From NCBI RefSeq assembly GCF_016526145.1, contig NZ_JADDUE010000013.1, positions 1 to 64,000 on the forward strand: a stretch of DNA of 64,000 nucleotides, written 5' to 3'. Below the pieces are notes generated by a model. It searched no databases. It worked only from the letters and a program-made list of their open reading frames with translations, and was not told where the DNA came from. Within the stretch, counting starts at the first letter, position 1. Every line of letters begins with the position of its first letter. The translations under genes were made by a program, and so were the position numbers. Of the stretch, positions 1 through 64,000 are shown piece by piece. This DNA is from Saccharopolyspora galaxeae. Lineage in GTDB: Bacteria; Actinomycetota; Actinomycetes; Mycobacteriales; Pseudonocardiaceae.

Positions 1-116
1 TCGTTAATTCCGAGATCGCGTGCTACTTCCGCAATCGGCTTACCCGATTCACGGACCAACTCTACCGCGTGATTGCGATACTCGGCAGTGTACCTCCGGC
101 GCGACGCCGCCATCAT
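1..116 (-). mobile_element. IS3-family transposase OrfA, N-terminal fragment (runs off the window)
   Basis: Read leftward from an ATG at 116 (or 113), the first ~38 residues are a basic start followed by YTAEYRNHAVELVRESGKP and IAEVARDLGIN, the helix-turn-helix opening of IS3-type OrfA proteins. A strong ribosome site (AAAGAGGTGG) precedes it. The rest of the element lies beyond base 1. The element end is probably near 165-180, where TGGACCGTTCCCGC reads like a terminal repeat; I cannot confirm the partner repeat. Next to it is a truncated ABC permease, so insertion or deletion here probably damaged that operon. Confidence 0.7.
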
Positions 117-254
117 CCACCTCTTTCACAGACAGTCGATCACTACTCTCGGCTGTCCGCCAAAGCGGGAACGGTCCAGATGACCTACGAGGAAGCTCTG
201 GTCCGGGTTACCGACTTCATCACCAGCACGGACCCGCAGGCGGCGGGAAACCGG

Positions 255-650
255 CTACTGGGGCCGTTCTGATTCGTACGAGCACGAACGTGCGGAACGA
301 ATGGACGCTATCAGTCCCAGGGAAGGCACGGCTTGGCCGATGTTCGCGGCCGCCAGCAGCGGCGCCGAGATCCTGCCCGCCCAAGAACGGGTCAACAGCA
401 CCCCCACCGGGATGGCCACCGACAAGATCAGCGTCGTAACGATCGCCGTCAGCACCAAGTGCTTTGCGGTGCGGCTGAGCAGGTACTCGACGTTCAGACT
501 GCGCTGTTCGATCAAATCCAACGGCTGGACCGAGATGTAGCCGTACAGTGCGAGCAGCACAGCGGCCAGGACCAGCGGCGTGACCGCGTACCGGACGGAA
601 CGCGCCGCGACCGTCGCCGATCCGCCGGTGTCTTGCGCGAGCGCGCTCAC
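255..650 (-). pseudogene. OpuC/ProW-type ABC permease, truncated at its 3' end
   Basis: Begins at a GTG that overlaps the reading frame of the ATPase gene upstream. The first ~110 residues are permease-like: membrane segments near residues 24-40 and 62-85, then NIGQAVPSLGLIA, the start of the conserved BPD_transp_1 region. After that (about base 305) the protein turns into an unrelated 16-residue tail, while intact relatives continue for about 100 more residues. The break lies close to the IS3-like element. I infer a dead second permease of a glycine betaine/choline-type uptake system. Confidence 0.75.
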
Positions 651-696
651 GAGGACACCTCCAGCAGGTCCGGTCGGCCGGGGCGTTGGACGTTGC

Positions 697-1806
697 TCAG
701 CTCCCGGATGGAGTCGAGCGCAGGACGCCGCGGGAACGGCCTTGTTCGTCGACGACGACGGAAGCCGAGGAATTGACGGACAACATCTGGTCCAACGCCT
801 CGAACAACGTGTGCCTCGGACCCAGCGGCGAGATCAACGGGACAGCAGCGTCCCGGTCGTCGGGCCGGTTGCGAGGTTGCCAGCCCAACGGGCGGCGTTC
901 GGAATCCAGCAGCAGAAGGAATTCCTCGTCGGTTCGGGTGGCGACGGCGACGCGTTCGGCGTCCTCGGCGGAGTCATCGACCGTCGGCCACCGCGGGATG
1001 TCGAGGTCGGCGAGCCGGGTCAGCGAGAGCCGCTTGACCGCGGTCCCCGAACCCAGGAACTCCCGCACGAAGTCGTCGGCGGGCTCGCCGAGGATGCGTT
1101 CCGGGACGTCGTACTGGGCGATGCGGCCGCCGTCGCGGAAGATCGCGATCCGATCTCCCATCTTGATCGCCTCGTCGATGTCGTGGGTGACGAACACGAT
1201 CGTCTTGCGCAGCTGGGCTTGGATGCGCAGCAACTCGTTCTGCAGCGCCTCCCGGTTCAGCGGGTCGATCGCACCGAACGGTTCGTCCATCAGCATCACT
1301 GCGGGGTCGGCCCCGAGCGATCGGGCCACCCCGACCCGTTGCTGCTGGCCGCCGGACAACTGCTTCGGGTACCGGCCGCGGTAGTGCTGCGGGTCGAGCC
1401 CGACGAGATTCAGCAATTCATCGACACGTTCGGCGATGGACCCCGCATCCCAGCCGAGCATGCGAGGGACGGTGGCGATGTTGCTCGCGACGGTGCGGTG
1501 CGGGAACAAGCCGGTCTGCTGGATGGTGTAGCCGATCTTGCGGCGCAACCGGTCCGCTCGCACCTCGGTGACGTCGGTGCCACCGAGGTGGATCCGGCCC
1601 GCGGTCGGTTCGATCAATCGGTTGATCAGCTTCATCGTCGTGGTCTTGCCGCACCCGGAGGGGCCGACGAATGCCACGATCCGACCGGCGGGCACGTCGA
1701 GGGTCAACTCGTGCACGGCAGGTTCCGGGCGGCCGGGGTAGGACTTGGTGAGCCGGTCGAGGCGGATCATGGCCTCGCCGCCCGATCCGTGGATGGCCTC
1801 GGACAT
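697..1806 (-). CDS. OpuCA/ProV-type ABC ATPase with C-terminal CBS region, probably frameshifted near its end
   Basis: 369-residue ATPase of the quaternary-amine (osmoprotectant) uptake family. It has Walker A GPSGCGKTTT near residue 50, the Q-loop, signature LSGGQQQR, Walker B LMDEPFGAID and the switch His in FVTHDID, then a CBS-like C-terminal part (DQMLSVNSSASVVVDEQGRS). As read it stops after RSTPSGS. One nucleotide frame over, the sequence continues LDSIRELSNVQRPGRPDLL and ends in a TGA overlapping the next gene's GTG, the arrangement expected of an intact operon. A one-base indel near base 715 is therefore likely, either natural decay or a sequencing error. Energises the flanking permeases. 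Confidence 0.85.
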   Translation of the reverse strand: MSEAIHGSGGEAMIRLDRLTKSYPGRPEPAVHELTLDVPAGRIVAFVGPSGCGKTTTMKLINRLIEPTAGRIHLGGTDVTEVRADRLRRKIGYTIQQTGLFPHRTVASNIATVPRMLGWDAGSIAERVDELLNLVGLDPQHYRGRYPKQLSGGQQQRVGVARSLGADPAVMLMDEPFGAIDPLNREALQNELLRIQAQLRKTIVFVTHDIDEAIKMGDRIAIFRDGGRIAQYDVPERILGEPADDFVREFLGSGTAVKRLSLTRLADLDIPRWPTVDDSAEDAERVAVATRTDEEFLLLLDSERRPLGWQPRNRPDDRDAAVPLISPLGPRHTLFEALDQMLSVNSSASVVVDEQGRSRGVLRSTPSGS

Positions 1807-2447
1807 TACAACCCCATCAACGTGGTGAGTCGGTTCAGCACGGCGAACAGCGAGTCGAAAAGCACGGCCAGCAACACGATGGCGGCCACGCCCTCCACGG
1901 TCAGGTAGATCGCGAACGGCGTGCCCGCTTTGGCCAACCCGTCAAGGATCAGGTTCCCCAGACCGGGTCCGTTGACCGCCGCGGCGATCGCGGCGATGCC
2001 CAGCAGCAACTGGGCGGCCACCCGCATCCCGGTGAGCACTACCGGCCACGCGAGCGGCAATTCCACGCCGAGCAACCGTCGAAGGCGGCCCATCCCCATG
2101 CCGGTGGCGGATTCGACCAACGCCGGATCGACTTCGCGCAGGCCGACGATCGTGTTGCGCACCACCGGCAACAGCGCGTACATGGTGAGCGCGACAATCG
2201 ACGGCGCGTTGCCTAGCCCCAGCGGTGCGATGAGCAGGCCGAACAACGCGTACGAGGGGATCGTCAGCAGCAGCGCGGTGGCGCCGAGCACCGCGGCGCG
2301 CAGGGCGTCGGTGCGGTAGACCACTACCGCCACCGGCACTCCGATCAGCACCGCCAGGCCGAGCCCTTCGAGGACGAGCACAGCGTGCGCGGTCGTCGCC
2401 CCGAGGACCTCCGTCCAGTTTCCGGCGAGATATTCGAGGAATCCCAT
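1806..2447 (-). CDS. OpuCB/ProW-type ABC transporter permease
   Basis: 213-residue integral membrane permease with about five or six hydrophobic helices and the EAA-type loop (GLREVDPALVESATGMGMG) that contacts the ATPase. Length and order fit the OpuCB family of glycine betaine/choline/carnitine importers. The stop overlaps the ATG of the ATPase gene, so the two are translationally coupled. No substrate-binding protein is visible; it would be expected beyond the truncated second permease. Start chosen at the ATG at 2447. Confidence 0.88.
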   Translation of the reverse strand: MGFLEYLAGNWTEVLGATTAHAVLVLEGLGLAVLIGVPVAVVVYRTDALRAAVLGATALLLTIPSYALFGLLIAPLGLGNAPSIVALTMYALLPVVRNTIVGLREVDPALVESATGMGMGRLRRLLGVELPLAWPVVLTGMRVAAQLLLGIAAIAAAVNGPGLGNLILDGLAKAGTPFAIYLTVEGVAAIVLLAVLFDSLFAVLNRLTTLMGL

Positions 2448-2462
2448 GCCGCGGGTGCTCGC

Positions 2463-3677
2463 CTAGCCCACCGGCGCGCGGTCGAGCGCGTCGTCGAAGA
2501 AGTCGTCGAGCCGGTCGACGAGACCGCAGAAGGTCGGGTGCTCGTCGAACATGAACTCGGTGTGTCCGGCGTCGTCGATGAGTTCCAGCCGCTTGGGCTC
2601 AGCCGCATGTGCGTAGAGGGAGCGGGCCTCTTCGGGCTTGTGCAGTTCGTTGGTACTGCCGTGGACCACCAGCAGCGGGCGCGGGGCGATGCGGTGCGCC
2701 ACCGCTTCGGGGGAGAACCGCAGGAGCATGTCGGCGGATTCCAGGGTGACGCCGGAACCGAAGCCGGGGGCGCGGTAGAGCTCCGTGCCGACGTAGCCGT
2801 CGGTGTTGTCGTCCAGGTCAAGCCGTACGATGTCCCACGGTGAAGTGATCTCGGAACGGCCGAGTTCGGTGCGACGTGCGCGATCGGCCATGACCCGCTC
2901 CAGCAGGCTGTTCCACGTCCGCTCGTCGTGCATGGCGCGGGTGGAACGGGCGCCGTCGGCAATGGCGTTGACGGACGCGACGGCCCGGACGCGGAACTTC
3001 GGCGCGGAAACGTTCAGCGCTGCGATCACGCGGTTGCGGAAATCGCGCACGGGTGCGGCCGCGGCGACGAGGCATTCTTCGAACTCCTCGTGCACCAGGG
3101 CGTAGCCGCGGGCGCGGGCCTCGCGCACGCGGGAGATCACATCCTCGGCGTCCTGCGGGGCGCGTGGGCCCGCCCGGTCGAACACGGCGTCGTCGAGCAG
3201 GTCCCTGATCTCGTCATCGTCGTGGTCGAACAGCAGCGCCCGGCCGGACGAGGTGGTGTGCAGCGGAGTCACCCGGCCCACCCAGCCCGCCGTCTGCACG
3301 GCGCGCATCGGGCTCTCCGACATCACGGTCAGCGCACCGTCGCCGTCGAGCACGGTCAAGTGCGCACGTTCCTTGGTCACCGACACGACGCTGCGCAGCA
3401 CCGGCGGCGCCTCGGCCAACAACCGCTGCTGGCCGACGTGGGCGGCCATCGTGAACATCCGCCAGCCCAGCCGGTAGCCGAGCGTCTCGGGATCGCGGGC
3501 GACCATCCCGGTCTCTTCGAGCACCCGCAGCGCACGGGAGATCTGGGTCTTCTCCCTCCGCACGCGGCGGGCGATCTCGACCACTCCGAGGCTGCCCCGT
3601 TCGGCAGCGTCCACCGAGCCCAAGACCCCCAGGATGGCCGCCGCGCGGTGAACGCTGGACGAGCTTTCCTGATTCAT
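2463..3677 (-). CDS. IclR-family regulator fused in frame to the C-terminal half of an alpha/beta hydrolase
   Basis: From the ATG at 3677, residues ~1-75 are an IclR winged helix (VHRAAAILGVLG, then RREKTQISRALRVLEETG) and ~80-235 the IclR effector domain (HTTSSGRALLF and the conserved CLVAAAAPVRDF stretch). Just after ALNVSAPKFR, where IclR proteins normally have ~20 more residues, the protein becomes VRAVASVNAIADGARS and continues as the last half of a YcjY-like hydrolase with a His motif (DDAGHTEF) but no GxSxG nucleophile. A hydrolase without its nucleophile domain cannot be catalytic, so this looks like a deletion-made chimera. It sits 16 bp upstream of the ABC operon and could regulate it. 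Confidence 0.8.
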   Translation of the reverse strand: MNQESSSSVHRAAAILGVLGSVDAAERGSLGVVEIARRVRREKTQISRALRVLEETGMVARDPETLGYRLGWRMFTMAAHVGQQRLLAEAPPVLRSVVSVTKERAHLTVLDGDGALTVMSESPMRAVQTAGWVGRVTPLHTTSSGRALLFDHDDDEIRDLLDDAVFDRAGPRAPQDAEDVISRVREARARGYALVHEEFEECLVAAAAPVRDFRNRVIAALNVSAPKFRVRAVASVNAIADGARSTRAMHDERTWNSLLERVMADRARRTELGRSEITSPWDIVRLDLDDNTDGYVGTELYRAPGFGSGVTLESADMLLRFSPEAVAHRIAPRPLLVVHGSTNELHKPEEARSLYAHAAEPKRLELIDDAGHTEFMFDEHPTFCGLVDRLDDFFDDALDRAPVG

Positions 3678-3980
3678 GGCCGGAATAGTGGAAGCCGCAC
3701 GTGGCGCGGGCAACCATCGTTGCTACCCGAGCAACGGCAAGCTCCTCGCTGATCGGCATGCCGCACGCACCAGTTCGGAGTGAAATGTCCGGAGCAGACG
3801 TCCGGCCGGAGCCGATAGGCGGTTCCCGCCCATTCCTTCCCGCGGTCGCGCCGCTGGACGAACCTCGTCGAGCACCACGCCGGGTTCGACGCCCCGCGTG
3901 CGCCGTTGCGGAGCGATCTCGATGATTCCGGTGAGGTGGCGAGGTCTCGGGCTGCGCGCGGAAGTCAGCTGCCGATGGTG
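3678..3980. other. Gene-free gap upstream of the IclR-hydrolase gene
   Basis: About 300 bases between the start of the IclR chimera and the end of the DUF6282 gene, both leftward. I see no coding signal in either direction, no clear hairpin with a T-tract and no repeat. It probably holds the promoter of the regulator gene. Confidence 0.4.
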
Positions 3981-4877
3981 CTAGCGGCTCACCAGTGCGT
4001 CAGGCCGCTCGCCCGCGCAGGCACGCAGCGCGCCGCGGTCGAGGCCCTGCCCGGTGAGCACGTCGACGAGCAGTTCCAATGCCTCGGGCGGATTCGGCGA
4101 GTCCTGCTGGCCGGCGTCCGAGGACAGCACCACGTTGGCCAGCCCGACCTCGTCGGCGAACGCCGCCAGCATTTCCGGAGTGCACCCGGTCTGGTGCAGC
4201 AGCTGGAACGTCGTGATCTCGGCGAGCGCCCCGTGCGCGATCAGGGCCGTCGCTTGCGACGCCGTCATGGCGGGCACGGTGTAGCTCGGATGGGTCAGCA
4301 GGATCCTGCGCACCCCCTGCTGCCGGGCCGTGGGAACCAGCCAGGCCGCCTCGTCCCCGCTGATGTGGCCGGTCGCCAGCACCGCGTCGGCTTCCGCGAT
4401 CAGCCGGCAGATCGCCCGCGCGTCGTCGGCGGTGGACGGATCCACCGGCGGGAGCGCGTAGCTATGGCCCGACAGCTCCGGACGGGTACCGCACAGGCTG
4501 GGCAATCTCGCCGACCGCTGGGTGTGCGCATCGGCCGTCGGCATCCACACGAAGCGGCCACCTGCGTCCAGGTATGCCGCCACTGCAGCGGGATTGACGC
4601 CACCGACGTGCTGGTTGAGCGCGATGCCGCCGTACACGCGCACCGGCTGCCCGCGGCCCGCTGCGACCGCGCGCCCGACCGTAGACTCGTAGTGTCCTTT
4701 GAGGACGCAACCGGTGAATCGCGCAGCCGCGTAAGCGGCCACCACGCCCCGGTCATCGGCCCGGCGCGGCGTCACGTCCGGTGCGGCATGCACATGGAGG
4801 TCGAACACGCCGACCACTGTGGGACCCGACCCGGTCGTTGACAACGCTCGTTGCTCGCCCGGCAATACGGCGATCAA
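3981..4877 (-). CDS. DUF6282 family amidohydrolase-like protein
   Basis: 298 residues from a TTG at 4877 that overlaps the nitrilase stop and lies 6 nt after a strong GGAAGG ribosome site; a GTG at 4817 is the alternative start. The metal-binding opening FDLHVHAAPDV is typical of amidohydrolase/PHP-like barrels. Later motifs include LKGHYE, WMPTADAH, ATGHIS and LSSDAGQ, giving several possible His/Asp metal ligands. This matches DUF6282 proteins, whose substrate is unknown to me. Co-transcription with a nitrilase suggests a shared pathway for a nitrogenous compound. Confidence 0.75.
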   Translation of the reverse strand: MIAVLPGEQRALSTTGSGPTVVGVFDLHVHAAPDVTPRRADDRGVVAAYAAARFTGCVLKGHYESTVGRAVAAGRGQPVRVYGGIALNQHVGGVNPAAVAAYLDAGGRFVWMPTADAHTQRSARLPSLCGTRPELSGHSYALPPVDPSTADDARAICRLIAEADAVLATGHISGDEAAWLVPTARQQGVRRILLTHPSYTVPAMTASQATALIAHGALAEITTFQLLHQTGCTPEMLAAFADEVGLANVVLSSDAGQQDSPNPPEALELLVDVLTGQGLDRGALRACAGERPDALVSR

Positions 4878-5704
4878 TCCGCGCCTTCCTCCAGCAACCT
4901 GTTGACCTCCCGCGACACCAAGCCGAACCGGGACTCCTGCAACAACGGCATCTCTCGGCGCCGCCTCCGCGCCGCCTGCACCTCGATGTCGACAACGGTC
5001 AGCGCGGAATCCCAGCGGGGTGCCTCGGCGACCACCTCGCCCCACGGATCGAGCACCCTCGATCCGCCCCAGAACGAAACACCTGCCTCGTCACCGACCC
5101 TGTTGACGAACACCACCCAGCACTGCTGCATTCGCGCGATGAACAGCAGCAAGTCGCGCCAATACGACTCGGTGTCGACGGCACCGGGCGCCACACCGGA
5201 GGCGCTGTTGGCCGGCACCAACAGCACTTCCGCACCGTCTTGGGCGGCCAGCCAGGGCAATACGGGCTGCCAGGCGTCGTTGCAGACCAACGTCGCCATC
5301 CGTGCGTGCGGCGTCTCGTAGGCGCGCAGCGCCGTCCCAGGGCTGGCGTGCTTGCGCTCTTCCCAGCTCAAGTAGTTCGGCAAGTAGAGCTTGCGATGGG
5401 TGTGCAGAACGTGGCCATCAGCGCAGTAGGTCGCCGAGTTGTACCGCCGCAGACGGCCGTCCTCGTGCAGGCCGACGAGCACGTCCGGCCCGAAGCGCGA
5501 CAACCGCGCAACCCGATCATCGGTCACCGCGATCGACCGGTCATCGGGCAGTTTCCCGAGTGCGTAACCGTGCAAGCTCAGCTCCGGGAAGACCACGAGT
5601 TCGACCTCGCGCTCGGCCGCCTGCCGCACGACCGCCTCGGCAGCACCGGAATTCGCCTCGACATCACCAAGCGCCGTATCGACCTGCGCCAAAGCCAGCC
5701 GCAT
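4874..5704 (-). CDS. Carbon-nitrogen hydrolase (nitrilase superfamily)
   Basis: 276 residues from the ATG at 5704, preceded by GGGAGAGG. The catalytic triad of the superfamily is visible: Glu in VVFPELSLHGYA, Lys in HTHRKLYLPN and Cys in TLVCNDAWQP. The family hydrolyses nitriles, amides or carbamoyl compounds in the cytoplasm. NSASGVAP and the short C-terminus resemble N-carbamoyl-putrescine/omega-amidase-type members, but substrate cannot be assigned. It is the first gene of a two-gene operon with the DUF6282 protein. Confidence 0.88.
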   Translation of the reverse strand: MRLALAQVDTALGDVEANSGAAEAVVRQAAEREVELVVFPELSLHGYALGKLPDDRSIAVTDDRVARLSRFGPDVLVGLHEDGRLRRYNSATYCADGHVLHTHRKLYLPNYLSWEERKHASPGTALRAYETPHARMATLVCNDAWQPVLPWLAAQDGAEVLLVPANSASGVAPGAVDTESYWRDLLLFIARMQQCWVVFVNRVGDEAGVSFWGGSRVLDPWGEVVAEAPRWDSALTVVDIEVQAARRRRREMPLLQESRFGLVSREVNRLLEEGAD

Positions 5705-6049
5705 CCACAACCTCTCCCAACGAGCCGACATCCTGCTACGGCAAGTGCCGCCTCCGAGTCCTGGCACGCTGCATAACTGCTGGCACACGCAGCCGCCAAG
5801 CATCGTTGCTGGACCGACAACGCGGCCGTCGCAGTTCTCGCGCTCCCAACAGGAGCCGATGCGCCGCCACCGAGGCGCAGTGTGGCTCCGTACGGACCCA
5901 GCCCCCCTGTTGCGTGCGGCCGCGCAGGCCCTGGCGCACGCAGTCCTAAGTGGATTCCGATGGACTTCCCGGCGTGCCGGCGGAACGGTGCGGAAAGTGC
6001 GAGCTCGAGCCTAGGGTTCGCGAGCTGGAGCGGACCATCGAGGCGCAAA
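5705..6049. other. Non-coding stretch before the amine oxidase remnant
   Basis: About 345 bases with only shadow reading frames. It should carry the promoter of the leftward nitrilase operon. The upstream half of the amine oxidase gene has been lost on its right side; I find no insertion sequence at the break. Confidence 0.35.
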
Positions 6050-6631
6050 CCCGCAATCGACTTTACCCCGCCATCGGTCACCAACCGCATCACCTTCAGC
6101 CCCGCACTGCCGGTACGGCGGGCCGGACTGCAACAACGCATGCCGATGGGGTTGGTGATCAAGATGCACATCGCCTACCCGACACCCTTCTGGCGCCACC
6201 GCGGGTTGAGCGGCGCGGCCATGAGCACCGACCGCGCCCTGGCGCTCGTCTTCGACCAGACGCTCCAGAACGAGAGCGTCGGGGTTCTCGTCGGTCTCAT
6301 CGAGGGCGAGCATGCAGTGCAGTACAGCCAGCTGAGCGTCGACGAGCGTCGCGAAGCCGTCATCGAGGACCTCGTCCACTACTTCGGCGAAGACGCCGCG
6401 TCTCCGATCGAGTACGTCGATTACGACTGGATCCGGGACGAGTGGGCCGAGGGCGGCTACGGCGCCCACATGCCACCCGGCATCGTGACCGGCTACGGCG
6501 ACACCATCCGTGAACCCGTCGGGCGGATCCACTGGGCCGGCACCGAAACCGCCACCGAACACATCGGCTACTTCGAAGGTGCATTGCAATCAGGCATCCG
6601 AGCCGCGCGCGAAGTCATCGACGCAGGCTGA
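6050..6631 (+). pseudogene. Flavin monoamine oxidase, C-terminal remnant
   Basis: The frame ending at 6631 carries the last ~190 residues of an FAD-dependent amine oxidase: a PxLPVRR..LQQRMPMGLVIK stretch, PFWRHRGLSGAA, and the FAD-binding C-terminus GRIHWAGTETATEHIGYFEGA. The N-terminal Rossmann domain and most of the substrate domain (about 250 residues) are missing, and no start with a ribosome site precedes the homologous part. The next gene follows 30 bp later behind its own ribosome site. Confidence 0.8.
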
Positions 6632-6660
6632 CCGGGCACACCACGATCGGAGGCAAGAAG

Positions 6661-7128
6661 ATGAAGTTCGCGGACTTCGCCGACGGGTTCCGCCTCGAAT
6701 TGGCCAACCGAGAGTTCGCCCGCAGCGCGATGACCCTGCTCGCGGCCCGCGCCGGAGGATGCGACTCGGGACCGTTCTGGGTCGGCTACGCGAAGCTGGA
6801 GGAATTCAACGCACCCAGGTACCGAGCCGCCGCCCGACGAATGAAAATCAGCTTCGAACCCGACTGGAGGACCCGTACCCGAGGCTGGCTCGTTGGCCAC
6901 ACGCCCATGCCGCTCTTGCACGAACTCCTGCGGATCGCGTACCCGCGGACCGTCGAGTACGCCGAAGACATCAGACGACTCAAAGACGCAGGGCCACCAC
7001 GGGAAGCGGCCTTCCTCGATTACATGATCAGACAGGACCTCCAGGTGCGCATGATGCACGCAGCCTTGATCGGGACCGCCAGCGAGGCAACCGCGCTGGT
7101 CGACGAATTCATCGCATCGGAGCGCTGA
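6661..7128 (+). CDS. Conserved-looking hypothetical protein, 155 residues
   Basis: Starts at an ATG after CGGAGGCAAGAAG. The protein is soluble, mixed-charge and mostly helical by eye, with a GCDSGPFWVGYAKLEEFN segment and a basic middle. I do not recognise a family. It lies directly behind the amine oxidase remnant and was probably co-transcribed with it, so a role linked to amine metabolism is possible but unproven. Codon use matches genuine genes of the window. Confidence 0.6.
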   Translation: MKFADFADGFRLELANREFARSAMTLLAARAGGCDSGPFWVGYAKLEEFNAPRYRAAARRMKISFEPDWRTRTRGWLVGHTPMPLLHELLRIAYPRTVEYAEDIRRLKDAGPPREAAFLDYMIRQDLQVRMMHAALIGTASEATALVDEFIASER

Positions 7129-7214
7129 CGACAAACCCATCAAAGTACTTTGCGGAACCTGGCGGATTTCGCACTGCCAGCAAATGGACCAAATACAACG
7201 CCTAGGGAGGCCCA

Positions 7215-7400
7215 TCATCGCTGAACTTCTTGTTGGATGAGCTCAGCCGTGCGCCCGGCCAGCCGAATGCGCAGCAATGCGTCTTCTTCGAAGCCGTCGC
7301 CGACACGGGCCCGGACCTCCGCCGTGCCCGTGAGGCCAAGCGGCTCCCGCTCCGGTTGGCTGAACGGGGTCAACGAGCTCCCCGTCCGCTACACGCAGCA
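7215..7400 (-). pseudogene. C-terminal fragment of an unidentified protein
   Basis: Leftward frame with coding-like third positions: TPFSQPEREPLGLTGTAEV, then RARVGDGFEEDALLRIRLAG and RTAELIQQEVQR before a TGA at 7215. No start codon or ribosome site precedes it and the frame closes upstream at about 7400. I read it as the tail of a gene whose front is gone; the family is not recognised. Confidence 0.3.
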
Positions 7401-7422
7401 GACCCCGGCGGCGAGGATGTCT

Positions 7423-7779
7423 CTACAGCGGTAGCCCGGCCTTCGGGGAGAGCCACCTGGCTTCGTCGGTCTTGCGTAGAGCGGCGATGGTCGGCTGGTG
7501 CCGTTCGATATACCCGATCACCTGATCAAACATGTTGATGATCTCGTGCATCTCGCCGTGTGCCGCATACACCGCCGGGCGGCTGGTGTCGAGCTTGGTC
7601 ATCAGCACGCTCACGAGGTGCCGGAACTCGTACAGGATCGAGGTGTCCACTGCCGCGTAGCAGCACAGCTCGTCGCTGACCTGGGCGGTTGTCTGCTCGC
7701 GTACGGCATTGACGGCCGCTTCAAGCGCATCGCGGGCGTGGTACAGCGTCTCAAGCGGGTGCTCAGCGGGTGCGCTCAT
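7423..7779 (-). CDS. Hypothetical helical protein, 118 residues
   Basis: ATG at 7779 after GGAGAGGAGAAG, a strong ribosome site. The sequence is helical by eye (LYHARDALEAAVNAVREQT, DTSILYEFRHLVSVLMTKLD, MFDQVIGYIERHQ) with no membrane span, so it could be a small dimeric bundle. No family recognised. The start overlaps by 4 bp the stop of a possible small membrane protein, suggesting translational coupling. Confidence 0.6.
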   Translation of the reverse strand: MSAPAEHPLETLYHARDALEAAVNAVREQTTAQVSDELCCYAAVDTSILYEFRHLVSVLMTKLDTSRPAVYAAHGEMHEIINMFDQVIGYIERHQPTIAALRKTDEARWLSPKAGLPL

Positions 7780-7982
7780 GACGCTTCTCCTCTCCGCGCG
7801 TTGAGCGCCCCATGGTGCCGCAAATGACCGCTACGACCAGGAGCACTCGGTCCTTTCACCCAGTTGGGTGACACCGCCGCCGCGACCGTTGTCGGTGGAC
7901 CGCCCGCTGGGACCAGGACGATGAGCACGGCCCAGGAGGCGGCGAACCCGATCGCGCTGGCCAGGCGAACCCAGGCCCGCAA
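7776..7982 (-). CDS. Possible small single-pass membrane protein
   Basis: 68 residues from a TTG at 7982 with one hydrophobic segment (SAIGFAASWAVLIVLVPAGG) near the N-terminus and a short basic tail. The main support is the ATGA overlap with the following gene. There is no clear ribosome site and the start is weak, so this could be a spurious frame. No homologue recognised. Confidence 0.35.
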   Translation of the reverse strand: MRAWVRLASAIGFAASWAVLIVLVPAGGPPTTVAAAVSPNWVKGPSAPGRSGHLRHHGALNARRGEAS

Positions 7983-8470
7983 CCGTGGCTTGATCGAAGC
8001 ATGGGCGCGTCGGCAGAGCTCCGCTCATGCCACCAGGATATGAACGTGGTGCCGTCGATCACCGATCACGGTCATCATCGGTGGTGAACGGGGTGCGCAG
8101 CCGGTGCATGGTGCCGTCGCTCCGGTCTGCCTGCCGGTGATGACGAGGGCTCGGGGTGCTGCGGGGCCGGTCAGGTTCGAGGAACGCGACGGGAGCGACG
8201 GGCCTCAGCGTGCTGGATCCATGTCCGGCGGGCGGGCATGCGCCGGGACGCTGCGGCGTGCTGCGCCGATCGACGCCGGCGGGGCCGTTCCGAGTCCGGT
8301 TGCTGGAGTGAACGGGGGAAGAAGGAGGCATGAGTCAGTCCTTTCAGGACAGAGGGCCACGCACTGAGCGCGTGGAGCCGACGGGAGTAAGTCGGTGCCG
8401 ACCCCGCAACGAGGCGTCGAGGAGCCCGCCGCGTCGCTGTGGCTGGCTGTGGCTGTGGGGCATTCCGTGC

Positions 8471-8777
8471 AGGAGTTGCTTGCTGAGAGTGCGTCCGCCG
8501 CGGCCGCGTGCAGCACGCTGTGCACGCAGGGCGTCGCGTTGACGGGGCGAAGCGCGAGTCCTCAGTGGATTGCGTAGGTGCGTGCGGACGCGAAGAGGTC
8601 GACCCCAGCGGCATCGACGCTGGCGGCCGCGGCCAGGTCCACGAGCGTGGCCGATGGCGCGGTCAGCAGATGTGGCCAGAGCTGCTCGGCCCGCCGGGTG
8701 ATTTCCGGGCCGGCGAGGTCACCGTCCACTGTGAACGTGACCGTGGTCGTGATCGGGTGAGAGATGATGGCCCGCAC
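8471..8777 (-). pseudogene. STAS-domain (anti-sigma-factor-antagonist-like) protein interrupted by an in-frame TGA
   Basis: The first 71 residues carry a STAS-like pattern: TFTVDGDLAGPEITRRAEQ, LLTAPSATLVDLAAAASVDA and AGVDLFASARTYAIH. A TGA at 8562 ends this piece before the last strand and helix of the fold. In the same frame beyond the stop the sequence resumes GLALRPVNATPCVHSVLHAA, which fits the missing STAS C-terminus (VNATPxVxRVL). I infer a nonsense mutation in a single STAS protein. The Ser/Thr phospho-site region is replaced by SVDAAG. Confidence 0.55.
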
Positions 8778-9069
8778 CGGGCCTCCAATGCATGGTGGAA
8801 GGTCCCCACGGCCTGGCGCCGACGCGGAAAGCGTCGCTGCTGCAGGCCACAGGGCGCGTTGACGAGCCGAGTATCGGCCCGTGGCACCAGGCCTGGGCTC
8901 GACTAGGAAAGAAAAGTTCCGATGTGCAACAGGTGGCGACCAGCTGGTTGCTCACGCGCCCTGCGGGGCAGCGGCATCGCGGCGGCGCCTGTGTTGCTGC
9001 GGTAACTCCGATCGACACGTCTCAACCGCACGCAGCAGGCGGATGCGGGAACGGTGCCGACGGGACCGT
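8778..9069. other. Gap without recognisable gene
   Basis: About 290 bases upstream of the STAS remnant and downstream of the cold-shock gene. A long rightward frame spans it but has shuffled composition and no ribosome site. I see nothing else. Confidence 0.3.
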
Positions 9070-9100
9070 TCCCCGGCCCGCGCAGCGCGCGAGCCGGGGA
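9070..9100 (-). terminator. Hairpin downstream of the cold-shock gene
   Basis: TCCCCGGC (9070-9077) pairs with GCCGGGGA (9093-9100) around an inner CGCGC/GCGCG stem with a one-base loop. It sits 16 bases after the stop of the leftward cold-shock gene. There is no T-tract, so it is a GC-hairpin type terminator or an mRNA 3' stabiliser. Confidence 0.55.
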
Positions 9101-9115
9101 GGGTACAGCGCAACC

Positions 9116-9319
9116 TCAAATGGCGCGGACGAGGTCCGCCTGGGCGCCCTTGGGGCCCTGGCTGACCTCGAAGCTCACCTGCTGGTTCTCTTCGAGAGTG
9201 CGGAAGCCCGTGCCGTCGATGGCCGAGTAGTGCACGAACACGTCCGGCCCGCCCTCGTCCGGGGCGATGAAGCCGAAGCCCTTTTCCGAGTTGAACCACT
9301 TCACGGTTCCCTGAGTCAT
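9116..9319 (-). CDS. cspA: Cold-shock protein, CspA family
   Basis: 67 residues from the ATG at 9319, preceded by GGAG. The single CSD OB-fold shows both RNA-binding motifs: RNP1-type KGFGFI and RNP2-type VFVHYSAI, in the usual [19 protein letters not shown] context. It binds single-stranded nucleic acid as an RNA chaperone in the cytoplasm. Length and sequence are canonical. One of the few fully intact genes in this decayed zone. Confidence 0.95.
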
Positions 9320-9571
9320 GTACGTCTCCATTCGGGAGCTAGAGGAATCACGGGACACCGCACCGCGCGGCAGCCCCGGGCCGGGGATCTCAGACGGCGG
9401 CTCAACTCCAGCTACACCAAAGACAGCAGCTCGCCCGCATCAACATCCTGCGAGCATGCGCGAAACACGAACCCAGAAACAACGACCACCCTGGACGCTA
9501 CACGCCACCGGCGCCGGTGACCAACCACCCCGCGATCAGGCGCGCCTGAGTCCTGTTCGGACGGATGCCGG

Positions 9572-9790
9572 CTACTCGGCGGGAAGATCGGAGGCGCGCA
9601 GCTCAAGATAGGACTGCCCGCGGTGGAAGCGCACGGCGCTGTGCAAGACCGGCAGCACCAGCCGGTTGCCGACGTTGACCGCAACCGGCATGTCACCGGC
9701 GTCGGTCTCCTGCAACTGCCCCAGCACAACCGCAAGCTCATTACGTCGCCGGCGGCCACGGATACCGAAGCTGCTGGCTGCGGCGCACAT
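9572..9790 (-). CDS. Small hypothetical protein
   Basis: Up to 72 residues; the convincing part is the C-terminal LGQLQETDAGDMPVAVNVG and NRLVLPVLHSAVRFHRGQ, with normal codon bias. The start is uncertain: a GTG about 18 codons inside the frame is an alternative. I recognise no family. Surrounding sequence on both sides is non-coding by eye. Confidence 0.35.
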   Translation of the reverse strand: MCAAASSFGIRGRRRRNELAVVLGQLQETDAGDMPVAVNVGNRLVLPVLHSAVRFHRGQSYLELRASDLPAE

Positions 9791-9982
9791 TCCGCTGAGG
9801 CGTCGCTGCGGGTGTGCCCCGTTTCCAGCGAGACACGCAGCGACGCCCGCCCCCGCACCGCGCGGCCACCGGCATCGCTGCGGCCATCCGCTGGACTGAC
9901 CCGTATCAAATCAGCGCCGGGTGGCGACGATGATCGGAATCCGCCGTTCCTCGATCGTGACGCGCGAAAGCCCAGTTGCTGC

Positions 9983-10642
9983 TCAATCGGCGTCGTCGCG
10001 TTTGCGGTAGCGGATATGGGTGGTCAGCGGCGAGTGGAGCACCTCGACGGGCTCGAAACCGAAGGTCTCGACGCCCTCGAACAAGCGCTCGCCGCTGCCG
10101 AGCAGGACGGGTGCGATGTCGAGGGTGAGTTCATCGATCACGCCGACGTTGAGTGCCTGTCGAACCGTCGAAGCGCCACCGGCGATGTCCACACCCTTGC
10201 CGTCGGCGGTTTCGAGCGCCTGCGCGTGAGCGGTGTCGAAGCCCTCGGTGACGAAGTGGAAGGTGGTCCCGCCCTCCATCTCGATCGGTTCGTGGGCGTA
10301 GTGAGTGAGCACGAACACCGGGGCGTGATAAGGGGGCTCGGGTCCCCACCATCCGTCCCACGTCTCGTTCCACTCACCTCGGATCGGCCCGAACATGTTT
10401 CGGCCCATGACATAGGCGCCGCGCGGGCGCATCAGCCACCTGTCGGCCGTCTTGTCGGCTTCAGTCGCGCGCGGGTCGCCGATGTGCCAACCGTGCAGCT
10501 CGTGGCCGCGCTTGCCCAGCGGATCGTCTCGGCTCTGCTCGGGTCCGGCGACGAAGCCGTCGAGCGAGATCGACATGTGGCATGTGGTGTCGGACAACAG
10601 CTTCTCTCCGAACGTAGTAGTTGCGGGTTGCGCTGCGGTCAT
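9983..10642 (-). CDS. Dihydrofolate reductase / RibD C-terminal family protein
   Basis: 219 residues from the ATG at 10642 (a GTG at 10657 is possible). Motifs of the RibD_C/DHFR-like fold: CHMSISLDGFVAGP at the N-terminus, YVMGRNMFGP, PVFVLTH and the NADP-binding VDIAGGAST near residue 165, followed by IDELTLDIAPVLLGSGERLF. These proteins are NADPH-dependent reductases of unknown substrate in many actinomycetes and are not the housekeeping folA. It stands alone. Confidence 0.88.
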   Translation of the reverse strand: MTAAQPATTTFGEKLLSDTTCHMSISLDGFVAGPEQSRDDPLGKRGHELHGWHIGDPRATEADKTADRWLMRPRGAYVMGRNMFGPIRGEWNETWDGWWGPEPPYHAPVFVLTHYAHEPIEMEGGTTFHFVTEGFDTAHAQALETADGKGVDIAGGASTVRQALNVGVIDELTLDIAPVLLGSGERLFEGVETFGFEPVEVLHSPLTTHIRYRKRDDAD

Positions 10643-10789
10643 CGGACCGCATGACACACGTACAGACTGGCGGAGGCCACCGAAATCATCGCGACAGCGC
10701 GAAAGCCGTTCAAGGCTTGAACCGCCCCAGGGTGTCCGGAGGCTTCAGCCTTGGGAGGCCGCGGCGAGCGCGGCGTGGTTCGCGGGGCC

Positions 10790-11048
10790 GCGCGACCGGC
10801 ACCGCCCGAAACGCCGCCACAGTCGCGCTGGTGGCACTGATCGGCGCACAGCTCGGCCAAACCTTGGCGCTACGAGGTCGAACCCCCTCGTAGCCGCCGC
10901 GGCACTCGCGTCCACGGCAGCCTTGGCCCTCGCCGTGCAGACCCCGGGAGTCAGCACCTTCTTCGGTTCCACTCCACTGTGGCCACACGGCTGGGCCACC
11001 GCGCTAGCGTCCGCCACCGCGGCCACCCTCGCCAGTGTCGTGATTTAG
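10790..11048 (+). pseudogene. Cation-translocating P-type ATPase, C-terminal remnant with frameshift
   Basis: Two overlapping frames together spell the last ~85 residues of a CtpH/CtpI-like actinobacterial P-type ATPase: TARNAATVALVALIGAQLGQ in one frame up to about 10890, then TAALALAVQTPGVSTFFGST and PLWPHGWATALASATAATLA in the next, ending at 11048. The catalytic DKTGT region and everything upstream is absent. A deleted and frameshifted relic. Confidence 0.65.
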
Positions 11049-11109
11049 CACCGCGCAACGAACCGGATCGGCGCAGACAACAGGCCCGACCACAGCGAAA
11101 ACGCGCGCA

Positions 11110-11565
11110 CTACCGGTCCGCCCGCAGGGCAGTCGCATTCGCGCGACGCTCGCTGGCACGTGCTTCGACATCCGCATCGGAACAGAAGCCGAGACCCGTG
11201 CGTTTCAAACACAGCAACCCACGCAACATGCCTTGATCATCGATGACGGCCAGGCGCCGACGCTGATCCGCAGTCATCACGCTCCAGGCAGCGTCCAGAT
11301 CAGCATCAGGACGAACGACCCGCCCCTGCAACCGCCCGCTCAACCATGCCGGAACCTGCGGAGACATCGAGCTGATGTCCGGCCGCTCCACCACAGCCAG
11401 CAGCCGACCACCGTCGACGACCAGCACCGCGTGCACGTGGTCGTCTTCAAAAATCTCGCGCGCCTGAGCAACCGTCGTCGCCGAACCGCACACCTTGGGT
11501 GCATGCAACATCGCATCAGCCACCGTCACGCCACCGCCAACGCACTGAATGCCCGCGCGACTCAT
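11110..11565 (-). CDS. Tandem CBS-domain protein
   Basis: 151 residues from the ATG at 11565. Two CBS motifs: the first contains TVADAMLHAPKVCGSATTV and HVHAVLVVDGGRLLAVVER, the second ADLDAAWSVMTADQRRRLAVID. CBS pairs usually bind adenine nucleotides and regulate partner proteins. It has no catalytic domain and no operon partner, so it is a stand-alone ligand sensor of unknown target. Confidence 0.75.
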   Translation of the reverse strand: MSRAGIQCVGGGVTVADAMLHAPKVCGSATTVAQAREIFEDDHVHAVLVVDGGRLLAVVERPDISSMSPQVPAWLSGRLQGRVVRPDADLDAAWSVMTADQRRRLAVIDDQGMLRGLLCLKRTGLGFCSDADVEARASERRANATALRADR

Positions 11566-11717
11566 GATGACGAATGCTCCAGCGACTCCACGCTGCCCAA
11601 TCTACGGCGTCCACACACACGTGCAAGGTACTCGGCGTAGCACGCAGTTGCCGGATCGCGATAATTCAACACCGAGCTGTCGCGAGCGAACCACGTCGAA
11701 GCCAGCATGTCACCGAC

Positions 11718-11999
11718 CTAATGACGACTCCCGACCTCGACCCGACCAATGTCACGACCAGGGTGCGCCGGTAGCGCGGCACCTTCTGAACAACGCACTA
11801 CGACGTCCTGCAGATGCGATTTCAGATCCCGCACCTTCTGATCGAGACGGTGTTTCAACCACATCAGCACAACGAACAGGCCACCCAATCCGACCTGAAC
11901 CCATTCCGACGCTTGCCCGCCCGGTAGGACCAGCGCGCCAATTGCAATCGTGAGAGCCACTCCCGTGGCCAGCACCAGGATCAAACGAAGGTAACGCAT
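11718..11999 (-). CDS. Small membrane protein with two transmembrane helices
   Basis: 93 residues from the ATG at 11999. Two hydrophobic helices, LRLILVLATGVALTIAIGAL and VQVGLGGLFVVLMWL, then a basic-amphipathic stretch (KHRLDQKVRDLKSHLQDVV) and a cytoplasmic tail. The start lies inside the preceding short Cys-containing ORF in another frame, so translation may be coupled. No family recognised; the shape is compatible with a small regulator, immunity protein or holin-like protein. Confidence 0.5.
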   Translation of the reverse strand: MRYLRLILVLATGVALTIAIGALVLPGGQASEWVQVGLGGLFVVLMWLKHRLDQKVRDLKSHLQDVVVRCSEGAALPAHPGRDIGRVEVGSRH

Positions 12000-12118
12000 T
12001 TCAGCCACCTGCACCCACCATTGATGCCTACTTTTCCAGTAGCAGCGCCCGAAAAACCGAAGATGCCACCCGCGCAGGTTCGTATTTCTTCCATCACCGG
12101 CACGATCAACTTCGTCAC
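11981..12118 (-). CDS. Candidate short Gly-rich peptide with three cysteines
   Basis: 45 codons from a GTG at 12118, 14 nt after the AAA-ATPase stop, with AGGA eleven bases upstream. After a short leader-like part (VTKLIVPVMEEIRT) comes a Gly-rich core CAGGIFGFSGAATGKVGING bracketed by cysteines, then GCRWLKC. It overlaps the start of the two-helix membrane protein. The composition resembles class II bacteriocin or signalling peptides, but no family is recognised and no dedicated maturation gene is nearby, so it is a candidate only. Confidence 0.3.
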   Translation of the reverse strand: MTKLIVPVMEEIRTCAGGIFGFSGAATGKVGINGGCRWLKCVTFV

Positions 12119-12131
12119 GTGATCAGCCGTC

Positions 12132-13406
12132 CTACAGCCGGGTATATGCGTCGATATCCTGCTCAAACGTCGCGATGGCATCGGCGCTCAGCGTCGGGCG
12201 GGCGTCGGCGATCGCTTGCAGGTAGTCCGCGGTGACAGCGAGTTCACCGCTGTGTTCCAGCACGTCGCGCTCGAACGCGGCTTGGGCGCCCTGGCGCGCG
12301 GCGAACTCGATGTCGGCCGGTGTGAACAGTTCCGTTCGTTGCACCAGCAGATCCAGGTCGACGTTGTCCCGCGCCGGTCCGAGATAGCGCGACCAGATCG
12401 CTCGCCGCGCGGGAGGATCCGGTGGCCCGACCGGGATGATGTAGTCGAACCTGCCGGGCCGCAGGAAAGCGTGATCCAACGAGCTCACGGAGTTCGTGGC
12501 GCAGACCAGCAGGCGGTGGTCGTGTTCGCGGAAACCCGGGATGAGCTTGAGCAACTCATTGGTCACCCCATGGGCCGGACCCGCTGCCGGGCCAGAACGC
12601 GTACCAGCGATCTCTTCGACCTCGTCGATGAACAGGACGAGGTCGTCGAGCTCCTCCAGCTGCGCGAAGATCTCCCGCAGCGAAGCCGCCAACCCGTCCG
12701 GTGAGGAAGCGGCCAAGCGGGACGGGAACAATTCCACAAACGGCCAGTTCAGCCGGGAAGCGACCGCCTTGGCGAAGCTGGTCTTGCCGGTACCCGGAGG
12801 TCCGAACAGGACGATGGCTTTCGGGGGCAGCACACCGTGCCGTTCCGCCGGTCCCGGATGGGCGATCGGCAGCACGACCCGGCGTTCGATGACGTCCTTC
12901 TCCCGCCGCATCCCGGCCAGCGCGTCCCACCGGCCGGGTGGGAGAAGGCCGCCGCCGAGGTGTTCCAGCACGTCGAAGTCGGCTGGGTCGAGCTCCTCCA
13001 CCTTTTCGAAGTAGGTCAGGTCGGTGCGCGGCCGGTAGCCCGAGTTGATCATCGCCTTGGACCCGGCGGCTCCTTCGGGCACCAAGCTGGCGATGCGATG
13101 CACCCCGTGCGCGCGCAGCCGCTTTTCGAGTTCAGCCAGCAGCGCGCTGCCGATGCCCCGGTTGCGCCACCGCGCGTCGAGGGCGAACAGCGCCAGCCAC
13201 GCCCGCTCGCCCTCCACCTTGGCCGCCGCCATGCCGACGACGTCCTGCTGCACGACCGCGACCATCGCCGGATGCCCGGCCTGCGCGATCGAGACCACCT
13301 CGGCAGCCGAGAACACCGGTTCGGTGCCTTCCCGGCTCTGATCCCAGATGTGGATCGCCTGGTCCAGGTCATCACCATGGAAATCGCGCACTCGCCACGA
13401 CGGCAC
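12132..13406 (-). CDS. GNAT acetyltransferase fused to an AAA ATPase
   Basis: 424 residues from a GTG at 13406 preceded by GAGGAGG. Residues ~1-140 are a GNAT domain with the acetyl-CoA loop RNRGIGSALLAELE. Residues ~185-424 are an AAA+ module: Walker A GPPGTGKT at about 202-209, Walker B LVLFIDEVEEI at about 256-265, sensor 1 ATNSVSSLD, arginine region RPGRFDYIIPVGPPD. The AAA part resembles ftsH/SpoVK-like stand-alone ATPases. What it remodels or acetylates is unknown. It heads a possible three-gene unit with the Gly-rich peptide and the small membrane protein. Confidence 0.85.
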   Translation of the reverse strand: MPSWRVRDFHGDDLDQAIHIWDQSREGTEPVFSAAEVVSIAQAGHPAMVAVVQQDVVGMAAAKVEGERAWLALFALDARWRNRGIGSALLAELEKRLRAHGVHRIASLVPEGAAGSKAMINSGYRPRTDLTYFEKVEELDPADFDVLEHLGGGLLPPGRWDALAGMRREKDVIERRVVLPIAHPGPAERHGVLPPKAIVLFGPPGTGKTSFAKAVASRLNWPFVELFPSRLAASSPDGLAASLREIFAQLEELDDLVLFIDEVEEIAGTRSGPAAGPAHGVTNELLKLIPGFREHDHRLLVCATNSVSSLDHAFLRPGRFDYIIPVGPPDPPARRAIWSRYLGPARDNVDLDLLVQRTELFTPADIEFAARQGAQAAFERDVLEHSGELAVTADYLQAIADARPTLSADAIATFEQDIDAYTRL

Positions 13407-13699
13407 AGCACACCTCCTCGTCGCTCGGGCAGCGGGGTCGAGTAAAACGCCTCCACGACCCGTTGCCGCTGCGCCCGTTCCGATACCGGCGCCCACGACC
13501 GGTTCGTAGCGGGCGCAGCGGGCGTTCGAAAATCCCTTGAAACGATCGAATGCTCAGCACGGGCAACTTCTGCTGAAACGAAGTGCAACACATCTCGACC
13601 AGTGCGTCCAAAAGCTACTTTCGATGCTCCGATAACTCGAATCTATCAACGGAAATCATTGCTGCACCGGGTCTGCGCACTCTTGCGCGACGCCCGGGG

Positions 13700-14500
13700 C
13701 ACGCTCGGTCGCCGTGCCGCCGGCGGCTAGCGCCGGTCTGCAGCCGCGGGTTCTGGTGCCCGATGACCAGACCGGCCACGACCACGGCAAGGAGCCCCGA
13801 CGTCCGGCACAGCTCAGCTAGGACGTAGGCGGCGAAGGGTGTCGCCAACGAGATCACGTTGACCGACAGCGGGTCGGTGAGCAACAGCCGGGACAGTCGC
13901 ACCAGCCACGCCACCGCCGCACCGACCGACAGTCCGCCCAGTGCGGCCAGCAGGAAGCTGCCCGTGGCAGCGCCGAAGGAGAACTGACCACCGACGGCGA
14001 CGGCTACCGCGACTTGGTACACCGTGAGCGCCGTCGCGTCGTTGAGCAGACCTTCGCCTTCGATCAACGTCGACAACCGCGCGGGCAGCCGCGCGCGCCG
14101 TCCCACCGCGAGCGAGGCGACGGGGTCCGGAGGCGCAACCGCCGCTCCCAGCGCGACCGCCGCGGCCAGCGGAACCGCAGGCACCAGCCACGCCACCAGC
14201 CCGCCCACCGCGAACGCCGTTGCGAGCACGAGCAGCACCGACAGGCTGATGACAGCGCGGAGACGGCTTCTCACCGCCAACAGGCTGGAGCTGAGCGCAG
14301 CGTGGTAGAGCAGCGGCGGCAGCACCACGTCGAGCACGACTTCCGGCTCGAGCCGCAACTTCGGTCCCGGTAGCGCGGCGTACACGAGGCCGATCACCGT
14401 GAGCAGGACCGCGGCCCGGCAGCTGCGTCCGTCCGCTGATCTTGCCGACCAGCACCACGACCCCGACGAGCGCAAGCACGAAGCCGACCTCACCGAGCAT
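13700..14500 (-). pseudogene. Na+/H+ antiporter (CPA1/NhaP type), frameshifted and truncated
   Basis: Starts MLGEVGFVLALVGVVVLVGK at the ATG at 14500, then loses frame near 14418 (after SGRTQLP). The next frame continues VLLTVIGLVYAALPGPKLRL with eight or so membrane helices and the ion-binding motif APPDPVASLAVGR. Homology stops at GLVIGHQNPRLQTGAS near 13725; family members continue for another 150-200 residues. Two independent lesions make this a clear pseudogene. Confidence 0.8.
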
Positions 14501-14688
14501 GTTAATGCCTCCGCATCGAGGTGGCCGCGCACGCGGAAAAGGTCCGCCGCGGACCACGCCTCCGCATCCGGAGTACGCCGCAGGAGACCTCGCCGTCCCC
14601 GCCGGTGCTCGAACCCGCGTTGCCCAGGTTCGCCGCCCCATGGCGGACGAGCACTCGGCCGATCTCCGGGCTCACGCACCTGCGCCGG

Positions 14689-15705
14689 TCAAGCACCCCC
14701 GATCGTCAACGACGTGTCGGCTTCGTTCGTGGGCCGGGCTTCCGGCACCGGAGGCTGATCAGCGAGGAAATCGGCGGTCGGCACGACGAACAACGACCCG
14801 GTGACCGCCGTGGAGAAGTCCAGGATTCGGTCGTGCGTTCCGGGCCCGGAGCCGACGAACATTTTGTCCAGCATCGTTTCGATGACCGCCGGGTCGCTCG
14901 CGTACCCGATGAAGTAGGTGCCGAACTCGCTCGATCCGACTCGTCCGAAGGGCATGTTGTCGCGCACGATCTGCAGTTCCTCGCCGTCCGGACCGTTGAC
15001 CGTGTTGACAGCGATGTGCGAGTTCGGGGGCTTCGCGGCATCGTCAAGCTCGATGTCGTCGAGCTTCGTACGCCCGATCACCCGTTCCTGCTCCTCGGTC
15101 GACAACGCATTCCAGGCGCCGGTGTCGTGCAGGTACTTCTGCACGACGACGTAACTCGATCCCTCGAACGCGGGGTCCTGCTCGGCGGTGACCGTCACCG
15201 CCGCTCGAGCCGCCCCACCGCTCGGGTTCTCAGTGCCGTCGACGAAGCCGAGCAAGTCGCGTTGATCCCAGTACTTGAACCCGTGCACCTCGTCGACCAC
15301 CGTGGCCGAGCCGCGCAGCCGAGCCATTACCTGTGCGGCGAGTTCGAAGCACAGGAACAGCTGCCGCGCGCGGATGTGCAGCAGCACGTCGCCGGGAGTC
15401 GAAACCGCCCGGTGCCGGGGTCCTTCGAACTCGGGCAACCGGTGCAGCTCGGCAGGTCTGGGACCGGCGAACAACCGGTCCCAGGCCGCCGATCCGATGC
15501 CCGCGACGCAGGCCAGGCCACCTTCCGGGTAGCGGAACCCGACCGCACGCTGCAAACCGGCCAGGTCGGCGAGCAGGTCCCGCACGGCGGACTCGCCACC
15601 GTCGTCGATCGTCAGAACCAGGAACACCGCCGACTCGGTCAGCGGAGTCAGCACCGGTTGCTGCTCGGGGTACTCGCCCTGGGAGGTCGAGCTGGTCAAC
15701 CCCAT
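14689..15705 (-). CDS. Dyp-type (class B) haem peroxidase with an encapsulin-targeting-like C-terminus
   Basis: 338 residues from the ATG at 15705. Signature GFVDGTENPSGG (distal Asp and the GxxDG motif), the haem region with proximal His further on, and GTYFIGYASDP. The C-terminus ends DTSLTIGGA after a flexible Pro/Glu stretch, resembling the short hydrophobic tails that load Dyp cargo into encapsulin shells. An encapsulin gene is usually adjacent, but here the neighbour is a dead antiporter and no shell gene is in the window. Role: peroxide-driven oxidation of dyes or phenolics. Confidence 0.93.
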   Translation of the reverse strand: MGLTSSTSQGEYPEQQPVLTPLTESAVFLVLTIDDGGESAVRDLLADLAGLQRAVGFRYPEGGLACVAGIGSAAWDRLFAGPRPAELHRLPEFEGPRHRAVSTPGDVLLHIRARQLFLCFELAAQVMARLRGSATVVDEVHGFKYWDQRDLLGFVDGTENPSGGAARAAVTVTAEQDPAFEGSSYVVVQKYLHDTGAWNALSTEEQERVIGRTKLDDIELDDAAKPPNSHIAVNTVNGPDGEELQIVRDNMPFGRVGSSEFGTYFIGYASDPAVIETMLDKMFVGSGPGTHDRILDFSTAVTGSLFVVPTADFLADQPPVPEARPTNEADTSLTIGGA

Positions 15706-15750
15706 TCAGGCCTCCATGTCGTAGTGGGGAAGCACAGTCAGATCGGTCAT
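15706..15750 (-). CDS. 14-codon mini-ORF directly abutting the peroxidase start
   Basis: ATG at 15750, peptide MTDLTVLPHYDMEA, stop at 15706-15708 immediately before the peroxidase ATG. It may be a leader peptide whose translation couples into the peroxidase gene, or the last scrap of a lost upstream gene. The ribosome site is weak. No known peptide recognised. Confidence 0.25.
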   Translation of the reverse strand: MTDLTVLPHYDMEA

Positions 15751-15849
15751 TTTCCCGTCCTTCGCTCCTGGCACGGAAGCGCCCTGCCCGCAGTCGCGAG
15801 CCGCCTACGCCAATAACCGGACCGGCATTTCTCCGAAGTCGTACGCCGA

Positions 15850-16908
15850 CTACGCGCCGCGACCGGCCTCGACGCCCGCACCGGCGGTATACGATTTCGC
15901 GCCTGTACCGGCCAGTTCGCCGCCTTCGACGATCAGGTACGCCTCCCGGATGTGGCGCCCGGCGAGGAAGTCCTCGAGGACCTCCCGCGTACCCGCGGCG
16001 TAGCGGGCCTGCGCCGACAGCGTCGTGCCCGACACGTGCGGCGTCATCGCTTGGTGCGGCATCGAGCGCCACGGGTGGTCGGTCTCCGGTGGCTGGGGGT
16101 ACCAGACATCCCCTGCGTAGCCGGCCAGTTGACCGCTTTCCAATGCCTCGACCACGTCGTCTCGAACTGTGATCTCGGCTCGTGCGGTGTTGACGATGTA
16201 CGAGCCGCGGCGCATCGAGTTGATCATCTCGCGGTCGAACAGGTGGTACGTCTGCGGATGCAACGGCGCGTGCAATGAAACGACATCGACCGACCTAGCG
16301 AGCGAGCCCGCATCGGGATGGAAGGCCGTCCCGAGCTCGTGTTCCACATCCGTCGGCAGTCGCATCGGGGAGAAGTAGTGCAACCGCACGCCGAACGGGG
16401 CCAATCTCCGCAGCACGGCCTGGCCGATGCGACCGGCGCCGATCACTCCCACATTCATGCCCTCCAGGTCGTACGATCTGGAGGCGGCATCAGCGATGTT
16501 CCAGCCACCGTTGACCACCCACTCGTGGGCGGGCAGGAAGTTGCGCACCAAGGTCAAAATTTGCATGACCGCGTGCTCGGCGACGCTGAGGCTGTTGCTG
16601 TAGGTCACCTCGGCGACCGTGACCCCGGCCCCGATCGCGGCATCCAAGTCGACGTGATCCGACCCGATTCCCGCTGTCAGAGCCAGCTTCAGCTTCGGCG
16701 CCTTGGCGATCCGCTCGGCGGTGAGGTAAGCGGGCCAGAACGGCTGGGAGATGACGACCTCCGCGCCGGGCAGCTCACGTTCGAAAACGGAGTCGGGACC
16801 GTCCTTGTCGGAAGTGACGACCAGCTCGTGTCCCTGGGCTTCCAGGAACTCGCGCAACCCCAGCTCGCCGGAGACGCAGCCAAGCAGATGCCCGGGAGTG
16901 AAGCCCAA
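15850..16908 (-). CDS. fdh: NAD-dependent formate dehydrogenase homologue, N-terminally truncated
   Basis: D-2-hydroxyacid dehydrogenase fold, very close to bacterial formate dehydrogenases: FTPGHLLGCVSGELGLREF, SDKDGPDSVFERELPGAEVV, SQPFWPAYLT, GIGSDHVDLDAAI, YSNSLSVAEHAVM, YAGDVWYPQPPETDHPW and catalytic His in MTPHVSGTT. Only a TTG is available as start and a TAA closes the frame upstream (after KTLPTPSAL), so ~45 N-terminal residues normal for the family are missing. The cofactor loop, TDRHRLP in typical enzymes with an NAD-selective Asp, reads FSPMRLP. Both changes make full activity doubtful. Confidence 0.85.
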   Translation of the reverse strand: MGFTPGHLLGCVSGELGLREFLEAQGHELVVTSDKDGPDSVFERELPGAEVVISQPFWPAYLTAERIAKAPKLKLALTAGIGSDHVDLDAAIGAGVTVAEVTYSNSLSVAEHAVMQILTLVRNFLPAHEWVVNGGWNIADAASRSYDLEGMNVGVIGAGRIGQAVLRRLAPFGVRLHYFSPMRLPTDVEHELGTAFHPDAGSLARSVDVVSLHAPLHPQTYHLFDREMINSMRRGSYIVNTARAEITVRDDVVEALESGQLAGYAGDVWYPQPPETDHPWRSMPHQAMTPHVSGTTLSAQARYAAGTREVLEDFLAGRHIREAYLIVEGGELAGTGAKSYTAGAGVEAGRGA

Positions 16909-17428
16909 TGCCGACGGGGTGGGCAGCGTCTTCCAATTCCGAACCGCCCTTTTCGCAGTCCGGCCAAGTTACCGATCGGCGCCGCCCCACTGAACCGCCG
17001 AGTCCACTTCGGACTTCGCTGCCCTCAACTGCCCGAGGTTTGCGACGAACCTCAACTTGCAACCAGCATAAATTATGGACGATCGCGATTCCGGCGTCTA
17101 AGCGGAAATAACGAATAGCCGACAAGGGGCGTTTATGATGACCGGTCGATCGATCATCGCCTTTTCGCGCGACGAAAACCTCGTCGTGGAAAGATCGTCC
17201 AGTAACCCGGTAGGAAGCCGATCCCGAGCGCAGCGACTCGTCCCACTCTGCCGCCGACAGAACCGCCCTTCACTCAGGCCCCGTCAGCCGCCAACCCTTC
17301 CAGGCGGCGCGTGTCCCCGCCGCTCTCGCCGGTCCCTGCGGATCGTTCCGGTAAGCCGCACGGAGGTTGTGACTCGCGTGTAACACCGAGCTCAAACCAG
17401 GGAAACGGGGAGGGGCGATCCTCGGAGC
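16909..17428. other. 520-base gene-free region between formate dehydrogenase and the ACT-GNAT gene
   Basis: Leftmost ~80 bases are the degenerate 5' part of the formate dehydrogenase. The rest contains AT-richer sequence near 17065-17115 and a GGTCGATCGATC patch near 17144; no complete operator, terminator or RNA gene is evident. An 82-codon rightward frame at 17135 lacks coding bias. Probably promoters for the two divergent flanking genes. Confidence 0.35.
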
Positions 17429-18724
17429 ATGCGCTGGATGCGACAGACAGGCTTTGTGCGCTGGGTACGAGCGCACGGCCGGGGCTGCTACGTTTTCGTG
17501 GGCGTGCTTGTCTGGATGACCGGACTCGTGTGGGCGGCGGCCGGTGGCGGGACCGCAACAGCGCTCATCGGCGCCGCGTTGTCAGCGCTGGCCGCAGTGA
17601 CCGTCGGCGCGGCGAGCCGCAACGGCGCATCGAGTGGTGGGGCGGCCCCGGCAACAGCGTCGGAGACGCAGCGGCCGCTGGAGGTACGCGAAGCGGAACC
17701 CGACCGAAAACCGGTGCTGTGGCGCGTGCGCACCGGCGTGGTCGATGCGCCCGGCCAGTTGGCCGAAGTCGCTGCCGCACTTGCCGCTCTCGGCGCCGAC
17801 ATCCGCACCGTGCAAGTGCACCCCACCACCGAAGGTGCGGTGGACGAGATTCTCTTGCACGCCCCATCCGGGGTACGTCGTCGCGACCTCCTGCGGGCCG
17901 TGCGGGTTGCCGGAGGAACCAGCGTCCGTGTGGCGCGCGCTGAGGTGCACGAGCTTGATGACATACCGACGCGGGCATTGAGTGTCGCCACGGGACTGGT
18001 CACCGGGCGGACCGAACTGCGGCGTGGACTGGCCGTGCTACTCGGCGAGGTCGCGGTGGACTGGTGCGAACCGAACGTCCGCATCCAGGAGGACCAGCAC
18101 ACAATCGCCGTGCCCGCGCCCGGTGGAGGAATGTTCCGGGTGCACCGCAGCAACGGGGAATTCACACCGGCCGAGCAGGCCCGGGCCCAGCGCCTAGCGG
18201 ATCTGGCGGCGCGCTCGTGGGAACGCACGCCCGCCCACGCCGACGTGATCGGCACACGTTCCGGCCGGGAACTTCCAACGCGAGTGGTGGACCGCAGCGA
18301 CTACGCCCACCTCCTCGCCTTCTACCGAGCATGTTCACCGGCGTCCCGACACCGCCGCCACCGCGCAGGCCCTCCCGATCAAGACGAGATCCTGCGTCTG
18401 CTCACCCCGGGAGTCGGCCGGGCACTAGCGGTCTTCGACGGCGACGACATCATCGCGTGGGGAAACCTCGTGTACGAAGGCGAGCAAGGAGATGTGGCCC
18501 TACTCGTCCGCGACGACTGGCAACGGCGCGGCATCGGTACGGCGCTGGCACGACTGCTCGTCGACCACGCCGAACGCGTCGGCCTCTCCGCGGTATCAGC
18601 ACGCACACAGGTGGACGACAGCCCCACTGCCGCGACACTACGCGCCGCCGGTTTCATCCTGCACCGCGTTCCCGAACCCGGCGAGTGGCACTGGACCCAC
18701 ACCGCGTCCGAACACGCCATTTGA
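17429..18724 (+). CDS. Membrane-anchored ACT-domain GNAT acetyltransferase
   Basis: 431 residues. Two hydrophobic helices near the N-terminus (YVFVGVLVWMTGLVWAA and TALIGAALSALAAVTVGAA), an ACT-like domain at ~95-170 (RVRTGVVDAPGQLAEVAAAL, GADIRTVQVHPTTEGAVDE) and a C-terminal GNAT domain at ~325-420 with the acetyl-CoA loop RDDWQRRGIGTALARLL. ACT domains bind amino acids, so acetylation controlled by an amino acid at the membrane is a reasonable inference; ACT-GNAT proteins are known in actinobacteria. No operon partner. Confidence 0.78.
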   Translation: MRWMRQTGFVRWVRAHGRGCYVFVGVLVWMTGLVWAAAGGGTATALIGAALSALAAVTVGAASRNGASSGGAAPATASETQRPLEVREAEPDRKPVLWRVRTGVVDAPGQLAEVAAALAALGADIRTVQVHPTTEGAVDEILLHAPSGVRRRDLLRAVRVAGGTSVRVARAEVHELDDIPTRALSVATGLVTGRTELRRGLAVLLGEVAVDWCEPNVRIQEDQHTIAVPAPGGGMFRVHRSNGEFTPAEQARAQRLADLAARSWERTPAHADVIGTRSGRELPTRVVDRSDYAHLLAFYRACSPASRHRRHRAGPPDQDEILRLLTPGVGRALAVFDGDDIIAWGNLVYEGEQGDVALLVRDDWQRRGIGTALARLLVDHAERVGLSAVSARTQVDDSPTAATLRAAGFILHRVPEPGEWHWTHTASEHAI

Positions 18725-19043
18725 CCGGCCGACGCAGCGAACCTCAGCGAGGACGCCCTACTTTGTTCCCGGAGAACGTTCGAAAAGGATCAGGCATGTG
18801 ACGAGCCGTCAGAAGGCCGCCGGTGTAGTCGGCGCTGATGTCGTCGAGATCCAGGCTCGCGGGCGCTCGGCACTGATGTAGCTGACCGCGCCCTCACCAA
18901 TGACGGCGATCCGCCACGCGTTGGCCAATGGCCGAACCCGGTGGTTTTGCTCCGCCCTTTCGGCAACTGGCGGCCGGTGACGAGCACAAGCGCGAGACAA
19001 CCGGCCGCGCATGGGATGGTGATGTCGGCAAGCGCGGGCGTTG
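18725..19043. other. Non-coding stretch between convergent genes
   Basis: About 320 bases between the ACT-GNAT gene and the MerR gene. A leftward frame across it (RIAVIGEGAVSYISAERPR) might be an old gene tail but has no start and is too short to call. CGGAGAACGTTCGAAAAGGATCAGG near 18768 has no obvious role. No clear terminator. Confidence 0.3.
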
Positions 19044-19355
19044 TCAACCTTCTCCGTCCGCGGGTGTGGCGCGCAGCTGCGCCAGCTGGTCTTCCAGGGC
19101 GATGATCCGGCACGCTCCCCACACCGGCATGCCCTGATCCACCAGCTCGCGCACCCGCGCGGCCCGCCGCAGCTGCGCGCGCGAATAGCGCCGATGCCCG
19201 CCTCCGGAACGCACTGGGACGAGCAACCCCGATTCCTCCAGCGAACGCAAGAACGGCTGGGTCGCACCCACCATCTCCGCCGCTCGCCCCATCGTGTACG
19301 CCGGGTACTCGGCGTCGTCGAACTTGTCCTCGATCCCGGCGTGTTCCTCGCTCAT
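19044..19355 (-). CDS. MerR-type winged-helix regulator, short form
   Basis: 103 residues from the ATG at 19355, preceded by GGGAG. The MerR DNA-binding region is clear: YTMGRAAEMVGATQPFLRSL, then GLLVPVRSGGGHRRYSRAQL, followed by the dimerisation helix RVRELVDQGMPVWGACRIIA. No effector domain follows, as in the small actinobacterial relatives usually found with stress genes. Its target is unknown; it faces an intergenic region ahead of a small rightward gene. Confidence 0.85.
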   Translation of the reverse strand: MSEEHAGIEDKFDDAEYPAYTMGRAAEMVGATQPFLRSLEESGLLVPVRSGGGHRRYSRAQLRRAARVRELVDQGMPVWGACRIIALEDQLAQLRATPADGEG

Positions 19356-19614
19356 CGCACTCCCACGTAAGCCCCTCCACAAACGGACCCCCGACGCATC
19401 ATCCGGCCTCCACGCCACCGCACTCCCATGGTCGGGCGTCACTGACCACCACCCTCGATGATCTGGCGGGCCCCGCCGTTCGGCACGACCAAGAACGTGG
19501 CCATCTCCGTCGCACGGCGAACTCAACACCTCGACCGCAAGCCCACGCGCTGCACTTCACAGGCACGGATGCAGGGGAGATGAGAATGAGAACCATTTTC
19601 GATAAGCTTCCGTC

Positions 19615-20010
19615 ATGCGGCATACGGAAGGATTCACGGCGGTGGCGTGCGGGGTTGATCCCTGTCCGGCTGGGGGTGTCGACCCGCTGGCAGCGCTCCG
19701 ATTAGCCGTCCGGGAATGCGAGCACGGCGTGCTGGTCCGAAGCGGTGGGTGCCCGCTGGCACTCCTGCCACGGACGAGCGGCACCCCAGCCTGCACGACA
19801 TCGCAGCCGGGGGCGGGGCCGTTCGTTCTCGTGCAACCGTGCGACGCCGCCCGCCGAGCGAGCGGCGAGGTGGTGGTCGCGGGGCCGTTGCACGAATCGG
19901 CCGACGTGATCGACCTGTGCCACTGGCTCACCGATGGGCTGCTCACCGGCACGCCTCTCCCTGGCCACCTCCGGCCGGCGTTCGTCATCAGTACCGATCG
20001 CCGCTCGTAG
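19615..20010 (+). CDS. Cysteine-rich small protein of unknown function
   Basis: 131 residues from the ATG at 19615. Several Cys residues are spaced through it (VACGVDPCPAGG, VRECEHGVLVRSGGC, PACTTSQPG, LVQPCDAAR, IDLCHWL). The VLVQPCDAARRASGEVVVAGP segment feels like a conserved actinobacterial family, possibly metal-binding, but I cannot name it. Ribosome site is weak. Upstream of the methanol-regulation genes but separated by 400 bp. Confidence 0.5.
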   Translation: MRHTEGFTAVACGVDPCPAGGVDPLAALRLAVRECEHGVLVRSGGCPLALLPRTSGTPACTTSQPGAGPFVLVQPCDAARRASGEVVVAGPLHESADVIDLCHWLTDGLLTGTPLPGHLRPAFVISTDRRS

Positions 20011-20421
20011 CCTCTCCCGACGATCAGTACGCACCCCCGGGCTCACGCCAGCTGCCGCGGTTTCGACATGCAGGGACGGCCCGGTATTTCCATGCTCAAT
20101 CGCGGAAAACCTCGCCACCGAAGTGGCGACCGCGGACGAAGCTCGCCACGTGCGACAACGACCACCCCGACCGCCCCAGACGACCTCTGTGTCCACTGTG
20201 GATGACTTCTGCACTCGCAGCGGCGCTGCGACTCTCGATGTGCCCAAGATGAGCCACGGCGCGTACCGCCGCAGTTCCGGTTCCGCGCTCCGGTCCCTGC
20301 CCAGTTGGACAGGTGCAGGCCCGATCGACTGGGGAGGTTACGTCCCCGTGAGAGACAGATTACGGTCGGGACTTGTCGAGGTCACTGTCGTAGCGCTGCT
20401 AGTGCACCGAGGAGAACCGCT
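20011..20421. promoter_or_regulatory. Upstream region of the ErcA/MadSR operon
   Basis: 411 bases without a convincing gene; the frames crossing it have shuffled composition. A patch of AT-richer DNA (GAGACAGATTACGG near 20351) lies 50-70 bases before the small DUF4242-like ORF and could hold the promoter. No strong palindrome found. Confidence 0.35.
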
Positions 20422-20592
20422 GTGGACCGTTACGTGGTGGAACCGAACTTCCCCGATGCCGGGGGGCTTTCCGAAGACGGCCTACGCACACTGTCGGCGG
20501 CGAACGAGGTACTCCGATCCACGCACTACGACCTGCAGCTGCTCGTGCGAGTGACCTCACCTGACGAGCCGTCCCAGACCGCGAGCGCTTGA
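20422..20592 (+). CDS. DUF4242-like small protein (N-terminal half only)
   Basis: 56 residues from a GTG at 20422 preceded by GAGGAG. The start DRYVVEPNFPDAGGLSEDGL followed by an alpha-helix RTLSAANEVL matches the opening of DUF4242 proteins (RYVVExxFP). Family members are ~80-100 residues and continue with a WVHSYV strand; here the sequence diverges after THYDLQLLVRV. The TGA overlaps the ADH ATG (TGATG), so the two genes are translationally coupled. Possibly a degenerate member retained for coupling. Confidence 0.5.
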   Translation: MDRYVVEPNFPDAGGLSEDGLRTLSAANEVLRSTHYDLQLLVRVTSPDEPSQTASA

Positions 20593-21839
20593 TGCCCCGG
20601 GTTGGCGTGGGCCCAGGCTCCAACGGCGACTGGACTGGGACGGAGCAACTGGCGGGACCTCGTGTGCCGGCTGAGCCGACGACAGCGAGCGGACAGCTCG
20701 CCAAGTTTCATGCGCCCGAGATCGTGTTCGGCCAGAACGCGCTGTTGGAACTCGGACACAGCGCGGGGCGCCTCGGAGCGCGGCACCCATTCCTGCTGAC
20801 CGACGCAGGTGTGGTGGAGGCAGGCTGGGCGCATCGAGCGTGCGAGCAGCTCAGGTCGGTCGGGCTGCACCCCGTTGTGTGGTCCGACCTGACCCCCAAT
20901 CCCAAGGACTTCGAGGTCCAGGCGGCATACGACCGGTACGTCGACTCCGGTGCGGACGTGATCATCGCGGTAGGGGGTGGCTCCTGCGTGGACGCCGCCA
21001 AAGGCGTCGCGATCCTGTCCGGCAACGGCGGCCACATCCTCGATTACGAAGGGGTCGACGAGGTCGTCAAGCCGATTCCACCACTTGTGATGGTGCCCTC
21101 GACTTCCGGCACGGGAGCCGACGTTTCCCAATTCTGCGTGGTCACCGACACCTTCCAGGAGACCAAGGTGACCATCATCAGCCGCACCCTCGTTCCCGAG
21201 ATATCGATCGTCGACCCGCTTCTGCTGACCACGATGCCGGAGTGGCTCAACGCCGCCACCGGCCTCGACGCTCTTGCCCACGCCGTCGAGTCCTACGTCT
21301 CCCGTGCGCACAACCCGCTCACCGATCACCACGCGTTGCACGCGGTCAGCCTGGTGACCGAGAATCTCTTGCGCACGCTCGTCGATCCCCAGAACATGCA
21401 GGCACGAACGGCGATGGCCCAAGGGTCCTTGGAAGCCGGCATGGCCTTTACCAACGCGATCCTTGGCGCCACCCACGCGATGAGCCACCAAGTGGGAGGG
21501 CTCCTGGACGCGCCGCACGGAATGATCAACGCCATCCTGCTGCCCCACGTCATCCGGTTCAACGCCGCGGAAGACCCCGTCCGCTACGGGCCCCTGGCTC
21601 GTGCAGCCGGGATCGACATCGACCGGGTGCGGGCGGACCAGGCCGCCGAGCTGCTCGCCGACCGCGTGCGCGAATTGGCCGACTCGCTCGGCGTGCCGCG
21701 AGGACTGCGCGGGCTGGGAGTCGGCGAGCACAACGTCGCCAGCCTGGCCCGGACGACGATGCGGGACGCTTGCTTGACGACCAACCCCCGGACCATGGAC
21801 CAGCAGCAGGCCGTGGCGCTGTTCCGCGCCGCCATGTGA
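20592..21839 (+). CDS. ercA: ErcA-like iron-containing alcohol dehydrogenase
   Basis: 415 residues, group III Fe-ADH fold. NAD-binding GGGSCVDAAKGVAIL, substrate/metal region PSTSGTGADVSQFCVVTD, metal-ligand His cluster in GATHAMSHQVGGLLDAPHGM. The KFHAPEIVFG start and DVSQF motif match ErcA, the alcohol-dehydrogenase-like protein linked to regulation of ethanol/methanol oxidation in Pseudomonas and found near MNO in mycobacteria. A histidine kinase gene follows after 7 bp, supporting a sensing or regulatory role over bulk catabolism; catalytic activity cannot be excluded. Confidence 0.85.
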   Translation: MPRVGVGPGSNGDWTGTEQLAGPRVPAEPTTASGQLAKFHAPEIVFGQNALLELGHSAGRLGARHPFLLTDAGVVEAGWAHRACEQLRSVGLHPVVWSDLTPNPKDFEVQAAYDRYVDSGADVIIAVGGGSCVDAAKGVAILSGNGGHILDYEGVDEVVKPIPPLVMVPSTSGTGADVSQFCVVTDTFQETKVTIISRTLVPEISIVDPLLLTTMPEWLNAATGLDALAHAVESYVSRAHNPLTDHHALHAVSLVTENLLRTLVDPQNMQARTAMAQGSLEAGMAFTNAILGATHAMSHQVGGLLDAPHGMINAILLPHVIRFNAAEDPVRYGPLARAAGIDIDRVRADQAAELLADRVRELADSLGVPRGLRGLGVGEHNVASLARTTMRDACLTTNPRTMDQQQAVALFRAAM

Positions 21840-21846
21840 GGGCCCC

Positions 21847-23208
21847 ATGCACGACCCGGACCGCTCCGAATCGCCCGCGCTCGGGAAGTTGACCGGAGTC
21901 CGTTCGAGCAAGCACTCGTTCTACCCGGAGTACCGGCGCTCGAACGAACGGCTGACGCACACCGTCCGCGCGTTGGACGAGATCTCGCAGGCACTCGTGC
22001 GGTCCGCGGAAGGGCCGCGCGCGCTGGTGGAAGCCGTGGTCACCGCGGCGGCCGATCACCTGCAGGCGCAGTGGCTGCTGCTGGCGATCTCCGGCGGCCA
22101 GCTCAGCGGGATGCGGCCGAGCCAGTTGCTCTACCACCACGGGACGTTCATCGACGACCAGCACGACATGCCGCGGCCGATCCGCCATCACTTGACCATG
22201 GTGCGCACCTCCCCGTGGGAACTGGGCACCTGCTCGTTGAACAACGGACTGGTTCGCGCGCCGATGATGCTCGACGACGAACCGGTCGGCGGGATCGTCG
22301 CGCTCGCGGGCGAGGACGTGCAGCTCGCCGACACGGACCTGGCCATCATCCGCGTGCTGGCCAACCAAGCGGCGGTGGCGCTGTACAACTCGCATCTGTT
22401 CCAGACCGCGACGCACTTGCGGGGCCGCACCGACCAGCTCACTGCAGAGGCGTCCCGGCAAGCCGAACACCTCGTTCAACGGCAAGCGGAACTGGAGCAC
22501 GTTCAGCAACAGCTGACCGCGGCCATCCAACGCCAAGTGATCGACGAAGAGCGCCACCGCATCGCCAGGGAGCTGCACGACAGCGTCACGCAAGCCGTGC
22601 TCAGCGCCGGAATGATCGTCGAGGTTTGCCGTTCCGAGCTGGAGGTCCTTCCGCCGCCTGCCCCGGCCCTTGCCCAACGGCTGGAGCCGGCCAAGGAGCT
22701 CACCCAGCAAGCCGTCGCGCAGCTGCGATCGGCGATCTACGCGCTGCACAACGCCAGTGACGAAGTCCCGGGGTCGCTACCGGTGCTGCTGGAACGACTC
22801 TCGCACGTGCACCTGCCCACCGAGTTGGAGGTCGCGGTGCGCGTGGAAGGCGACGCGATCGCACTGCCGCCCGCGATCGAGCACTCGATGCTGCGACTGA
22901 CCGGCGAGGCGCTGTTCAACACGGCGATGCACGCCCACGCCGATCAAGCCGTGGTCGTCCTCCGGTACCGGCCCGATCGGGTCCTGCTGTCGGTCGGCGA
23001 CGACGGAACCGGCGACCCGGATGTTCTGCAGCGCGACCTGCTTTCCGCCGGCAATGAGCACAGCGGATACCACTGCGGTTTGGCGAACATGGTGCACCGA
23101 GCCGAGGAGATGGGCGGCACGCTGAGCATTCGACGCGCGGAGCTCGGCGGCGTGTTGGTGCACCTGGATGTCCCGCTTTCCCCGGCATGGAGGGTTTCCG
23201 ATGATTGA
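21847..23208 (+). CDS. madS: MadS-like GAF sensor histidine kinase
   Basis: 453 residues. Residues ~25-190 form a GAF-like sensor (ALVEAVVTAAADHLQAQWLL, MLDDEPVGGIVALAGEDV), a coiled-coil follows at ~200-240, then HisKA_3 with the phospho-acceptor His in IARELHDSVTQAVLSAGM and a HATPase region (LTGEALFNTAMHAHADQ, VGDDGTGDPD). No membrane spans, so it senses a cytoplasmic signal. The stop overlaps the response regulator start. This kinase/regulator pair next to ErcA and the methanol dehydrogenase is the arrangement I recall as MadS/MadR; the name rests on context. Confidence 0.85.
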   Translation: MHDPDRSESPALGKLTGVRSSKHSFYPEYRRSNERLTHTVRALDEISQALVRSAEGPRALVEAVVTAAADHLQAQWLLLAISGGQLSGMRPSQLLYHHGTFIDDQHDMPRPIRHHLTMVRTSPWELGTCSLNNGLVRAPMMLDDEPVGGIVALAGEDVQLADTDLAIIRVLANQAAVALYNSHLFQTATHLRGRTDQLTAEASRQAEHLVQRQAELEHVQQQLTAAIQRQVIDEERHRIARELHDSVTQAVLSAGMIVEVCRSELEVLPPPAPALAQRLEPAKELTQQAVAQLRSAIYALHNASDEVPGSLPVLLERLSHVHLPTELEVAVRVEGDAIALPPAIEHSMLRLTGEALFNTAMHAHADQAVVVLRYRPDRVLLSVGDDGTGDPDVLQRDLLSAGNEHSGYHCGLANMVHRAEEMGGTLSIRRAELGGVLVHLDVPLSPAWRVSDD

Positions 23209-23881
23209 GGCAGCACAGCGGCACGAACCGCCCCGGGGCTCGCAGGAGGAGACCGTGGGGATCATGCTGGTCGACGACCACGCCATCGTCCGGCAAGGGC
23301 TTCGCGCCGTGCTGGAGCGAGAAACGGATCTGGCGGTGGTGTGCGAGGCTTCCAGCGCCGAGGAAGCGCTGGCATCCGTGACGCGGTACGCCCCCACCGT
23401 CGTCCTGCTCGACCTGAAGCTCTCCTACGGCGACTCCACCGAAGGCTTGCGGTTGTGCGAAGAACTCATCCGCGCACGTCCCAACATCGGCGTGCTCGTG
23501 TTCACGACCTTCCTCGAAGACAACCTCGTGATCGAGGCACTTCGGCGGGGGGCGAGAGGTTACGTGGTCAAAGATGTCGACACCACCGAGTTGGTCCGGT
23601 CCATCCGCGCGGTCGCGCGCGACGAGAGCGCGTTCGACTCGCGGTCCGCAGCTGCGATGGCGCACTCGATCAGCAACCAGGACGACACGCCTGAGCTGAC
23701 ACCCCGAGAGCTAGGGGTGCTGCAGCTGCTCGCACGCGGTATGAACAACCGGGAGATCGGTGAGCAGCTCCACATCTCCGAGACGACGGTGAAGTTCCAC
23801 ACCCGCAACGTCAAGCGCAAGCTCAGCGTGTGCAGCCGAGCGGAGGCCGTCTACGCCGCGAGCAAAGAAGGATTGATCTGA
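23201..23881 (+). CDS. madR: MadR-like LuxR-family response regulator
   Basis: 226 residues from the ATG at 23201, overlapping the kinase gene by 8 bp. Receiver domain: acidic pair in GIMLVDDHAIVRQG, phospho-Asp in VVLLDLKLSYGDS, Thr in VFTTF and Lys in GYVVKDVD. C-terminal LuxR helix-turn-helix: LTPRELGVLQLLARGMNNRE, IGEQLHISETTVKFHTRNV. Expected to bind DNA as a phosphorylated dimer. Likely targets are the methanol dehydrogenase and mftA promoters in the divergent region 5 kb away. Confidence 0.88.
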   Translation: MIEAAQRHEPPRGSQEETVGIMLVDDHAIVRQGLRAVLERETDLAVVCEASSAEEALASVTRYAPTVVLLDLKLSYGDSTEGLRLCEELIRARPNIGVLVFTTFLEDNLVIEALRRGARGYVVKDVDTTELVRSIRAVARDESAFDSRSAAAMAHSISNQDDTPELTPRELGVLQLLARGMNNREIGEQLHISETTVKFHTRNVKRKLSVCSRAEAVYAASKEGLI

Positions 23882-23895
23882 ACACCGACGCCGCA

Positions 23896-24804
23896 TCAGC
23901 GGCGATCGATGACCAACCAGCCGCCGTGGTGCTCCTCCACCCGGAAATGTGCTCCGGCGCCGCGGCCGAGTTCTTCCAACGCCGGTAGGTCGAACGTGCG
24001 TACGTGGCCGTAGGCCGCAGTGGGCTCCGGCTCGAACGGGACGGCGATGACCACCCGTTCCCGCGCGAGGCGAAGTGCCTCGGCCAGGACCGCGGCGCCA
24101 TGGACCGGTTCGAGATGTTCGAGCAGGTGCACGGCGAGCACCGTGTCCACGGCGCCGTCCGGCAACGGGATTCGGGCTGCGTCGCAGACGAGGGTGCCGA
24201 CGGGCGTGCGGCGCTGCCGCGCCATCCGTCGCAGCAGATCGATGCTTCCCTGGTCGATGTCCGCGGCGATCACCTCGGTACCGGCGCGCGCGGCCAACAG
24301 CATCGCCAGGAATCCGAAGCAGGACCCGACGTCGAGAACGCGCCCTGGTGGCACGAGTTCCAGACTGCGGCGGTAGACCGGAACGATCTCCGCTATCGCG
24401 GAGCAGCGGGGTCCCGGTTCAGCGGTCCACAGCCGCCGTATGTGCTCGAGGGTGTTGTCGTAGAACAGCGACCAGGCTCGCCCGGGATCGTCCACAGTGG
24501 TCTTGACGACGCCGGTGAACACGCGCTCGAAGATGTCGACGCTGCTGCTGAGCCAACCCGGGGCGAACAACTCGTGGCGGAGCAGTCCGGCGAGGTCGTT
24601 GTCGAGCTGCTCCGGTGGGATCCGGTGGCCGATCCGGAGGCGGTCCCCGTTGCGGTGCAGACAGAAGTGCCGCGTGCGGGCCACCGTTACCGCATCGGAT
24701 GCATCGTGGTCGCCGCCGCGCACGACTTCGACCAGCCCGTCGTCGTAACGTCCCGGGGTCGAAGGGCCGAGCGTGTCGAGCGGCCCACCGGCTCGCTGGT
24801 TCAT
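23896..24804 (-). CDS. mftM: Class I SAM methyltransferase, probable mycofactocin glycan methyltransferase MftM
   Basis: 302 residues. The Rossmann motif I is VPPGRVLDVGSCFGFLAMLL, motif II ends in VIAADIDQGSIDLL, and motif IV/V is DTVLAVHLLEHLEP. A long N-terminal region (residues 1-140) precedes the fold. MftM of mycobacteria, which methylates the glucose chain of mycofactocin, lies next to the MadR/ErcA genes near methanol dehydrogenase, and the same order is seen here. The start overlaps the VWA gene stop by 4 bp, so it belongs to the methanol dehydrogenase operon. Name assigned by context and length. Confidence 0.7.
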   Translation of the reverse strand: MNQRAGGPLDTLGPSTPGRYDDGLVEVVRGGDHDASDAVTVARTRHFCLHRNGDRLRIGHRIPPEQLDNDLAGLLRHELFAPGWLSSSVDIFERVFTGVVKTTVDDPGRAWSLFYDNTLEHIRRLWTAEPGPRCSAIAEIVPVYRRSLELVPPGRVLDVGSCFGFLAMLLAARAGTEVIAADIDQGSIDLLRRMARQRRTPVGTLVCDAARIPLPDGAVDTVLAVHLLEHLEPVHGAAVLAEALRLARERVVIAVPFEPEPTAAYGHVRTFDLPALEELGRGAGAHFRVEEHHGGWLVIDRR

Positions 24805-26318
24805 CGGCCGGTCACCTCCGCGGCCATGCGCTCCGCCGTGCGGCGCAGCCCGGTCAGGTCACGCACCACTTGGACCCGGTCGCAGTGTTCGGCGTAATGC
24901 GGCAGGTCGCAGCCCCCGAGGCCCCACGAGTACCGCGGTTCCGGGGTCAGCCAGATGAGTTCCTTGCAGTGCCGGGAAATCTCGTTCAACCCGGGTAGAT
25001 TGGCCGGACGCCCGTTGTTGCGCCCATCCCCGAGGATCACGACCGTGGTGCGGCTGTCGATCGCGTCGCGGAAATCAGCGCGGAAGTCGGCCAAGACGCG
25101 TCCGTAGTCGGAGTCGGCGTCGACGTCGAGGGTGTGCCCGTCGAAGATGAGCCCGAGCGCGTGTTCGGCCGGGTGCGCGCTGAACAGCGCGGTCACCTCG
25201 ACGATTTCGGCCACGAACGCGAAGCTGCGAACCTTGCGGAACTGGTTCTGCAAGCCGTGCACCAAGTGGAGCGTGAACCGAGCGGTGGCTCGCACGGACA
25301 GGCTCACGTCGGCGAGCACCACCAACCGCGGCTTGTCCTCGCGACGCCGCACGGTGACCGGCCGGAACGGCACGCCGTCGAAGCGCATGTTGCGACGCAT
25401 CGTGCGCGCCGAGTCGATGCGTCCTCGCGGAGAAACCACGCGCCGGCTGGTGAGCCCACCGCGGAGGCTGCGGGCGAGTTGGTCGAGTGATCGCTCGAGT
25501 TCGTCACGCTCACCTTGGTCGACGTGGTCCGAACAGGACGGATCATCGACCTCGGAAGCGGAGTGCCCGGCCGCCAGCAGGCGGGCGATGTGTTGCTCGA
25601 GCGCTTCCGGGAGGTTGTTCAACAGCCCGGACAGCCGGGCGCGCAACTCCTCGGCGTCATCGAGGTCTCCATCGTCGTGCGCACTGGTGGGGTCGGTGAG
25701 CGGGCTGAGCCATCCCAGCAGGGCGTCCTGCTGCTGATCGCTGAGGTCGGCGTCGATGCGGTGCGCGTTGGCCGCGGACAACCGGCCGGGCGGTGGTGTG
25801 CCGCCCATCCGGTCGGTCTCCAGCTGCACGTGATCGCTGTTGCCGATGCTGGCCACGTCGTCCTGGGAGAGCATGAGCTCGTCTTCCGAATCGGAGCTCA
25901 TGCTGATCGGGTTGAGCTCCGGGTGCGGGCTGTAGCGTTCGACGAGGTCGTTGTCGTCGAACAGATCACCGACCGCTGCGTCCGGGCTTTCCATGTCCGC
26001 CCGTGGTGGGCGCTGCTCGACGTCTCCGAGGACGAAGTCCTCCAGCGGTTCACCGCCGCCCTGGGATCGCCCTTCGCGTCCCTCGCTCACGGCCGCGGCA
26101 GGCGCCTCGACGAATACGATGTGGAAGAGTTCGTCGAACACCGGGTCGTCGCGGTGATCCTTGATCAAGGCGCTCCGGAGTGCTTCCCGGAACGCCGGCC
26201 GCTGCGCCAACACCCCGGGGGCGCACAGCGCGCGCAGCGCGTCGACGACTTCGGAGACCGATATGCGCACGTTCCGCGCGCGCAACGAGCGAGCGAAACG
26301 CAAGATCGTGAACTCCAT
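24801..26318 (-). CDS. madC: VWA-domain protein of the methanol dehydrogenase operon (MadC-like)
   Basis: 505 residues from the ATG at 26318, with AAGGAG upstream. N-terminal helical part (~1-80), an acidic low-complexity middle (~110-290) and a C-terminal VWA domain with a MIDAS DVSLS at ~337-341 and a later GDGRNN loop at ~430-435. This is the CoxE-like architecture of proteins that partner MoxR ATPases. The ATPase gene lies 10 bp upstream. The pair is likely a metal-dependent remodelling complex for maturation or cofactor loading of the dehydrogenase. Confidence 0.85.
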   Translation of the reverse strand: MEFTILRFARSLRARNVRISVSEVVDALRALCAPGVLAQRPAFREALRSALIKDHRDDPVFDELFHIVFVEAPAAAVSEGREGRSQGGGEPLEDFVLGDVEQRPPRADMESPDAAVGDLFDDNDLVERYSPHPELNPISMSSDSEDELMLSQDDVASIGNSDHVQLETDRMGGTPPPGRLSAANAHRIDADLSDQQQDALLGWLSPLTDPTSAHDDGDLDDAEELRARLSGLLNNLPEALEQHIARLLAAGHSASEVDDPSCSDHVDQGERDELERSLDQLARSLRGGLTSRRVVSPRGRIDSARTMRRNMRFDGVPFRPVTVRRREDKPRLVVLADVSLSVRATARFTLHLVHGLQNQFRKVRSFAFVAEIVEVTALFSAHPAEHALGLIFDGHTLDVDADSDYGRVLADFRADFRDAIDSRTTVVILGDGRNNGRPANLPGLNEISRHCKELIWLTPEPRYSWGLGGCDLPHYAEHCDRVQVVRDLTGLRRTAERMAAEVTGR

Positions 26319-26328
26319 GACCGCTCCT

Positions 26329-27489
26329 TCAACCGCGGCGGCGGAACTTGGAGGTGAACGACCGCTCCCCTTGTCCGGTGCTGACCCGCGGCCGCGCGGG
26401 CTGCCCGTCGACGGCCGGTTGGCTGCGTTCGCCGTACGTTCCGGGGCCGTGCCTGCCGGGGTGGTCCTTGGCGCTGCGCACCGTCCGGCCCTCTCGATCA
26501 GCCGGCGCGTGTTCGGTTGCGGCGTCCACTTGAGCCGGCACCGAGGCGGGTTCGGGGATCTCGCCCTGGACGAGCGCCGCCAACTGCTCGCGGGCCCGGG
26601 CGAGATCCTTGTCGTACTTGAGGACCACCGACAACGTCTCGTCCAGTTCGGCCGTGCCGAGCTCGGAAATGCCGAGGACCGCCAGCGTGCGCGCCCAGTC
26701 GATGGCCTCGGAGATGCTTGGCGGCTTGCGCAAGTCGAGTTCCCGGAGCCCGCGCACGACCTGCACCAGGTGCTCGGCGACGGCGTCGCCGAGGCCGGTT
26801 CCCTTGGACTGGATGATCTGCAGTTCGCGATCGGCATCGGGATAGTCGAGGAACAGGTGCAGGCAACGCCTCTTCAACGCCGCAGACAGATCACGGGTGT
26901 TGTTGGAGGTCAACACGACGTACGGCGCGTGGCGGGCGACGAAGGTTCCGATCTCGGGTATCGAGATCTGGCCTTCGGCCAAGACCTCCAGCAGCACGGC
27001 CTCCAGCGCCTCGTCGGCGCGGTCGATCTCGTCGACGAGCAGGACCACCGGGGCCTCGGAGCGGATCGCTTCGAGCAGGGGGCGCGAGGAGAGGAAGCGC
27101 TCCGAGAAGAACACGTCGTCGTGCGAACCGATCTGCTCGACGGCCTCGGCGATGCCGGTCGAGCTCTCGACGATGTCACCGATCTTCTCGCGCAGCATCT
27201 GGGTGTAGAGCATCTGCTTGCCGTAGTCCCACTCGTACAGGGCGCGGCTTTCGTCCTGCCCCTCGTAGCACTGCAACCGCACCACGCGGCGACCGGTGCT
27301 GTCGGCCAGCGCGTGGGCGAGCTCGGTCTTGCCGACGCCGGCCGGGCCTTCCAGCAGCACCGGTTTGACCAGCCGGGTCAGCAGGTACACGGTGGTCGCC
27401 AACCTCCGGTCGGCCAGGTAACCCACCTCCGCCAGCCGGCTGATCGTGTGCTCGACGGAGTCGAATTCGTAGCTCGGCGTGGGATTCAC
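26329..27489 (-). CDS. madB: MoxR-family AAA+ ATPase (MadB-like)
   Basis: 386 residues from a GTG at 27489. Walker A GPAGVGKTEL at ~48-57, Walker B VVLLVDEIDRADE at ~148-160, sensor 1 VVLTSNNTRDLS, arginine region ALKRRCLHLFLDYPD. The C-terminal ~70 residues are a Pro/Arg-rich, probably disordered tail ending FTSKFRRRG. MoxR ATPases with VWA partners activate metalloenzymes, the founding example being methanol oxidation in methylotrophs. Here it lies between the dehydrogenase and the VWA protein. Confidence 0.9.
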   Translation of the reverse strand: MNPTPSYEFDSVEHTISRLAEVGYLADRRLATTVYLLTRLVKPVLLEGPAGVGKTELAHALADSTGRRVVRLQCYEGQDESRALYEWDYGKQMLYTQMLREKIGDIVESSTGIAEAVEQIGSHDDVFFSERFLSSRPLLEAIRSEAPVVLLVDEIDRADEALEAVLLEVLAEGQISIPEIGTFVARHAPYVVLTSNNTRDLSAALKRRCLHLFLDYPDADRELQIIQSKGTGLGDAVAEHLVQVVRGLRELDLRKPPSISEAIDWARTLAVLGISELGTAELDETLSVVLKYDKDLARAREQLAALVQGEIPEPASVPAQVDAATEHAPADREGRTVRSAKDHPGRHGPGTYGERSQPAVDGQPARPRVSTGQGERSFTSKFRRRG

Positions 27490-27569
27490 GGACTCGCCTT
27501 TCCACGTGGTTTCGACTGGCCGGTGCCCGCCCGCGCATCGGCGGGCGGGCACCAGAGGAGGACTCGACC

Positions 27570-28862
27570 TCAACTCACCAGGTCTTCCAGGTCCCCGTTG
27601 AAGGCGTGCTCGACGACCGGGCGAACGGTCTCGAACGTCGTCTCCTTGGGGTTCCCCGGCGTGCAGCTGTCGCCGAGGATGTGCCGGGAGACGCGATCCA
27701 CGTCTTCCTTGTCGCCCTTGATCGCCGTGCGCTTCTGGTAGAACTTCGTGGGCCCCTGGCCGAGCCGGTTCTTCTCGTGGGTGTCCTGGGTGATGTCGGT
27801 GAGCTTCTCCGGGATGCCCACGTCGCGCAGGAGCCGGATCGCGGCGTCCACTGCGGCGTCCGCGGCCTTGACGTCCGTCATTCCGTGGGTGTCCACGCCC
27901 AGCGCCTCGGCAAGCTTGGCGTACTGCTTGTAGGCCACCGGCAGGTTCCAGGCCCACACGCGCGGCAGTGCGATCGCGTTGTTCAGGCCGTGGTGGGTGT
28001 CGTAGAACGCGCTGACCGCGTGCGAGATCGAGTGCACCACGCCGAGCCCGCCGGAGTTGAAGGCCTGCCCCGCGATGTACTGCGCGTACATCATCCCTTC
28101 GCGGGCGGCCAGGTTCTGACCGTTCCACGTGGCGGTGCGCAGGTGCTGGCCGACGAGCTCGGCAGCGTGCCGCGCCTGCCCCATCGACGGGGTGAAGTCG
28201 AGTCGGGCGACGTAGGGCTCGGAGGCGTGCGCGAGCACGTCGAAACCGCACTGGGCGCTGAAGTGCGTCGGCAGGTCGTAGTACAGCACCGGATCATCGA
28301 TGGCCAGCGTGCTCACCGAGTGGTCGTCGAAGGCGACGTACTTGTGCGGGTTGTCCGGGTCAGTGGTCGTATCCGTGATCACGTACGCCCACGAGGTCTC
28401 CGAGCCGGTCCCTGCAGTGGTGGACACCGCGATGTGCGGCGGGTTCTTCGAATTCTCGCTCTTGTTGAACCCTTCGAATTCATTCACGTTCCGCCCGTCG
28501 TGCGCCACCGAGATCCGCGCGCCCTTGCAAGCATCGTGGGAGGACCCACCGCCGATGGAGACGAAGCCGTCGCACTTGTTCTCCTGGTAGAGCTGCACCG
28601 AATCCATGACGTTGTAGTCCTTGGGATTCGACTCCACCTGGTCGTACAGCACGGGGTCGAGCCCGTGGTACTTCAGCGACTCGAAGATCTTGTGCACGAT
28701 GTCGGTGCCGCGAAGTCCAGAGGTCATCACGAGCGGGCGACGCATCCCGATCTTCAGCGCTTCCGGGCCGATCATCTCGTGCGACCCAGGCCCTAGAAGT
28801 GCTCGGGGAACCGGGTGGAACTCCTTGAGCGGGAAGGGCTTGAACAGCTCTTCGACCTGCAT
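27570..28862 (-). CDS. mno: NDMA-dependent methanol dehydrogenase (nicotinoprotein)
   Basis: 430 residues from the ATG at 28862 (GGAG six bases upstream). Iron-type ADH fold with near-identical signature segments of actinobacterial MNO/MDO: FPLKEFHPVPRALLGPG, DQVESNPKDYNVMDS, GGGSSHDACKGARI, ISTTAGTGSETSW-like VSTTAGTGSETSWAYVITD, the metal ligands in HSISHAVSAFYDTHHGLNNA, and WCTPGNPRE-like SCTPGNPKETTFE. NAD stays bound and is reoxidised by an external carrier, thought to be mycofactocin in vivo. Oxidises methanol to formaldehyde in the cytoplasm. First gene of a four-gene operon reading away from mftA. Confidence 0.95.
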   Translation of the reverse strand: MQVEELFKPFPLKEFHPVPRALLGPGSHEMIGPEALKIGMRRPLVMTSGLRGTDIVHKIFESLKYHGLDPVLYDQVESNPKDYNVMDSVQLYQENKCDGFVSIGGGSSHDACKGARISVAHDGRNVNEFEGFNKSENSKNPPHIAVSTTAGTGSETSWAYVITDTTTDPDNPHKYVAFDDHSVSTLAIDDPVLYYDLPTHFSAQCGFDVLAHASEPYVARLDFTPSMGQARHAAELVGQHLRTATWNGQNLAAREGMMYAQYIAGQAFNSGGLGVVHSISHAVSAFYDTHHGLNNAIALPRVWAWNLPVAYKQYAKLAEALGVDTHGMTDVKAADAAVDAAIRLLRDVGIPEKLTDITQDTHEKNRLGQGPTKFYQKRTAIKGDKEDVDRVSRHILGDSCTPGNPKETTFETVRPVVEHAFNGDLEDLVS

Positions 28863-29280
28863 TCGCATCTCCTCTCGCCGCGCTTTGCCGAACCGTGCGT
28901 TCACGCGGTTCGGACTACCCAAGTGATCGGCGTCACTGAAATCTGACGCTAGGGCTTTCAGCGCGGCGAGCGGAAGACGTCGCGCGGCGAACCGACGCTT
29001 CGGCGAGGCAAGAACGACTGATCGGGCCAGACGGATCCTGCCTACGTGGGCAGGAAATCGTTGTCCACTCCGCAGGAAACGAGCCGCACCGCACGTCTCG
29101 GACGGCGACCATCCACCTCTGGTATCGAGTGGGACAGGTTGCGACCCTGACCAACCGGACAGGAAATCCGTGCCCGCTCGCACGGCGACCGTGCTGCGCG
29201 GCGCCGACTAGATTCAGCACCTGTTCCGTTTTCCACCCCCGCTGCGCGCTGCGAAGAGCACGACCAGGAGGAATTTTCCG
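28863..29280. promoter_or_regulatory. Divergent control region between methanol dehydrogenase and mftA
   Basis: 418 bases with no gene. Three direct copies of CAGGAAA lie here: CAGGAAATC at 29051-29059, CAGGAAAC at 29073-29080 and CAGGAAATC at 29160-29168; the outer two have GG(G/A) in front. A further GGACAGG at 29132-29138 repeats at 29157-29163, 25 bp apart. The repeats sit where an activator of either operon would bind, with MadR the nearest candidate. TAGATT at 29209-29214 may be a -10 for mftA. Confidence 0.5.
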
Positions 29281-29385
29281 ATGAATGAGCAGAACAGTTC
29301 CGAGCAACCGCCCGCCGAGGACGTCGTCGAGGACGACATGCTGGTCGAGGAAGTCTCGATCGACGGGATGTGCGGTGTCTACTGA
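29281..29385 (+). CDS. mftA: Mycofactocin precursor peptide MftA
   Basis: 34 residues, too short for routine gene calling. AGGAGG lies 9 bases before the ATG. The N-terminal two thirds are an acidic leader (many Glu/Asp) and the C-terminus is IDGMCGVY, the invariant core: the last Val-Tyr pair is decarboxylated and cyclised by MftC. The GTG of mftB overlaps the last codons in another frame, coupling precursor and chaperone. A textbook MftA by length, charge and tail. Confidence 0.97.
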   Translation: MNEQNSSEQPPAEDVVEDDMLVEEVSIDGMCGVY

Positions 29386-29683
29386 GGACCGCTCCTCCGG
29401 GGTTCCGGTCCCGGAGGATTCCTCGGAGTTCCACCCGGACCGCGCCTACCGGCTCAGTGCCGACGTAGCGCTCCGCGCGGAGCATTTCGGCGCGCTCGCG
29501 TACCACTTCGGCACCCGCAAGCTGTCGTTCCTGAAGACACCGCAGCTGGTGGAGCTCGTGACGAACCTGCACCAGCATCCTTCCGCACGATCCGCGGTGA
29601 GCCACCTGCCTGGCGCCGAGCGAGCGAGCTACCTGCGCGCCCTGGCCGGATTGGCCGGTGCGCGCATGATCGTGCCCGCTTGA
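29375..29683 (+). CDS. mftB: Mycofactocin chaperone MftB (peptide recognition protein)
   Basis: 102 residues from a GTG at 29375 inside the end of mftA; the longer in-frame ORF from 29285 is not the gene. PqqD-like fold expected: FHPDRAYRLSADVALRAEH, FGALAYHFGTRKLSFLKTPQ, LVELVTNLHQHPS. The GxLxYxFGTRKLSFLKT stretch is typical of MftB, which binds the MftA leader and presents it to MftC. It is followed after 30 bp by mftC. Confidence 0.93.
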   Translation: MSTEDRSSGVPVPEDSSEFHPDRAYRLSADVALRAEHFGALAYHFGTRKLSFLKTPQLVELVTNLHQHPSARSAVSHLPGAERASYLRALAGLAGARMIVPA

Positions 29684-29713
29684 GCGCGCCCCACCGCAGT
29701 CGAAAGGTCAGCT

Positions 29714-30937
29714 ATGCACGCACCTCTGAAAACCAGCACCGGCGGCACCTCGCAGGTACTGCCGCTCGTCGAGCAGTTCAAGTCCGGGTTGGCGTCACCG
29801 ATCTGCCTGACCTGGGAGTGGACCTACGCCTGCAACCTGTCCTGCGCGCACTGCCTGTCCTCATCCGGTCGCCGCGATCCGGACGAGCTGGGCACCGACG
29901 AGATCAAGTCCGTGATCGACGAGCTGGAGCGGATGCAGGTCTTCTACGTCAACATCGGCGGTGGGGAACCCACCGTGCGCCCGGACTTCTGGGAACTCGT
30001 CGAGTACGCGGTCGACCATCACGTCGGTATCAAGTTCTCCACCAACGGCTACCGCATCACCCAGGAGCGGGCACGCTGGCTGGCCGAGGCCGACTACGTG
30101 GACGTGCAGATATCACTGGACGGCGCCACGCCCGAAGTCAACGACGCCGTACGCGGCCCGGGCTCCTACACCACCGCGATGCGGGCGATGGAGAACCTCG
30201 CAGCCGCCGGGATGCGGGGCTTCAAGATCTCGGTGGTGATGACCAGCCAGAACGTCGGCCAGCTCGACGAGTTCAAGCGCATCGCCGACCACTTCGACGC
30301 CCAGCTGCGCATCACCCGCCTGCGCCCGTCGGGACGCGGCGCGGACGTGTGGGACGAACTGCACCCCACCGCCGCGCAACAGCGCCGGCTCTACGACTGG
30401 TTGGTGGCGCACGGCGAGGACGTACTCACCGGTGACTCGTTCTTCCACCTCAACGCCCTCGGATCGGACCCGCTGCCCGGACTGAACCTGTGCGGGGCGG
30501 GCCGGGTCGTGTGCCTGATCGATCCGGTCGGAGACGTCTACGCCTGCCCGTTCGCCATTCACGACGCTTTCCACGCGGGCAACATCCGCGAGGCGGGGTT
30601 CGGGCCGGTGTGGCGGGATTCAGAGCTCCTCAACGACCTGCGACGTCCGCAGACCGGCGGAGCGTGCGTCTCGTGCTCCGCCTACGACGCCTGCCAAGGT
30701 GGCTGCATGGCCGCGAAGTTCTTCACCGGCCTGCCCCTCGACGGCCCCGATCCCGAGTGCGTCAAGGGCCACGGTGAGGCCGCGCTGGCCCGGGTCGACG
30801 CGCAACAGGCACCACGTCCGGCGCAGGACCACTCCAAACCCAGTGCCAAGCGACAACAGGTGATGCTCGGACTCCCCGGGCTGCGCCAGCGTCCGGACCG
30901 CGCCTGCGACCAGAGCCCGCTCGCGGGCTCGTCCTGA
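29714..30937 (+). CDS. mftC: Mycofactocin radical SAM maturase MftC
   Basis: 407 residues. Radical SAM Cys motif CNLSCAHC (C40, C44, C47), GGGEP-type motif IGGGEPTVRPDFWELVEYA near 81-100, and a SPASM-like C-terminal domain whose cysteines lie at about 260, 267, 278, 318, 321, 327, 331 and 349, enough for two auxiliary 4Fe-4S clusters. The enzyme oxidatively decarboxylates the terminal Tyr of MftA and then forms the Val-Tyr crosslink. The ~50 residues after the last cluster are Pro/Arg-rich and probably disordered. Confidence 0.97.
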   Translation: MHAPLKTSTGGTSQVLPLVEQFKSGLASPICLTWEWTYACNLSCAHCLSSSGRRDPDELGTDEIKSVIDELERMQVFYVNIGGGEPTVRPDFWELVEYAVDHHVGIKFSTNGYRITQERARWLAEADYVDVQISLDGATPEVNDAVRGPGSYTTAMRAMENLAAAGMRGFKISVVMTSQNVGQLDEFKRIADHFDAQLRITRLRPSGRGADVWDELHPTAAQQRRLYDWLVAHGEDVLTGDSFFHLNALGSDPLPGLNLCGAGRVVCLIDPVGDVYACPFAIHDAFHAGNIREAGFGPVWRDSELLNDLRRPQTGGACVSCSAYDACQGGCMAAKFFTGLPLDGPDPECVKGHGEAALARVDAQQAPRPAQDHSKPSAKRQQVMLGLPGLRQRPDRACDQSPLAGSS

Positions 30938-30990
30938 GCGGCCCCGCTGACTGCCCCGCCCCGTTCGCCGATGTGAAAGAGGAAGTGCCC

Positions 30991-32157
30991 ATGGGTAGAG
31001 GCTGGTTCGAAACGGTCGCCGAAGCACAGCGCCGCGCGCGAAAACGCCTCCCGGCATCGGTCTACAGCGCCTTGATCGCCGGTGCCGAGCAGGGCAGCAC
31101 GCTCGAAGACAACCAGGCGGCGTTCACGGAGCTGGGTTTCGCGCCGCACGCGGCGGATCTCTACGGGCAACGAGACCTCGGCACCACGGTGATGGGCCAG
31201 TCGCTCTCGTTGCCCGTGCTCATCTCCCCCACCGGTGTGCAAGCCGTGCATCCGGACGGTGAAGTGGCCGTCGCGCGCGCCGCTGCCGCCCGCGGTACAG
31301 CCATGGGGCTGAGCGGATTCGCGAGCAAACCCGTCGAAGAAGTCGTCCGGGCCAACCCGCAAACCTTCTTCCAGACCTATTGGGTGGGCAGCCGCGACGA
31401 CATCGAACGGCGGATGCAGCGTGCGCGCGAGGCCGGCGCGATCGGCCTGATCGCCACCACCGACTGGTCCTTCTCGCACGGCCGGGACTGGGGCAGCCCC
31501 GCGATCCCGGAGAGGATGAACCTGCGCACCAAGCTCAAGTACGCCCCGCAGGCGCTGACGCACCCCGGCTGGTTCGCCGAGTTCGCCAAGCGACGCCAGA
31601 TCCCCGACCTGACTGTTCCGAACATGCAGCAAGGTGACGATGCGGCGCCGACCTTCTTCGGCGCCTACGGCACCTGGATGTTCACCCCGCCGCCGAGCTG
31701 GGAGGACATCACCTGGATGCGCAAGCAGTGGGACGGGCCCTTCATGCTCAAAGGCATCTGCCGGGTCGATGATGCCAAGCGCGCCGTGGACGCAGGGGTC
31801 ACCTCGATCTCCGTGTCCAACCACGGCGGCAACAACCTCGACGGCACACCGGCGAGCATTCGCGCACTACCCGCGATCACCGACGCAGTGGGCGATCAAG
31901 TAGAAGTGCTGCTCGACGGCGGAGTGCGGCGCGGTAGCGATGTCGTCAAAGCGCTCGCACTCGGCGCCCGGGCGGTCATGATCGGTCGCGCCTACCTCTG
32001 GGGCCTGGCGGCCAACGGGCAAGCGGGTGTCGAGAACGTCCTCGACATCCTGCGCGGCGGGATCGACTCCGCCCTGCTCGGGCTCGGACACCGCTCGGTG
32101 CACGAACTCGGCCGGTCCGACCTCCTAGTTCCACCCGGATTCGCAAGAGGGCTCTGA
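30991..32157 (+). CDS. mftD: Mycofactocin FMN-dependent dehydrogenase/oxidase MftD
   Basis: 388 residues from the ATG at 30991, with AAAGAGGAAG upstream. Lactate-oxidase/FMN_dh barrel: LPVLISPTGVQAVHPDGEVA, the flavin-region LKGICRVDDAKRAVDAG, catalytic His in SVSNHGGNNLDGTPAS, phosphate-binding LLDGGVRRGSDVVKALALGA and RAVMIGRAYLWGLAANG. MftD deaminates the 3-amino-5-hydroxyphenyl-derived intermediate to the alpha-keto form. It is the last recognised mft gene; mftE and mftF normally follow but are absent here. Confidence 0.95.
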   Translation: MGRGWFETVAEAQRRARKRLPASVYSALIAGAEQGSTLEDNQAAFTELGFAPHAADLYGQRDLGTTVMGQSLSLPVLISPTGVQAVHPDGEVAVARAAAARGTAMGLSGFASKPVEEVVRANPQTFFQTYWVGSRDDIERRMQRAREAGAIGLIATTDWSFSHGRDWGSPAIPERMNLRTKLKYAPQALTHPGWFAEFAKRRQIPDLTVPNMQQGDDAAPTFFGAYGTWMFTPPPSWEDITWMRKQWDGPFMLKGICRVDDAKRAVDAGVTSISVSNHGGNNLDGTPASIRALPAITDAVGDQVEVLLDGGVRRGSDVVKALALGARAVMIGRAYLWGLAANGQAGVENVLDILRGGIDSALLGLGHRSVHELGRSDLLVPPGFARGL

Positions 32158-32363
32158 AACAGCACGTACTACGGCCACAACGCACCACGCCACCGACCTG
32201 CTCACCAGCCCGCACCACCAACGACGCGCTGTGGACCAGTTGTATTCCCGCCGCGCCGAGGCCAGGATCCCGACCGGGATCATGACGACGAAAGCGCCGA
32301 TGAAGAACTGGCCGTCGAGCTCCGCGCGGTGCCCTGGTCGCGGGCAATGGGCTGCGTACCGAG
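32158..32363 (+). other. Junction after mftD with possible lost N-terminus of the toxin
   Basis: About 200 bases. Rightward frames carry DHDDESADEELAVELRA then, after a frame change, GALVAGNGLRTEMSAAAQ, running into the toxin's ATG at 32364. This suggests the toxin once had a longer, helical N-terminus and a frameshift has split it. No transposase, tRNA or repeat marks the break in the mft locus. No terminator seen after mftD. Confidence 0.35.
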
Positions 32364-33302
32364 ATGAGCGCCGCCGCTCAGGAATGCGCGAACCGCATCG
32401 AAGAGGCCAAAGGAATGCGGTTCCAGGAACCCCCGGGCACGTTGGATCTGATCGGCCAGGGACGGGATTTCATCCGGGAGAACAAAGATGTTCTCAAAAA
32501 CATCTCCGAGGCCCTGAAGATCGTCTCCGCGGGACTCGCGGTCGTTGGCCTTGCCTTGCAGGCCATCCCGGTGGTCGGCAATGCCGTCGGAGGAGCGTTC
32601 CTAGTGGCCGCCGGGATCACCGGCGGCGTCGCGCTGGCCATCGACGCCGGCATCTACGCCGCCACCGGCGAAGGCAGCCTCACCTCAATTTTGGTCGACA
32701 CCGCGTTGACGGTCATTCCCATAGGCAAGTTGGCGAAACTCGGCAAAGCTGCCTTCAGCATGGCCAAGGACTGGCGTTTTCTTGCACGCCCCACGTCACA
32801 CATTTCCGAACCGGCAATCCACGCCGGCTCTGCGAATCCGGCCATGGGGAGATGGTTCCTCCGGGATCAGCACTCGTGGATGAGCGGCGAAAAGGCCATC
32901 AATGCTCCTCGGTTCAACGCGAGCACGCCTGGCTACGTGGAGAACTGCTCGAACAATGTGGCCACGGTTGAACATCGGTTGAACGGGGTCGAGGTCTCGA
33001 CCACACCGTTGCACAATCCGCGGTGGCCGGATCCGGCCGCACTGGGCAATCCCAATGCCAGGTTCCAGGACGTGGCCAGCTACGATGACATCACCAAGGA
33101 CATGCACGCCCGCGGTGCAGGATCACGTGGAGTGGTCTACATCAATCGTCCGGGCAACCCGGCCTTGTTCATAAAGCCCACGGCCCACGTGTTTAACGTC
33201 CCCCACGGCCCGCACGGGGTGGAGTTCCTCGATGGCCAAACGGGTGCTCTCGCGGAGCTGGAACAACACGTCGACCGCATTGGATACATGCCGTACCGGT
33301 AG
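32364..33302 (+). CDS. Polymorphic-type toxin with papain-fold glutamine deamidase domain (Tox-PL)
   Basis: 312 residues from the ATG at 32364, possibly missing an upstream segment. Residues ~45-125 are hydrophobic/Gly-Ala-rich (two or three membrane-interacting helices). The C-terminal ~120 residues look like the Tox-PL fold: Cys195 in YVENCSNNVATVEHRL, His275 in KPTAHVFNVP and Asp290 in VEFLDGQTG give the Cys-His-Asp triad. Such toxins deamidate or hydrolyse host Gln/Glu side chains. The adjacent small gene encodes a likely immunity protein. Unlike contact-dependent toxins it has no RHS/WXG trunk in the window. Confidence 0.7.
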   Translation: MSAAAQECANRIEEAKGMRFQEPPGTLDLIGQGRDFIRENKDVLKNISEALKIVSAGLAVVGLALQAIPVVGNAVGGAFLVAAGITGGVALAIDAGIYAATGEGSLTSILVDTALTVIPIGKLAKLGKAAFSMAKDWRFLARPTSHISEPAIHAGSANPAMGRWFLRDQHSWMSGEKAINAPRFNASTPGYVENCSNNVATVEHRLNGVEVSTTPLHNPRWPDPAALGNPNARFQDVASYDDITKDMHARGAGSRGVVYINRPGNPALFIKPTAHVFNVPHGPHGVEFLDGQTGALAELEQHVDRIGYMPYR

Positions 33303-33332
33303 GTGCGCGACAGGTTGAGGAGTGCAGCTGGA

Positions 33333-33632
33333 ATGGTTTCGAAAGAAGACGCCAACCGCGCCGCGGAACAAGTTTTGGCGGAGGTTTACGGCGACGATGC
33401 GGTTGGGGCCACGATCGTCATTGAGGGAATCGGCGAGGTCCCCAACGCTTGCATCGTGGCATTCGACCTGGCCGACAATAACACGGATGATCCGACCCAG
33501 TTGCCGATGGTGCGGAATATCATCGTCCCCAAGGACGGCACTCCCGCACACCTGCCACCGACAGCGCTTCCGATCCCGAAGTATCTGTCCATGGTCGAGT
33601 CCGGAGAATGGAACTGGGTCGGCGCGCCATAA
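33333..33632 (+). CDS. YrhB-domain (Imm35-type) immunity protein
   Basis: 99 residues from the ATG at 33333, GAGGAG ten bases upstream; a GTG at 33303 abuts the toxin stop. KEDANRAAEQVLAEVYGDDA at the N-terminus, then VIEGIGEVPNACIVAFDL and LPMVRNIIVPKDGTPAHL fit the YrhB fold found as immunity protein 35 beside toxins. It directly follows the deamidase-like toxin, as expected for a cognate pair. The assignment rests on context and moderate sequence likeness. Confidence 0.65.
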   Translation: MVSKEDANRAAEQVLAEVYGDDAVGATIVIEGIGEVPNACIVAFDLADNNTDDPTQLPMVRNIIVPKDGTPAHLPPTALPIPKYLSMVESGEWNWVGAP

Positions 33633-33814
33633 TTCCGACCGCACCCTGCCCCCGTGACGATTCATGACTGCTGCCCGGTGACATCCAGCGGGCCAGCGCC
33701 TGAAGATCCCGGCTTGGTGCTGGTGGCGCTCACCAGCCCGAAATCGCCGCCCGGACGTCGCCGCGCCGCCTGGTTCTCCCCAGGCGGCGCAGCGGTCGTG
33801 GTGCCGGGTGATCG

Positions 33815-34834
33815 TCAGCGCAGCGTGGCTTCGACGATGGAGTACGGCGTCGGGGTTTCCACGATGCGGTCCAGGGTGAAACCGGCCCGGTCGAGCAGCA
33901 CCCGGTATTCCTCGGCGCTGCGCTCCTGACCGGTCAGCATCCCGAGCATGGTCAGGTCCATCATCTTGCTCAGGTGCGGGAGGTCGTCCGCGGGAACGAC
34001 GCCTTCGAGCAGCAGCACCCGCGCCCCGGAATCGGCCGCCGCGGCGATCGAACCGAGGATGCGCAGGCTCGACTCGTCGTCCCAGTCGTGCAGGATGTAG
34101 GACAGCACGTAGACATCGGCGGTCGGAACCGATTCGAAGAAGTCGCCGGCGACGACCTCGACCCGGTCCGCCAACCCGTTGCGGGCCAGGCTGTCCCGCG
34201 CGCCGGACACGATCGCCGGAAGGTCGAAGACGATCCCGAGCCGGTCCGGGTCCGCCCCCAGCAGCTCGGCCAGGACGTTGCCGCTGGCACCGCCGATGTC
34301 GGCGACGACCTTGCCCTCGGGCAGGACGTAGCCGTCGAACATGCCCGTCCGCAGGCTCGAGCTGAACTCCGTCATCGCCCGGTTCTGCAGCTCGGCGCGG
34401 TCGGAATCGGCCGCGATCCAGTCGAAGAACGGTTCGCCGAGGTGGACGTCGGCTGCCGGTCGGCCGGTGCGCGCGGCGGTGAGCAACTCGCTGAACGGGA
34501 GGTAGTGCGTCTCCATCCAGTAGCAGATCGCGTTGTACATCGACGAGGGGTGCTCGCGGGAAAGGATCGCGCCCAGCTCCGTGACGCGGACCCGGTCCCC
34601 CTCGCTGCTGAACACGCCCAGCGGGGTCAAGGATCGGATCAGCCGGTGCAGCGCGCCCGGATCGGCTCCGGCGCGCTCGGCGAGCACGTTCACCGGCAGC
34701 GGGCCGTCGTTCGCCAGCATGGTCGGCACATCCAGCTTCGCCACCGCGTACAGCGCCTGCGACACCTGGAAACCGGCCATCAGGCGGCTGATCTGGGCGG
34801 TCGGCGGCGGGGTGGGATGGCTTTCCGAGGTCAT
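33815..34834 (-). CDS. O-methyltransferase of the ASMT/hydroxyindole family
   Basis: 339 residues from the ATG at 34834 (GGAGG upstream). N-terminal dimerisation/winged-helix part (QISRLMAGFQVSQALYAVAK, LAERAGADPGALHRLIRSL) and SAM-binding domain with VVADIGGASGNVLAELL, catalytic His in YILHDWDDESSLRIL. These are small-molecule O-methyltransferases common in actinomycete secondary metabolism. It is monocistronic here and no biosynthetic genes surround it, so the substrate is unknown. Confidence 0.9.
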   Translation of the reverse strand: MTSESHPTPPPTAQISRLMAGFQVSQALYAVAKLDVPTMLANDGPLPVNVLAERAGADPGALHRLIRSLTPLGVFSSEGDRVRVTELGAILSREHPSSMYNAICYWMETHYLPFSELLTAARTGRPAADVHLGEPFFDWIAADSDRAELQNRAMTEFSSSLRTGMFDGYVLPEGKVVADIGGASGNVLAELLGADPDRLGIVFDLPAIVSGARDSLARNGLADRVEVVAGDFFESVPTADVYVLSYILHDWDDESSLRILGSIAAAADSGARVLLLEGVVPADDLPHLSKMMDLTMLGMLTGQERSAEEYRVLLDRAGFTLDRIVETPTPYSIVEATLR

Positions 34835-35039
34835 CGATCCTCCGAGTTCGGGGTCGCGCGGGCGAACTTCCGGCCGGCTCGCACCGGAAAGTTCCTTGAT
34901 CGACAACCTATCGGCACCCGCTGCCGAACGTCCACGCACGTGCGCGACCAACAGCCCCCAACACGCCGGCCGACCTGAGATGATCTTGATGTTGCTGCGC
35001 CACGGCAACCATCCGAAGAACTGCGATACGCACCGCTAG

Positions 35040-35822
35040 TCACAATTCCTCGGTGAGGAGCAGTTCGAACTCCTCCCTGGTCGCGGCGAGATGCCGGGTC
35101 ATCTCTACCGCCGCTCGGTCCGGGTCTCGATCCCGGACGGCGGCGAGCACCAGCGCATGCCCCTGCACGCAGGACCCTTTGAGGAACTGGAAACCCAGGA
35201 GGTCGACCGGCGCGAACATCTTGACCCTGGCGTCTTCGACGGCGACCGCGAGCTCGTGGTTCCCGGAAGCACGCGCGACCGCGAGGTGGAACGCCGTGTC
35301 CGCATTGCGGGAGTCGTGCAGCGCCTCGGACGCTTCGAGCTCGGCCTGCGCCTGTTCCATCGCGGCGAGGTCCTCGTCGCTGCGCCGTTCGGCGGCGAAG
35401 CGTGCCGCGGCGCTGTCGATCACGGCGCGGAACTCGACGAGCGCCACGATGGCACCCGCCCGTTCGCGAACGTCCTGGCGGATCCGCCACGCCTCGACCA
35501 TCGAGGCCTGCACGAACGCTCCACCGCGGGCACCGCGGCGGATGGCGATCTGCCCACTGCCCTCCAGGATCCGCAGCGCCTGGCGCAGCGTGTCCCGTGC
35601 GACCCCGAGCTGTTCGGCCAGCTGCCGCTCCGGGGGAAGACGGTCCCCGGGCCGGATACGTCCCAGCGTCATCTCCCGCCGGAGATGATCGACGATGGCC
35701 TGGTAGCCGGAAATGGCCCGCGGCGACGTGGCTGCAGCCGAGGTGTCCGGGATGGCCTGCGCTGCCGAGTCGGCCGGGCTCCCCGAGGCGGCTGAGACGT
35801 CACCGGCCCGCTTGCTCGTCAC
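35040..35822 (-). CDS. FadR-subfamily GntR regulator
   Basis: 260 residues. After a ~35-residue disordered N-terminus comes the winged helix (LRREMTLGRIRPGDRLPPER, QLAEQLGVARDTLRQALRIL) and an FCD effector domain (EFRAVIDSAAARFAAERR, NADTAFHLAVARASGNHELA) with the metal-binding Asp/His pattern. It is the last gene of the gamma-glutamyl-polyamine operon, 20 bp downstream of the aldehyde dehydrogenase, and is the likely repressor of that operon. Confidence 0.88.
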   Translation of the reverse strand: MTSKRAGDVSAASGSPADSAAQAIPDTSAAATSPRAISGYQAIVDHLRREMTLGRIRPGDRLPPERQLAEQLGVARDTLRQALRILEGSGQIAIRRGARGGAFVQASMVEAWRIRQDVRERAGAIVALVEFRAVIDSAAARFAAERRSDEDLAAMEQAQAELEASEALHDSRNADTAFHLAVARASGNHELAVAVEDARVKMFAPVDLLGFQFLKGSCVQGHALVLAAVRDRDPDRAAVEMTRHLAATREEFELLLTEEL

Positions 35823-35841
35823 GCTCGCACCCCGCTCGGAC

Positions 35842-37284
35842 TCAGAGGGGAAGACCGGGCGCGTCGGTTCCCACGATCCTCTTGCCGAGGAAGAACTCTA
35901 GCAGTTCAGCGTCCCCGTGCCCCCCGATACCGGAGCTGCCGAAGAAGCTCTGCGCCGAGTGCGGCGACATGTCCAGCACGCTCGTCCCGTTGACCTTCAC
36001 CTCTCCGGCGACGAGCCGGGCACCGAGCGCACCTGCCTCGTCGATGTCCTCGGAGAAGACGTATCCGGCGAGTCCCACCTGGCCGGAATTCGCGCGGCGC
36101 ACCGCATCCTCGGCTTCGTCGAAGGCCTCGATCGTGAGTAGTGGGCCGAAGATCTCCGAGTCCGGCTCGACGGCTTCACCGACGGCGAGCGTCGGGGGAA
36201 AGAAGAAGCCTTCGTCGGGCGTCAGACCTGTCTCGACGATCGTGGCGCCGCGGGCGGCGAGGACATCGCGCTGCGCGGTCAGCTGCTGCCGCCGCCCCTC
36301 GAAGGCGACGGGCCCGAGCGTCGTCGTGTCGTCGAGGCTGGAACCGATCCGCAGCGTGGCGAGTTCCGCGCGCAGCCCCTCGACGAGCCTGTCACGCACC
36401 GCGCGCGACGCGAGGACCCGTCGCGGTGCCTCGCACCATTGGCCGGAGAGCTTCATGGCGCCGCCCGCGAGCGCCTTTGCGGTGACCTCGACATCGGCGT
36501 CCGGCAACACGATCGCCGGGTTGTTCGAGCCGAGCTCGAGGCGAAGCTTGGCGAAGCGGGGTGCGGCGGCGGCCGCGATGGCGCGGCCGGTCGGAGTGGA
36601 GCCGGTCATCGAGATCGCGGCGATCCGCTCGTCCTCGACGAGCCGGGATCCCGCCTCCGCACCGCCGAGCACCAGGTTCACGACGCCGTCGGGAATGCCC
36701 GCTTCGGCGGCCGCTTCCGCGACGAGCAGCGCGCTCCACGGCGAGGCCGGTGACGGTTTCATGACGGCGCTCGCGCCGGCCGCGAGTGCGAAACCGAGCT
36801 TCTTGACGGCCATCGCCGAGGGTGCGTTCCAGGGCATCAGGAGGGCGGCGGGGCCCCACGGCACGCGGTGGATGCGCACGTCCCTGCCGTCCGCGGGCAG
36901 GGCCGCGGCGTCGCCGAGCGCGAGCGCCCGGTCCGCGGCGGAGCGCACGGTGTCGCCGTTGCTGGACGCGAACAGCCGGGTCACCGAGATCGGCACGCCC
37001 GAGTTGATCGCGTCGAGGCGGGCGATCTCGTCGGCACGGGCGTCCAGACCGTCGGCGAGGGCCCGCAGGAACGGTGCGCGCCTCTCGGCGCCGAGCGAGG
37101 ACCAGCGCCCGTCGGCATGTGCACCGGCCGTGGCGCCGACGGCCCGGTCGATCTGCTCGCTCGACGACGAGCGACTCGGTGCGAGTTCGGCGCCGGTGTT
37201 CGGGTCGCGCAGCGATGCTCCGTCGTCGGTGCGGCTCTGCTCGGCGCGGCCGTCGATCCAGGTGCACGGGGAGGGAAAGGTCAT
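35842..37284 (-). CDS. Aldehyde dehydrogenase (gamma-Glu-gamma-aminobutyraldehyde type)
   Basis: 480 residues from the ATG at 37284. NAD-binding MTGSTPTGRAIAAAAA, catalytic Glu in LRLELGSNNPAIVLP and nucleophile Cys in GQWCEAPRRVLA, plus FGPLLTIEAFDE near the end. Length is standard for the superfamily. Clustered with a GlnA3-like ligase and a PuuD-like hydrolase, the expected job is oxidation of gamma-glutamyl-aminobutyraldehyde to the acid (PuuC step). The sequence does not by itself fix the substrate. Confidence 0.85.
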   Translation of the reverse strand: MTFPSPCTWIDGRAEQSRTDDGASLRDPNTGAELAPSRSSSSEQIDRAVGATAGAHADGRWSSLGAERRAPFLRALADGLDARADEIARLDAINSGVPISVTRLFASSNGDTVRSAADRALALGDAAALPADGRDVRIHRVPWGPAALLMPWNAPSAMAVKKLGFALAAGASAVMKPSPASPWSALLVAEAAAEAGIPDGVVNLVLGGAEAGSRLVEDERIAAISMTGSTPTGRAIAAAAAPRFAKLRLELGSNNPAIVLPDADVEVTAKALAGGAMKLSGQWCEAPRRVLASRAVRDRLVEGLRAELATLRIGSSLDDTTTLGPVAFEGRRQQLTAQRDVLAARGATIVETGLTPDEGFFFPPTLAVGEAVEPDSEIFGPLLTIEAFDEAEDAVRRANSGQVGLAGYVFSEDIDEAGALGARLVAGEVKVNGTSVLDMSPHSAQSFFGSSGIGGHGDAELLEFFLGKRIVGTDAPGLPL

Positions 37285-37289
37285 GCTCG

Positions 37290-38660
37290 TCAGATCCGAT
37301 CGAAATAGCGCTGCAGGTCCCATTGCGTCACCGTGGATTGGTAGACGCGCCACTCCAACTCGGCGAGGTGGCGGAAGTGCGATGTGTTCTCTTCACCGAT
37401 GAGCCGGCGGACGAAATCGGACGTCGCGAACATCTCGGCTGCCTCGGCGAGCTGCGTGGGCATGGCCGCGTCGATCTCCCCGTCGTAGGCGTTGCCCACC
37501 GTCATCGCGGGCGGTGTCGCCGAACGTGCGATGCCGTCGCGGGCGGAGGCGAGCACGCCGCCCAGGGTCAGATAGGGATTGGTGTCTGCGCCGGGTATCC
37601 GGTATTCCACACGCAGGGCGGACGACGTGTGCCCGACGATCCGCGCTGAGACCGACCGGTTCTGCACCGCCCATGTCCGGCCGTACCCCGCGATCTCCTG
37701 TGAGTTGGTGCGCCGGTAGGAGTTGACGGTCGGCGCGTACCAGGCCATGAACGCGGGGGTGTGCTCGAGCATCCCGGCGACGGCCGAACGCAGCGTGTCG
37801 CTCATGCGGTGCTCGGCGTCGGCGTTCCAGAAGACCGACCCACCCGCGTCGTCGAGCAGCGAAAGGTGCACGTGGCAGGACGAGCCGGGCTGGTCGTTGA
37901 GCGGGCGCGCCATGAACGTCACCGACATGCCCGCTGCCACCGCGCTGTCGCGCACGGCGAGCTTGTAGAGCGCGTGCCGGTCGGCCATCTCGAGCGGGTC
38001 GCCGTAGGCGAAGGTCATCTCCCACTGCCCGGTTCCCCATTCGGACTGCCCCGCCTCCACCTCGATACCGCTGTCCCGCAGGTCGCGACGCAACTTCTGG
38101 AAGAAGGGCTCGTAGCCGTTGCCCTCGTGGATCATGAAGTCGCTCGGCGTGAGGGTCGTGGGGTCCAGGTCGTCCCGAAAGTCGCTCTTGCGCAGCGCAC
38201 GAGGGTTGTTCGCGAACAGGTAGAACTCCAGCTCGGTACCGGCCTGCGGCGAGTAGCCCATGTCCCGGTACCTGGCGAGCTCCTTCTTGAGCAGCACGCG
38301 CGGCGAGATGTCGAGCGGTTCGCCGGTCGTGGGCCACACGGGGTCGGCCATGCAGATGGCGACTCCCTGCAGCCACGCGGCTCGGCGCAGCGTGCCGACG
38401 TCGGGGATGAGCGCCACGTCGGGTGCGCCGTTGTGCATGCTGCAGACGGCGAGGACGCCCGCGCCGATGAGGTCGAAGGACTGCTCGACGTCCCAGGCCC
38501 ACGCGCAGGTGCAGATCTCGACGCCGCACTCCAGGATGCCGGGGAAGCGCTCCGCGGGAACCCGCCGTCCCACCAGGCGGCCCTGCAGGTCCGGGGTCGC
38601 GACGATCACCGTGTGGATGCCCGCTCCTTCGAGCTGGAGCGGGTCAAGGAGAGGGGTCAT
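37290..38660 (-). CDS. Glutamine-synthetase-like gamma-glutamylpolyamine synthetase (GlnA3/PuuA-like)
   Basis: 456 residues from the ATG at 38660, overlapping the SDR stop by 4 bp. GS beta-grasp and catalytic domains: GTELEFYLFANN with metal ligand Glu, EVEAGQSEWGTGQWEMTFAY, FMARPLNDQPGSSCHVHLSL, and RVEYRIPGADTNPYLTLGGV. The adenylylation Tyr loop of type I GS is not evident. In Streptomyces, GlnA3-type enzymes glutamylate putrescine, cadaverine and spermidine; the operon partners fit that route. Confidence 0.87.
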   Translation of the reverse strand: MTPLLDPLQLEGAGIHTVIVATPDLQGRLVGRRVPAERFPGILECGVEICTCAWAWDVEQSFDLIGAGVLAVCSMHNGAPDVALIPDVGTLRRAAWLQGVAICMADPVWPTTGEPLDISPRVLLKKELARYRDMGYSPQAGTELEFYLFANNPRALRKSDFRDDLDPTTLTPSDFMIHEGNGYEPFFQKLRRDLRDSGIEVEAGQSEWGTGQWEMTFAYGDPLEMADRHALYKLAVRDSAVAAGMSVTFMARPLNDQPGSSCHVHLSLLDDAGGSVFWNADAEHRMSDTLRSAVAGMLEHTPAFMAWYAPTVNSYRRTNSQEIAGYGRTWAVQNRSVSARIVGHTSSALRVEYRIPGADTNPYLTLGGVLASARDGIARSATPPAMTVGNAYDGEIDAAMPTQLAEAAEMFATSDFVRRLIGEENTSHFRHLAELEWRVYQSTVTQWDLQRYFDRI

Positions 38661-39427
38661 CGCGTCAACCACCCGCCGTCCACCGGCAATTCGATGCCGT
38701 CGATCCAGGCCGCCTCGTCCGAGAGCAGCCACGAGATCGCCGAAGCCACGTCGGCCGGCGTTCCGACCCGGCGCACGAGCAGGCGCTGTCCCAGGAACTC
38801 CATGGCCTCGGGGCTCGTGACGTCCTCGTAGGAGAAGAAGTCCGTCGCGATGGGTCCCGGCGCGACGCAGTTGACGCGGATGTTCTTGGGGGCGAGTTCG
38901 ACGGCGAGCGCCTTGGTGAGTGCGGGTACGCCGCCCTTGCTCGCGTTGTAATGCGGCTGCGCGGTGCTGCCGCTGGTCACGACCACGGACGCCTCGACGG
39001 TGGAGAGGTTGACGATCGCGCCGCCGCCGGCGGCATCGAGGTGCGGGGCCACCTCCTGCGCGACCAGGAACTGGCCCTTGAGGTTGACGTCGAGCACGAG
39101 GTCCCAGGCGTCGTCGGTGAGGTCGGACAGCGAGTGCGGAGTCACCAGGCCCGCATTGTTGACGAGCAGGTCGAGCGATCCCCACGCCGCGGCCGCGGCC
39201 TCGGCGGCGGCCCGGATGCCGGAGCGCTCACGCACGTCGACGGCGGCGGACAGCGCGGTACCGCCATCGGCCTCGACGAGTTCCGCGGTTTTCCGGGCAG
39301 CGTCGCCGTTGACGTCGGTCGCCATGATCCTCGCGCCCTCGCCCGCCAGGCGCAGCGCGGTCTCCCGGCCGATACCGCCGCCTGCGCCGGTGATGAAGAC
39401 CGATCGGCCGGCATGTCGTTCGCTCAT
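38657..39427 (-). CDS. Short-chain dehydrogenase/reductase
   Basis: 256 residues from the ATG at 39427 (AGGAGG upstream). TGxxxGxG motif FITGAGGGIGRETALRL, NNAG motif DLLVNNAGLV, catalytic Ser in IVNLSTVEAS and YxxxK in PHYNASKGGVPAL. It overlaps both neighbours by 4 bp, so it is an integral member of the polyamine operon, although classic Puu pathways lack an SDR. Possible role: interconverting a hydroxy or aldehyde intermediate. Confidence 0.9.
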   Translation of the reverse strand: MSERHAGRSVFITGAGGGIGRETALRLAGEGARIMATDVNGDAARKTAELVEADGGTALSAAVDVRERSGIRAAAEAAAAAWGSLDLLVNNAGLVTPHSLSDLTDDAWDLVLDVNLKGQFLVAQEVAPHLDAAGGGAIVNLSTVEASVVVTSGSTAQPHYNASKGGVPALTKALAVELAPKNIRVNCVAPGPIATDFFSYEDVTSPEAMEFLGQRLLVRRVGTPADVASAISWLLSDEAAWIDGIELPVDGGWLTR

Positions 39428-40206
39428 CGTGCGACCTCCTGTGCGTTGTCGTTGCGGGTGAGCCCGGCCTTGGCGGACGCGGTGCGGGCGAGCCAGGTGA
39501 AAATCGGGTCGTTGCCGAAGGTCTCGGGATGCCACTGCACTCCGATCGCGGACGTGCCCGCGATCTCGATGGCCTCGGCGGTGCCGTCCGGGGCACGGCC
39601 GACGACGGTCACCCCGTCGCCGGGACGGTCGACCGCCTGGTGGTGGAAGGAGTTGACTCTGGTGCGCGTGCCGTAGACGGCCGCGTGCGTGCTGCCCTCG
39701 GTGAACTCCACGTCGTGGACCCGGTGCGCACGCGGATAGGCGTAGGAGCCGTGCGACTCGCCTTCCCCGAGCTCGAGATGCTGCTGCAGCGTGCCCCCGA
39801 GCACCACGTTGAGAATCTGCTGGCCCCGGCAAACGCCGAGGATGGGGATGTCCCGCTCCAGTGCCGCGGTGACGAGGTCGGTCTCGAACTGGTCGCAGGC
39901 CGGATCCACGACCGTCGTGAAAGGACCGGGCGCCTGGCCGTACCGGCGCGGGTCGACGTCGTCCCCGCCGACCAGAACGAGCCCGTCGAGTCGCGCCACG
40001 AGCGCCCGCGCGTCGCCGTCGAGAGGCAGGTGCACCGCGAGCGCGCCTGCGCCCTGTACCGACGTGGCGAATTCGGCGAAGTAGACGTCGATGGGCGCGT
40101 CGGAGAATCCCCGCGGAGCCGTCATGATCGCCGCGCTCTTCCGGCGACCGGTCAGCCCGATCAGCGGGCTCGCCGCGGCGGCAGTCGCGTACCGAGTCGG
40201 ATTCAT
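39424..40206 (-). CDS. Gamma-glutamyl-gamma-aminobutyrate hydrolase (PuuD-like)
   Basis: 260 residues from the ATG at 40206. Class I glutamine amidotransferase-like fold: GLVLVGGDDVDPRRYGQAPG, nucleophile Cys in PILGVCRGQQILNVVLGG and catalytic His-Glu in GVQWHPETFG, with a second His in VNSFHHQAVD. PuuD enzymes split gamma-Glu-GABA into GABA and glutamate. Upstream, the same reading frame stays open for over 230 bases into a membrane-protein fragment, so a fused product is possible if translation starts earlier. Confidence 0.87.
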   Translation of the reverse strand: MNPTRYATAAAASPLIGLTGRRKSAAIMTAPRGFSDAPIDVYFAEFATSVQGAGALAVHLPLDGDARALVARLDGLVLVGGDDVDPRRYGQAPGPFTTVVDPACDQFETDLVTAALERDIPILGVCRGQQILNVVLGGTLQQHLELGEGESHGSYAYPRAHRVHDVEFTEGSTHAAVYGTRTRVNSFHHQAVDRPGDGVTVVGRAPDGTAEAIEIAGTSAIGVQWHPETFGNDPIFTWLARTASAKAGLTRNDNAQEVAR

Positions 40207-40571
40207 CGGATCGAACTCCCGGTGTCGTTCGTGGTCGAGTTCCTGTGCGCTCAGGGCGAAATCCGCGGGATCGCGAGCTTTGACCAACAGCGCCTGCACC
40301 GCGCCGAGACCCGGCGCCAGGACGACGATCGCGAGCAGCACGTAGCCCACGTCCCCAGGTGGCTTGCCCGCGGCGCCGACGTCTTCGACGACCAACGGGA
40401 GGTTGCTGGCGATCAGTTGGGCGGCTACGGCGAGGCCCACCGGGCCGGCGAGCGGCGCAACCGCATCACGGGCAGACCGACTCCGTTACCGACCAGGAAG
40501 CCGATCGGCATGAAGGTCACGGCGCGCGGGCCGAGGGTGCTGCTCAGCCGGTATTCGCCCTGGACGCTCAT
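40207..40571 (-). pseudogene. Broken membrane protein (transporter-like) at the head of the polyamine operon
   Basis: ATG at 40571 after GAAGGAGG gives EYRLSSTLGPRAVTFMPIGF then VGNGVGLPVMRLRRSPARW and a stop. One frame over, PVGLAVAAQLIASNLPLVVE and VGYVLLAIVVLAPGLGAVQA are two membrane helices followed by a polar tail (RDPADFALSAQELDHERHRE) that runs without a stop into the PuuD-like gene. I read this as the N- and C-terminal ends of one permease-like protein joined by deletion and frameshift near 40480. Family uncertain; an amino acid/polyamine permease would fit the operon. Confidence 0.5.
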
Positions 40572-40801
40572 CGGCGAACCTCCTTCAGGAGCGTTTGGCC
40601 CAATAACTAGACCATTCGTCCATGGGCGCCGAAAACCCAAGGCGGGAGAGTTGACCGAACCGTTACGCGGCGCGTGCTCGCCGACGTCCGGGCCCTCCGC
40701 CGAATACTTGTCAGACGTTCGGACGACACGGCCGAGCCGCGGTCTCATGCAGCCGATCGCGTTGCCACAGCGTGGAATTCGAGCCAACCGCCCGCCTCGG
40801 C

Positions 40802-42022
40802 TCACTTCCCGCGAAGACGGCCGATTCGCTTGATCCGGTCCAGCAGGGTGCCGAGCATCATGCGCAGCGCGCTCGGCGCGGCGTGGGACCGCTGCGGTGC
40901 TTCTCCGGTGGTGGCGGCCTGGCGGACCGAGTCGGCGAACTGCTCGAACATGCGTCGGCTGATGTCGCCTGCCAGCGCTCGGCCGAACTGGGCGATGCGG
41001 CCGGTCAGGTACACGGCCGCGTCGGCGCGGAGTTCCGTTCCCGCTGCGGTCGCATGCGCCCGCAGCGTGATGTCGGCCTGGGTTTGCGCCCCTCCGGTGT
41101 CCTGCCCCTGCGCGAGCACGCGGATCGTCCCGGTTTCCCGGTCCTGTTCGAGTACCCGGGCGACCCCGTGGAACGAGAGCTTGATGGGTCCGACCGCGAC
41201 TCGCGCGCGTCCGGCGTAGAGCTGGTCGCCGAGTTCCTCGGTGAGCTCCGCGCCGGGAAGGCATCCCGCCAGCACGTGCACGTCGTCGAGCACCCGCCAC
41301 ACCTGATCGAACGGCAGCTCCAAGGCGGTGTCCACCTGCACCGCGATCGTCGGATCTCCCTCGGGGAGCACGATCTCCACGTTCCCGGCAGGTTCGCCCG
41401 ACGGTTCTGCGTTCTCCTCGGTGACCGTGGCCGACTGGCCGCCGGAGCGGCCGACCAGCGCCCGCCGGGCGCAGTTGCCCGGCTCGGGGATTCCCTCCGG
41501 GTGCGCGGCGCGGGTTTCGGAGACGGCGGTCATGATGTTCCGGTAGCCGGTGCAGCGGCAGATTACGCCGGACAGCTCCGCGGGGAGCTCCTCGTCGGTG
41601 ACCTCGGGTTCGTTGCTGAGCAGGTCGTAGGAGCTGAGCAGGAAACCCGGGGTGCAGAAACCGCATTGCAGGGCGTGGTTCCGCCCGAAGGACTCCTGCA
41701 GCGGGTGCAGGTCGTCCGGACGCCCGAGCCCTTCGACGGTGACGACCTCGGAGCCGTCGAGCTGGCAGGCGAACAGCAGGCAGGCGCGGACTGCTTCGCC
41801 GTCGACCAGCACGGTGCACATCCCGCAGACCCCGTGCTCGCAGCCGACGTGGGTTCCGGTCAGTCCCAGGTGGTCGCGCAGCGCGTCCGCCAGCGTGACG
41901 CGGGCGGGGAGGTTCAGCACCGCGGGTGTGCCGTTGACCGTGAACCGCACTTCGACGGTTTCGCCGGCTTCGGCGCGGACCGGTCGAAGGCCTTCCTGCA
42001 CGGGTTCTCGTGCGCTCGTCAT
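40802..42022 (-). CDS. Molybdenum hydroxylase 2Fe-2S subunit fused to a CoxG-like SRPBCC domain
   Basis: 406 residues. Residues ~20-185 are the CoxS-type subunit with both clusters: plant-type CEHGVCGMCTVLVDGEAVRAC and helical-bundle QCGFCTPGFLLSS...ICRCTGY. A ~30-residue linker leads to a CoxG/SRPBCC domain at ~225-380 (TALELPFDQVWRVLDDVHVL, AGCLPGAELTEELGDQLYAG). CoxG is normally a separate protein thought to aid cofactor insertion or membrane attachment, so the fusion is unusual. The C-terminus ends in a basic amphipathic helix. Confidence 0.92.
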   Translation of the reverse strand: MTSAREPVQEGLRPVRAEAGETVEVRFTVNGTPAVLNLPARVTLADALRDHLGLTGTHVGCEHGVCGMCTVLVDGEAVRACLLFACQLDGSEVVTVEGLGRPDDLHPLQESFGRNHALQCGFCTPGFLLSSYDLLSNEPEVTDEELPAELSGVICRCTGYRNIMTAVSETRAAHPEGIPEPGNCARRALVGRSGGQSATVTEENAEPSGEPAGNVEIVLPEGDPTIAVQVDTALELPFDQVWRVLDDVHVLAGCLPGAELTEELGDQLYAGRARVAVGPIKLSFHGVARVLEQDRETGTIRVLAQGQDTGGAQTQADITLRAHATAAGTELRADAAVYLTGRIAQFGRALAGDISRRMFEQFADSVRQAATTGEAPQRSHAAPSALRMMLGTLLDRIKRIGRLRGK

Positions 42023-42906
42023 GCTTCCACCTCCGCTGTGCCGCGCACCGCACGGCGGTATGCCTTGGCCGTTTCGCGGGCCGCCAGCGCGCGCAGGAGG
42101 CGCCGGCGGTAGCCGTTCGACGCGTGCGCGTCGCCGTCGGTGTCGACGACCTCGCGCACCACGTCGTCGAGCGCACCGGCCAGCTCGGACTGGTCGCCAC
42201 CGGCCGTGCGGACGAGGCCGGTCAGGTCACGGGTGACGGGCCGGTCGGAAACTCCGAAAGCCGTCATCGTCGCGGCGGACACGCCGCCGCCGTCATCGAC
42301 GCGGACGTGCGTTGCTACTCCGGCCAGCGCGAAGTCACCGTGCCTGCGCGCGATCTCGGCGAAGCCGAAGCCCTCCCCCGGCCCGGCCGCCGGGAAGGAG
42401 ACCGCGGCCAGGACGTCCTCCGCGCGCAGTGCGGTCGTCATCGCCCCGTCGAAGAACCCGCGGGCTCGAACGGCGCGTTCGCCCTCGGGGCCCGCCAGGG
42501 TCAGCTCCGCGTCCAGGCAGCAGGCGACCGCCGGGAGCTCGGCGGCCGGATCGGCGTGCGCCAGGCTCCCGCAGATCGTGCCGCGGCTGCGCAGTTCGCG
42601 GTGCCCCACCCAGGGCAGCGCGAGCCGCAGCAACGGCACCTGCGCGGACTCGGGCGCGCGCTCCACTCGACGCTGCCGGACAGTGCCGCCGACCTCCAGC
42701 CGGTCGCCCACTGCCCGCAGCGCGTCGAGCCCGGTGACCGCGTTGATGTCCACCAGGGTCGTCGGCCGCGCCAGCCGCATGGCCAGCACCGGAACCAGGG
42801 ATTGCCCGCCGGCGATGACCTTGCCGCCGCCGTCTGCGTCGACGAGTTCGGCAACGGCGTCGGACAACGCCGCGGGGCGCGCGTACGCGAAGGGTGCGGC
42901 CTTCAT
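42019..42906 (-). CDS. Molybdenum hydroxylase FAD-binding subunit (CoxM-type)
   Basis: 295 residues from the ATG at 42906 (GAGGAG upstream). FAD-binding motifs KVIAGGQSLVPVLAMRLARP and TICGSLAHADPAAELPAV, then the CO_deh_flav_C region. It passes electrons from the iron-sulphur clusters to an acceptor. Stop overlaps the CoxS-CoxG start by 4 bp. Confidence 0.92.
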   Translation of the reverse strand: MKAAPFAYARPAALSDAVAELVDADGGGKVIAGGQSLVPVLAMRLARPTTLVDINAVTGLDALRAVGDRLEVGGTVRQRRVERAPESAQVPLLRLALPWVGHRELRSRGTICGSLAHADPAAELPAVACCLDAELTLAGPEGERAVRARGFFDGAMTTALRAEDVLAAVSFPAAGPGEGFGFAEIARRHGDFALAGVATHVRVDDGGGVSAATMTAFGVSDRPVTRDLTGLVRTAGGDQSELAGALDDVVREVVDTDGDAHASNGYRRRLLRALAARETAKAYRRAVRGTAEVEA

Positions 42907-42914
42907 CCAGCTCC

Positions 42915-43694
42915 TCACCGCCCCTGGAACTTCGGGGTGCGCTTCTCGCCGAACGCGGCGACGCCTTCGGCGAAGTCCTTGCTGGAGCGCAGCATCGCGT
43001 AGGCCTTGCGCTCCAGCTCGATCCCGCTGTACAGCGGGGCGTCGACGCCGCGGTCGAGAACTTCCTTGGCGGTGCGCGCGGCCAGCGGGGAGAACCCGAT
43101 CAGCTTGGTCACCAGCCGCTCGACCTTCTCGTCGAGCTCCGCTCGATCGGCGGCCAGCTCGGCGAGAAGTCCCCAGTCCTTGGCGTCGTCGGCGTTGATC
43201 CGGGACGCGGTCAGCACGTGGTACTTGGCGCGGGAGAGCCCGATCAGCCGGGCGAGGCGTTGCGTTCCGCCGGAGCCCGGGATCATGCCGAGGTTCATCT
43301 CCGGAAGCGCGAACTGGCTTCGTTCGGTCGCCACGCGGATGTCCGAGGACAGCGCGAGTTCGAACCCGACGCCGAAGCAGTAGCCGTCGACGGCGGAAAT
43401 GACGACCTTGGGGCTGCGGGAGGGCGCGGTCACGTGGTGCCCGAGGTCGGTGAAGTCGACCGGGTCGACCTCCATGAAGCCCGCGATGTCGCCGCCCGAT
43501 GAGAAGTGCTCGCCTTCGCCCCGGATGACCACGACCTGGATGGCGTCGTCGGCGTCGATCTCGGCGAACCGGTCGGCCATGACCTGCCGGGTCTCCCAGG
43601 TGATGATGTTGTACTTGCCGTGGTCCAGCGTCAGGTACGCGACCCGGCCGTCGTGGCCGCGGGTCAGCTTGATCTCGCCTCCGGTGAGGGCCAT
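42915..43694 (-). CDS. Enoyl-CoA hydratase/isomerase family protein
   Basis: 259 residues. Crotonase fold: oxyanion-hole segments GEGEHFSSGGDIAGF and VDGYCFGVGFELALSSDIRV, with the catalytic-region PEMNLGMIPGSGGTQRLARL; Glu residues fit hydratase chemistry. Sitting between CoxM and CoxL subunits in the same operon as an acyl-CoA ligase, it probably acts on the CoA thioester that the molybdenum enzyme hydroxylates or on the product. Confidence 0.88.
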   Translation of the reverse strand: MALTGGEIKLTRGHDGRVAYLTLDHGKYNIITWETRQVMADRFAEIDADDAIQVVVIRGEGEHFSSGGDIAGFMEVDPVDFTDLGHHVTAPSRSPKVVISAVDGYCFGVGFELALSSDIRVATERSQFALPEMNLGMIPGSGGTQRLARLIGLSRAKYHVLTASRINADDAKDWGLLAELAADRAELDEKVERLVTKLIGFSPLAARTAKEVLDRGVDAPLYSGIELERKAYAMLRSSKDFAEGVAAFGEKRTPKFQGR

Positions 43695-43698
43695 GTCG

Positions 43699-46155
43699 TC
43701 AGTTCTCCCCTTCTGTTCCTTCCAGCACCGCGGTGTCCGTTGTCGCCGCGGTGAGCAGGCGGTGGATCACGTCGCCGTGGATCGGCAGCGTGGTGATGTC
43801 GGCGCCGGACGGCGCGAGCGCGTCGGCCACGGCGTTGGCGATGGCCACCGGAAGGCTCATGCAGCTGCCTTCGCCGCAACCCTTGGCGCCGAGGCGGGTC
43901 AGCGGCGAGGGCGTTTCCAGGTGGTCGCTGCGCAGCTCGTAGCCGACCTCCGCGGTGGTCGGGCACAAGTAGTCCATGAACGTCGCGGAGGTGGGCTGGC
44001 CGTTGTCGGAGTAGCGCATCTCCTCGTACATCGCGCCGCCGATGGCGTGCGCCAGCGCGCCGTGGACCTGTCCTTCCAGCAGCACCGGGTTCAGGATGGT
44101 GCCCGCGTCGTGCACTGTGGACACCAGCTCCAGGGTGAGCTCGTAGGTCTGCGGGTCGATGCGGCAGACCACGAGCTCGGCGACGAACCCGTAGCACAGG
44201 CTGGAGTTGATCTGGTCGTCCCGGCTGGCCGCTTTGGCCTGCGGTGGTGTGAAGGCGGCTTCCTCGTACAGCCGGGCCGAGGTTCCCTCCGGCAACGAGC
44301 CGGGGTCCCAGTGCACCACTCCGGCGGCGTGGCGGAAGTCCACCGACTGCGCGTGGTCGTCGCGGTGCCGGATCCGGCCTTCGGCGAATTCGAACTCTTC
44401 GGGGTCCAGTCCCAGCATGGAGCCGGCCGCCGTCCGCATCGTGCGGGCGAGCCGGTCGCACGCTTCGACCAGCGCGCTGGTCAGCAGCGGCGCGAACCTC
44501 GACGAGTAGCTGCCGGAGCTGATCGTCCACGGAGTGGTGGCGGTGTCCATCTCCACCACCGGTCGGACCTTCTCCAGCGGCAGTCCGAGCCTGTCGGCCA
44601 CGACCTGCTGCGCGACGGTGGCGTGCCCCTGGCCCTGCGGGACGGTTCCCAGCAGGACCGAGACGACCCCGTTGACGTCGACGCTGACCCGCACGTGCTC
44701 GGTGGAACCCGACTTGCCGCGCCCCGGCGGGCGTTCGTCGGCCGGGGTGGCCAGTCCCACGTACCCGATGTTGGTCGCCGACGGGTCGACGATGGTGGCC
44801 AGCCCGATGCCGAAGTGCTCACCGCGTTCCCGCGCCTCCCGCTGGCGCTGCCGCAGCGCCGGGTAGTCGGCGTTCTTCAACGCCATGTCCAAGGCCCGCG
44901 GATAGTCGCCCGAGTCGTAGATGCCGCCGGTCGCCGTCCGGTACGGGAACGCGTCCGCGGGCACCAGGTTGCGCTGGCGGATCTCCGCGACGTCGATCCC
45001 GCACGTCGCGGCGATCTTGTCCATCAGCCGTTCCAGCCCGAAGTAGAGCTGCTGGCCCCCGAAACCGCGGTTGAGCCCGGTCGGCGTCTTGTTGGTTACC
45101 ACCGCGCGCGAGCGGATCTGCACGGCTTCGACGTCGTAGGCGCCGGTGAGGTTTCCGAAGCACCGGTAGAGCGTGCTCGGTTCCGGCGGGCGCAGGTAGG
45201 CGCCGACGTTGTCGACGAGATCCGCCCGCAACGCCTGGACCTGGCCTTCCGCGCTGACCGCGGCTTCGAAGCGCATCGCCCGGTCCGAACCCGCTGAGCT
45301 GGCCAGCAGGTGTTCGCTGCGGTCCTCCGTCCAGCGCACCGGACGCCCGGCGTGCTTGCTGGCCAGCGCCATCAGCACCACGTAGGGGTAGATCCCGGCC
45401 TTGATGCCGAAGCTGCCGCCGTTGTCGGCCGGGATCATCAGCCGCACGCGAGAGGCCGGCACGCCCAGCGAACCCGCGATCACCGGGACCATGGAGAACG
45501 GACCGTGGAAGTTGGCCCAGGCGGCGATCGCCGGACCGTCCACTTCGTCCTGCCACTCGGCGATCACCGAGTAGCACTCCATCGGTGTCGACGAATAGCG
45601 CGGAAATCGGTACTCGCCGCGGACGACGTGATCGGCTGCGGCGAAGAGCTCGTCCACGGGTCCGAAGTGGAACGTGCGGTCGGTGGCGACGTTGCTGTCG
45701 GCCGCGTCGTGCAGTCGCGGTGCCTCGGGGCGCAGCGCGGCGTCGACGTCCACGACCGGTGGCAGCGGCTCGTAGTCCACGGAGACCAGCTCGGCGGCGT
45801 CCTCGGCGGCGTAGCGGTCGGCGGCGACCACGACCGCGACGGGTTCGCCGACGAAGCGCGCCCGATCGGTCGCCGTCGGGTAGTACGACATGGGCGTCTT
45901 CAGCGACAGCGGGAACGGGTTCAGCGCTTCCAGCACCTCGTCGGGTCCGATCACCGCCGCCACACCGGGGTGCGCGCGAGCACGGGTGAGGTCGACACCG
46001 CGGATGCGGGCGTGCGGATGCGGGCTGCGCACGATCGCCGCGGTCAACGTGCCCGGCAGCGGGTCGAGGTCGTCGAGGAACCGGCCGCGCCCGGTCAGCA
46101 GGGCGGGGTCCTCGATGCGTGCCGTGGTGCGCGCAGGCGTCATCGAAGTGCTCAC
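43699..46155 (-). CDS. Molybdenum hydroxylase large subunit (CoxL/XdhA-type, not CO dehydrogenase form I)
   Basis: 818 residues from a GTG whose GTGA overlaps the ligase stop; an ATG at 46143 is the alternative. Mo-cofactor motifs: ADNGGSFGIKAGIYPYVV, GLNRGFGGQQLYFGLERLMD, GTVPQGQGHATVAQQVVADR and the catalytic Glu in RLGAKGCGEGSCMSLP. The active-site loop reads NRGFGGQQ, without the AYxCSFR of CO dehydrogenase form I, so CO is not the expected substrate. With a CoA ligase and a hydratase, an aromatic or heterocyclic acyl-CoA is more plausible. Confidence 0.92.
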   Translation of the reverse strand: MSTSMTPARTTARIEDPALLTGRGRFLDDLDPLPGTLTAAIVRSPHPHARIRGVDLTRARAHPGVAAVIGPDEVLEALNPFPLSLKTPMSYYPTATDRARFVGEPVAVVVAADRYAAEDAAELVSVDYEPLPPVVDVDAALRPEAPRLHDAADSNVATDRTFHFGPVDELFAAADHVVRGEYRFPRYSSTPMECYSVIAEWQDEVDGPAIAAWANFHGPFSMVPVIAGSLGVPASRVRLMIPADNGGSFGIKAGIYPYVVLMALASKHAGRPVRWTEDRSEHLLASSAGSDRAMRFEAAVSAEGQVQALRADLVDNVGAYLRPPEPSTLYRCFGNLTGAYDVEAVQIRSRAVVTNKTPTGLNRGFGGQQLYFGLERLMDKIAATCGIDVAEIRQRNLVPADAFPYRTATGGIYDSGDYPRALDMALKNADYPALRQRQREARERGEHFGIGLATIVDPSATNIGYVGLATPADERPPGRGKSGSTEHVRVSVDVNGVVSVLLGTVPQGQGHATVAQQVVADRLGLPLEKVRPVVEMDTATTPWTISSGSYSSRFAPLLTSALVEACDRLARTMRTAAGSMLGLDPEEFEFAEGRIRHRDDHAQSVDFRHAAGVVHWDPGSLPEGTSARLYEEAAFTPPQAKAASRDDQINSSLCYGFVAELVVCRIDPQTYELTLELVSTVHDAGTILNPVLLEGQVHGALAHAIGGAMYEEMRYSDNGQPTSATFMDYLCPTTAEVGYELRSDHLETPSPLTRLGAKGCGEGSCMSLPVAIANAVADALAPSGADITTLPIHGDVIHRLLTAATTDTAVLEGTEGEN

Positions 46156-47720
46156 TTTCGCGATCCGATCGAAGCAGCGGAGACCTCTGCCAGCGGCGTG
46201 AACCGCCCATCGGTGAGTTCGCGGCGCAAGATCTTGCCCACCGCCGATTTCGGGACCTCGGCGACCGCGACGACCCTCTTGGGCCGTTTCAGCGGCGGCA
46301 GCCCGGCCCCGGAGCGGATGTACCCGGTCAGCGCGGCGGCGGCGTCCTGCGGGGTGAGCCCCGCTGCGGGGACGAAGAACGCGGTGACGGCCTGCCCCCA
46401 GCGGTCGTCCGGCATCCCGACGACCACGACGTCGGCGACCTCCGGGCAGCGGATCAGCGCGTCCTCGATCTCGTCGGGGTAGATGTTCTCGCCGCCCGAA
46501 TTGATCATGTTGTCGACGCGTCCGGACACCCACAGGTCGCCGTCCTCGTCCGCGACGGCGAGATCACCCGGGAAGTACCAGCCGCCGCGGATGGATTTCG
46601 CATCCGCGTCGGGCCGGTTCCAGTACCCGGTGAAGGCTTCCGGCGACTCCATCGAGATCGCGATCTGGCCCTGCTCGCCGGCACCGACCAGCGCGTCCGG
46701 GGTGGCCCGCGGGTGCGGGTCGACCAGGCGAACCCGGGTGAACACGCCGGGGCGCCCGGCGCAGCCCGGTTTCGCCGCGACGTCCGGCCCGATGGTGAAG
46801 GTGTAGATCTCGGTGCTGCCGAAGTGGTTGACCAGCACCTCGGGTTCGAGTTCGGCGACGAGCCGTTCCGCCAGCGCCGGGGTCATCGCGGCTCCGGCGT
46901 AGGCGAGCTTGCGGACGCCGGTCTCCCCCAGCCGGCCCGTTCCCAGCAGGCTCCAGTAGATCGTGGGCACCAGGTACAGCGCGGAGACGCGCTCCCGGGT
47001 GATCAGCTCCAACGATTCCTCGGCGTCGAACCGGACCTGCGGGACCCAGGTCCCGGCGCTGACCACGCTGGCCAGCAGGGTGCGCAGGCCCATCGTGTGG
47101 AACATGGGCATCACGCCGAGGGTCGTCTCGAAGGGAGCCGACCGGCTCTGGTGCAGGTGCGCGACGGCGGCGTAGAACTCCGCTCGGTGCGTGCGCGGAA
47201 CACCTTTCGGCTTCCCGGTGGTGCCCGAGGTGTAGAGCATGACGCTCGTGTCGGAGTCGCGCACCGGTGCGTCGATCGCGCCGTCGGGCTGAGCAGCGGC
47301 GGATCCCAGCAGCTCCTCGACACCGGCCGGAGCGCCTTCCCCGACGTGCGCGTGCGGCAGGGGCTCGGTGCGCTGCAGCGCCTCGCACGCCCTCTCGACC
47401 GTGGACACGTCCGTGACCACCAACCTCGGCGCCGCGTCCGACAAGCAATAGGCGAGCTCGTCGACACCGAAGCGGAACGACAGCGGAACCGAGACGGCTC
47501 CGAGCTTCTGCGCCGCCAGGTGCAGCGAGGCCATCGGTTCGCCACCGGCGAGCAGGAACACGACCCTGTCCCCGTGACCGACGCCGCGCGCGGCCAAGGC
47601 ACGAGCCAGCCGGCTGGTGTGGACGTCCCACTCCGCGTAGGTCATCGAGCGCTCGCCGCCGACCGCGCGGCCGGCAGGGTACCGCTCGGCGGTCCAGCTC
47701 AACACTCTCCCGAGATCCAT
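46152..47720 (-). CDS. Acyl-CoA synthetase (AMP-forming)
   Basis: 522 residues from the ATG at 47720 (GAGAGGAC upstream). ANL-family motifs: P-loop MLYTSGTTGKPKGVPRTHRA (A3), GSTEIYTFTIGP (A5), GGWYFPGDLAVADEDGDLWV (A7-A8) and the C-terminal catalytic Lys in PKSAVGKILRREL. It activates a carboxylic acid to its CoA thioester. First gene of the leftward molybdenum hydroxylase operon; its promoter overlaps the PadR inverted repeat. Confidence 0.9.
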   Translation of the reverse strand: MDLGRVLSWTAERYPAGRAVGGERSMTYAEWDVHTSRLARALAARGVGHGDRVVFLLAGGEPMASLHLAAQKLGAVSVPLSFRFGVDELAYCLSDAAPRLVVTDVSTVERACEALQRTEPLPHAHVGEGAPAGVEELLGSAAAQPDGAIDAPVRDSDTSVMLYTSGTTGKPKGVPRTHRAEFYAAVAHLHQSRSAPFETTLGVMPMFHTMGLRTLLASVVSAGTWVPQVRFDAEESLELITRERVSALYLVPTIYWSLLGTGRLGETGVRKLAYAGAAMTPALAERLVAELEPEVLVNHFGSTEIYTFTIGPDVAAKPGCAGRPGVFTRVRLVDPHPRATPDALVGAGEQGQIAISMESPEAFTGYWNRPDADAKSIRGGWYFPGDLAVADEDGDLWVSGRVDNMINSGGENIYPDEIEDALIRCPEVADVVVVGMPDDRWGQAVTAFFVPAAGLTPQDAAAALTGYIRSGAGLPPLKRPKRVVAVAEVPKSAVGKILRRELTDGRFTPLAEVSAASIGSRK

Positions 47721-47764
47721 TCCCAGTCCTCTCGCAACATCACCGGTGCGAAACAAGCCCGAGG

Positions 47765-47803
47765 CCAACCATCCGTTTCAAATCATCCGAAACAGATGGT
47801 TGG
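47765..47803. promoter_or_regulatory. 39-bp inverted repeat, probable PadR operator
   Basis: CCAACCATCCGTTTC at 47765-47779 and GAAACAGATGGTTGG at 47789-47803 form 15-bp arms with one mismatch and a 9-bp spacer. It lies between the ligase ATG (47720) and the PadR GTG (47827), in the only space available for divergent promoters. PadR proteins bind such imperfect palindromes with their winged helices, so self-control and repression of the hydroxylase operon are expected. Confidence 0.75.
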
Positions 47804-47826
47804 AAACGTACGGTAGGGTTCGGAGC

Positions 47827-48378
47827 GTGTCAACGGTTCGGCTTTCCACGACCTCGTACGTCGTGCTGGGGATGATCGCGATGCGCGGGCCATCGACCTC
47901 GTACGACCTCAAGCGGGCCATCGGCCACTCGGTGGGCTACTTCTGGCACTTCCCGCACGCCCAGCTCTACTCCGAGCCCAAAAGGCTCGAACAGCTGGGA
48001 CTGCTCGAGGTCGAGGAGGAGGACGACGGGCGCCGCCGGCGCACCTACACGATCACCGACACCGGTCTCTCGGCCATGCGCTCATGGCTGGCCGAGCCCA
48101 CCGACCAGCACTTCGAGCTGCGCGACATCGCCGAGATCAAGCTCTTCTTCAACGAGCTCGCCGACTCCGACGACGTCGAGCGGCTCGCGCAGGACCAGAT
48201 CAAGCAGCACCAGGCGCGCATCGCCGAGTACGAGCAGATGCAACAGCGCTTCGGCGACGAACCGGCCATTTCGCGGCGCATGGTCACGCTCGGCCTCGGG
48301 CTTGAGATGGAGCACGCCGCCCTGCGGTTCTGGACCTCGCTCGCCGAACGCGCCGAGCGAGGTGAGTTCGAGGACTGA
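47827..48378 (+). CDS. PadR-family transcriptional regulator
   Basis: 183 residues from the GTG at 47827. N-terminal PadR winged helix: TTSYVVLGMIAMRGPSTSYD, FWHFPHAQLYSEPKRLEQLG, RRTYTITDTGLSAMRSWL. A C-terminal Vir_rep-like helical dimerisation domain follows (EIKLFFNELADSDDVERLAQ). Family members repress phenolic acid or drug-response genes and release DNA on ligand binding. Divergent from the acyl-CoA ligase/molybdenum hydroxylase operon, whose substrate or CoA ester is its likely signal. Confidence 0.92.
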   Translation: MSTVRLSTTSYVVLGMIAMRGPSTSYDLKRAIGHSVGYFWHFPHAQLYSEPKRLEQLGLLEVEEEDDGRRRRTYTITDTGLSAMRSWLAEPTDQHFELRDIAEIKLFFNELADSDDVERLAQDQIKQHQARIAEYEQMQQRFGDEPAISRRMVTLGLGLEMEHAALRFWTSLAERAERGEFED

Positions 48379-48603
48379 CGCCGGGCGGGCCGATCGGACG
48401 CGGCGTCCGCGAGCAGGGTGGAATTCCCCGACCGCCAAACGTTGCACACTCGGACGACGACCTCGCCGTTCACCGGCGGCCCGGCGCCGCGGAATGACCT
48501 CGCAGCGCCGACCGTGGTCAACTGATGGCGCGGGATGCGGCGTGCGGCCCCCTCCGCGTCCGGGGTCCGCAAACGGAGGAGCGGCACGAACGGAGAGCTG
48601 TTC

Positions 48604-49050
48604 ATGGCAAGTCGACGTGACACCACGCCCGGTCCCACGCCCTTCGAGATTCACGAGTCCGGGGCTCTGCTGCACGGCACGAAGGCGGATCTCGCGGTCG
48701 GCGACCTGCTGCTGCCGGGCCGCCTTTCGAACTTCGAGGCGGGCAGGGTCATGAACCACGTCTACGTGACCGAGACGCTCGACGCCGCCACCTGGGCAGC
48801 CGAACTCGCCGCGGGCGCAGGTCCCGGACGCATCTACCTGGTGGAACCCACCGGCCCGATCGAGGACGACCCCAACGTCACCGACAAGAAGCTGCCCGGC
48901 AATCCCACTCGTTCCTATCGGACCCGCGAACCCGTCCGCATCATCGGTGAACTCGAGAACTGGACCGGCCACACCCGCGAGCAGCTGCAGGCGATGCAGG
49001 ACACCCTCGACGATCTCAGGCGACGCGGACTCGACGTCATCTACGACTGA
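48604..49050 (+). CDS. arr: NAD+-rifampin ADP-ribosyltransferase (Arr)
   Basis: 148 residues from the ATG at 48604 (GGAGAG upstream). Nearly continuous agreement with Arr: FEIHESGALLHGTKADLAVG, LSNFEAGRVMNHVYVTETLD, LVEPTGPIEDDPNVTDKKLP, GNPTRSYRTREPVRIIGELE. Arr transfers ADP-ribose to the C23 hydroxyl of rifamycins, inactivating them. Common on actinomycete chromosomes and in integrons; here it has no mobile-element context, so it is probably an ancestral chromosomal copy. Confidence 0.95.
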   Translation: MASRRDTTPGPTPFEIHESGALLHGTKADLAVGDLLLPGRLSNFEAGRVMNHVYVTETLDAATWAAELAAGAGPGRIYLVEPTGPIEDDPNVTDKKLPGNPTRSYRTREPVRIIGELENWTGHTREQLQAMQDTLDDLRRRGLDVIYD

Positions 49051-49567
49051 CCCGCTCGATGCCGCGGCCGGCGCGATCGCCGGCACCGGCGTCGTCGAAC
49101 AGCGGGATTCCGGGCGGGACGCGAAGTCGTCGTGCAGCGGCAAAGCGTCAACTTTCCATTATGGACTCAAATTCCCGTTTCGGGAATGCTCAGGGTCGGC
49201 GGGCCGGTCGCATCGACAGTGAGCCGCGAGTACTCGATCGCCGGATTTCGCGATTCGGCCCACACCGCCCGCAAGTCCTGCTAGCTTCGAATCGCCGTTG
49301 AAGTTGGATCGTCGGCGTGCGTGAGCGGGCTGGGGGCCGACACGACGAACGTTCGTCGTCGGGAGACGAAATCCGCCGATGCTTGCTCGATTCGCCGGCA
49401 TTGCGGATCCCGACTGCAACCGAGTGCACCGCCACCGGCAGCTCGGGGGAATGCGAGAGCTGTACCGACGCGCGGGGATTCCCCGGTACCGCGACCTTTC
49501 GCCTGCCATTCCAGTGCCGCCCAGCACAACCCGGGTTCACGACTCGATTCCCGAGGGGGACAACGCA
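49051..49567. other. 517-base gene-free region after arr
   Basis: No gene seen on either strand. A perfect hairpin GCCGGCG-CGAT-CGCCGGC at 49067-49084, 17 bases after the arr stop, may end that transcript although there is no T-tract. The right half should carry the promoter of the ThDP enzyme, whose GTG at 49568 follows AGGGGG. An in-frame upstream extension (from 49379) lacks coding bias. Confidence 0.45.
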
Positions 49568-51484
49568 GTGACCGAAGCCAAGCACGAGCAGCACACCCAG
49601 TGGCTCCCGATCGAGCAGGAGAACAATCCCCGGCTCGGCCGGGACATCATCTTCGACTACCTCAAGACCGCCGGTGTCGACCGGCTCTACGGGGTGCCCG
49701 GCACCAACGAGATCCCGCTCATCGACGGCACCGACGTTCCGGAGCACCGCGTCGAGTACGTGCCCTGCCTGCACGAGAACATCGCCCTCGGCGCCGCCAT
49801 GGGGTACGCGCGGCACCGGCGGACCGAGACCGGCGACGTCGTGCCCGGTGCGGTCGGATTGCACGTCACGCCGGGAGTCGGGCACGCGATCGGGAACCTC
49901 TTCAACGCGTTCCGGTCGCACATCCCGCTGGTGGTGCTGTGCGGACAGCAGAACAGCAATCTCCTCATCCAGGAACCGCTGTTGGGCTCGGACCTGGCTC
50001 AAGTCGCCAAGCAGTACACCAAGTGGGCCTACGAGGTGCGCGGCCCGAACGAGATCGGCATGGCCATGCAGCGCGCGCTGAAAACCGCGCTCACACCTCC
50101 GATGGGGCCGGTCTTCCTGTCGATCCCGTGGGAGTTCCTGGTGCAGCAGGGAGCCGATCCGCAGCGCGGCCGGTTCACCAGGATAGCTGGGGAATTCCAC
50201 GCACAGCCGTCCGAATTGGACAAGGCCGCGGATCTCCTCGCCAAGTCGCGGTATCCGGTAATCGTCGCCGGTGACGGTGTCGGCGATGCCGAGGCGTGGC
50301 ACGAACTACAGGACTTGGCCACGGCCATCGGCGCACCGGTGTACAACGAGCAGTCCAGCAGCCACCTCAACTATCCCCACCACCTGGCACATGCGCGCGG
50401 CGAGCTGCCCAGCGTGCAGCAACAAGTCCGGCAAGTTCTCGGGCGCAAAGATCAGGACACGGTGCGGGACACCGTGTTCTTGTGCGGATTCAACGCGCAG
50501 GCGCAGCTCGTCATCTACAACTGGGATGACGGCCCCTTGATCCCCGGGCACCTGACCCAGGTCTACCTGCACAACGATCCGTGGCAGATCGGCAAGAACC
50601 ACTACGGGGCGGCGGCGCCGCTGGGCGACATCAAGGACGCCTTGCCCAAGATCACCGCGGCGATCAGGGCCCATCCCGGGTACGACAAGGGGCACGTGGA
50701 CGGCCTGAACGAGCAGCTGGCGCAGGAAGACCGGTCGCTCGCGCAGGATTTCCAGCAGCGGGCGAAGGAGGTCCCGGACACCGGCATCGCTCCCGCGATG
50801 CTCGTGAACGCGCTCAACACGGCGCTGCGCGACCACTCGGTCCGCCTGATCAACGAAGCGTGTTCGGACACCGCGGATTTCCAGCAGGGTTTGTCCTTCG
50901 ATTCGCCGAGCAGCTACATGTCGTCCGAAGGAGGCTCGCTGGGCTACTCGATGCCAGCCAGTCTCGGTGTCGCCGACGCGGTGATCCGCTCCGGTGCGGG
51001 CGCGGCGGAGCCGGGCGGCAAGCCGCCCATCGTGGTCAACGCGGTCGGAGACGGATCGGCACTGTTCTACCTGAACACGTGGTGGACCGCGGTCAAGTTC
51101 CAGCTCCCGGTGCTGTACCTGATCACGAACAACAAGCAGTACAAGACGCTCCGGGTCGGCTTGGACGTGTTGCGGAAGTCCTACGACTGGGATCCCAGCG
51201 GCAAGACCGAGTACCTCCATCTCGACGGAGAGCCCCAGCTGTCGTTCGTGGATCTGGCGGCGGGTTTCGGTGTCGACGGCCGCCTGATCGAATCCGCGGG
51301 CGACCTCGAGCAGGCGCTGGCCGAGGCGGTCCGCGAGGTCGGCGCGGGCAAGCCCTACGTGGTGGAAGTCCTCACCGACCCGGCCCTTCCGGACATGGGC
51401 GAGGTCGACATCAGCACGAACGGCCGTCTCAGCGCGAAGGCGGACGTCGCCGAACGGGCCATTTGGAACTTCGGCCCCGCTTGA
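49568..51484 (+). CDS. Thiamine-diphosphate-dependent enzyme (acetolactate synthase/benzoylformate decarboxylase family)
   Basis: 638 residues from the GTG at 49568. Catalytic Glu in PCLHENIALGAAMGYARH, the PYR/central/PP domain order, and the ThDP motif NAVGDGSALFYLNTWWTAVK ending in YLITNNKQYKTL. It is longer than typical family members because of an N-terminal extension and insertions in the central domain (PLIPGHLTQVYLHNDPWQIG). Substrate unknown; benzoylformate or a related 2-oxoacid is possible. Monocistronic, ending at a strong bidirectional hairpin. Confidence 0.85.
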   Translation: MTEAKHEQHTQWLPIEQENNPRLGRDIIFDYLKTAGVDRLYGVPGTNEIPLIDGTDVPEHRVEYVPCLHENIALGAAMGYARHRRTETGDVVPGAVGLHVTPGVGHAIGNLFNAFRSHIPLVVLCGQQNSNLLIQEPLLGSDLAQVAKQYTKWAYEVRGPNEIGMAMQRALKTALTPPMGPVFLSIPWEFLVQQGADPQRGRFTRIAGEFHAQPSELDKAADLLAKSRYPVIVAGDGVGDAEAWHELQDLATAIGAPVYNEQSSSHLNYPHHLAHARGELPSVQQQVRQVLGRKDQDTVRDTVFLCGFNAQAQLVIYNWDDGPLIPGHLTQVYLHNDPWQIGKNHYGAAAPLGDIKDALPKITAAIRAHPGYDKGHVDGLNEQLAQEDRSLAQDFQQRAKEVPDTGIAPAMLVNALNTALRDHSVRLINEACSDTADFQQGLSFDSPSSYMSSEGGSLGYSMPASLGVADAVIRSGAGAAEPGGKPPIVVNAVGDGSALFYLNTWWTAVKFQLPVLYLITNNKQYKTLRVGLDVLRKSYDWDPSGKTEYLHLDGEPQLSFVDLAAGFGVDGRLIESAGDLEQALAEAVREVGAGKPYVVEVLTDPALPDMGEVDISTNGRLSAKADVAERAIWNFGPA

Positions 51485-51540
51485 CGCACTCGGGCCGCGG
51501 AACCGCCGAGTCGGCCCGCCGCGGTCGTCCGAATCCGCTC

Positions 51541-51573
51541 ACCTCGGCTGTCTCGAAGCGAGACAGCCGAGGT
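51541..51573. terminator. Bidirectional hairpin between convergent genes
   Basis: ACCTCGGCTGTCTCG at 51541-51555 pairs perfectly with CGAGACAGCCGAGGT at 51559-51573 around AAG, a 15-bp perfect stem. It lies 57 bases after the rightward ThDP enzyme and 40 bases after the stop of the leftward Fae-like gene, so it serves both. Only short T runs flank it. Confidence 0.9.
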
Positions 51574-51612
51574 TTGCGTTGACAGCAATGGGTTCTCGTG
51601 CCGGCGCACGAT

Positions 51613-52128
51613 TCACGGCACGTAGAAGGGGTGCGTGAGCTCGTCCCGGGCAGCGATCAGATCGGTGGCGTCCGCGCGCCCTCGCAGAGCTTCCCGAACG
51701 GCTGCGCGCATCGCGGTGCGGGTCGCCAGGCGCACCGCGTCTCCGCGTTCGGCCGCCGGATCGAGCCAGACCGCGGCGAAGACCAGCGAGTCCTGATCCT
51801 CGGCGAGCAGTCCGTCGGCGACGGAGTCGAGCACGCCTTGCGCGATGCCGAGCTGGCAGGCGCCCGAGACCAGGTTCACGTGCTCATCGGTGGGCGATGT
51901 GGTCTTGTTCAGCATGATCGTCGGTGGGCGCACGGTCCGGTACGACGGCTGGTCCTCGCCGACGCACACGAGGATCGGGGTGAACCCTTCCGCGGGGCGC
52001 GCGAGCGTGCCCGTCATGATCGCTGCGGTGGGTGATCCGCGTTCGGCGAGCACCACGTTGAGGTGCACGCCGTCCGGGTTGGTTCCGCCCCACGCCTGGG
52101 AGCTGCGGCCGTCGATTCCGGTGCTCAT
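51613..52128 (-). CDS. fae: Formaldehyde-activating enzyme (Fae) family protein
   Basis: 171 residues. Fae fold motifs in order: DGVHLNVVLAERGSPTAAIM with the conserved His, LARPAEGFTPILVCVGEDQP, RPPTIMLNKTTSPTDEHVN, GACQLGIAQGVLDSVADGLL, VFAAVWLDPAAERGD and the C-terminal ARDELTHPF. Fae condenses formaldehyde with tetrahydromethanopterin in methylotrophs and archaea; actinobacteria generally lack that cofactor, so this copy may use another carrier or scavenge formaldehyde. Last gene of a leftward unit with a Zn-ADH and a short IclR protein. Confidence 0.82.
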   Translation of the reverse strand: MSTGIDGRSSQAWGGTNPDGVHLNVVLAERGSPTAAIMTGTLARPAEGFTPILVCVGEDQPSYRTVRPPTIMLNKTTSPTDEHVNLVSGACQLGIAQGVLDSVADGLLAEDQDSLVFAAVWLDPAAERGDAVRLATRTAMRAAVREALRGRADATDLIAARDELTHPFYVP

Positions 52129-52209
52129 GATCCGGTTCCTTTCCGTGGTTCGCCGGAGACCGGCAGGGCGTGCGTCTCCGGTGCGAGTGGTGCCGAGCGG
52201 ATGGACGGG

Positions 52210-52494
52210 TCAGTTCGCCGGCGGCCCCTCGCCACCGTCGGGTTCGTCGTAGGTGGCCATTCGCGGGCCGACGACGAACCGTCCGTTCCCGGCTCTGCGG
52301 ACCACGCCGAGCTCGCACATCGTCGCCAGCAGCCGGTGCACCGAGCTCTTCGGCGCGCCGACTCGCTGCACGACCTCGCTCAACCGCAGACCTCGCTGCC
52401 CGTCGGCGAGCACGTCGAGCACCGCGAAGGCCTGCGCGACGGCGGGGCTGCGGTTGCCTTCCCCTCGCTCGCCCGGCGCCGGATGCGCGCTCAT
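52210..52494 (-). CDS. IclR-type DNA-binding domain without effector domain
   Basis: 94 residues. The IclR winged helix is complete (VAQAFAVLDVLADGQRGLRL, SEVVQRVGAPKSSVHRLLAT, RAGNGRFVVGPRMATYDEP) but a TGA follows at once where ~170 residues of ligand-binding domain are expected. The start overlaps the ADH stop by 4 bp. It may still bind DNA constitutively; a palindrome upstream of the ADH is the obvious target. Confidence 0.82.
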   Translation of the reverse strand: MSAHPAPGERGEGNRSPAVAQAFAVLDVLADGQRGLRLSEVVQRVGAPKSSVHRLLATMCELGVVRRAGNGRFVVGPRMATYDEPDGGEGPPAN

Positions 52495-53606
52495 CGGCCG
52501 GCGAGTTCCGCATCGACGAGCACGACGCCGCGCCGGCTCGCACCCGTGGCCAGATCGGCGAACGCGGTGTTGATCTCGTCGAAGCGGTAGGTCTTCGAGA
52601 TCAGCTCGTCGATCGGCAGCTTGCCGGTGCCGAACTGGTTCAGCAGCTTCGGGATGTCATGGGCCGGGCGGCTGGAGCCGTAGAGGCTGCCGGTCAGGTA
52701 CTTCTCCTCGCGCACGAACCGCGCGGCGGGAACGCTCGCGTAGGCCGTGGCTGCGGGAACACCGACGCACACCACGCTGCCGCCCGGTGCGGTGGCGTCG
52801 AACGCCTGCTCCAGCAAGCCTTCCTTGCCGACCGCGTCGATGGTCACGTCAGCGCCGCCGTTGAGCCCGCGCACCTCGGCGACCACGTCGTCCTCCGGCG
52901 CCAGCACGCGCGTTGCTCCGAACAGCACGGCGCCCGCGCGCTTGTCCGGGTGCGGCTCGACGACCACGATCTCGTCCGCCCCGGACAGCCGCGCTGCCAT
53001 GATCGCGCTGAGTCCGACCCCGCCCGCGCCGTAGACGAGCACCACGTCGCCCGGCGCCACCCGGGCGCGGTTCACCACGGCGCCGTAACCGGTGAGCACT
53101 CCGCAGCCGACGAGTGCGGCGACCGGAAATGGGATCGTTGCGGGGATTTTGATGGCACTGGCGGCAGGAACCACCGTGTTCTCGGAGAACGTGGACAGGA
53201 ACGAGTAGTGGTGGACGTCGCGCTCGCCGTCGTGCATCCGGACGGTCCCGTCCAGCAAGGTGCCCGCCAGCAGCGCGGGCGCGCTGGCCGTGCACAGCAC
53301 CGGGCGGCCCGCTTGGCAGTAGCGGCACCGGCCGCAGCTGGGCAGCCAGCACAGCGCGACGTGGTCACCGACCTCGACGTGCCCGACTCCGGCACCGACC
53401 GCGGTGACGACGCCGGCCCCCTCGTGGCCGAGGACGGCGGGCAGCGGCGACGGGATGCGCCCGCTGATCGTGTGCGCGTCGCTGGCGCACACGCCGGTCG
53501 CGGCGATCCGCACCGCGACTTCTCCCGGGCGGGGCTCGTCCAGGCGGAGCGTGCGGAATGCGAGCGGGGCGGCGGTCTCTTCGAGGACCGCGGCACGAGT
53601 TTCCAT
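52491..53606 (-). CDS. Zinc-dependent alcohol dehydrogenase, class III-like / NDMA-type
   Basis: 371 residues from the ATG at 53606 (GAGGAG upstream). Catalytic Zn ligands in GVCASDAHTISG and GHEGAGVVTAVG, structural Zn quartet CGRCRYCQAGRPVLC, NAD fold VLVYGAGGVGLSAIMAA. The SFLSTFSENTVVPAASAIKI region and overall spacing resemble class III and mycofactocin-linked NDMA-dependent ADHs. Paired with a Fae-like protein, formaldehyde or an alcohol giving it is a plausible substrate; whether its NAD is tightly bound cannot be judged by eye. Confidence 0.88.
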   Translation of the reverse strand: METRAAVLEETAAPLAFRTLRLDEPRPGEVAVRIAATGVCASDAHTISGRIPSPLPAVLGHEGAGVVTAVGAGVGHVEVGDHVALCWLPSCGRCRYCQAGRPVLCTASAPALLAGTLLDGTVRMHDGERDVHHYSFLSTFSENTVVPAASAIKIPATIPFPVAALVGCGVLTGYGAVVNRARVAPGDVVLVYGAGGVGLSAIMAARLSGADEIVVVEPHPDKRAGAVLFGATRVLAPEDDVVAEVRGLNGGADVTIDAVGKEGLLEQAFDATAPGGSVVCVGVPAATAYASVPAARFVREEKYLTGSLYGSSRPAHDIPKLLNQFGTGKLPIDELISKTYRFDEINTAFADLATGASRRGVVLVDAELAGR

Positions 53607-53656
53607 TCGAGCAACTCCTCGGGAATCGTTGAGACGGGGCCACTCGAACGACATTC

Positions 53657-53672
53657 GTTCCACATGTGGAAC
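53657..53672. promoter_or_regulatory. Perfect 16-bp palindrome upstream of the Zn-ADH
   Basis: GTTCCACATGTGGAAC, self-complementary over its full length, 51 bases before the ADH start on the leftward strand. IclR-family operators are often such TTCCA/TGGAA dyads, and an IclR-type DNA-binding protein is encoded two frames downstream in the same operon. Probable operator. Confidence 0.7.
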
Positions 53673-53864
53673 ACGTTTCTCGGGGGCCGCGCAGAGTGTG
53701 GATATCGGTTACCCGGAGTGTCAATAGGACGTTGAGGCGGGCGCCGCCCGCCCTTGCCGAATGCCCTCCCCGCAGCACCGCCCGCCGACCAGCACCCGGC
53801 TCGACCCTGGCGCGGCCCCGCGCACGATCGCCGCCACAGCCCGGAAAAACCGGACCAGCGCGTC

Positions 53865-53894
53865 TTGACGCCCGCGTCCGGCCGCGGCTACGCT
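53865..53894 (+). promoter_or_regulatory. Promoter for the polyol operon
   Basis: TTGACG at 53865-53870 and TACGCT at 53889-53894 with an 18-bp spacer. It points right toward the MFS gene and places the start of transcription near 53901-53903, about 35 bases before the terminator stem. Nothing else in this gap points rightward. Confidence 0.5.
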
Positions 53895-53936
53895 CCCGCG
53901 AACAGCACAACTGAAAACCACGTTACTAAGAGACCC

Positions 53937-53986
53937 AGAGAACAGTAACCCCATTCGAAGCACGGGGGATGCTGTTCTCTTTTTTT
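53937..53986 (+). terminator. Leader terminator (attenuator) ahead of the MFS gene
   Basis: AGAGAACAG at 53937-53945 pairs perfectly with CTGTTCTCT at 53972-53980, with an inner CCCC/GGGG stem, then seven T at 53980-53986: a textbook intrinsic terminator. No rightward gene lies upstream, so it cuts the leader of the operon starting at 54022. An alternative stem, GTTAC (53922-53926) with GTAAC (53945-53949), overlaps its left arm and could act against it. The operon ends with a GlpP antiterminator gene. Confidence 0.85.
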
Positions 53987-54021
53987 GTGCCCGGCAGGGC
54001 CCCACAACGAGGTGGAGGCAG

Positions 54022-55302
54022 GTGAGCGATGTGCGGAGACGGCTGAGTTATCTGCTGCTGTGCACGTCCGGCGGGGTCATATTCCAGGTGGCCTACATCA
54101 GATTCGTTTTCCTGGAACCGACCTATCAGGCGCTCGGACTCAGCGGACCGGAATACGGCGACATCATGTCGGTGTTCGGCGCGGTCGCCGCGGTGATGTA
54201 CTTCGCGGGTGGCTGGTTCGCCGACCGGTTCGCCCCGCGTGCGCTCGTCGCGACGGCGCTGACGATCACCGGGCTCGCCGACCTGGCGCTGATCGCCGTG
54301 CCCGGCTACGCCACCGCGCTGCTCGCGCACGTCGTCATGGCCTTCGCCGGGATGGCGCTCTATTGGCCTGCGCTGGTGCGCGCGATCGGCTCGTTCGGTT
54401 CCTCCGCGCAGCAAGGCAGGTTGTTCGGCTTCCTGGAGGCGATCCGCGGCATCACATCGACGGTGATCAGCGGGATCGCCGCGTTGCTGATCGGGACCGC
54501 GCTCGCCCCGGCAACAGGGGTGCGCGCGCTGATCGGGACCTATGGCGTGCTGTGCCTGGTGCTGGCGGGCCTGATCTGGCTCGCGCTGCGCGGCCCGGCC
54601 GACGGCATCGCGAGCGGCGAACGTTCGGCCCTGTCGGTGCGCGATCTGGCCGCGGCCGCGCGGAACAAGTACACCTGGCTGCTCGGCGGATCGATCATGC
54701 TGATGTACTGCTTCTACACCACGCTGGGCTACTTCTCCCCGCTGCTGCAGCACGAATTCGGCGTCACGGCCGCCATGATCGGCGTGCTCGGCGTCGTGCG
54801 CAGCTACGTGTTCCAGTTCGTCGCGGGGCCGCTCGGCGGGTTCTGCGTGGACAAGGTGACCCGGTCCACTCCCCGCTTCCTGCGGCTGGCGTTCGTCGCA
54901 GCAGCGGTGTGCGTGGTCGTGCTGCTGTTCCTGCCGCGCGAATCAGGGTTGAAGTGGGTCGCGGTGGCGCTGATGTTCGCGCTGTCGCTCGTGGTCTTCG
55001 CCAGCCGCGGGGTGTACTGGGCGAGCATGACCGAGGCCCGCATCCCCGAGCACCAGCGGGGCGGCGTGATCGGCCTCGCCTCGGGACTGGCCTACCTGCC
55101 GGATGCGTTCCTGCCCGGTCTCGTCGCCAGGTGGATCGGCGACCCCGGCACGGGCACGGCCGCGCAAGGCGGCTACGGCATCTTGTTCGGCGTGCTGGCC
55201 GGTGCCGCCGTCCTGGGGATCGCGCTGACCACGCTGACGCTGCGCGTGCAGCGACATGAGCCGGACGCCGGACCGCAGCCGCGGCCGGCCGCGGTGCGCT
55301 GA
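54022..55302 (+). CDS. MFS transporter (polyol-type operon)
   Basis: 426 residues from the GTG at 54022 (GGAGG-type site upstream). Twelve membrane segments by eye, with the A-like loop GGWFADRFAPRALVAT and matching loop GGFCVDKVTRSTPRF in the second half. Closest in feel to sugar phosphate/nitrate-type and polyol MFS uptake proteins. First gene of a tight operon with SDR, FAD oxidase and kinase; likely imports their substrate. Confidence 0.85.
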   Translation: MSDVRRRLSYLLLCTSGGVIFQVAYIRFVFLEPTYQALGLSGPEYGDIMSVFGAVAAVMYFAGGWFADRFAPRALVATALTITGLADLALIAVPGYATALLAHVVMAFAGMALYWPALVRAIGSFGSSAQQGRLFGFLEAIRGITSTVISGIAALLIGTALAPATGVRALIGTYGVLCLVLAGLIWLALRGPADGIASGERSALSVRDLAAAARNKYTWLLGGSIMLMYCFYTTLGYFSPLLQHEFGVTAAMIGVLGVVRSYVFQFVAGPLGGFCVDKVTRSTPRFLRLAFVAAAVCVVVLLFLPRESGLKWVAVALMFALSLVVFASRGVYWASMTEARIPEHQRGGVIGLASGLAYLPDAFLPGLVARWIGDPGTGTAAQGGYGILFGVLAGAAVLGIALTTLTLRVQRHEPDAGPQPRPAAVR

Positions 55303-55334
55303 CCGACCCGGCTCCTGCACGGAAAGGATTCTCG

Positions 55335-56111
55335 TTGGACATCCAGGACTTCTCCCTCGACCTGTTCTCGCTGCGCGGCCGCAACGCCATCGTCACGGGC
55401 GGCAACACGGGACTCGGCCGGGCGTTCACGGTTGCGCTGGCGAAAGCGGGCGCGAACGTCTTCGCGCCCACCGTCGCAGACGACGGCGGCACGACCCGGC
55501 AACTGGTCGAGGAAACGGGTGCTCGTCTGGAGACGCAGGAGATCGACCTCACCGGGCCGGGTGCTCCCGAGCGGGTCGTGGAGTCCTGTGTGGACGCATT
55601 CGGCTCGGTCGACGTACTGGTCAACTCGGCAGGCATCGCCGAGCTCGCGCCGGTCGCGGAGTTCGGCAGGCAGCACTGGGACCCGATGATCGCGCTGAAC
55701 CTGACCGCGCCGTTCGAACTCGGCTGGTGCGCCGGGCGCCGCATGGCGCAGCAGGGCCGCGGCAAGATCATCAACATCGCGTCGCTGTTCTCGTTCCTCG
55801 GCGGCCAAAGCTCACCGGCCTACGCCGCTACCAAGCACGGCATCGTCGGCTTCACCAGGGCCTACTGCGACGAGCTCGGCGCGCACAACGTCCAGTGCAA
55901 CGCGATCGCACCCGGATACTTCGCCACCCCGCTCACCGAGCGGACCCGGGCCGACCCCGCGCAGAACCAGCGGGTGCTCGAGCACATCCCCGCCGCACGT
56001 TGGGGCGAACTGGGCGACTTGATGGGCGCGACGGTCTTCCTCGCCAGCCGCGCCTCCGACTACGTCAACGGGCACGTCCTGAGCGTGGACGGCGGCTACC
56101 TCACCCGATGA
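55335..56111 (+). CDS. SDR oxidoreductase (KduD/gluconate dehydrogenase-like)
   Basis: 258 residues from a TTG at 55335 preceded by GGAAAGGA. Cofactor motif IVTGGNTGLGRAFTVALA, NSAG motif VLVNSAGIAEL, catalytic Ser in IINIASLFSFL and YAATK at the active site. The N-terminal SLDLFSLRGRNAIVTGG is typical of KduD-like sugar/polyol dehydrogenases. Ends in an ATGA overlap with the FAD oxidase. Confidence 0.88.
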   Translation: MDIQDFSLDLFSLRGRNAIVTGGNTGLGRAFTVALAKAGANVFAPTVADDGGTTRQLVEETGARLETQEIDLTGPGAPERVVESCVDAFGSVDVLVNSAGIAELAPVAEFGRQHWDPMIALNLTAPFELGWCAGRRMAQQGRGKIINIASLFSFLGGQSSPAYAATKHGIVGFTRAYCDELGAHNVQCNAIAPGYFATPLTERTRADPAQNQRVLEHIPAARWGELGDLMGATVFLASRASDYVNGHVLSVDGGYLTR

Positions 56112-57586
56112 CCCGAAGCACCGAGAGCACGGAGACCGAAGTGGACAACAACGCCATCATCGACGAGCTGCGCGAGATCGCGGGCCCGCAGCGGGTGGAC
56201 ACCGACGAGCAGCTGCTGCGGGAGGCCAGCGTCGACCGCTTCAAGAAGTACACCGCGGTCCACGGCATCTACGACGGGCCGCTACCGCTGGCGATCGTGC
56301 GCGCGGGCAGCGCCGAGCAGGTGGCCGCGGTCCTGGCGTTCGCGAACGAGCACGGCGTCAACATCGTCGCCCGCACCGGTCGCACCGGAACCGAGGGCGG
56401 ACTCGAAACCAGTCACGAGCGGACCGTCGTGCTGGACGGGTCCGGCATGGCCGAGATCGTGCGCATCGATCCGGTCGACATGCAGGCCACCGCCCAGTGC
56501 GGCACTCCGCTGCAAGTGTTGGAGCAGCGCGTGCGCGAGTTCGGGCTCACCACCGGGCACTCGCCGCAATCCAAGCCGCAGGCGCAGCTGGGCGGGCTGG
56601 TCGCCACCCGCTCGATCGGCCAGTTCTCCACGCTCTACGGCGGGATCGAGGACATGGTCGTCGGCCTGGAAGCGGTGTTCCCGGACGGCTCGATCAGCCG
56701 GATCAAGAACGTGCCGCGCCGCGCCGCGGGACCGGACATCCGCCACGTCGTGATCGGCAACGAGGGCGCGCTGTGCTTCGTCACCGAGGTCACGGTGAAG
56801 TTGTTCGCGCACCGGCCGGAGAACGACCACTTCCACGGCTACCTGCTCGACGACGTTCGCACCGGGATCGAGATCCTGCGCGAGATCGTGACCGCCGGTT
56901 ACCGGCCTTCGGTGGCGCGGGTCTACTCCGAGCAGGACGCCGCCCAGCACTTCGCGCACTTCGCCGACGGCAAGTGCGTCGCGGTCTTCCTCGCCGAAGG
57001 ACCGGCCGGGCTCGCCGAGGCCACCAGCGCGGAGATCGACCGGGTGGTGCGCGAGCACGCGCACGAACGCGTCGAGCCGGAATTGATCCGCGAGTGGTTC
57101 GACGACCTGAACTGGGGCCCGGACAAGATCCTCGCCGAACAGCGGACCATGCTCGCCGAACGGCGACTCGGCTACACCACGGAGGTATCCGCCAACTGGT
57201 CGGTGATCGGCGACATCTACGAGGCCGTCATCGCCCGGATCACCGCGGAATTCCCGCGCTTCGCGGACATCACGCTGCTCGGCGGGCACTCCTCGCACAG
57301 CTACCAGACCGGCACCAACATGTACTTCGTCTACGACTACCGCATCAATTGCGAGCCGCGGGAGGAGATCATCGAGTACCACGTCCCGCTCAACGCGATC
57401 ATCGTCGAGGAGACGCTGGCCCGCGGCGGATCGATGGTGCACCACCACGGCATCGGGAAGTACCGCGCGCCGTGGACCGAGCAGGAGCACGGCAGTGCCT
57501 ACCCGGTGCTGCGCAAGCTCAAGGACGCCTACGACCCCAACGGAATCATGAACCCGGGCACCATCTTCCCCACCGGAGACCGGTGA
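56108..57586 (+). CDS. FAD-linked oxidase (GlcD/alkyl-DHAP-synthase-like)
   Basis: 492 residues from the ATG at 56108. FAD-PCMH domain: VAAVLAFANEHGVNIVARTG, GLTTGHSPQSKPQAQLGGLV, ATRSIGQFSTLYGGIEDMVV, and the C-terminal cap ends MVHHHGIGKYRAPW and YDPNGIMNPGTIFP with conserved His. Comparable enzymes oxidise 2-hydroxyacids or act on alkyl-DHAP. In an operon with an FGGY kinase and a GlpP regulator it may oxidise a phosphorylated polyol, filling the role GlpD has for glycerol-3-phosphate. Confidence 0.87.
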   Translation: MTRSTESTETEVDNNAIIDELREIAGPQRVDTDEQLLREASVDRFKKYTAVHGIYDGPLPLAIVRAGSAEQVAAVLAFANEHGVNIVARTGRTGTEGGLETSHERTVVLDGSGMAEIVRIDPVDMQATAQCGTPLQVLEQRVREFGLTTGHSPQSKPQAQLGGLVATRSIGQFSTLYGGIEDMVVGLEAVFPDGSISRIKNVPRRAAGPDIRHVVIGNEGALCFVTEVTVKLFAHRPENDHFHGYLLDDVRTGIEILREIVTAGYRPSVARVYSEQDAAQHFAHFADGKCVAVFLAEGPAGLAEATSAEIDRVVREHAHERVEPELIREWFDDLNWGPDKILAEQRTMLAERRLGYTTEVSANWSVIGDIYEAVIARITAEFPRFADITLLGGHSSHSYQTGTNMYFVYDYRINCEPREEIIEYHVPLNAIIVEETLARGGSMVHHHGIGKYRAPWTEQEHGSAYPVLRKLKDAYDPNGIMNPGTIFPTGDR

Positions 57587-58950
57587 TGGCGGACTACCTG
57601 CTCGGCATCGACAACGGCTCCCAGAGCACCAAGGTCGCCGTGTTCGACACGCGCGGCACAGTGCACGCCCGGGCCCGCGTTCCGTTGCGCCCCAACGATT
57701 CCCCGCGCCCCGGTGTCGTCGAGCATCCGGACGACGACCTGTGGGATTCCATCGGTGCCGCGACCCGCGCGGCGCTGCGCGACTTCGCAGGCGGTCCGGA
57801 GCAGATCCGCGGCGTCGGGATCTGCACGATCCGGTTCTGCCGCGCCATGTTGCGCGCCGACGGCACGCTCGCCCAGCCGGTGCTGAGTTGGATGGACGAA
57901 CGCGTTTCGCGGCCGTACCAGCACGTGAATCCGGACGTCCGCTACGTCACCACGTCTTCCGGCTACATCACCGCGCGGATGACCGGGCGGTTCCGCGACA
58001 CGGCGGCGAACTACCAGGGCGTGTGGCCGATCGACACCGACAGCTGGGACTGGGTCGCAGCACCCGACATCCCGCGGGAGATGCTGTTCGAGCTCGTGCA
58101 GCCCGGCGAGAAGCTCGGCACCGTCACCGCGCGAGCAGCCGCGCACACCGGGCTGCCGGAAGGTCTGCCGGTGTTCGCCACGGCCAACGACAAGGCGGCC
58201 GAGGCGCTCGGCAGCGGCCTCGCCGACGACCGCAGCGTGCTGCTGTCGATGGGCACCTACATCGCCGGCATGACCACCGGAACGCGCAACGTTGCCGACG
58301 CCGAGGCGTTCTGGACCAACTTCGCCTGCCGCCCGCGCGAATACCTCTACGAGAGCCGCGGCATCCGCCGCGGCATGTGGACGGTCAGCTGGCTGCGCGA
58401 CCTGCTCGGCTCCGAAGATTGGCTCAACGAAGGTGCGGCCACCGTACCGGCCGGTTCCGACGGGCTGATCGCGGTGCTGGACTGGCTGGCCCCGGTCGAC
58501 GCGCCGTTCCGCAAGGGCGCGTTCCTCGGATTCGACGGCAGGCAGGGACCGTTCCACATGTACCGGGCGGTGCTCGAAGCGATCGCGCTGACCATGTGCG
58601 CCAACGCGGGCGACATGGCAGGCGAACTGGGCGCGGAGTTCGAGCGAGTGCTGGTCTCCGGCGGTGGCGCCGGATCCGACGTGCTCGTGCAGATCGTCGC
58701 CGACGCGTTCGACCGGCCCGCGCGGCGTGCGCAAGGCGGGGCGGAGCTCGGCTCGGCGATCTGCGCAGGCGTCGGGCTCGGCCTCTTCGCCGGTTTCGAC
58801 GAGGCGGTGGCGGCGATGGTCCGCAATGGCAGCGAGTTCGTTCCCGACCCGGAGGCGCACGAGCAGTACCGGCGGCTGCGCGAGGTGTACCGCGCACTGC
58901 CCGGCCACACCGACCCGCTGTTCGCGTGGCTGGCCACCGCCGGGCGGTGA
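57586..58950 (+). CDS. FGGY-family carbohydrate kinase
   Basis: 454 residues; ATG overlaps the oxidase stop (TGATG). FGGY N-terminal motif YLLGIDNGSQSTKVAVFD, substrate region WMDERVSRPYQHVN and the C-terminal ATP-binding LVSGGGAGSDVLVQIVADAF and GGAELGSAICAGVGLGLFAG. The family phosphorylates glycerol, xylulose, erythritol and similar polyols/ketoses; a unique assignment is not possible. Stops 7 bp before the convergent glpP. Confidence 0.9.
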   Translation: MADYLLGIDNGSQSTKVAVFDTRGTVHARARVPLRPNDSPRPGVVEHPDDDLWDSIGAATRAALRDFAGGPEQIRGVGICTIRFCRAMLRADGTLAQPVLSWMDERVSRPYQHVNPDVRYVTTSSGYITARMTGRFRDTAANYQGVWPIDTDSWDWVAAPDIPREMLFELVQPGEKLGTVTARAAAHTGLPEGLPVFATANDKAAEALGSGLADDRSVLLSMGTYIAGMTTGTRNVADAEAFWTNFACRPREYLYESRGIRRGMWTVSWLRDLLGSEDWLNEGAATVPAGSDGLIAVLDWLAPVDAPFRKGAFLGFDGRQGPFHMYRAVLEAIALTMCANAGDMAGELGAEFERVLVSGGGAGSDVLVQIVADAFDRPARRAQGGAELGSAICAGVGLGLFAGFDEAVAAMVRNGSEFVPDPEAHEQYRRLREVYRALPGHTDPLFAWLATAGR

Positions 58951-58957
58951 AACCCGC

Positions 58958-59530
58958 CTACATCGACCAAACGTCCACATTGGACGAGGCGATGGCGGTC
59001 GCGCCCGCGCTCAGCGCGGCCAGCACGTCGTTCTTGTCGCAGACCAGCCCGCCCGCGATGATCGGCACGTCGGTGTCGTTGCGCAGCCACTCGATCACCC
59101 GCGGCACGCACCCGGGCAGGATTTCGATGTAGTCCGGCCGCGAGATCGCCAACTGCTTGCCGAGGTTGTGGTACGAGAACGAGTCGACGAGGAAGAACCG
59201 GTGCACCGCAAGCAATCCGCGCTTCCGGGCCGCCTTGACGATCGACGCCTTGCTGCTGAGCACCCCGTCCGCCCGGGTGCGTTCGCCCACGAACTCCACG
59301 GCGACGTCGCGGCTTTCCAGCCCCTCGACCATGTCCACGTTCACCAGCACGACCTTCCCGGCCGCGCGCAGCCGGTCGACCAGGTCCGGCAGCGTCAAGA
59401 TCGAGCCGCAGAGCAGGAAGACCACGCCTGGTTCCGAGTCGATGACCGAGCGCGCCCCGGCCTCGTCCTTCACGCTCGCCACGACCGGGGAATCCAACAG
59501 GACATCACGCACCGGCGCACTATGGCACAC
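58958..59530 (-). CDS. glpP: GlpP-type glycerol-3-phosphate-responsive antiterminator
   Basis: 190 residues. Highly characteristic of GlpP, a TIM-barrel RNA-binding antiterminator: VVFLLCGSILTLPDLVDRLR, VLVNVDMVEGLESRDVAVEF, ADGVLSSKASIVKAARKRGL, RFFLVDSFSYHNLGKQLA, DYIEILPGCVPRVIEWLR and IIAGGLVCDKNDVLAALSAG followed by SSN. In Bacillus GlpP binds G3P and prevents termination in glp leaders. Here it converges with the polyol operon whose leader holds an intrinsic terminator, so cognate regulation is very likely. Confidence 0.92.
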   Translation of the reverse strand: MCHSAPVRDVLLDSPVVASVKDEAGARSVIDSEPGVVFLLCGSILTLPDLVDRLRAAGKVVLVNVDMVEGLESRDVAVEFVGERTRADGVLSSKASIVKAARKRGLLAVHRFFLVDSFSYHNLGKQLAISRPDYIEILPGCVPRVIEWLRNDTDVPIIAGGLVCDKNDVLAALSAGATAIASSNVDVWSM

Positions 59531-59606
59531 CGCCCGCCCGCTGCTTCCGCGCCACGGCCCTCGCCCTGCTCGAATCGCCGTCGTAGCCCGCCTGGCGCTA
59601 CGCCGC

Positions 59607-59741
59607 CATGAGCGTCAGCGGGCGGTTTCGGCGGAGCCTGGCCGCACTCGTGTCTTTCCTCGCCGCCGACGAGGCCGGTTTCATCGCCGACCAGATCCAC
59701 ACGCTAGACAGCGGCCGCACGGCCAAGCTGAGCCTGCCTTA
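59607..59741 (+). pseudogene. SDR C-terminal remnant
   Basis: The frame ends FLAADEAGFIADQIHTLDSG then RTAKLSLP and TAG, the usual end of 3-oxoacyl-ACP-reductase-like SDR proteins. Only ~35 residues of homology are left and the ATG at 59607 begins outside it. No catalytic motifs survive. A relic between glpP and the DUF4236 gene. Confidence 0.65.
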
Positions 59742-59847
59742 GCACTACGTCGTGGCGCCCGAACACTCCGTCGCCGCCAACGACAACGGCTGAGAAATGC
59801 GAACGCCGAAACCTGCCGCGGCGATCAGCAGCGTTCGCCCAACGGGT

Positions 59848-61815
59848 TCAGGCGAGCGGCCGCAGGCTGTCGAACCAGTCCTGCGGCACGTCTCGGGCGC
59901 GCGCTACGTACACCGTGACATCGGCCTTCGTGGGTTCGCCGACGACGGCCGCGCGCGCCACCGGCAACCCGCCGACACGCTCGACGCTGCTCACCAGCGG
60001 CCCGACCTTGGCACTGGTCGCCGGGGTGAACCGCCCGACCGGCTCCCCATCGAGTCGGACCTGCACCAAGTCCAGCGGCTTGCCCGCCTTCTCGACCGTG
60101 ATGCCGTGGAGGGTCACCGCGACGTCCTGCCCGGCATACGGCAGCAGGAAGTCGACGTGCTCTTCCTCGCCCGTCACCTGAAACGCATTGCCGAACGGCA
60201 GCAGCACGGCGTTGGCGTCACCGGGCATCGACGCCGGGTAGCCGAAGTCCTCGGCTTCCGCGACGAAAAGCGTGACGCGGGCCCGGAATCCGCTCCCGTT
60301 GTAGTTCTCGGCGGCCCACACGCGCGCATCGACCGTCACAGCGCAACCTCGAGCGGTGCTGACCGAGACCTGCGGGAAATACCCAGCGGACTTCTCGTGC
60401 GGGAGGTAGCCAACGTGGTGCCCGCGCACGAAGACAGCCACCGCATGCCCCGCACCGTGCGGATTGCCGGGGTCGGGCACCAGCACTGCCTTTTCCCGCG
60501 ACTCGGAGCCGCCGGGCTCCTTGTACTCCGGCGCCCCGGCGAACAGCGCCGCGATGGCCTTCTCGTGAAAGGACTCGCCCGCGACCTCGATCGTGCTCCA
60601 GGGACGCCCCCACGGTTCGAGCGGCCGACCCGCCGGGTCTGGCGGTACGTGCTCGTTCCCGGCGCCGGACTTCGGTCGGCGGACCGGTGCGGGTGGCGCG
60701 GTGATCGTTGGAGGCCCCGGTTCGGCCGCGTTCGTCGTTGCGGCCGTAGGTGCCGGTAGAGCCGAAGAGACCGCAGCGTCCGCCAGCCGCGCGCTCGTCA
60801 GCAACGGCGTTCGCGGACGGGCGCGGAGAGTCCGCTGCCACCACGTCGCGGCCTCGTGCCGCGACAGTTGCAAGGACCAGCCGAGCCCTCCGGATGAGGA
60901 CAGCGTGACTTCGGAATAGCTCATCACCGGCAGGCGGCGGTTGTTCTTGAAGCGGCGGTCCGGCCCGCCCTTCACGTTGGCGTACTGCCACGTTTCGCCG
61001 AGCCGCACTCCATCGCGAGGTATCGAGCCTTCTTCGACGAACCTGATCCGGCGCACGGTCACATCGAGGTGGTTGTAGTCCACGTCGCTCCAGCGACCAC
61101 CGGACTTCACCAGCAACCTGTCGGGCAGGAACAGCAGGCTGTGCCGCTTTGCCTGCACCGTGGGGACTTCGACGTTCGCGTTCAGCGCGAGCGGCAACCT
61201 CGTCGGAAACGACAGGTCGTGCCGCGACACGAGATCACCGGCGCCGGCGTTCGTCTTCCGGTCGTGCGTCCGGTTGAGGTGCGTGCTCGTCTGCACCCGC
61301 CATTTGCCATCGGTCCGGGCGAACGCGGGCCACCCGGTGACGAGGTCGTTGAACCACTTGGTCAGGTCCGAATCGACCTCGTAGTGCAGCACGACGCGGC
61401 GCCGCGCGAAGCCGACCAGAGCAACGACCAGCGCCGCCACCGCCGGGATGAAAAACAGCGGCACGGCGAAGGAAACGAACGCGCAGACGACGGTCGCCCA
61501 ACCCCACCCGGTGATCCAGCGCTGCGCGCGGTTGAGCTGGGCTGCGAGTTCGTCGGCCCCGGTGGGCACCAGTTGCTCAGCGCCGGCACCGATCAGGTCG
61601 GTGGTCGTGGTGTCGCCGGGCAGGTGGACCGGGCCGCGGTCAACCGCGGGAGCTTTGCTGCTCGGCGTGCGCCTCGTCGTCGTACGGCGAGCACGTGGTC
61701 CTGAGCCGGAGTTCGCATGGACCGAGAATGGGCCGACGCCACTGCTGATCCCCAGCCCCCGCGTGCTCACTCGGACGCGAAAGAGTCGTGGCCCGATGCG
61801 GACTCCGAAACCCAT
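59848..61815 (-). CDS. DUF4236 / HIRAN-domain membrane protein
   Basis: 655 residues from the ATG at 61815. Residues ~1-45 are DUF4236 (GFGVRIGPRLFRVRVSTRGL, SGVGPFSVHAN); a hydrophobic hairpin follows at ~105-140 (TVVCAFVSFAVPLFFIPAVA); an integrin-like beta-rich region at ~140-340; then a HIRAN domain at ~400-460 (VAGESFHEKAIAALFAG, AVFVRGHHVGYLPHEKSAGY). HIRAN binds single-stranded or damaged DNA ends in eukaryotic Rad5-type proteins. Role in bacteria unknown; possibly phage- or stress-related. Confidence 0.75.
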   Translation of the reverse strand: MGFGVRIGPRLFRVRVSTRGLGISSGVGPFSVHANSGSGPRARRTTTRRTPSSKAPAVDRGPVHLPGDTTTTDLIGAGAEQLVPTGADELAAQLNRAQRWITGWGWATVVCAFVSFAVPLFFIPAVAALVVALVGFARRRVVLHYEVDSDLTKWFNDLVTGWPAFARTDGKWRVQTSTHLNRTHDRKTNAGAGDLVSRHDLSFPTRLPLALNANVEVPTVQAKRHSLLFLPDRLLVKSGGRWSDVDYNHLDVTVRRIRFVEEGSIPRDGVRLGETWQYANVKGGPDRRFKNNRRLPVMSYSEVTLSSSGGLGWSLQLSRHEAATWWQRTLRARPRTPLLTSARLADAAVSSALPAPTAATTNAAEPGPPTITAPPAPVRRPKSGAGNEHVPPDPAGRPLEPWGRPWSTIEVAGESFHEKAIAALFAGAPEYKEPGGSESREKAVLVPDPGNPHGAGHAVAVFVRGHHVGYLPHEKSAGYFPQVSVSTARGCAVTVDARVWAAENYNGSGFRARVTLFVAEAEDFGYPASMPGDANAVLLPFGNAFQVTGEEEHVDFLLPYAGQDVAVTLHGITVEKAGKPLDLVQVRLDGEPVGRFTPATSAKVGPLVSSVERVGGLPVARAAVVGEPTKADVTVYVARARDVPQDWFDSLRPLA

Positions 61816-62030
61816 AGGTCTCAGGATACTCGCGGAAAACGGCGCTGACGCTCGTTCTGACGTTGGACGTCGTTGCCGCGTCCGCTCCGGTGCGTGCGCG
61901 AGCGCTGCTCCAATGGGGTCACCACGCGCCGCGACGTTCAACAATCCCGGCGGCAATGCCACCCAGCGCTGAACACGATTTTCCTATGCCGGGTGCGTAA
62001 TTCGTCTTTGCCACTGGCTCTATTCCGCAA

Positions 62031-62447
62031 CTATTTCGAAAGCACGGATGCGTCGAAGCCGACGGCCTCCAACGCCGCCTTCGGGTCCGCGACGAGCTTC
62101 CGGGCGTCCAGATCCATCAGACCGAGAACGCATCCGATCTCGGCCGACACCGCACCACTGTCCTTGGTGACCACCGAGTCGAGGTGGAACGACTTCCCCT
62201 CCCCGAAACTCACCTCGCAGGACACCTCGAACCGCTCATCGACCCGCAACTCCTGCCGGAAGTGCACCGTGGTGCTCAGCAGCACCGGGGCCAGGTTCTT
62301 CTCGATCAGCCCGTCCCAGTCGCAACCGGCCGCCCGGAACCCGGCTACTCGCGCCACCTCGCCGTACTGGTGGTACACGGCGTGGTTGACGTGACCGAGG
62401 GCGTCCAGCTCGTAGCTGCGGACCTGAAGGGGAACACGAATAGCCAC
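62031..62447 (-). CDS. Hotdog-fold acyl-CoA thioesterase
   Basis: 138 residues from a GTG at 62447. 4HBT-type pattern RSYELDALGHVNHAVYHQYG with the conserved Asp/His region, then VHFRQELRVDERFEVSCEVS. Hydrolyses acyl-CoA or aromatic-CoA thioesters in the cytoplasm. Monocistronic; substrate unknown. Confidence 0.88.
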   Translation of the reverse strand: MAIRVPLQVRSYELDALGHVNHAVYHQYGEVARVAGFRAAGCDWDGLIEKNLAPVLLSTTVHFRQELRVDERFEVSCEVSFGEGKSFHLDSVVTKDSGAVSAEIGCVLGLMDLDARKLVADPKAALEAVGFDASVLSK

Positions 62448-62557
62448 CAGCCCACCCTAACTACCGAGCCCGGCGACCGACCGCATTCATGACCACGATC
62501 GCAAGCGACCTCGACGGCCGAACACACCACGCGCAACGCGTTTTCGCGGTGGTTCGC

Positions 62558-63235
62558 TCAGAGCGCGGTGGTGCGCGTCCGGTGCACCTCGGGAAGGGCG
62601 TCGATGACGCTACGCAGGTGCTCGCGCATCGCCTGCTCGGCTGCCGCCGGGTCGGTCGCGCAGATCGCCTCGATGATGGCCACGTGCTGGGGCAGCGACA
62701 CGGAGGGGCGCCCCGGGTGCATGGCCAACCGGAACTGGTGGCGCACGTTCTGGCCGCGCAGCCTGCTGAGCACCTCGTGCGCGGTCTGCTGCCCGCTGAC
62801 CCGCAGCACCAGCGAGTGCAGCCGCTTGTTCAGCTCGGAGTAGCCCCACACGTCGCCGCCGGAGACGGCGGTCCGCATCTGCTCGCCGATCTCGCGCAGC
62901 TCCGACCGGTCCTCGTCGGTGGCGCGTTCCGCGGCCCGCGCCGCGCACAGGCCCTCGACCGCCATGCGGACCTCGGTGATCTCGATGGCCTCCTCCAGCG
63001 AGACCGCGCGCACCCGGGCGCCGCGGTTCTGGATGCGCTCGACCAGCCCTTCGGTGGTCAGCTGCACCAGCGCGTTGCGCACCGCCGCTCGGCTGGCGTC
63101 GAACTGCTCGGAGAGTTCAGCCTCCACCAAGCGCTGGTTGGGCGCGAAGTCACCCCTGGTGATGGCCTCGCGGATCACGTCGGCCACCGGCGGCTGTGCG
63201 GCCGGCTGCTCGGCGTCGCGCTTCGCTGTCGTCAC
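62558..63235 (-). CDS. GntR/FadR-type regulator with FCD domain
   Basis: 225 residues from a GTG at 63235. Winged helix VADVIREAITRGDFAPNQRL, VEAELSEQFDASRAAVRNAL, VERIQNRGARVRAVS; FCD domain RMAVEGLCAARAAERAT and LNKRLHSLVLRVSGQ with His ligands. Its upstream gap (63236-63343) contains direct repeats TGCTAAC and it faces the DUF1932-type dehydrogenase, which it may control. Confidence 0.87.
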   Translation of the reverse strand: MTTAKRDAEQPAAQPPVADVIREAITRGDFAPNQRLVEAELSEQFDASRAAVRNALVQLTTEGLVERIQNRGARVRAVSLEEAIEITEVRMAVEGLCAARAAERATDEDRSELREIGEQMRTAVSGGDVWGYSELNKRLHSLVLRVSGQQTAHEVLSRLRGQNVRHQFRLAMHPGRPSVSLPQHVAIIEAICATDPAAAEQAMREHLRSVIDALPEVHRTRTTAL

Positions 63236-63257
63236 TGCCCTACCCCGTACCGATTTT

Positions 63258-63286
63258 TGCTAACAATTTTGTCCATCAATGCTAAC
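63258..63286. promoter_or_regulatory. Direct repeats upstream of the GntR gene
   Basis: TGCTAAC at 63258-63264 and again at 63280-63286, 22 bp centre to centre, with ACAATTTTGT (63263-63272) between them, where ACAA and TTGT arms form a small dyad around TT. They lie 23 bases upstream of the regulator GTG. FadR-type GntR proteins bind short dyads like this; autoregulation is likely. Confidence 0.5.
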
Positions 63287-63343
63287 GGGCGGGTGGACGA
63301 CCGGTGCGCCCGTCCTCACCGGGCGGACCGCGAACAGCGGCGT

Positions 63344-64000
63344 TCAGGCGGTGGGCGCGTCACCGGTCAGCCGCCGCAGCCAAGTGATGGTCGCGTCGCA
63401 GACATCGGTGGCGGCGCCGAGCTCGTCGAGGTACGAGCGGCAGTCGCGCATCTCGTGCACCCGGCGAGCGGCGTGCCGGCTGCTCCCGTCGATGAGCCGG
63501 TCCACGAGTTCGGCGCTGCCCAGCTCGGCCGCGATCTGCTCGCGTGCCCACTGCGCGCATCCCGCGCGCTCGGCGGCCGAGACCGACTCGAGCACGGTGG
63601 CGGCCAGGCCCTTCATGAACACGCTCCGCAGCAGCTTCCGCCCGGCCGCGGCACCGACTTCCGCGTCGAGCACCTCCACCGCGGCACCCGCGGGTCCGAA
63701 CACCTCGGCCACCGTCCCCGCACCGGGGCCCGAGACCACTAGCGGCGTGCGGGCACCGGCGCGCGGGACCGGCGCCAGCACCGCCACATCGGCGACCGGA
63801 GTGCCGGGCAGTGCGGCCTCGACGGCGCGCTTGGTCGCCACGTCCGCGCTGTTGAAATCGGCGAAGCACGCACCTGCGCCGGATTCGGCGACCTGACCGG
63901 CGGCGTCTTCGGCGAACCGGGCGCCGGTCAACGAGATCACCAGCCCGGCACCGGACGCGGCGCGCGCCGGGGACTCGGCGCGCTCGACGCCGTCCGGGAA
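63344..64000 (-). CDS. NAD(P)-dependent dehydrogenase with DUF1932 C-terminus (5' end beyond the window)
   Basis: The frame stays open to the last base, so the visible 219 residues are the C-terminal part and the start lies upstream. After the middle of a Rossmann fold (ASGAGLVISLTGARFAEDAA, DFNSADVATKRAVEAALP) comes a helical 6-phosphogluconate-dehydrogenase-like domain GAAAGRKLLRSVFMKGLAAT with the catalytic Lys of the SxFMKG motif, then the DUF1932 end. Related to 3-hydroxyisobutyrate/tartronate dehydrogenases; probably regulated by the GntR gene that follows. Confidence 0.78.
   Translation of the reverse strand, partial: FPDGVERAESPARAASGAGLVISLTGARFAEDAAGQVAESGAGACFADFNSADVATKRAVEAALPGTPVADVAVLAPVPRAGARTPLVVSGPGAGTVAEVFGPAGAAVEVLDAEVGAAAGRKLLRSVFMKGLAATVLESVSAAERAGCAQWAREQIAAELGSAELVDRLIDGSSRHAARRVHEMRDCRSYLDELGAATDVCDATITWLRRLTGDAPTA

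Follow-up and report, generated by a model that had tools for sequence, protein, structure and literature searches.

A predicted GlpP/YgcP-type antitermination leader before a putative catabolic operon of Saccharopolyspora galaxeae, with counterparts in Escherichia coli and Enterococcus

Introduction

Antitermination by GlpP is known mainly from the glycerol genes of Bacillus; the glpD leader was reportedly the subject of work by Glatz (1996 and 1998), and part of the canonical motif may already be described there. GlpP-dependent antitermination is described as established in Bacillus subtilis in the available excerpts of PMC9604022 and PMC7430163. The latter excerpt also covers the RAT hairpins, each a short stem-loop that, once bound by its protein, overlaps a leader terminator and keeps it from forming, an arrangement that would recur in the leader described below, and ANTAR proteins such as EutV (compare PMC3369931) are RNA-binding antiterminators that act on leader RNA, the role that we propose here for GlpP.

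Results

Reading the forward strand of the window (the whole 64,000-nucleotide stretch of Saccharopolyspora galaxeae DNA that was analysed), we find a sigma70-type promoter-like pair (TTGACG-N18-TACGCT, 53865–53894), followed by a 5′ box (CAACTGAAAA, 53908–53917; consensus CAA-S-Y-K-AA-Y-A) that stands upstream of two overlapping hairpins. The more distal hairpin is an intrinsic terminator (53937–53986) placed between the promoter-like pair and the first gene: its arms AGAGAACAG (53937–53945) and CTGTTCTCT (53972–53980) pair perfectly, two extra pairs bring the outer stem to 11 bp, a 4-bp CCCC/GGGG inner stem follows, and seven T close the element at 53980–53986, the first of them also part of the stem. 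The first-pass annotation had named the promoter-like pair, the 9-bp stem, the C4/G4 inner stem and the seven T, and all can be read directly in the sequence. The other hairpin, a predicted antiterminator (53922–53949), pairs GTTACT (53922–53927) with AGTAAC (53944–53949) and encloses a tandem GAGA loop, AAGAGACCCAGAGAAC; it shares positions 53944–53947 with the 5′ terminator arm, and the two helices are mutually exclusive. Folding of the 101-nt leader RNA returns the 11 bp and 4 bp of the terminator at −29.6 kcal/mol (z −2.92; 3 of 200 shuffles equalled the native stability), and the terminator scores −22.8 kcal/mol against −3.1 kcal/mol for the antiterminator alone. A generic promoter/terminator scan of the plus strand returned neither the promoter-like pair nor the leader terminator; its terminator rule admits loops of 3–8 only, and the inner loop here is 12.

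Four tightly spaced plus-strand genes follow, encoding an MFS transporter (YqcE-like, 54022–55302; PF07690, E 5.5e-26), a KduD-type SDR dehydrogenase (YgcW-like, 55335–56111), an FAD-linked oxidase/dehydrogenase resembling alkyl-DHAP synthases (YgcU-like, 56108–57586) and an FGGY carbohydrate kinase (YgcE-like, 57586–58950). Converging on them from the minus strand (58958–59530) is the gene for a GlpP-family antiterminator of the YgcP type, which scores 193 bits against PF04309 (cut-off 27) and is the only match to its family in the genome; Pfam returned G3P_antiterm above cut-off for this protein, and no CAT RNA-binding, PRD or ANTAR domain. Coordinates and PF04309 thus agree with the four genes and convergent GlpP of the first-pass annotation, whose "ADPS-like" oxidase is also well placed, the best solved relatives of the FAD enzyme being alkyl-DHAP synthases (E 5e-41, HHHG motif retained). 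No ETF-like flavoprotein gene lies between the MFS gene and glpP in the window.

The leader precedes the operon in all 20 further actinobacterial loci with this GlpP type, standing before whichever gene leads (MFS, SDR or, in Leucobacter, FAD). In 18 of the 21 actinobacterial loci the pattern TTGAC(A/G)-N16-19-TANNNT precedes the element, and it occurs 20 times altogether in their 679,276 strand-bases. When up to one mismatch is allowed, the 5′ box is present in 16 of the 21 leaders from actinobacteria and 6 of 7 glp leaders from Bacillota, against 0.5% of random 57-nt windows from the actinobacterial loci, the consensus having been derived from the same leaders. Chance is excluded mainly because the leader is conserved in these 20 other loci and in E. 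coli and Enterococcus.

Presence of the element is linked to this GlpP type. In a sample of 200 genomes from the family, 15 carry the element, one copy each, and a GlpP at E ≤ 1e-55 occurs in these same 15 and in no others; the other 5 of the 20 genomes with a GlpP above cut-off in this sample hold other subtypes without the element. Altogether 20 of 390 genomes carry it, again in one copy; five of these lie outside the first sample, one of which (G774, apparently training locus L061) is not counted as new, and in all four new genomes the element immediately precedes the same cluster, GlpP included. The five element-free relatives that were checked all lack GlpP. Because most of the leaders recovered with the model (R1) had also gone into building it, independent evidence comes from the misses, the copy number and the four new genomes alone.

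More distant GlpP proteins give a different picture. With the window GlpP as query, 28 of 396 genomes of a phylum sample matched, distantly so beyond its own genome (identity of 36% or less, apart from 49% over 36 residues). No convincing element was seen in 27 more remote actinobacterial loci with a GlpP (L026–L052, each with 1.5-kb flanks), one pattern match in L031 being taken as chance, and a strict layout scan gave no match in 14 of 21 further GlpP loci, including those of Klebsiella, Cupriavidus, Burkholderia and Arthrobacter. Beyond the family the model gave a single weak match (G1121, 26.4 bits), with no cluster genes nearby and in a genome whose GlpP match is partial and below cut-off (19.8 bits); opposite-strand model matches in L109–L111 overlap true elements and read as the reverse complement of the terminator. 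One scan of IMG/VR with a GlpP alignment returned no relative, and a human-gut record filed as phage (L129) holds GlpP and no element in the 13.5 kb covered.

Both helices covary. In the alignment, 94% of antiterminator cells are paired, with both-sided changes in 5 of 7 pairs, as are 96% of terminator cells, with both-sided changes in 4 of 10, and in some leaders the shared strand varies in step with both partners; the E. coli ygcW leader has C-G-C instead of U-A-U (columns 12/30/61, alignment A2). The leader terminator with an overlapping alternative hairpin, already recognized in the first-pass annotation, is thereby borne out by both fold and covariation. Three leaders of the Saccharopolyspora group (SNFX, G120, G101) have a change in column 32 that spares the antiterminator pair and disrupts the terminator pair, and in Prauserella salsuginis AAAGAT replaces AGAGAC. 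In 9 of 24 sequences, that of the window among them, the antiterminator lacks its outermost pair, and further pair types were no more numerous than in shuffles, of which 167 and 179 of 500 gave counts as high. Across 17 ygc-type leaders, the antiterminator ranges from −1.4 to −8.8 kcal/mol and the terminator from −18.8 to −31.0 kcal/mol.

A search with the window proteins places homologues of YgcW, YgcU, YgcE and YgcP together in the window, and the yqcE-ygcW-ygcU-ygcE-ygcP genes of E. coli K-12 are the counterpart (identities: SDR 60%, FAD enzyme 63%, kinase 45%, GlpP 44%, MFS 27%, the last to the E. coli MFS protein adjoining ygcW). In K-12 two back-to-back copies of the leader occupy the ygcW–yqcE intergenic region, one ahead of each gene; in Enterococcus the element precedes the MFS gene. 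On visual inspection, neither the E. coli nor the Enterococcus leaders showed the 5′ box. ETF-like flavoprotein genes lie near the FAD enzyme in E. coli and Enterococcus gilvus. An Rfam search of the E. coli region gave a SurA sRNA match of 25.9 bits (E 3.4e-5), below the gathering threshold of 100; other matches there, also below threshold, were to unrelated families. Among open-access papers, as far as titles and the starts of abstracts reveal, we found no description of YgcP RNA targets or of a ygc-type leader; one of them, PMC8228696, names ygcU and ygcP, and a term search of two RNA-element papers (PMC2965389, PMC2864571) met no mention of glp or ygc.

For the Bacillota we compared six glp-type leaders, two per genus, from Cytobacillus, Listeria and Paenibacillus, some of them picked out with a looser scan and by visual inspection. 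The window leader has their layout of box and GAGA..GAGA. The 5′ box is absent at Acetoanaerobium glpF, no such layout was seen upstream of Fusobacterium glpF, and an isolated Cytobacillus glpD stretch did not fold into the predicted antiterminator.

Discussion

We favour, with a probability of about 0.85, a GlpP/YgcP-dependent antitermination switch, OFF by default, that would control the putative catabolic operon. Transcription would start at the promoter, at about 53900, and by default the nascent leader would fold into the strong terminator and stop before the MFS gene. GlpP carrying its ligand would bind the tandem-GAGA loop and stabilize the weak GTTACT/AGTAAC hairpin; because this hairpin would consume the 5′ terminator strand, RNA polymerase could read through into the MFS, SDR, FAD oxidase and kinase genes. 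The ligand is most likely a small phosphate ester, either the product of the FGGY kinase or glycerol-3-phosphate (G3P); we infer GlpP binding and the switch direction, as we do the ligand and the substrate, which may be a sugar or a polyol, the latter being the suggestion of the first-pass annotation. Judged from sequence comparison, control of the leader by GlpP is strongly supported, and conservation, GlpP co-occurrence and covariation together argue for the GlpP-type control of non-glp genes that the first-pass annotation had put forward. Its mechanism was largely right; the E. coli ygc counterpart with its leader had escaped it.

The rival that survives best, in our judgement rather unlikely, is that GlpP reads G3P exactly as in Bacillus and that the operon provides an additional route for glycerol, an idea that overlaps the preferred switch, whose ligand is left open. 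It draws on the family membership of the protein and on the layout common to glp leaders. However, the same genome holds a separate true glycerol kinase (750 bits) whose gene has no GAGA..GAGA motif within 1.5 kb upstream, and only one element, whereas the operon kinase scores 80 bits against a glycerol-kinase cut-off of 590, far below; moreover, ygc-type GlpP proteins form their own tree branch (98/95) and carry HR where glp-linked GlpP carry QR.

Far less credible is an ordinary constitutive terminator or fixed attenuator independent of GlpP. So strong a terminator would work on its own, but with the upstream gene divergent there is nothing but the leader to terminate; the competing helix covaries, and the element tracks this GlpP type genome by genome. 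We consider it very improbable that a metabolite riboswitch, T-box, leader-peptide attenuator or ANTAR target, for which the terminator/antiterminator logic would be identical, lies beside glpP by coincidence: Rfam gave zero matches at gathering thresholds across the whole window and only sub-threshold ones, to unrelated families, in its leader; an ordinary leader peptide is excluded by the absence of ATG, GTG and TTG between promoter and terminator stem; and the antiterminator, under 30 nt, goes with GlpP. Least probable of all is a DNA operator whose inverted repeats are a repressor site and whose RNA fold is incidental, for although both arms are palindromic in DNA too and CRP binds the corresponding intergenic region, that of the leaders, in ETEC E. 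coli (excerpt of PMC4287617), an RNA is favoured because both helices keep G-U pairs, the overlapping helices vary in step, every aligned leader has a T-run 3′ of the hairpin in the sense direction, and the window GntR (the one regulator tested besides GlpP) does not recur near the operon, except for a 34% relative in L053.

The system that we favour extends beyond actinomycetes: the predicted RNA element is present in three phyla, and GlpP proteins across them are linked by a single RNA switch whose consensus can be defined and whose helices covary. We give roughly even odds to a joint reading in which one ancient tandem-GAGA RNA family would serve GlpP in Actinomycetota, Bacillota and Gammaproteobacteria, the ligand of the ygc branch having switched from G3P to a phosphorylated product, and in which E. 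coli K-12 would possess an undescribed RNA-controlled inducible catabolic pathway. A bolder extension, that the alkyl-DHAP-synthase-like enzyme, SDR and kinase degrade glyceryl ethers while GlpP senses an alkyl-glycerol phosphate, seems to us improbable. For K-12, GlpP-type antitermination is predicted at two divergent leaders, whose downstream genes have no annotation beyond putative; a poorly understood gene cluster thus becomes testable, and an inducer screen of the leader would be a direct route to the substrate. An RNA element without an Rfam match above threshold in the leaders tested is now defined, and may offer a portable regulator for actinomycetes and E. coli.

Among known systems, the RAT hairpins of the BglG/SacY/LicT family have a different RNA loop from the GAGA leader, and those proteins are unrelated to the GlpP family, GlpP being without a PRD domain; ANTAR systems differ in that GlpP has no ANTAR domain. 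Unlike the window genes, the E. coli ygc cluster is arranged in divergent operons with a CRP site between them, has the flavoprotein genes ygcQ/ygcR close to ygcU and encodes a second transporter, YgcS. Closest in mechanism are the glp systems: B. subtilis glpD, glpFK and glpT likewise combine a GlpP-family protein with a leader terminator just 3′ of the promoter, and the Cytobacillus, Listeria and Paenibacillus glp leaders likewise have an upstream box and a tandem GAGA that overlaps the terminator. This is, however, not a glp regulon of the B. subtilis type: the single element of the genome stands before MFS-SDR-FAD-FGGY and the true GlpK lies elsewhere without it. The window leader would control these genes and not glp genes, through a longer antiterminator stem (6–7 bp) and a GlpP from a separate branch.

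Leader and operon organization

The leader anatomy claimed in the first-pass annotation (a promoter pair, a terminator and a competing stem) is present at 53865–53986 when the sequence is read directly. A promoter-like pair, TTGACG-N18-TACGCT, precedes a terminator hairpin (outer stem of 11 pairs, inner stem of 4) that runs into T7, and a competing stem (GTTACT/AGTAAC) draws on the 5′ strand of the terminator, which is common to both; the two overlapping hairpins, hereafter the element, lie at 53922–53986. Downstream, four plus-strand genes follow with a 32-base gap and then overlaps of 4 and 1 base, namely MFS (54022–55302), SDR (55335–56111), FAD_binding_4 + FAD-oxidase_C (56108–57586) and FGGY kinase (57586–58950) by Pfam, and a convergent GlpP (G3P_antiterm, 58958–59530, minus strand) lies 7 bases past the kinase stop. 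The FAD enzyme is ADPS-like, its nearest solved relatives being alkyl-DHAP synthases with which it has an HHHG motif in common. The SDR is KduD-like, yet falls under the KduD model cut-off, and the kinase scores under all listed curated FGGY cut-offs. The genome carries a single copy of the element; its true glycerol kinase is encoded separately, with no such element.

Conservation of the operon and its leader

Genes for the SDR, FAD enzyme and kinase adjoin GlpP in 17 further actinobacterial loci found by GlpP homology (16 without the near-identical L068; 20 without it once four later genomes are added), from sources including Prauserella, Saccharopolyspora, Amycolatopsis, Leucobacter and a Streptomyces clavuligerus plasmid, with an MFS relative found in only part of the 17. 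The hairpin stands upstream of the first operon gene in 17/17 loci, whatever that gene is, with the consensus GGTTACT-AGAGAC-Nn-AGAGAACAGTAACCC...GGGG-ACTGTTCTCTTTTTTT. Of 21 actinobacterial loci, the window included, 18 have a promoter match 5′ of the element; it is lacking in Leucobacter L060, L065 (genome G196) and S. clavuligerus L074. Across the 679,276 strand-bases of the 21 loci the pattern turns up just 20 times, the 18 among them. No second GlpP of the window type was met among 396 genomes sampled from the phylum, so that the system is patchy.

Two loci differ around the transporter, with leader, enzymes and GlpP kept in both: L056 (Saccharopolyspora aridisoli) has no MFS match and ~320 bases from element to SDR, and in L061 (S. 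endophytica) the MFS match is in two pieces in different frames. By eye, an additional variable hairpin (e.g., CTCGCGG/CCGCGAG) lies directly 5′ of the antiterminator in L056, L057, L059, L060–L067 and L113; none was seen in the window, Prauserella (L053–L055) or Amycolatopsis (L058) leaders.

Divergent from the operon lies a zinc alcohol dehydrogenase gene (52491–53663, minus strand; closest model NDMA-dependent ADH, under cut-off), followed by a Fae-like protein (PF08714; 51613–52128, minus strand). Relatives of the former (68–86% identity) adjoin the operon in L058, L059, L062, L063, L064 and L110, and of the latter (56–59%) in L059, L062 and L064; the two may belong to the same pathway as the operon or to formaldehyde handling. 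Beyond them is a 701-residue thiamine-diphosphate enzyme related to benzoylformate decarboxylase (49379–51484, plus strand), whose enzyme domain begins at about residue 87, implying either that the protein is extended at its N terminus or that its start was over-called.

Covariation in the two helices

In a MAFFT alignment of 25 leaders (24 distinct; the Enterococcus right arm is slightly off register), 94.0% of antiterminator cells are paired, with double-sided changes in 5/7 pairs and a covariation score of 0.303 (0.178 shuffled, ≤0.118 slid). The terminator is paired in 96.3% of cells, with double changes in 4/10 pairs and a score of 0.193 (0.132 shuffled, ≤0.087 slid); as the shuffles do not keep relatedness, these figures are not probabilities. 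The number of further pair types in the helices is not above that in shuffles, G-U pairs occur in both, and an earlier 20-row alignment gave the same picture. Columns 30–32 form part of both helices, and in some leaders, those of E. coli ygcW and Saccharopolyspora flava among them, substitutions there are matched in both partner strands; the column-32 change in SNFX, G120 and G101 (all Saccharopolyspora-group leaders) preserves the antiterminator pair only. Unaided, RNAalifold selects the terminator helix.

The element accompanies one GlpP subtype

A covariance model of the element (R1) matched 15 of 200 family genomes, one copy each, and these are exactly the genomes with GlpP at E ≤ 1e-55. 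R1 found no element in five genomes with another GlpP subtype (E ~1e-40), in four with sub-cut-off part matches, or in the rest of the 200. As R1 had been trained on most of these 15 leaders, independent evidence comes from the lack of the element in other genomes, its single copy and a larger scan, which returned the element in 20/390 genomes. Four are new (a fifth additional genome, G774, is counted with training locus L061), and the cluster and GlpP stand behind the element in 4/4; GlpP was not found in five element-free genomes tested. Every family genome with the element in which both were looked for has a GlpP of the E. coli YgcP kind (ygc-type). A class-wide sample (394) gave matches only in the window's own genome and at one chance-like place of 26 bits.

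The five other-subtype loci (L069–L073; G185, G160, G173, G124, G054) carry GlpPs of which the window query matches two, at 30%, beside FAD relatives at 29–30%, zinc-ADH relatives at 42–51% and, in three, a distant FGGY kinase. Neither R1 nor a layout scan found the tandem-GAGA element in them; we read this subtype as having a different target RNA or mechanism. In a Klebsiella pneumoniae record (L083, 6680–7205), a divergent GlpP (26%) has genes for an FGGY kinase, an SDR, a hydroxyacid dehydrogenase and PTS components as neighbors, and a perfect hairpin (CCCTCAGAGAC/GTCTCTGAGGG) with a T-run lies ahead of the aldolase gene that is found upstream of GlpP.

Proposed mode of regulation

We consider the observed leader arrangement to be real. 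Folded alone, 17 ygc-type leaders give −1.4 to −8.8 kcal/mol for the antiterminator and −18.8 to −31.0 kcal/mol for the terminator; the former being far weaker, the default should be OFF, with a protein needed to favor the antiterminator. The GlpP antitermination put forward in the first-pass annotation is the best explanation.

In a 28-row unrooted GlpP tree, the 14 ygc-type rows, from three phyla, fall on one side of a branch supported at 98/95. All 14 carry HR at a place where the GlpP of Cytobacillus, Paenibacillus and Listeria reads QR, and DS-x-S-(F/Y) comes next. Two loops, LPG and (G/S)GL, taken for phosphate-binding loops, are kept in ygc-type and glp-linked proteins; the HR-for-QR change with kept loops would fit an altered ligand.

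Comparison with known systems

The window proteins have counterparts in the ygc cluster of E. coli KE47 (names from MG1655): YgcU 63%, YgcW 60%, YgcE 45%, YgcP 44% and MFS 27%. In MG1655, two elements lie back to back within the 318-bp ygcW–yqcE gap, ATTACT-AGAGACCTGAGAAA-AGTAAT ahead of yqcE and GTTACC-AGAGATAATGAGAAA-GGTAAC ahead of ygcW; both overlap terminators that have eight or nine T (R1 60.2 and 58.5 bits, both in the training set). Among 5426 complete E. coli genomes, 4998 match ≥80% of the length of the gap and 5055 match ≥80% of the ygcP query. Published excerpts place CRP binding (in ETEC; PMC4287617), a predicted CRP site (PMC1794230) and predicted promoters with H-NS (PMC3946193) in this gap. 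In Enterococcus gilvus and E. raffinosus the element precedes an MFS gene adjoining GlpP; E. raffinosus has a second, weaker one (24.5 bits) after GlpP, ahead of the place of an SDR annotated in E. gilvus, where the matching stretch looks similar yet gives no R1 match.

When 21 other GlpP loci were scanned with a strict layout (stem, GAGA..GAGA, stem, overlapping terminator), 9 places in 7 loci fitted, versus 0.35 expected from approximately dinucleotide-preserving shuffles; as the layout derives from ygc-type leaders, six (E. coli and Enterococcus, a second E. coli strain repeating K-12) are partly by construction. The remaining three are the Cytobacillus glpF leader and sites just 5′ of an Acetoanaerobium aquaporin gene and of Paenibacillus glpP. 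The same arrangement recurs, on inspection and in a looser scan, in the leaders of Listeria glpF and glpD, Cytobacillus glpD and Paenibacillus glpD: CAAGTTAATA, or a variant with one mismatch, then 8–13 bases, GAGA, and a second GAGA at the terminator 5′ arm. CAACYGAAWA or a near form occurs at a similar distance (~11–12 bases where counted) in the window (53908–53917), Prauserella and Amycolatopsis leaders, and further upstream, ahead of the additional hairpin, in the Saccharopolyspora group. R1 scores the Cytobacillus glpD leader at 16.4 bits (E 0.15); folded alone, the Cytobacillus glpF stretch forms the predicted short stem and that of glpD does not. Rfam gave no above-threshold match in the Cytobacillus locus or Listeria glp leaders. 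For B. subtilis, excerpts report that three promoters share a GlpP binding site and 5′ UTR terminator and that glpP deletion abolished induction (PMC9604022), and another that G3P-bound GlpP binds the antiterminator (PMC7430163). The interest of the system lies in an RNA element found across phyla and in its connection to E. coli.
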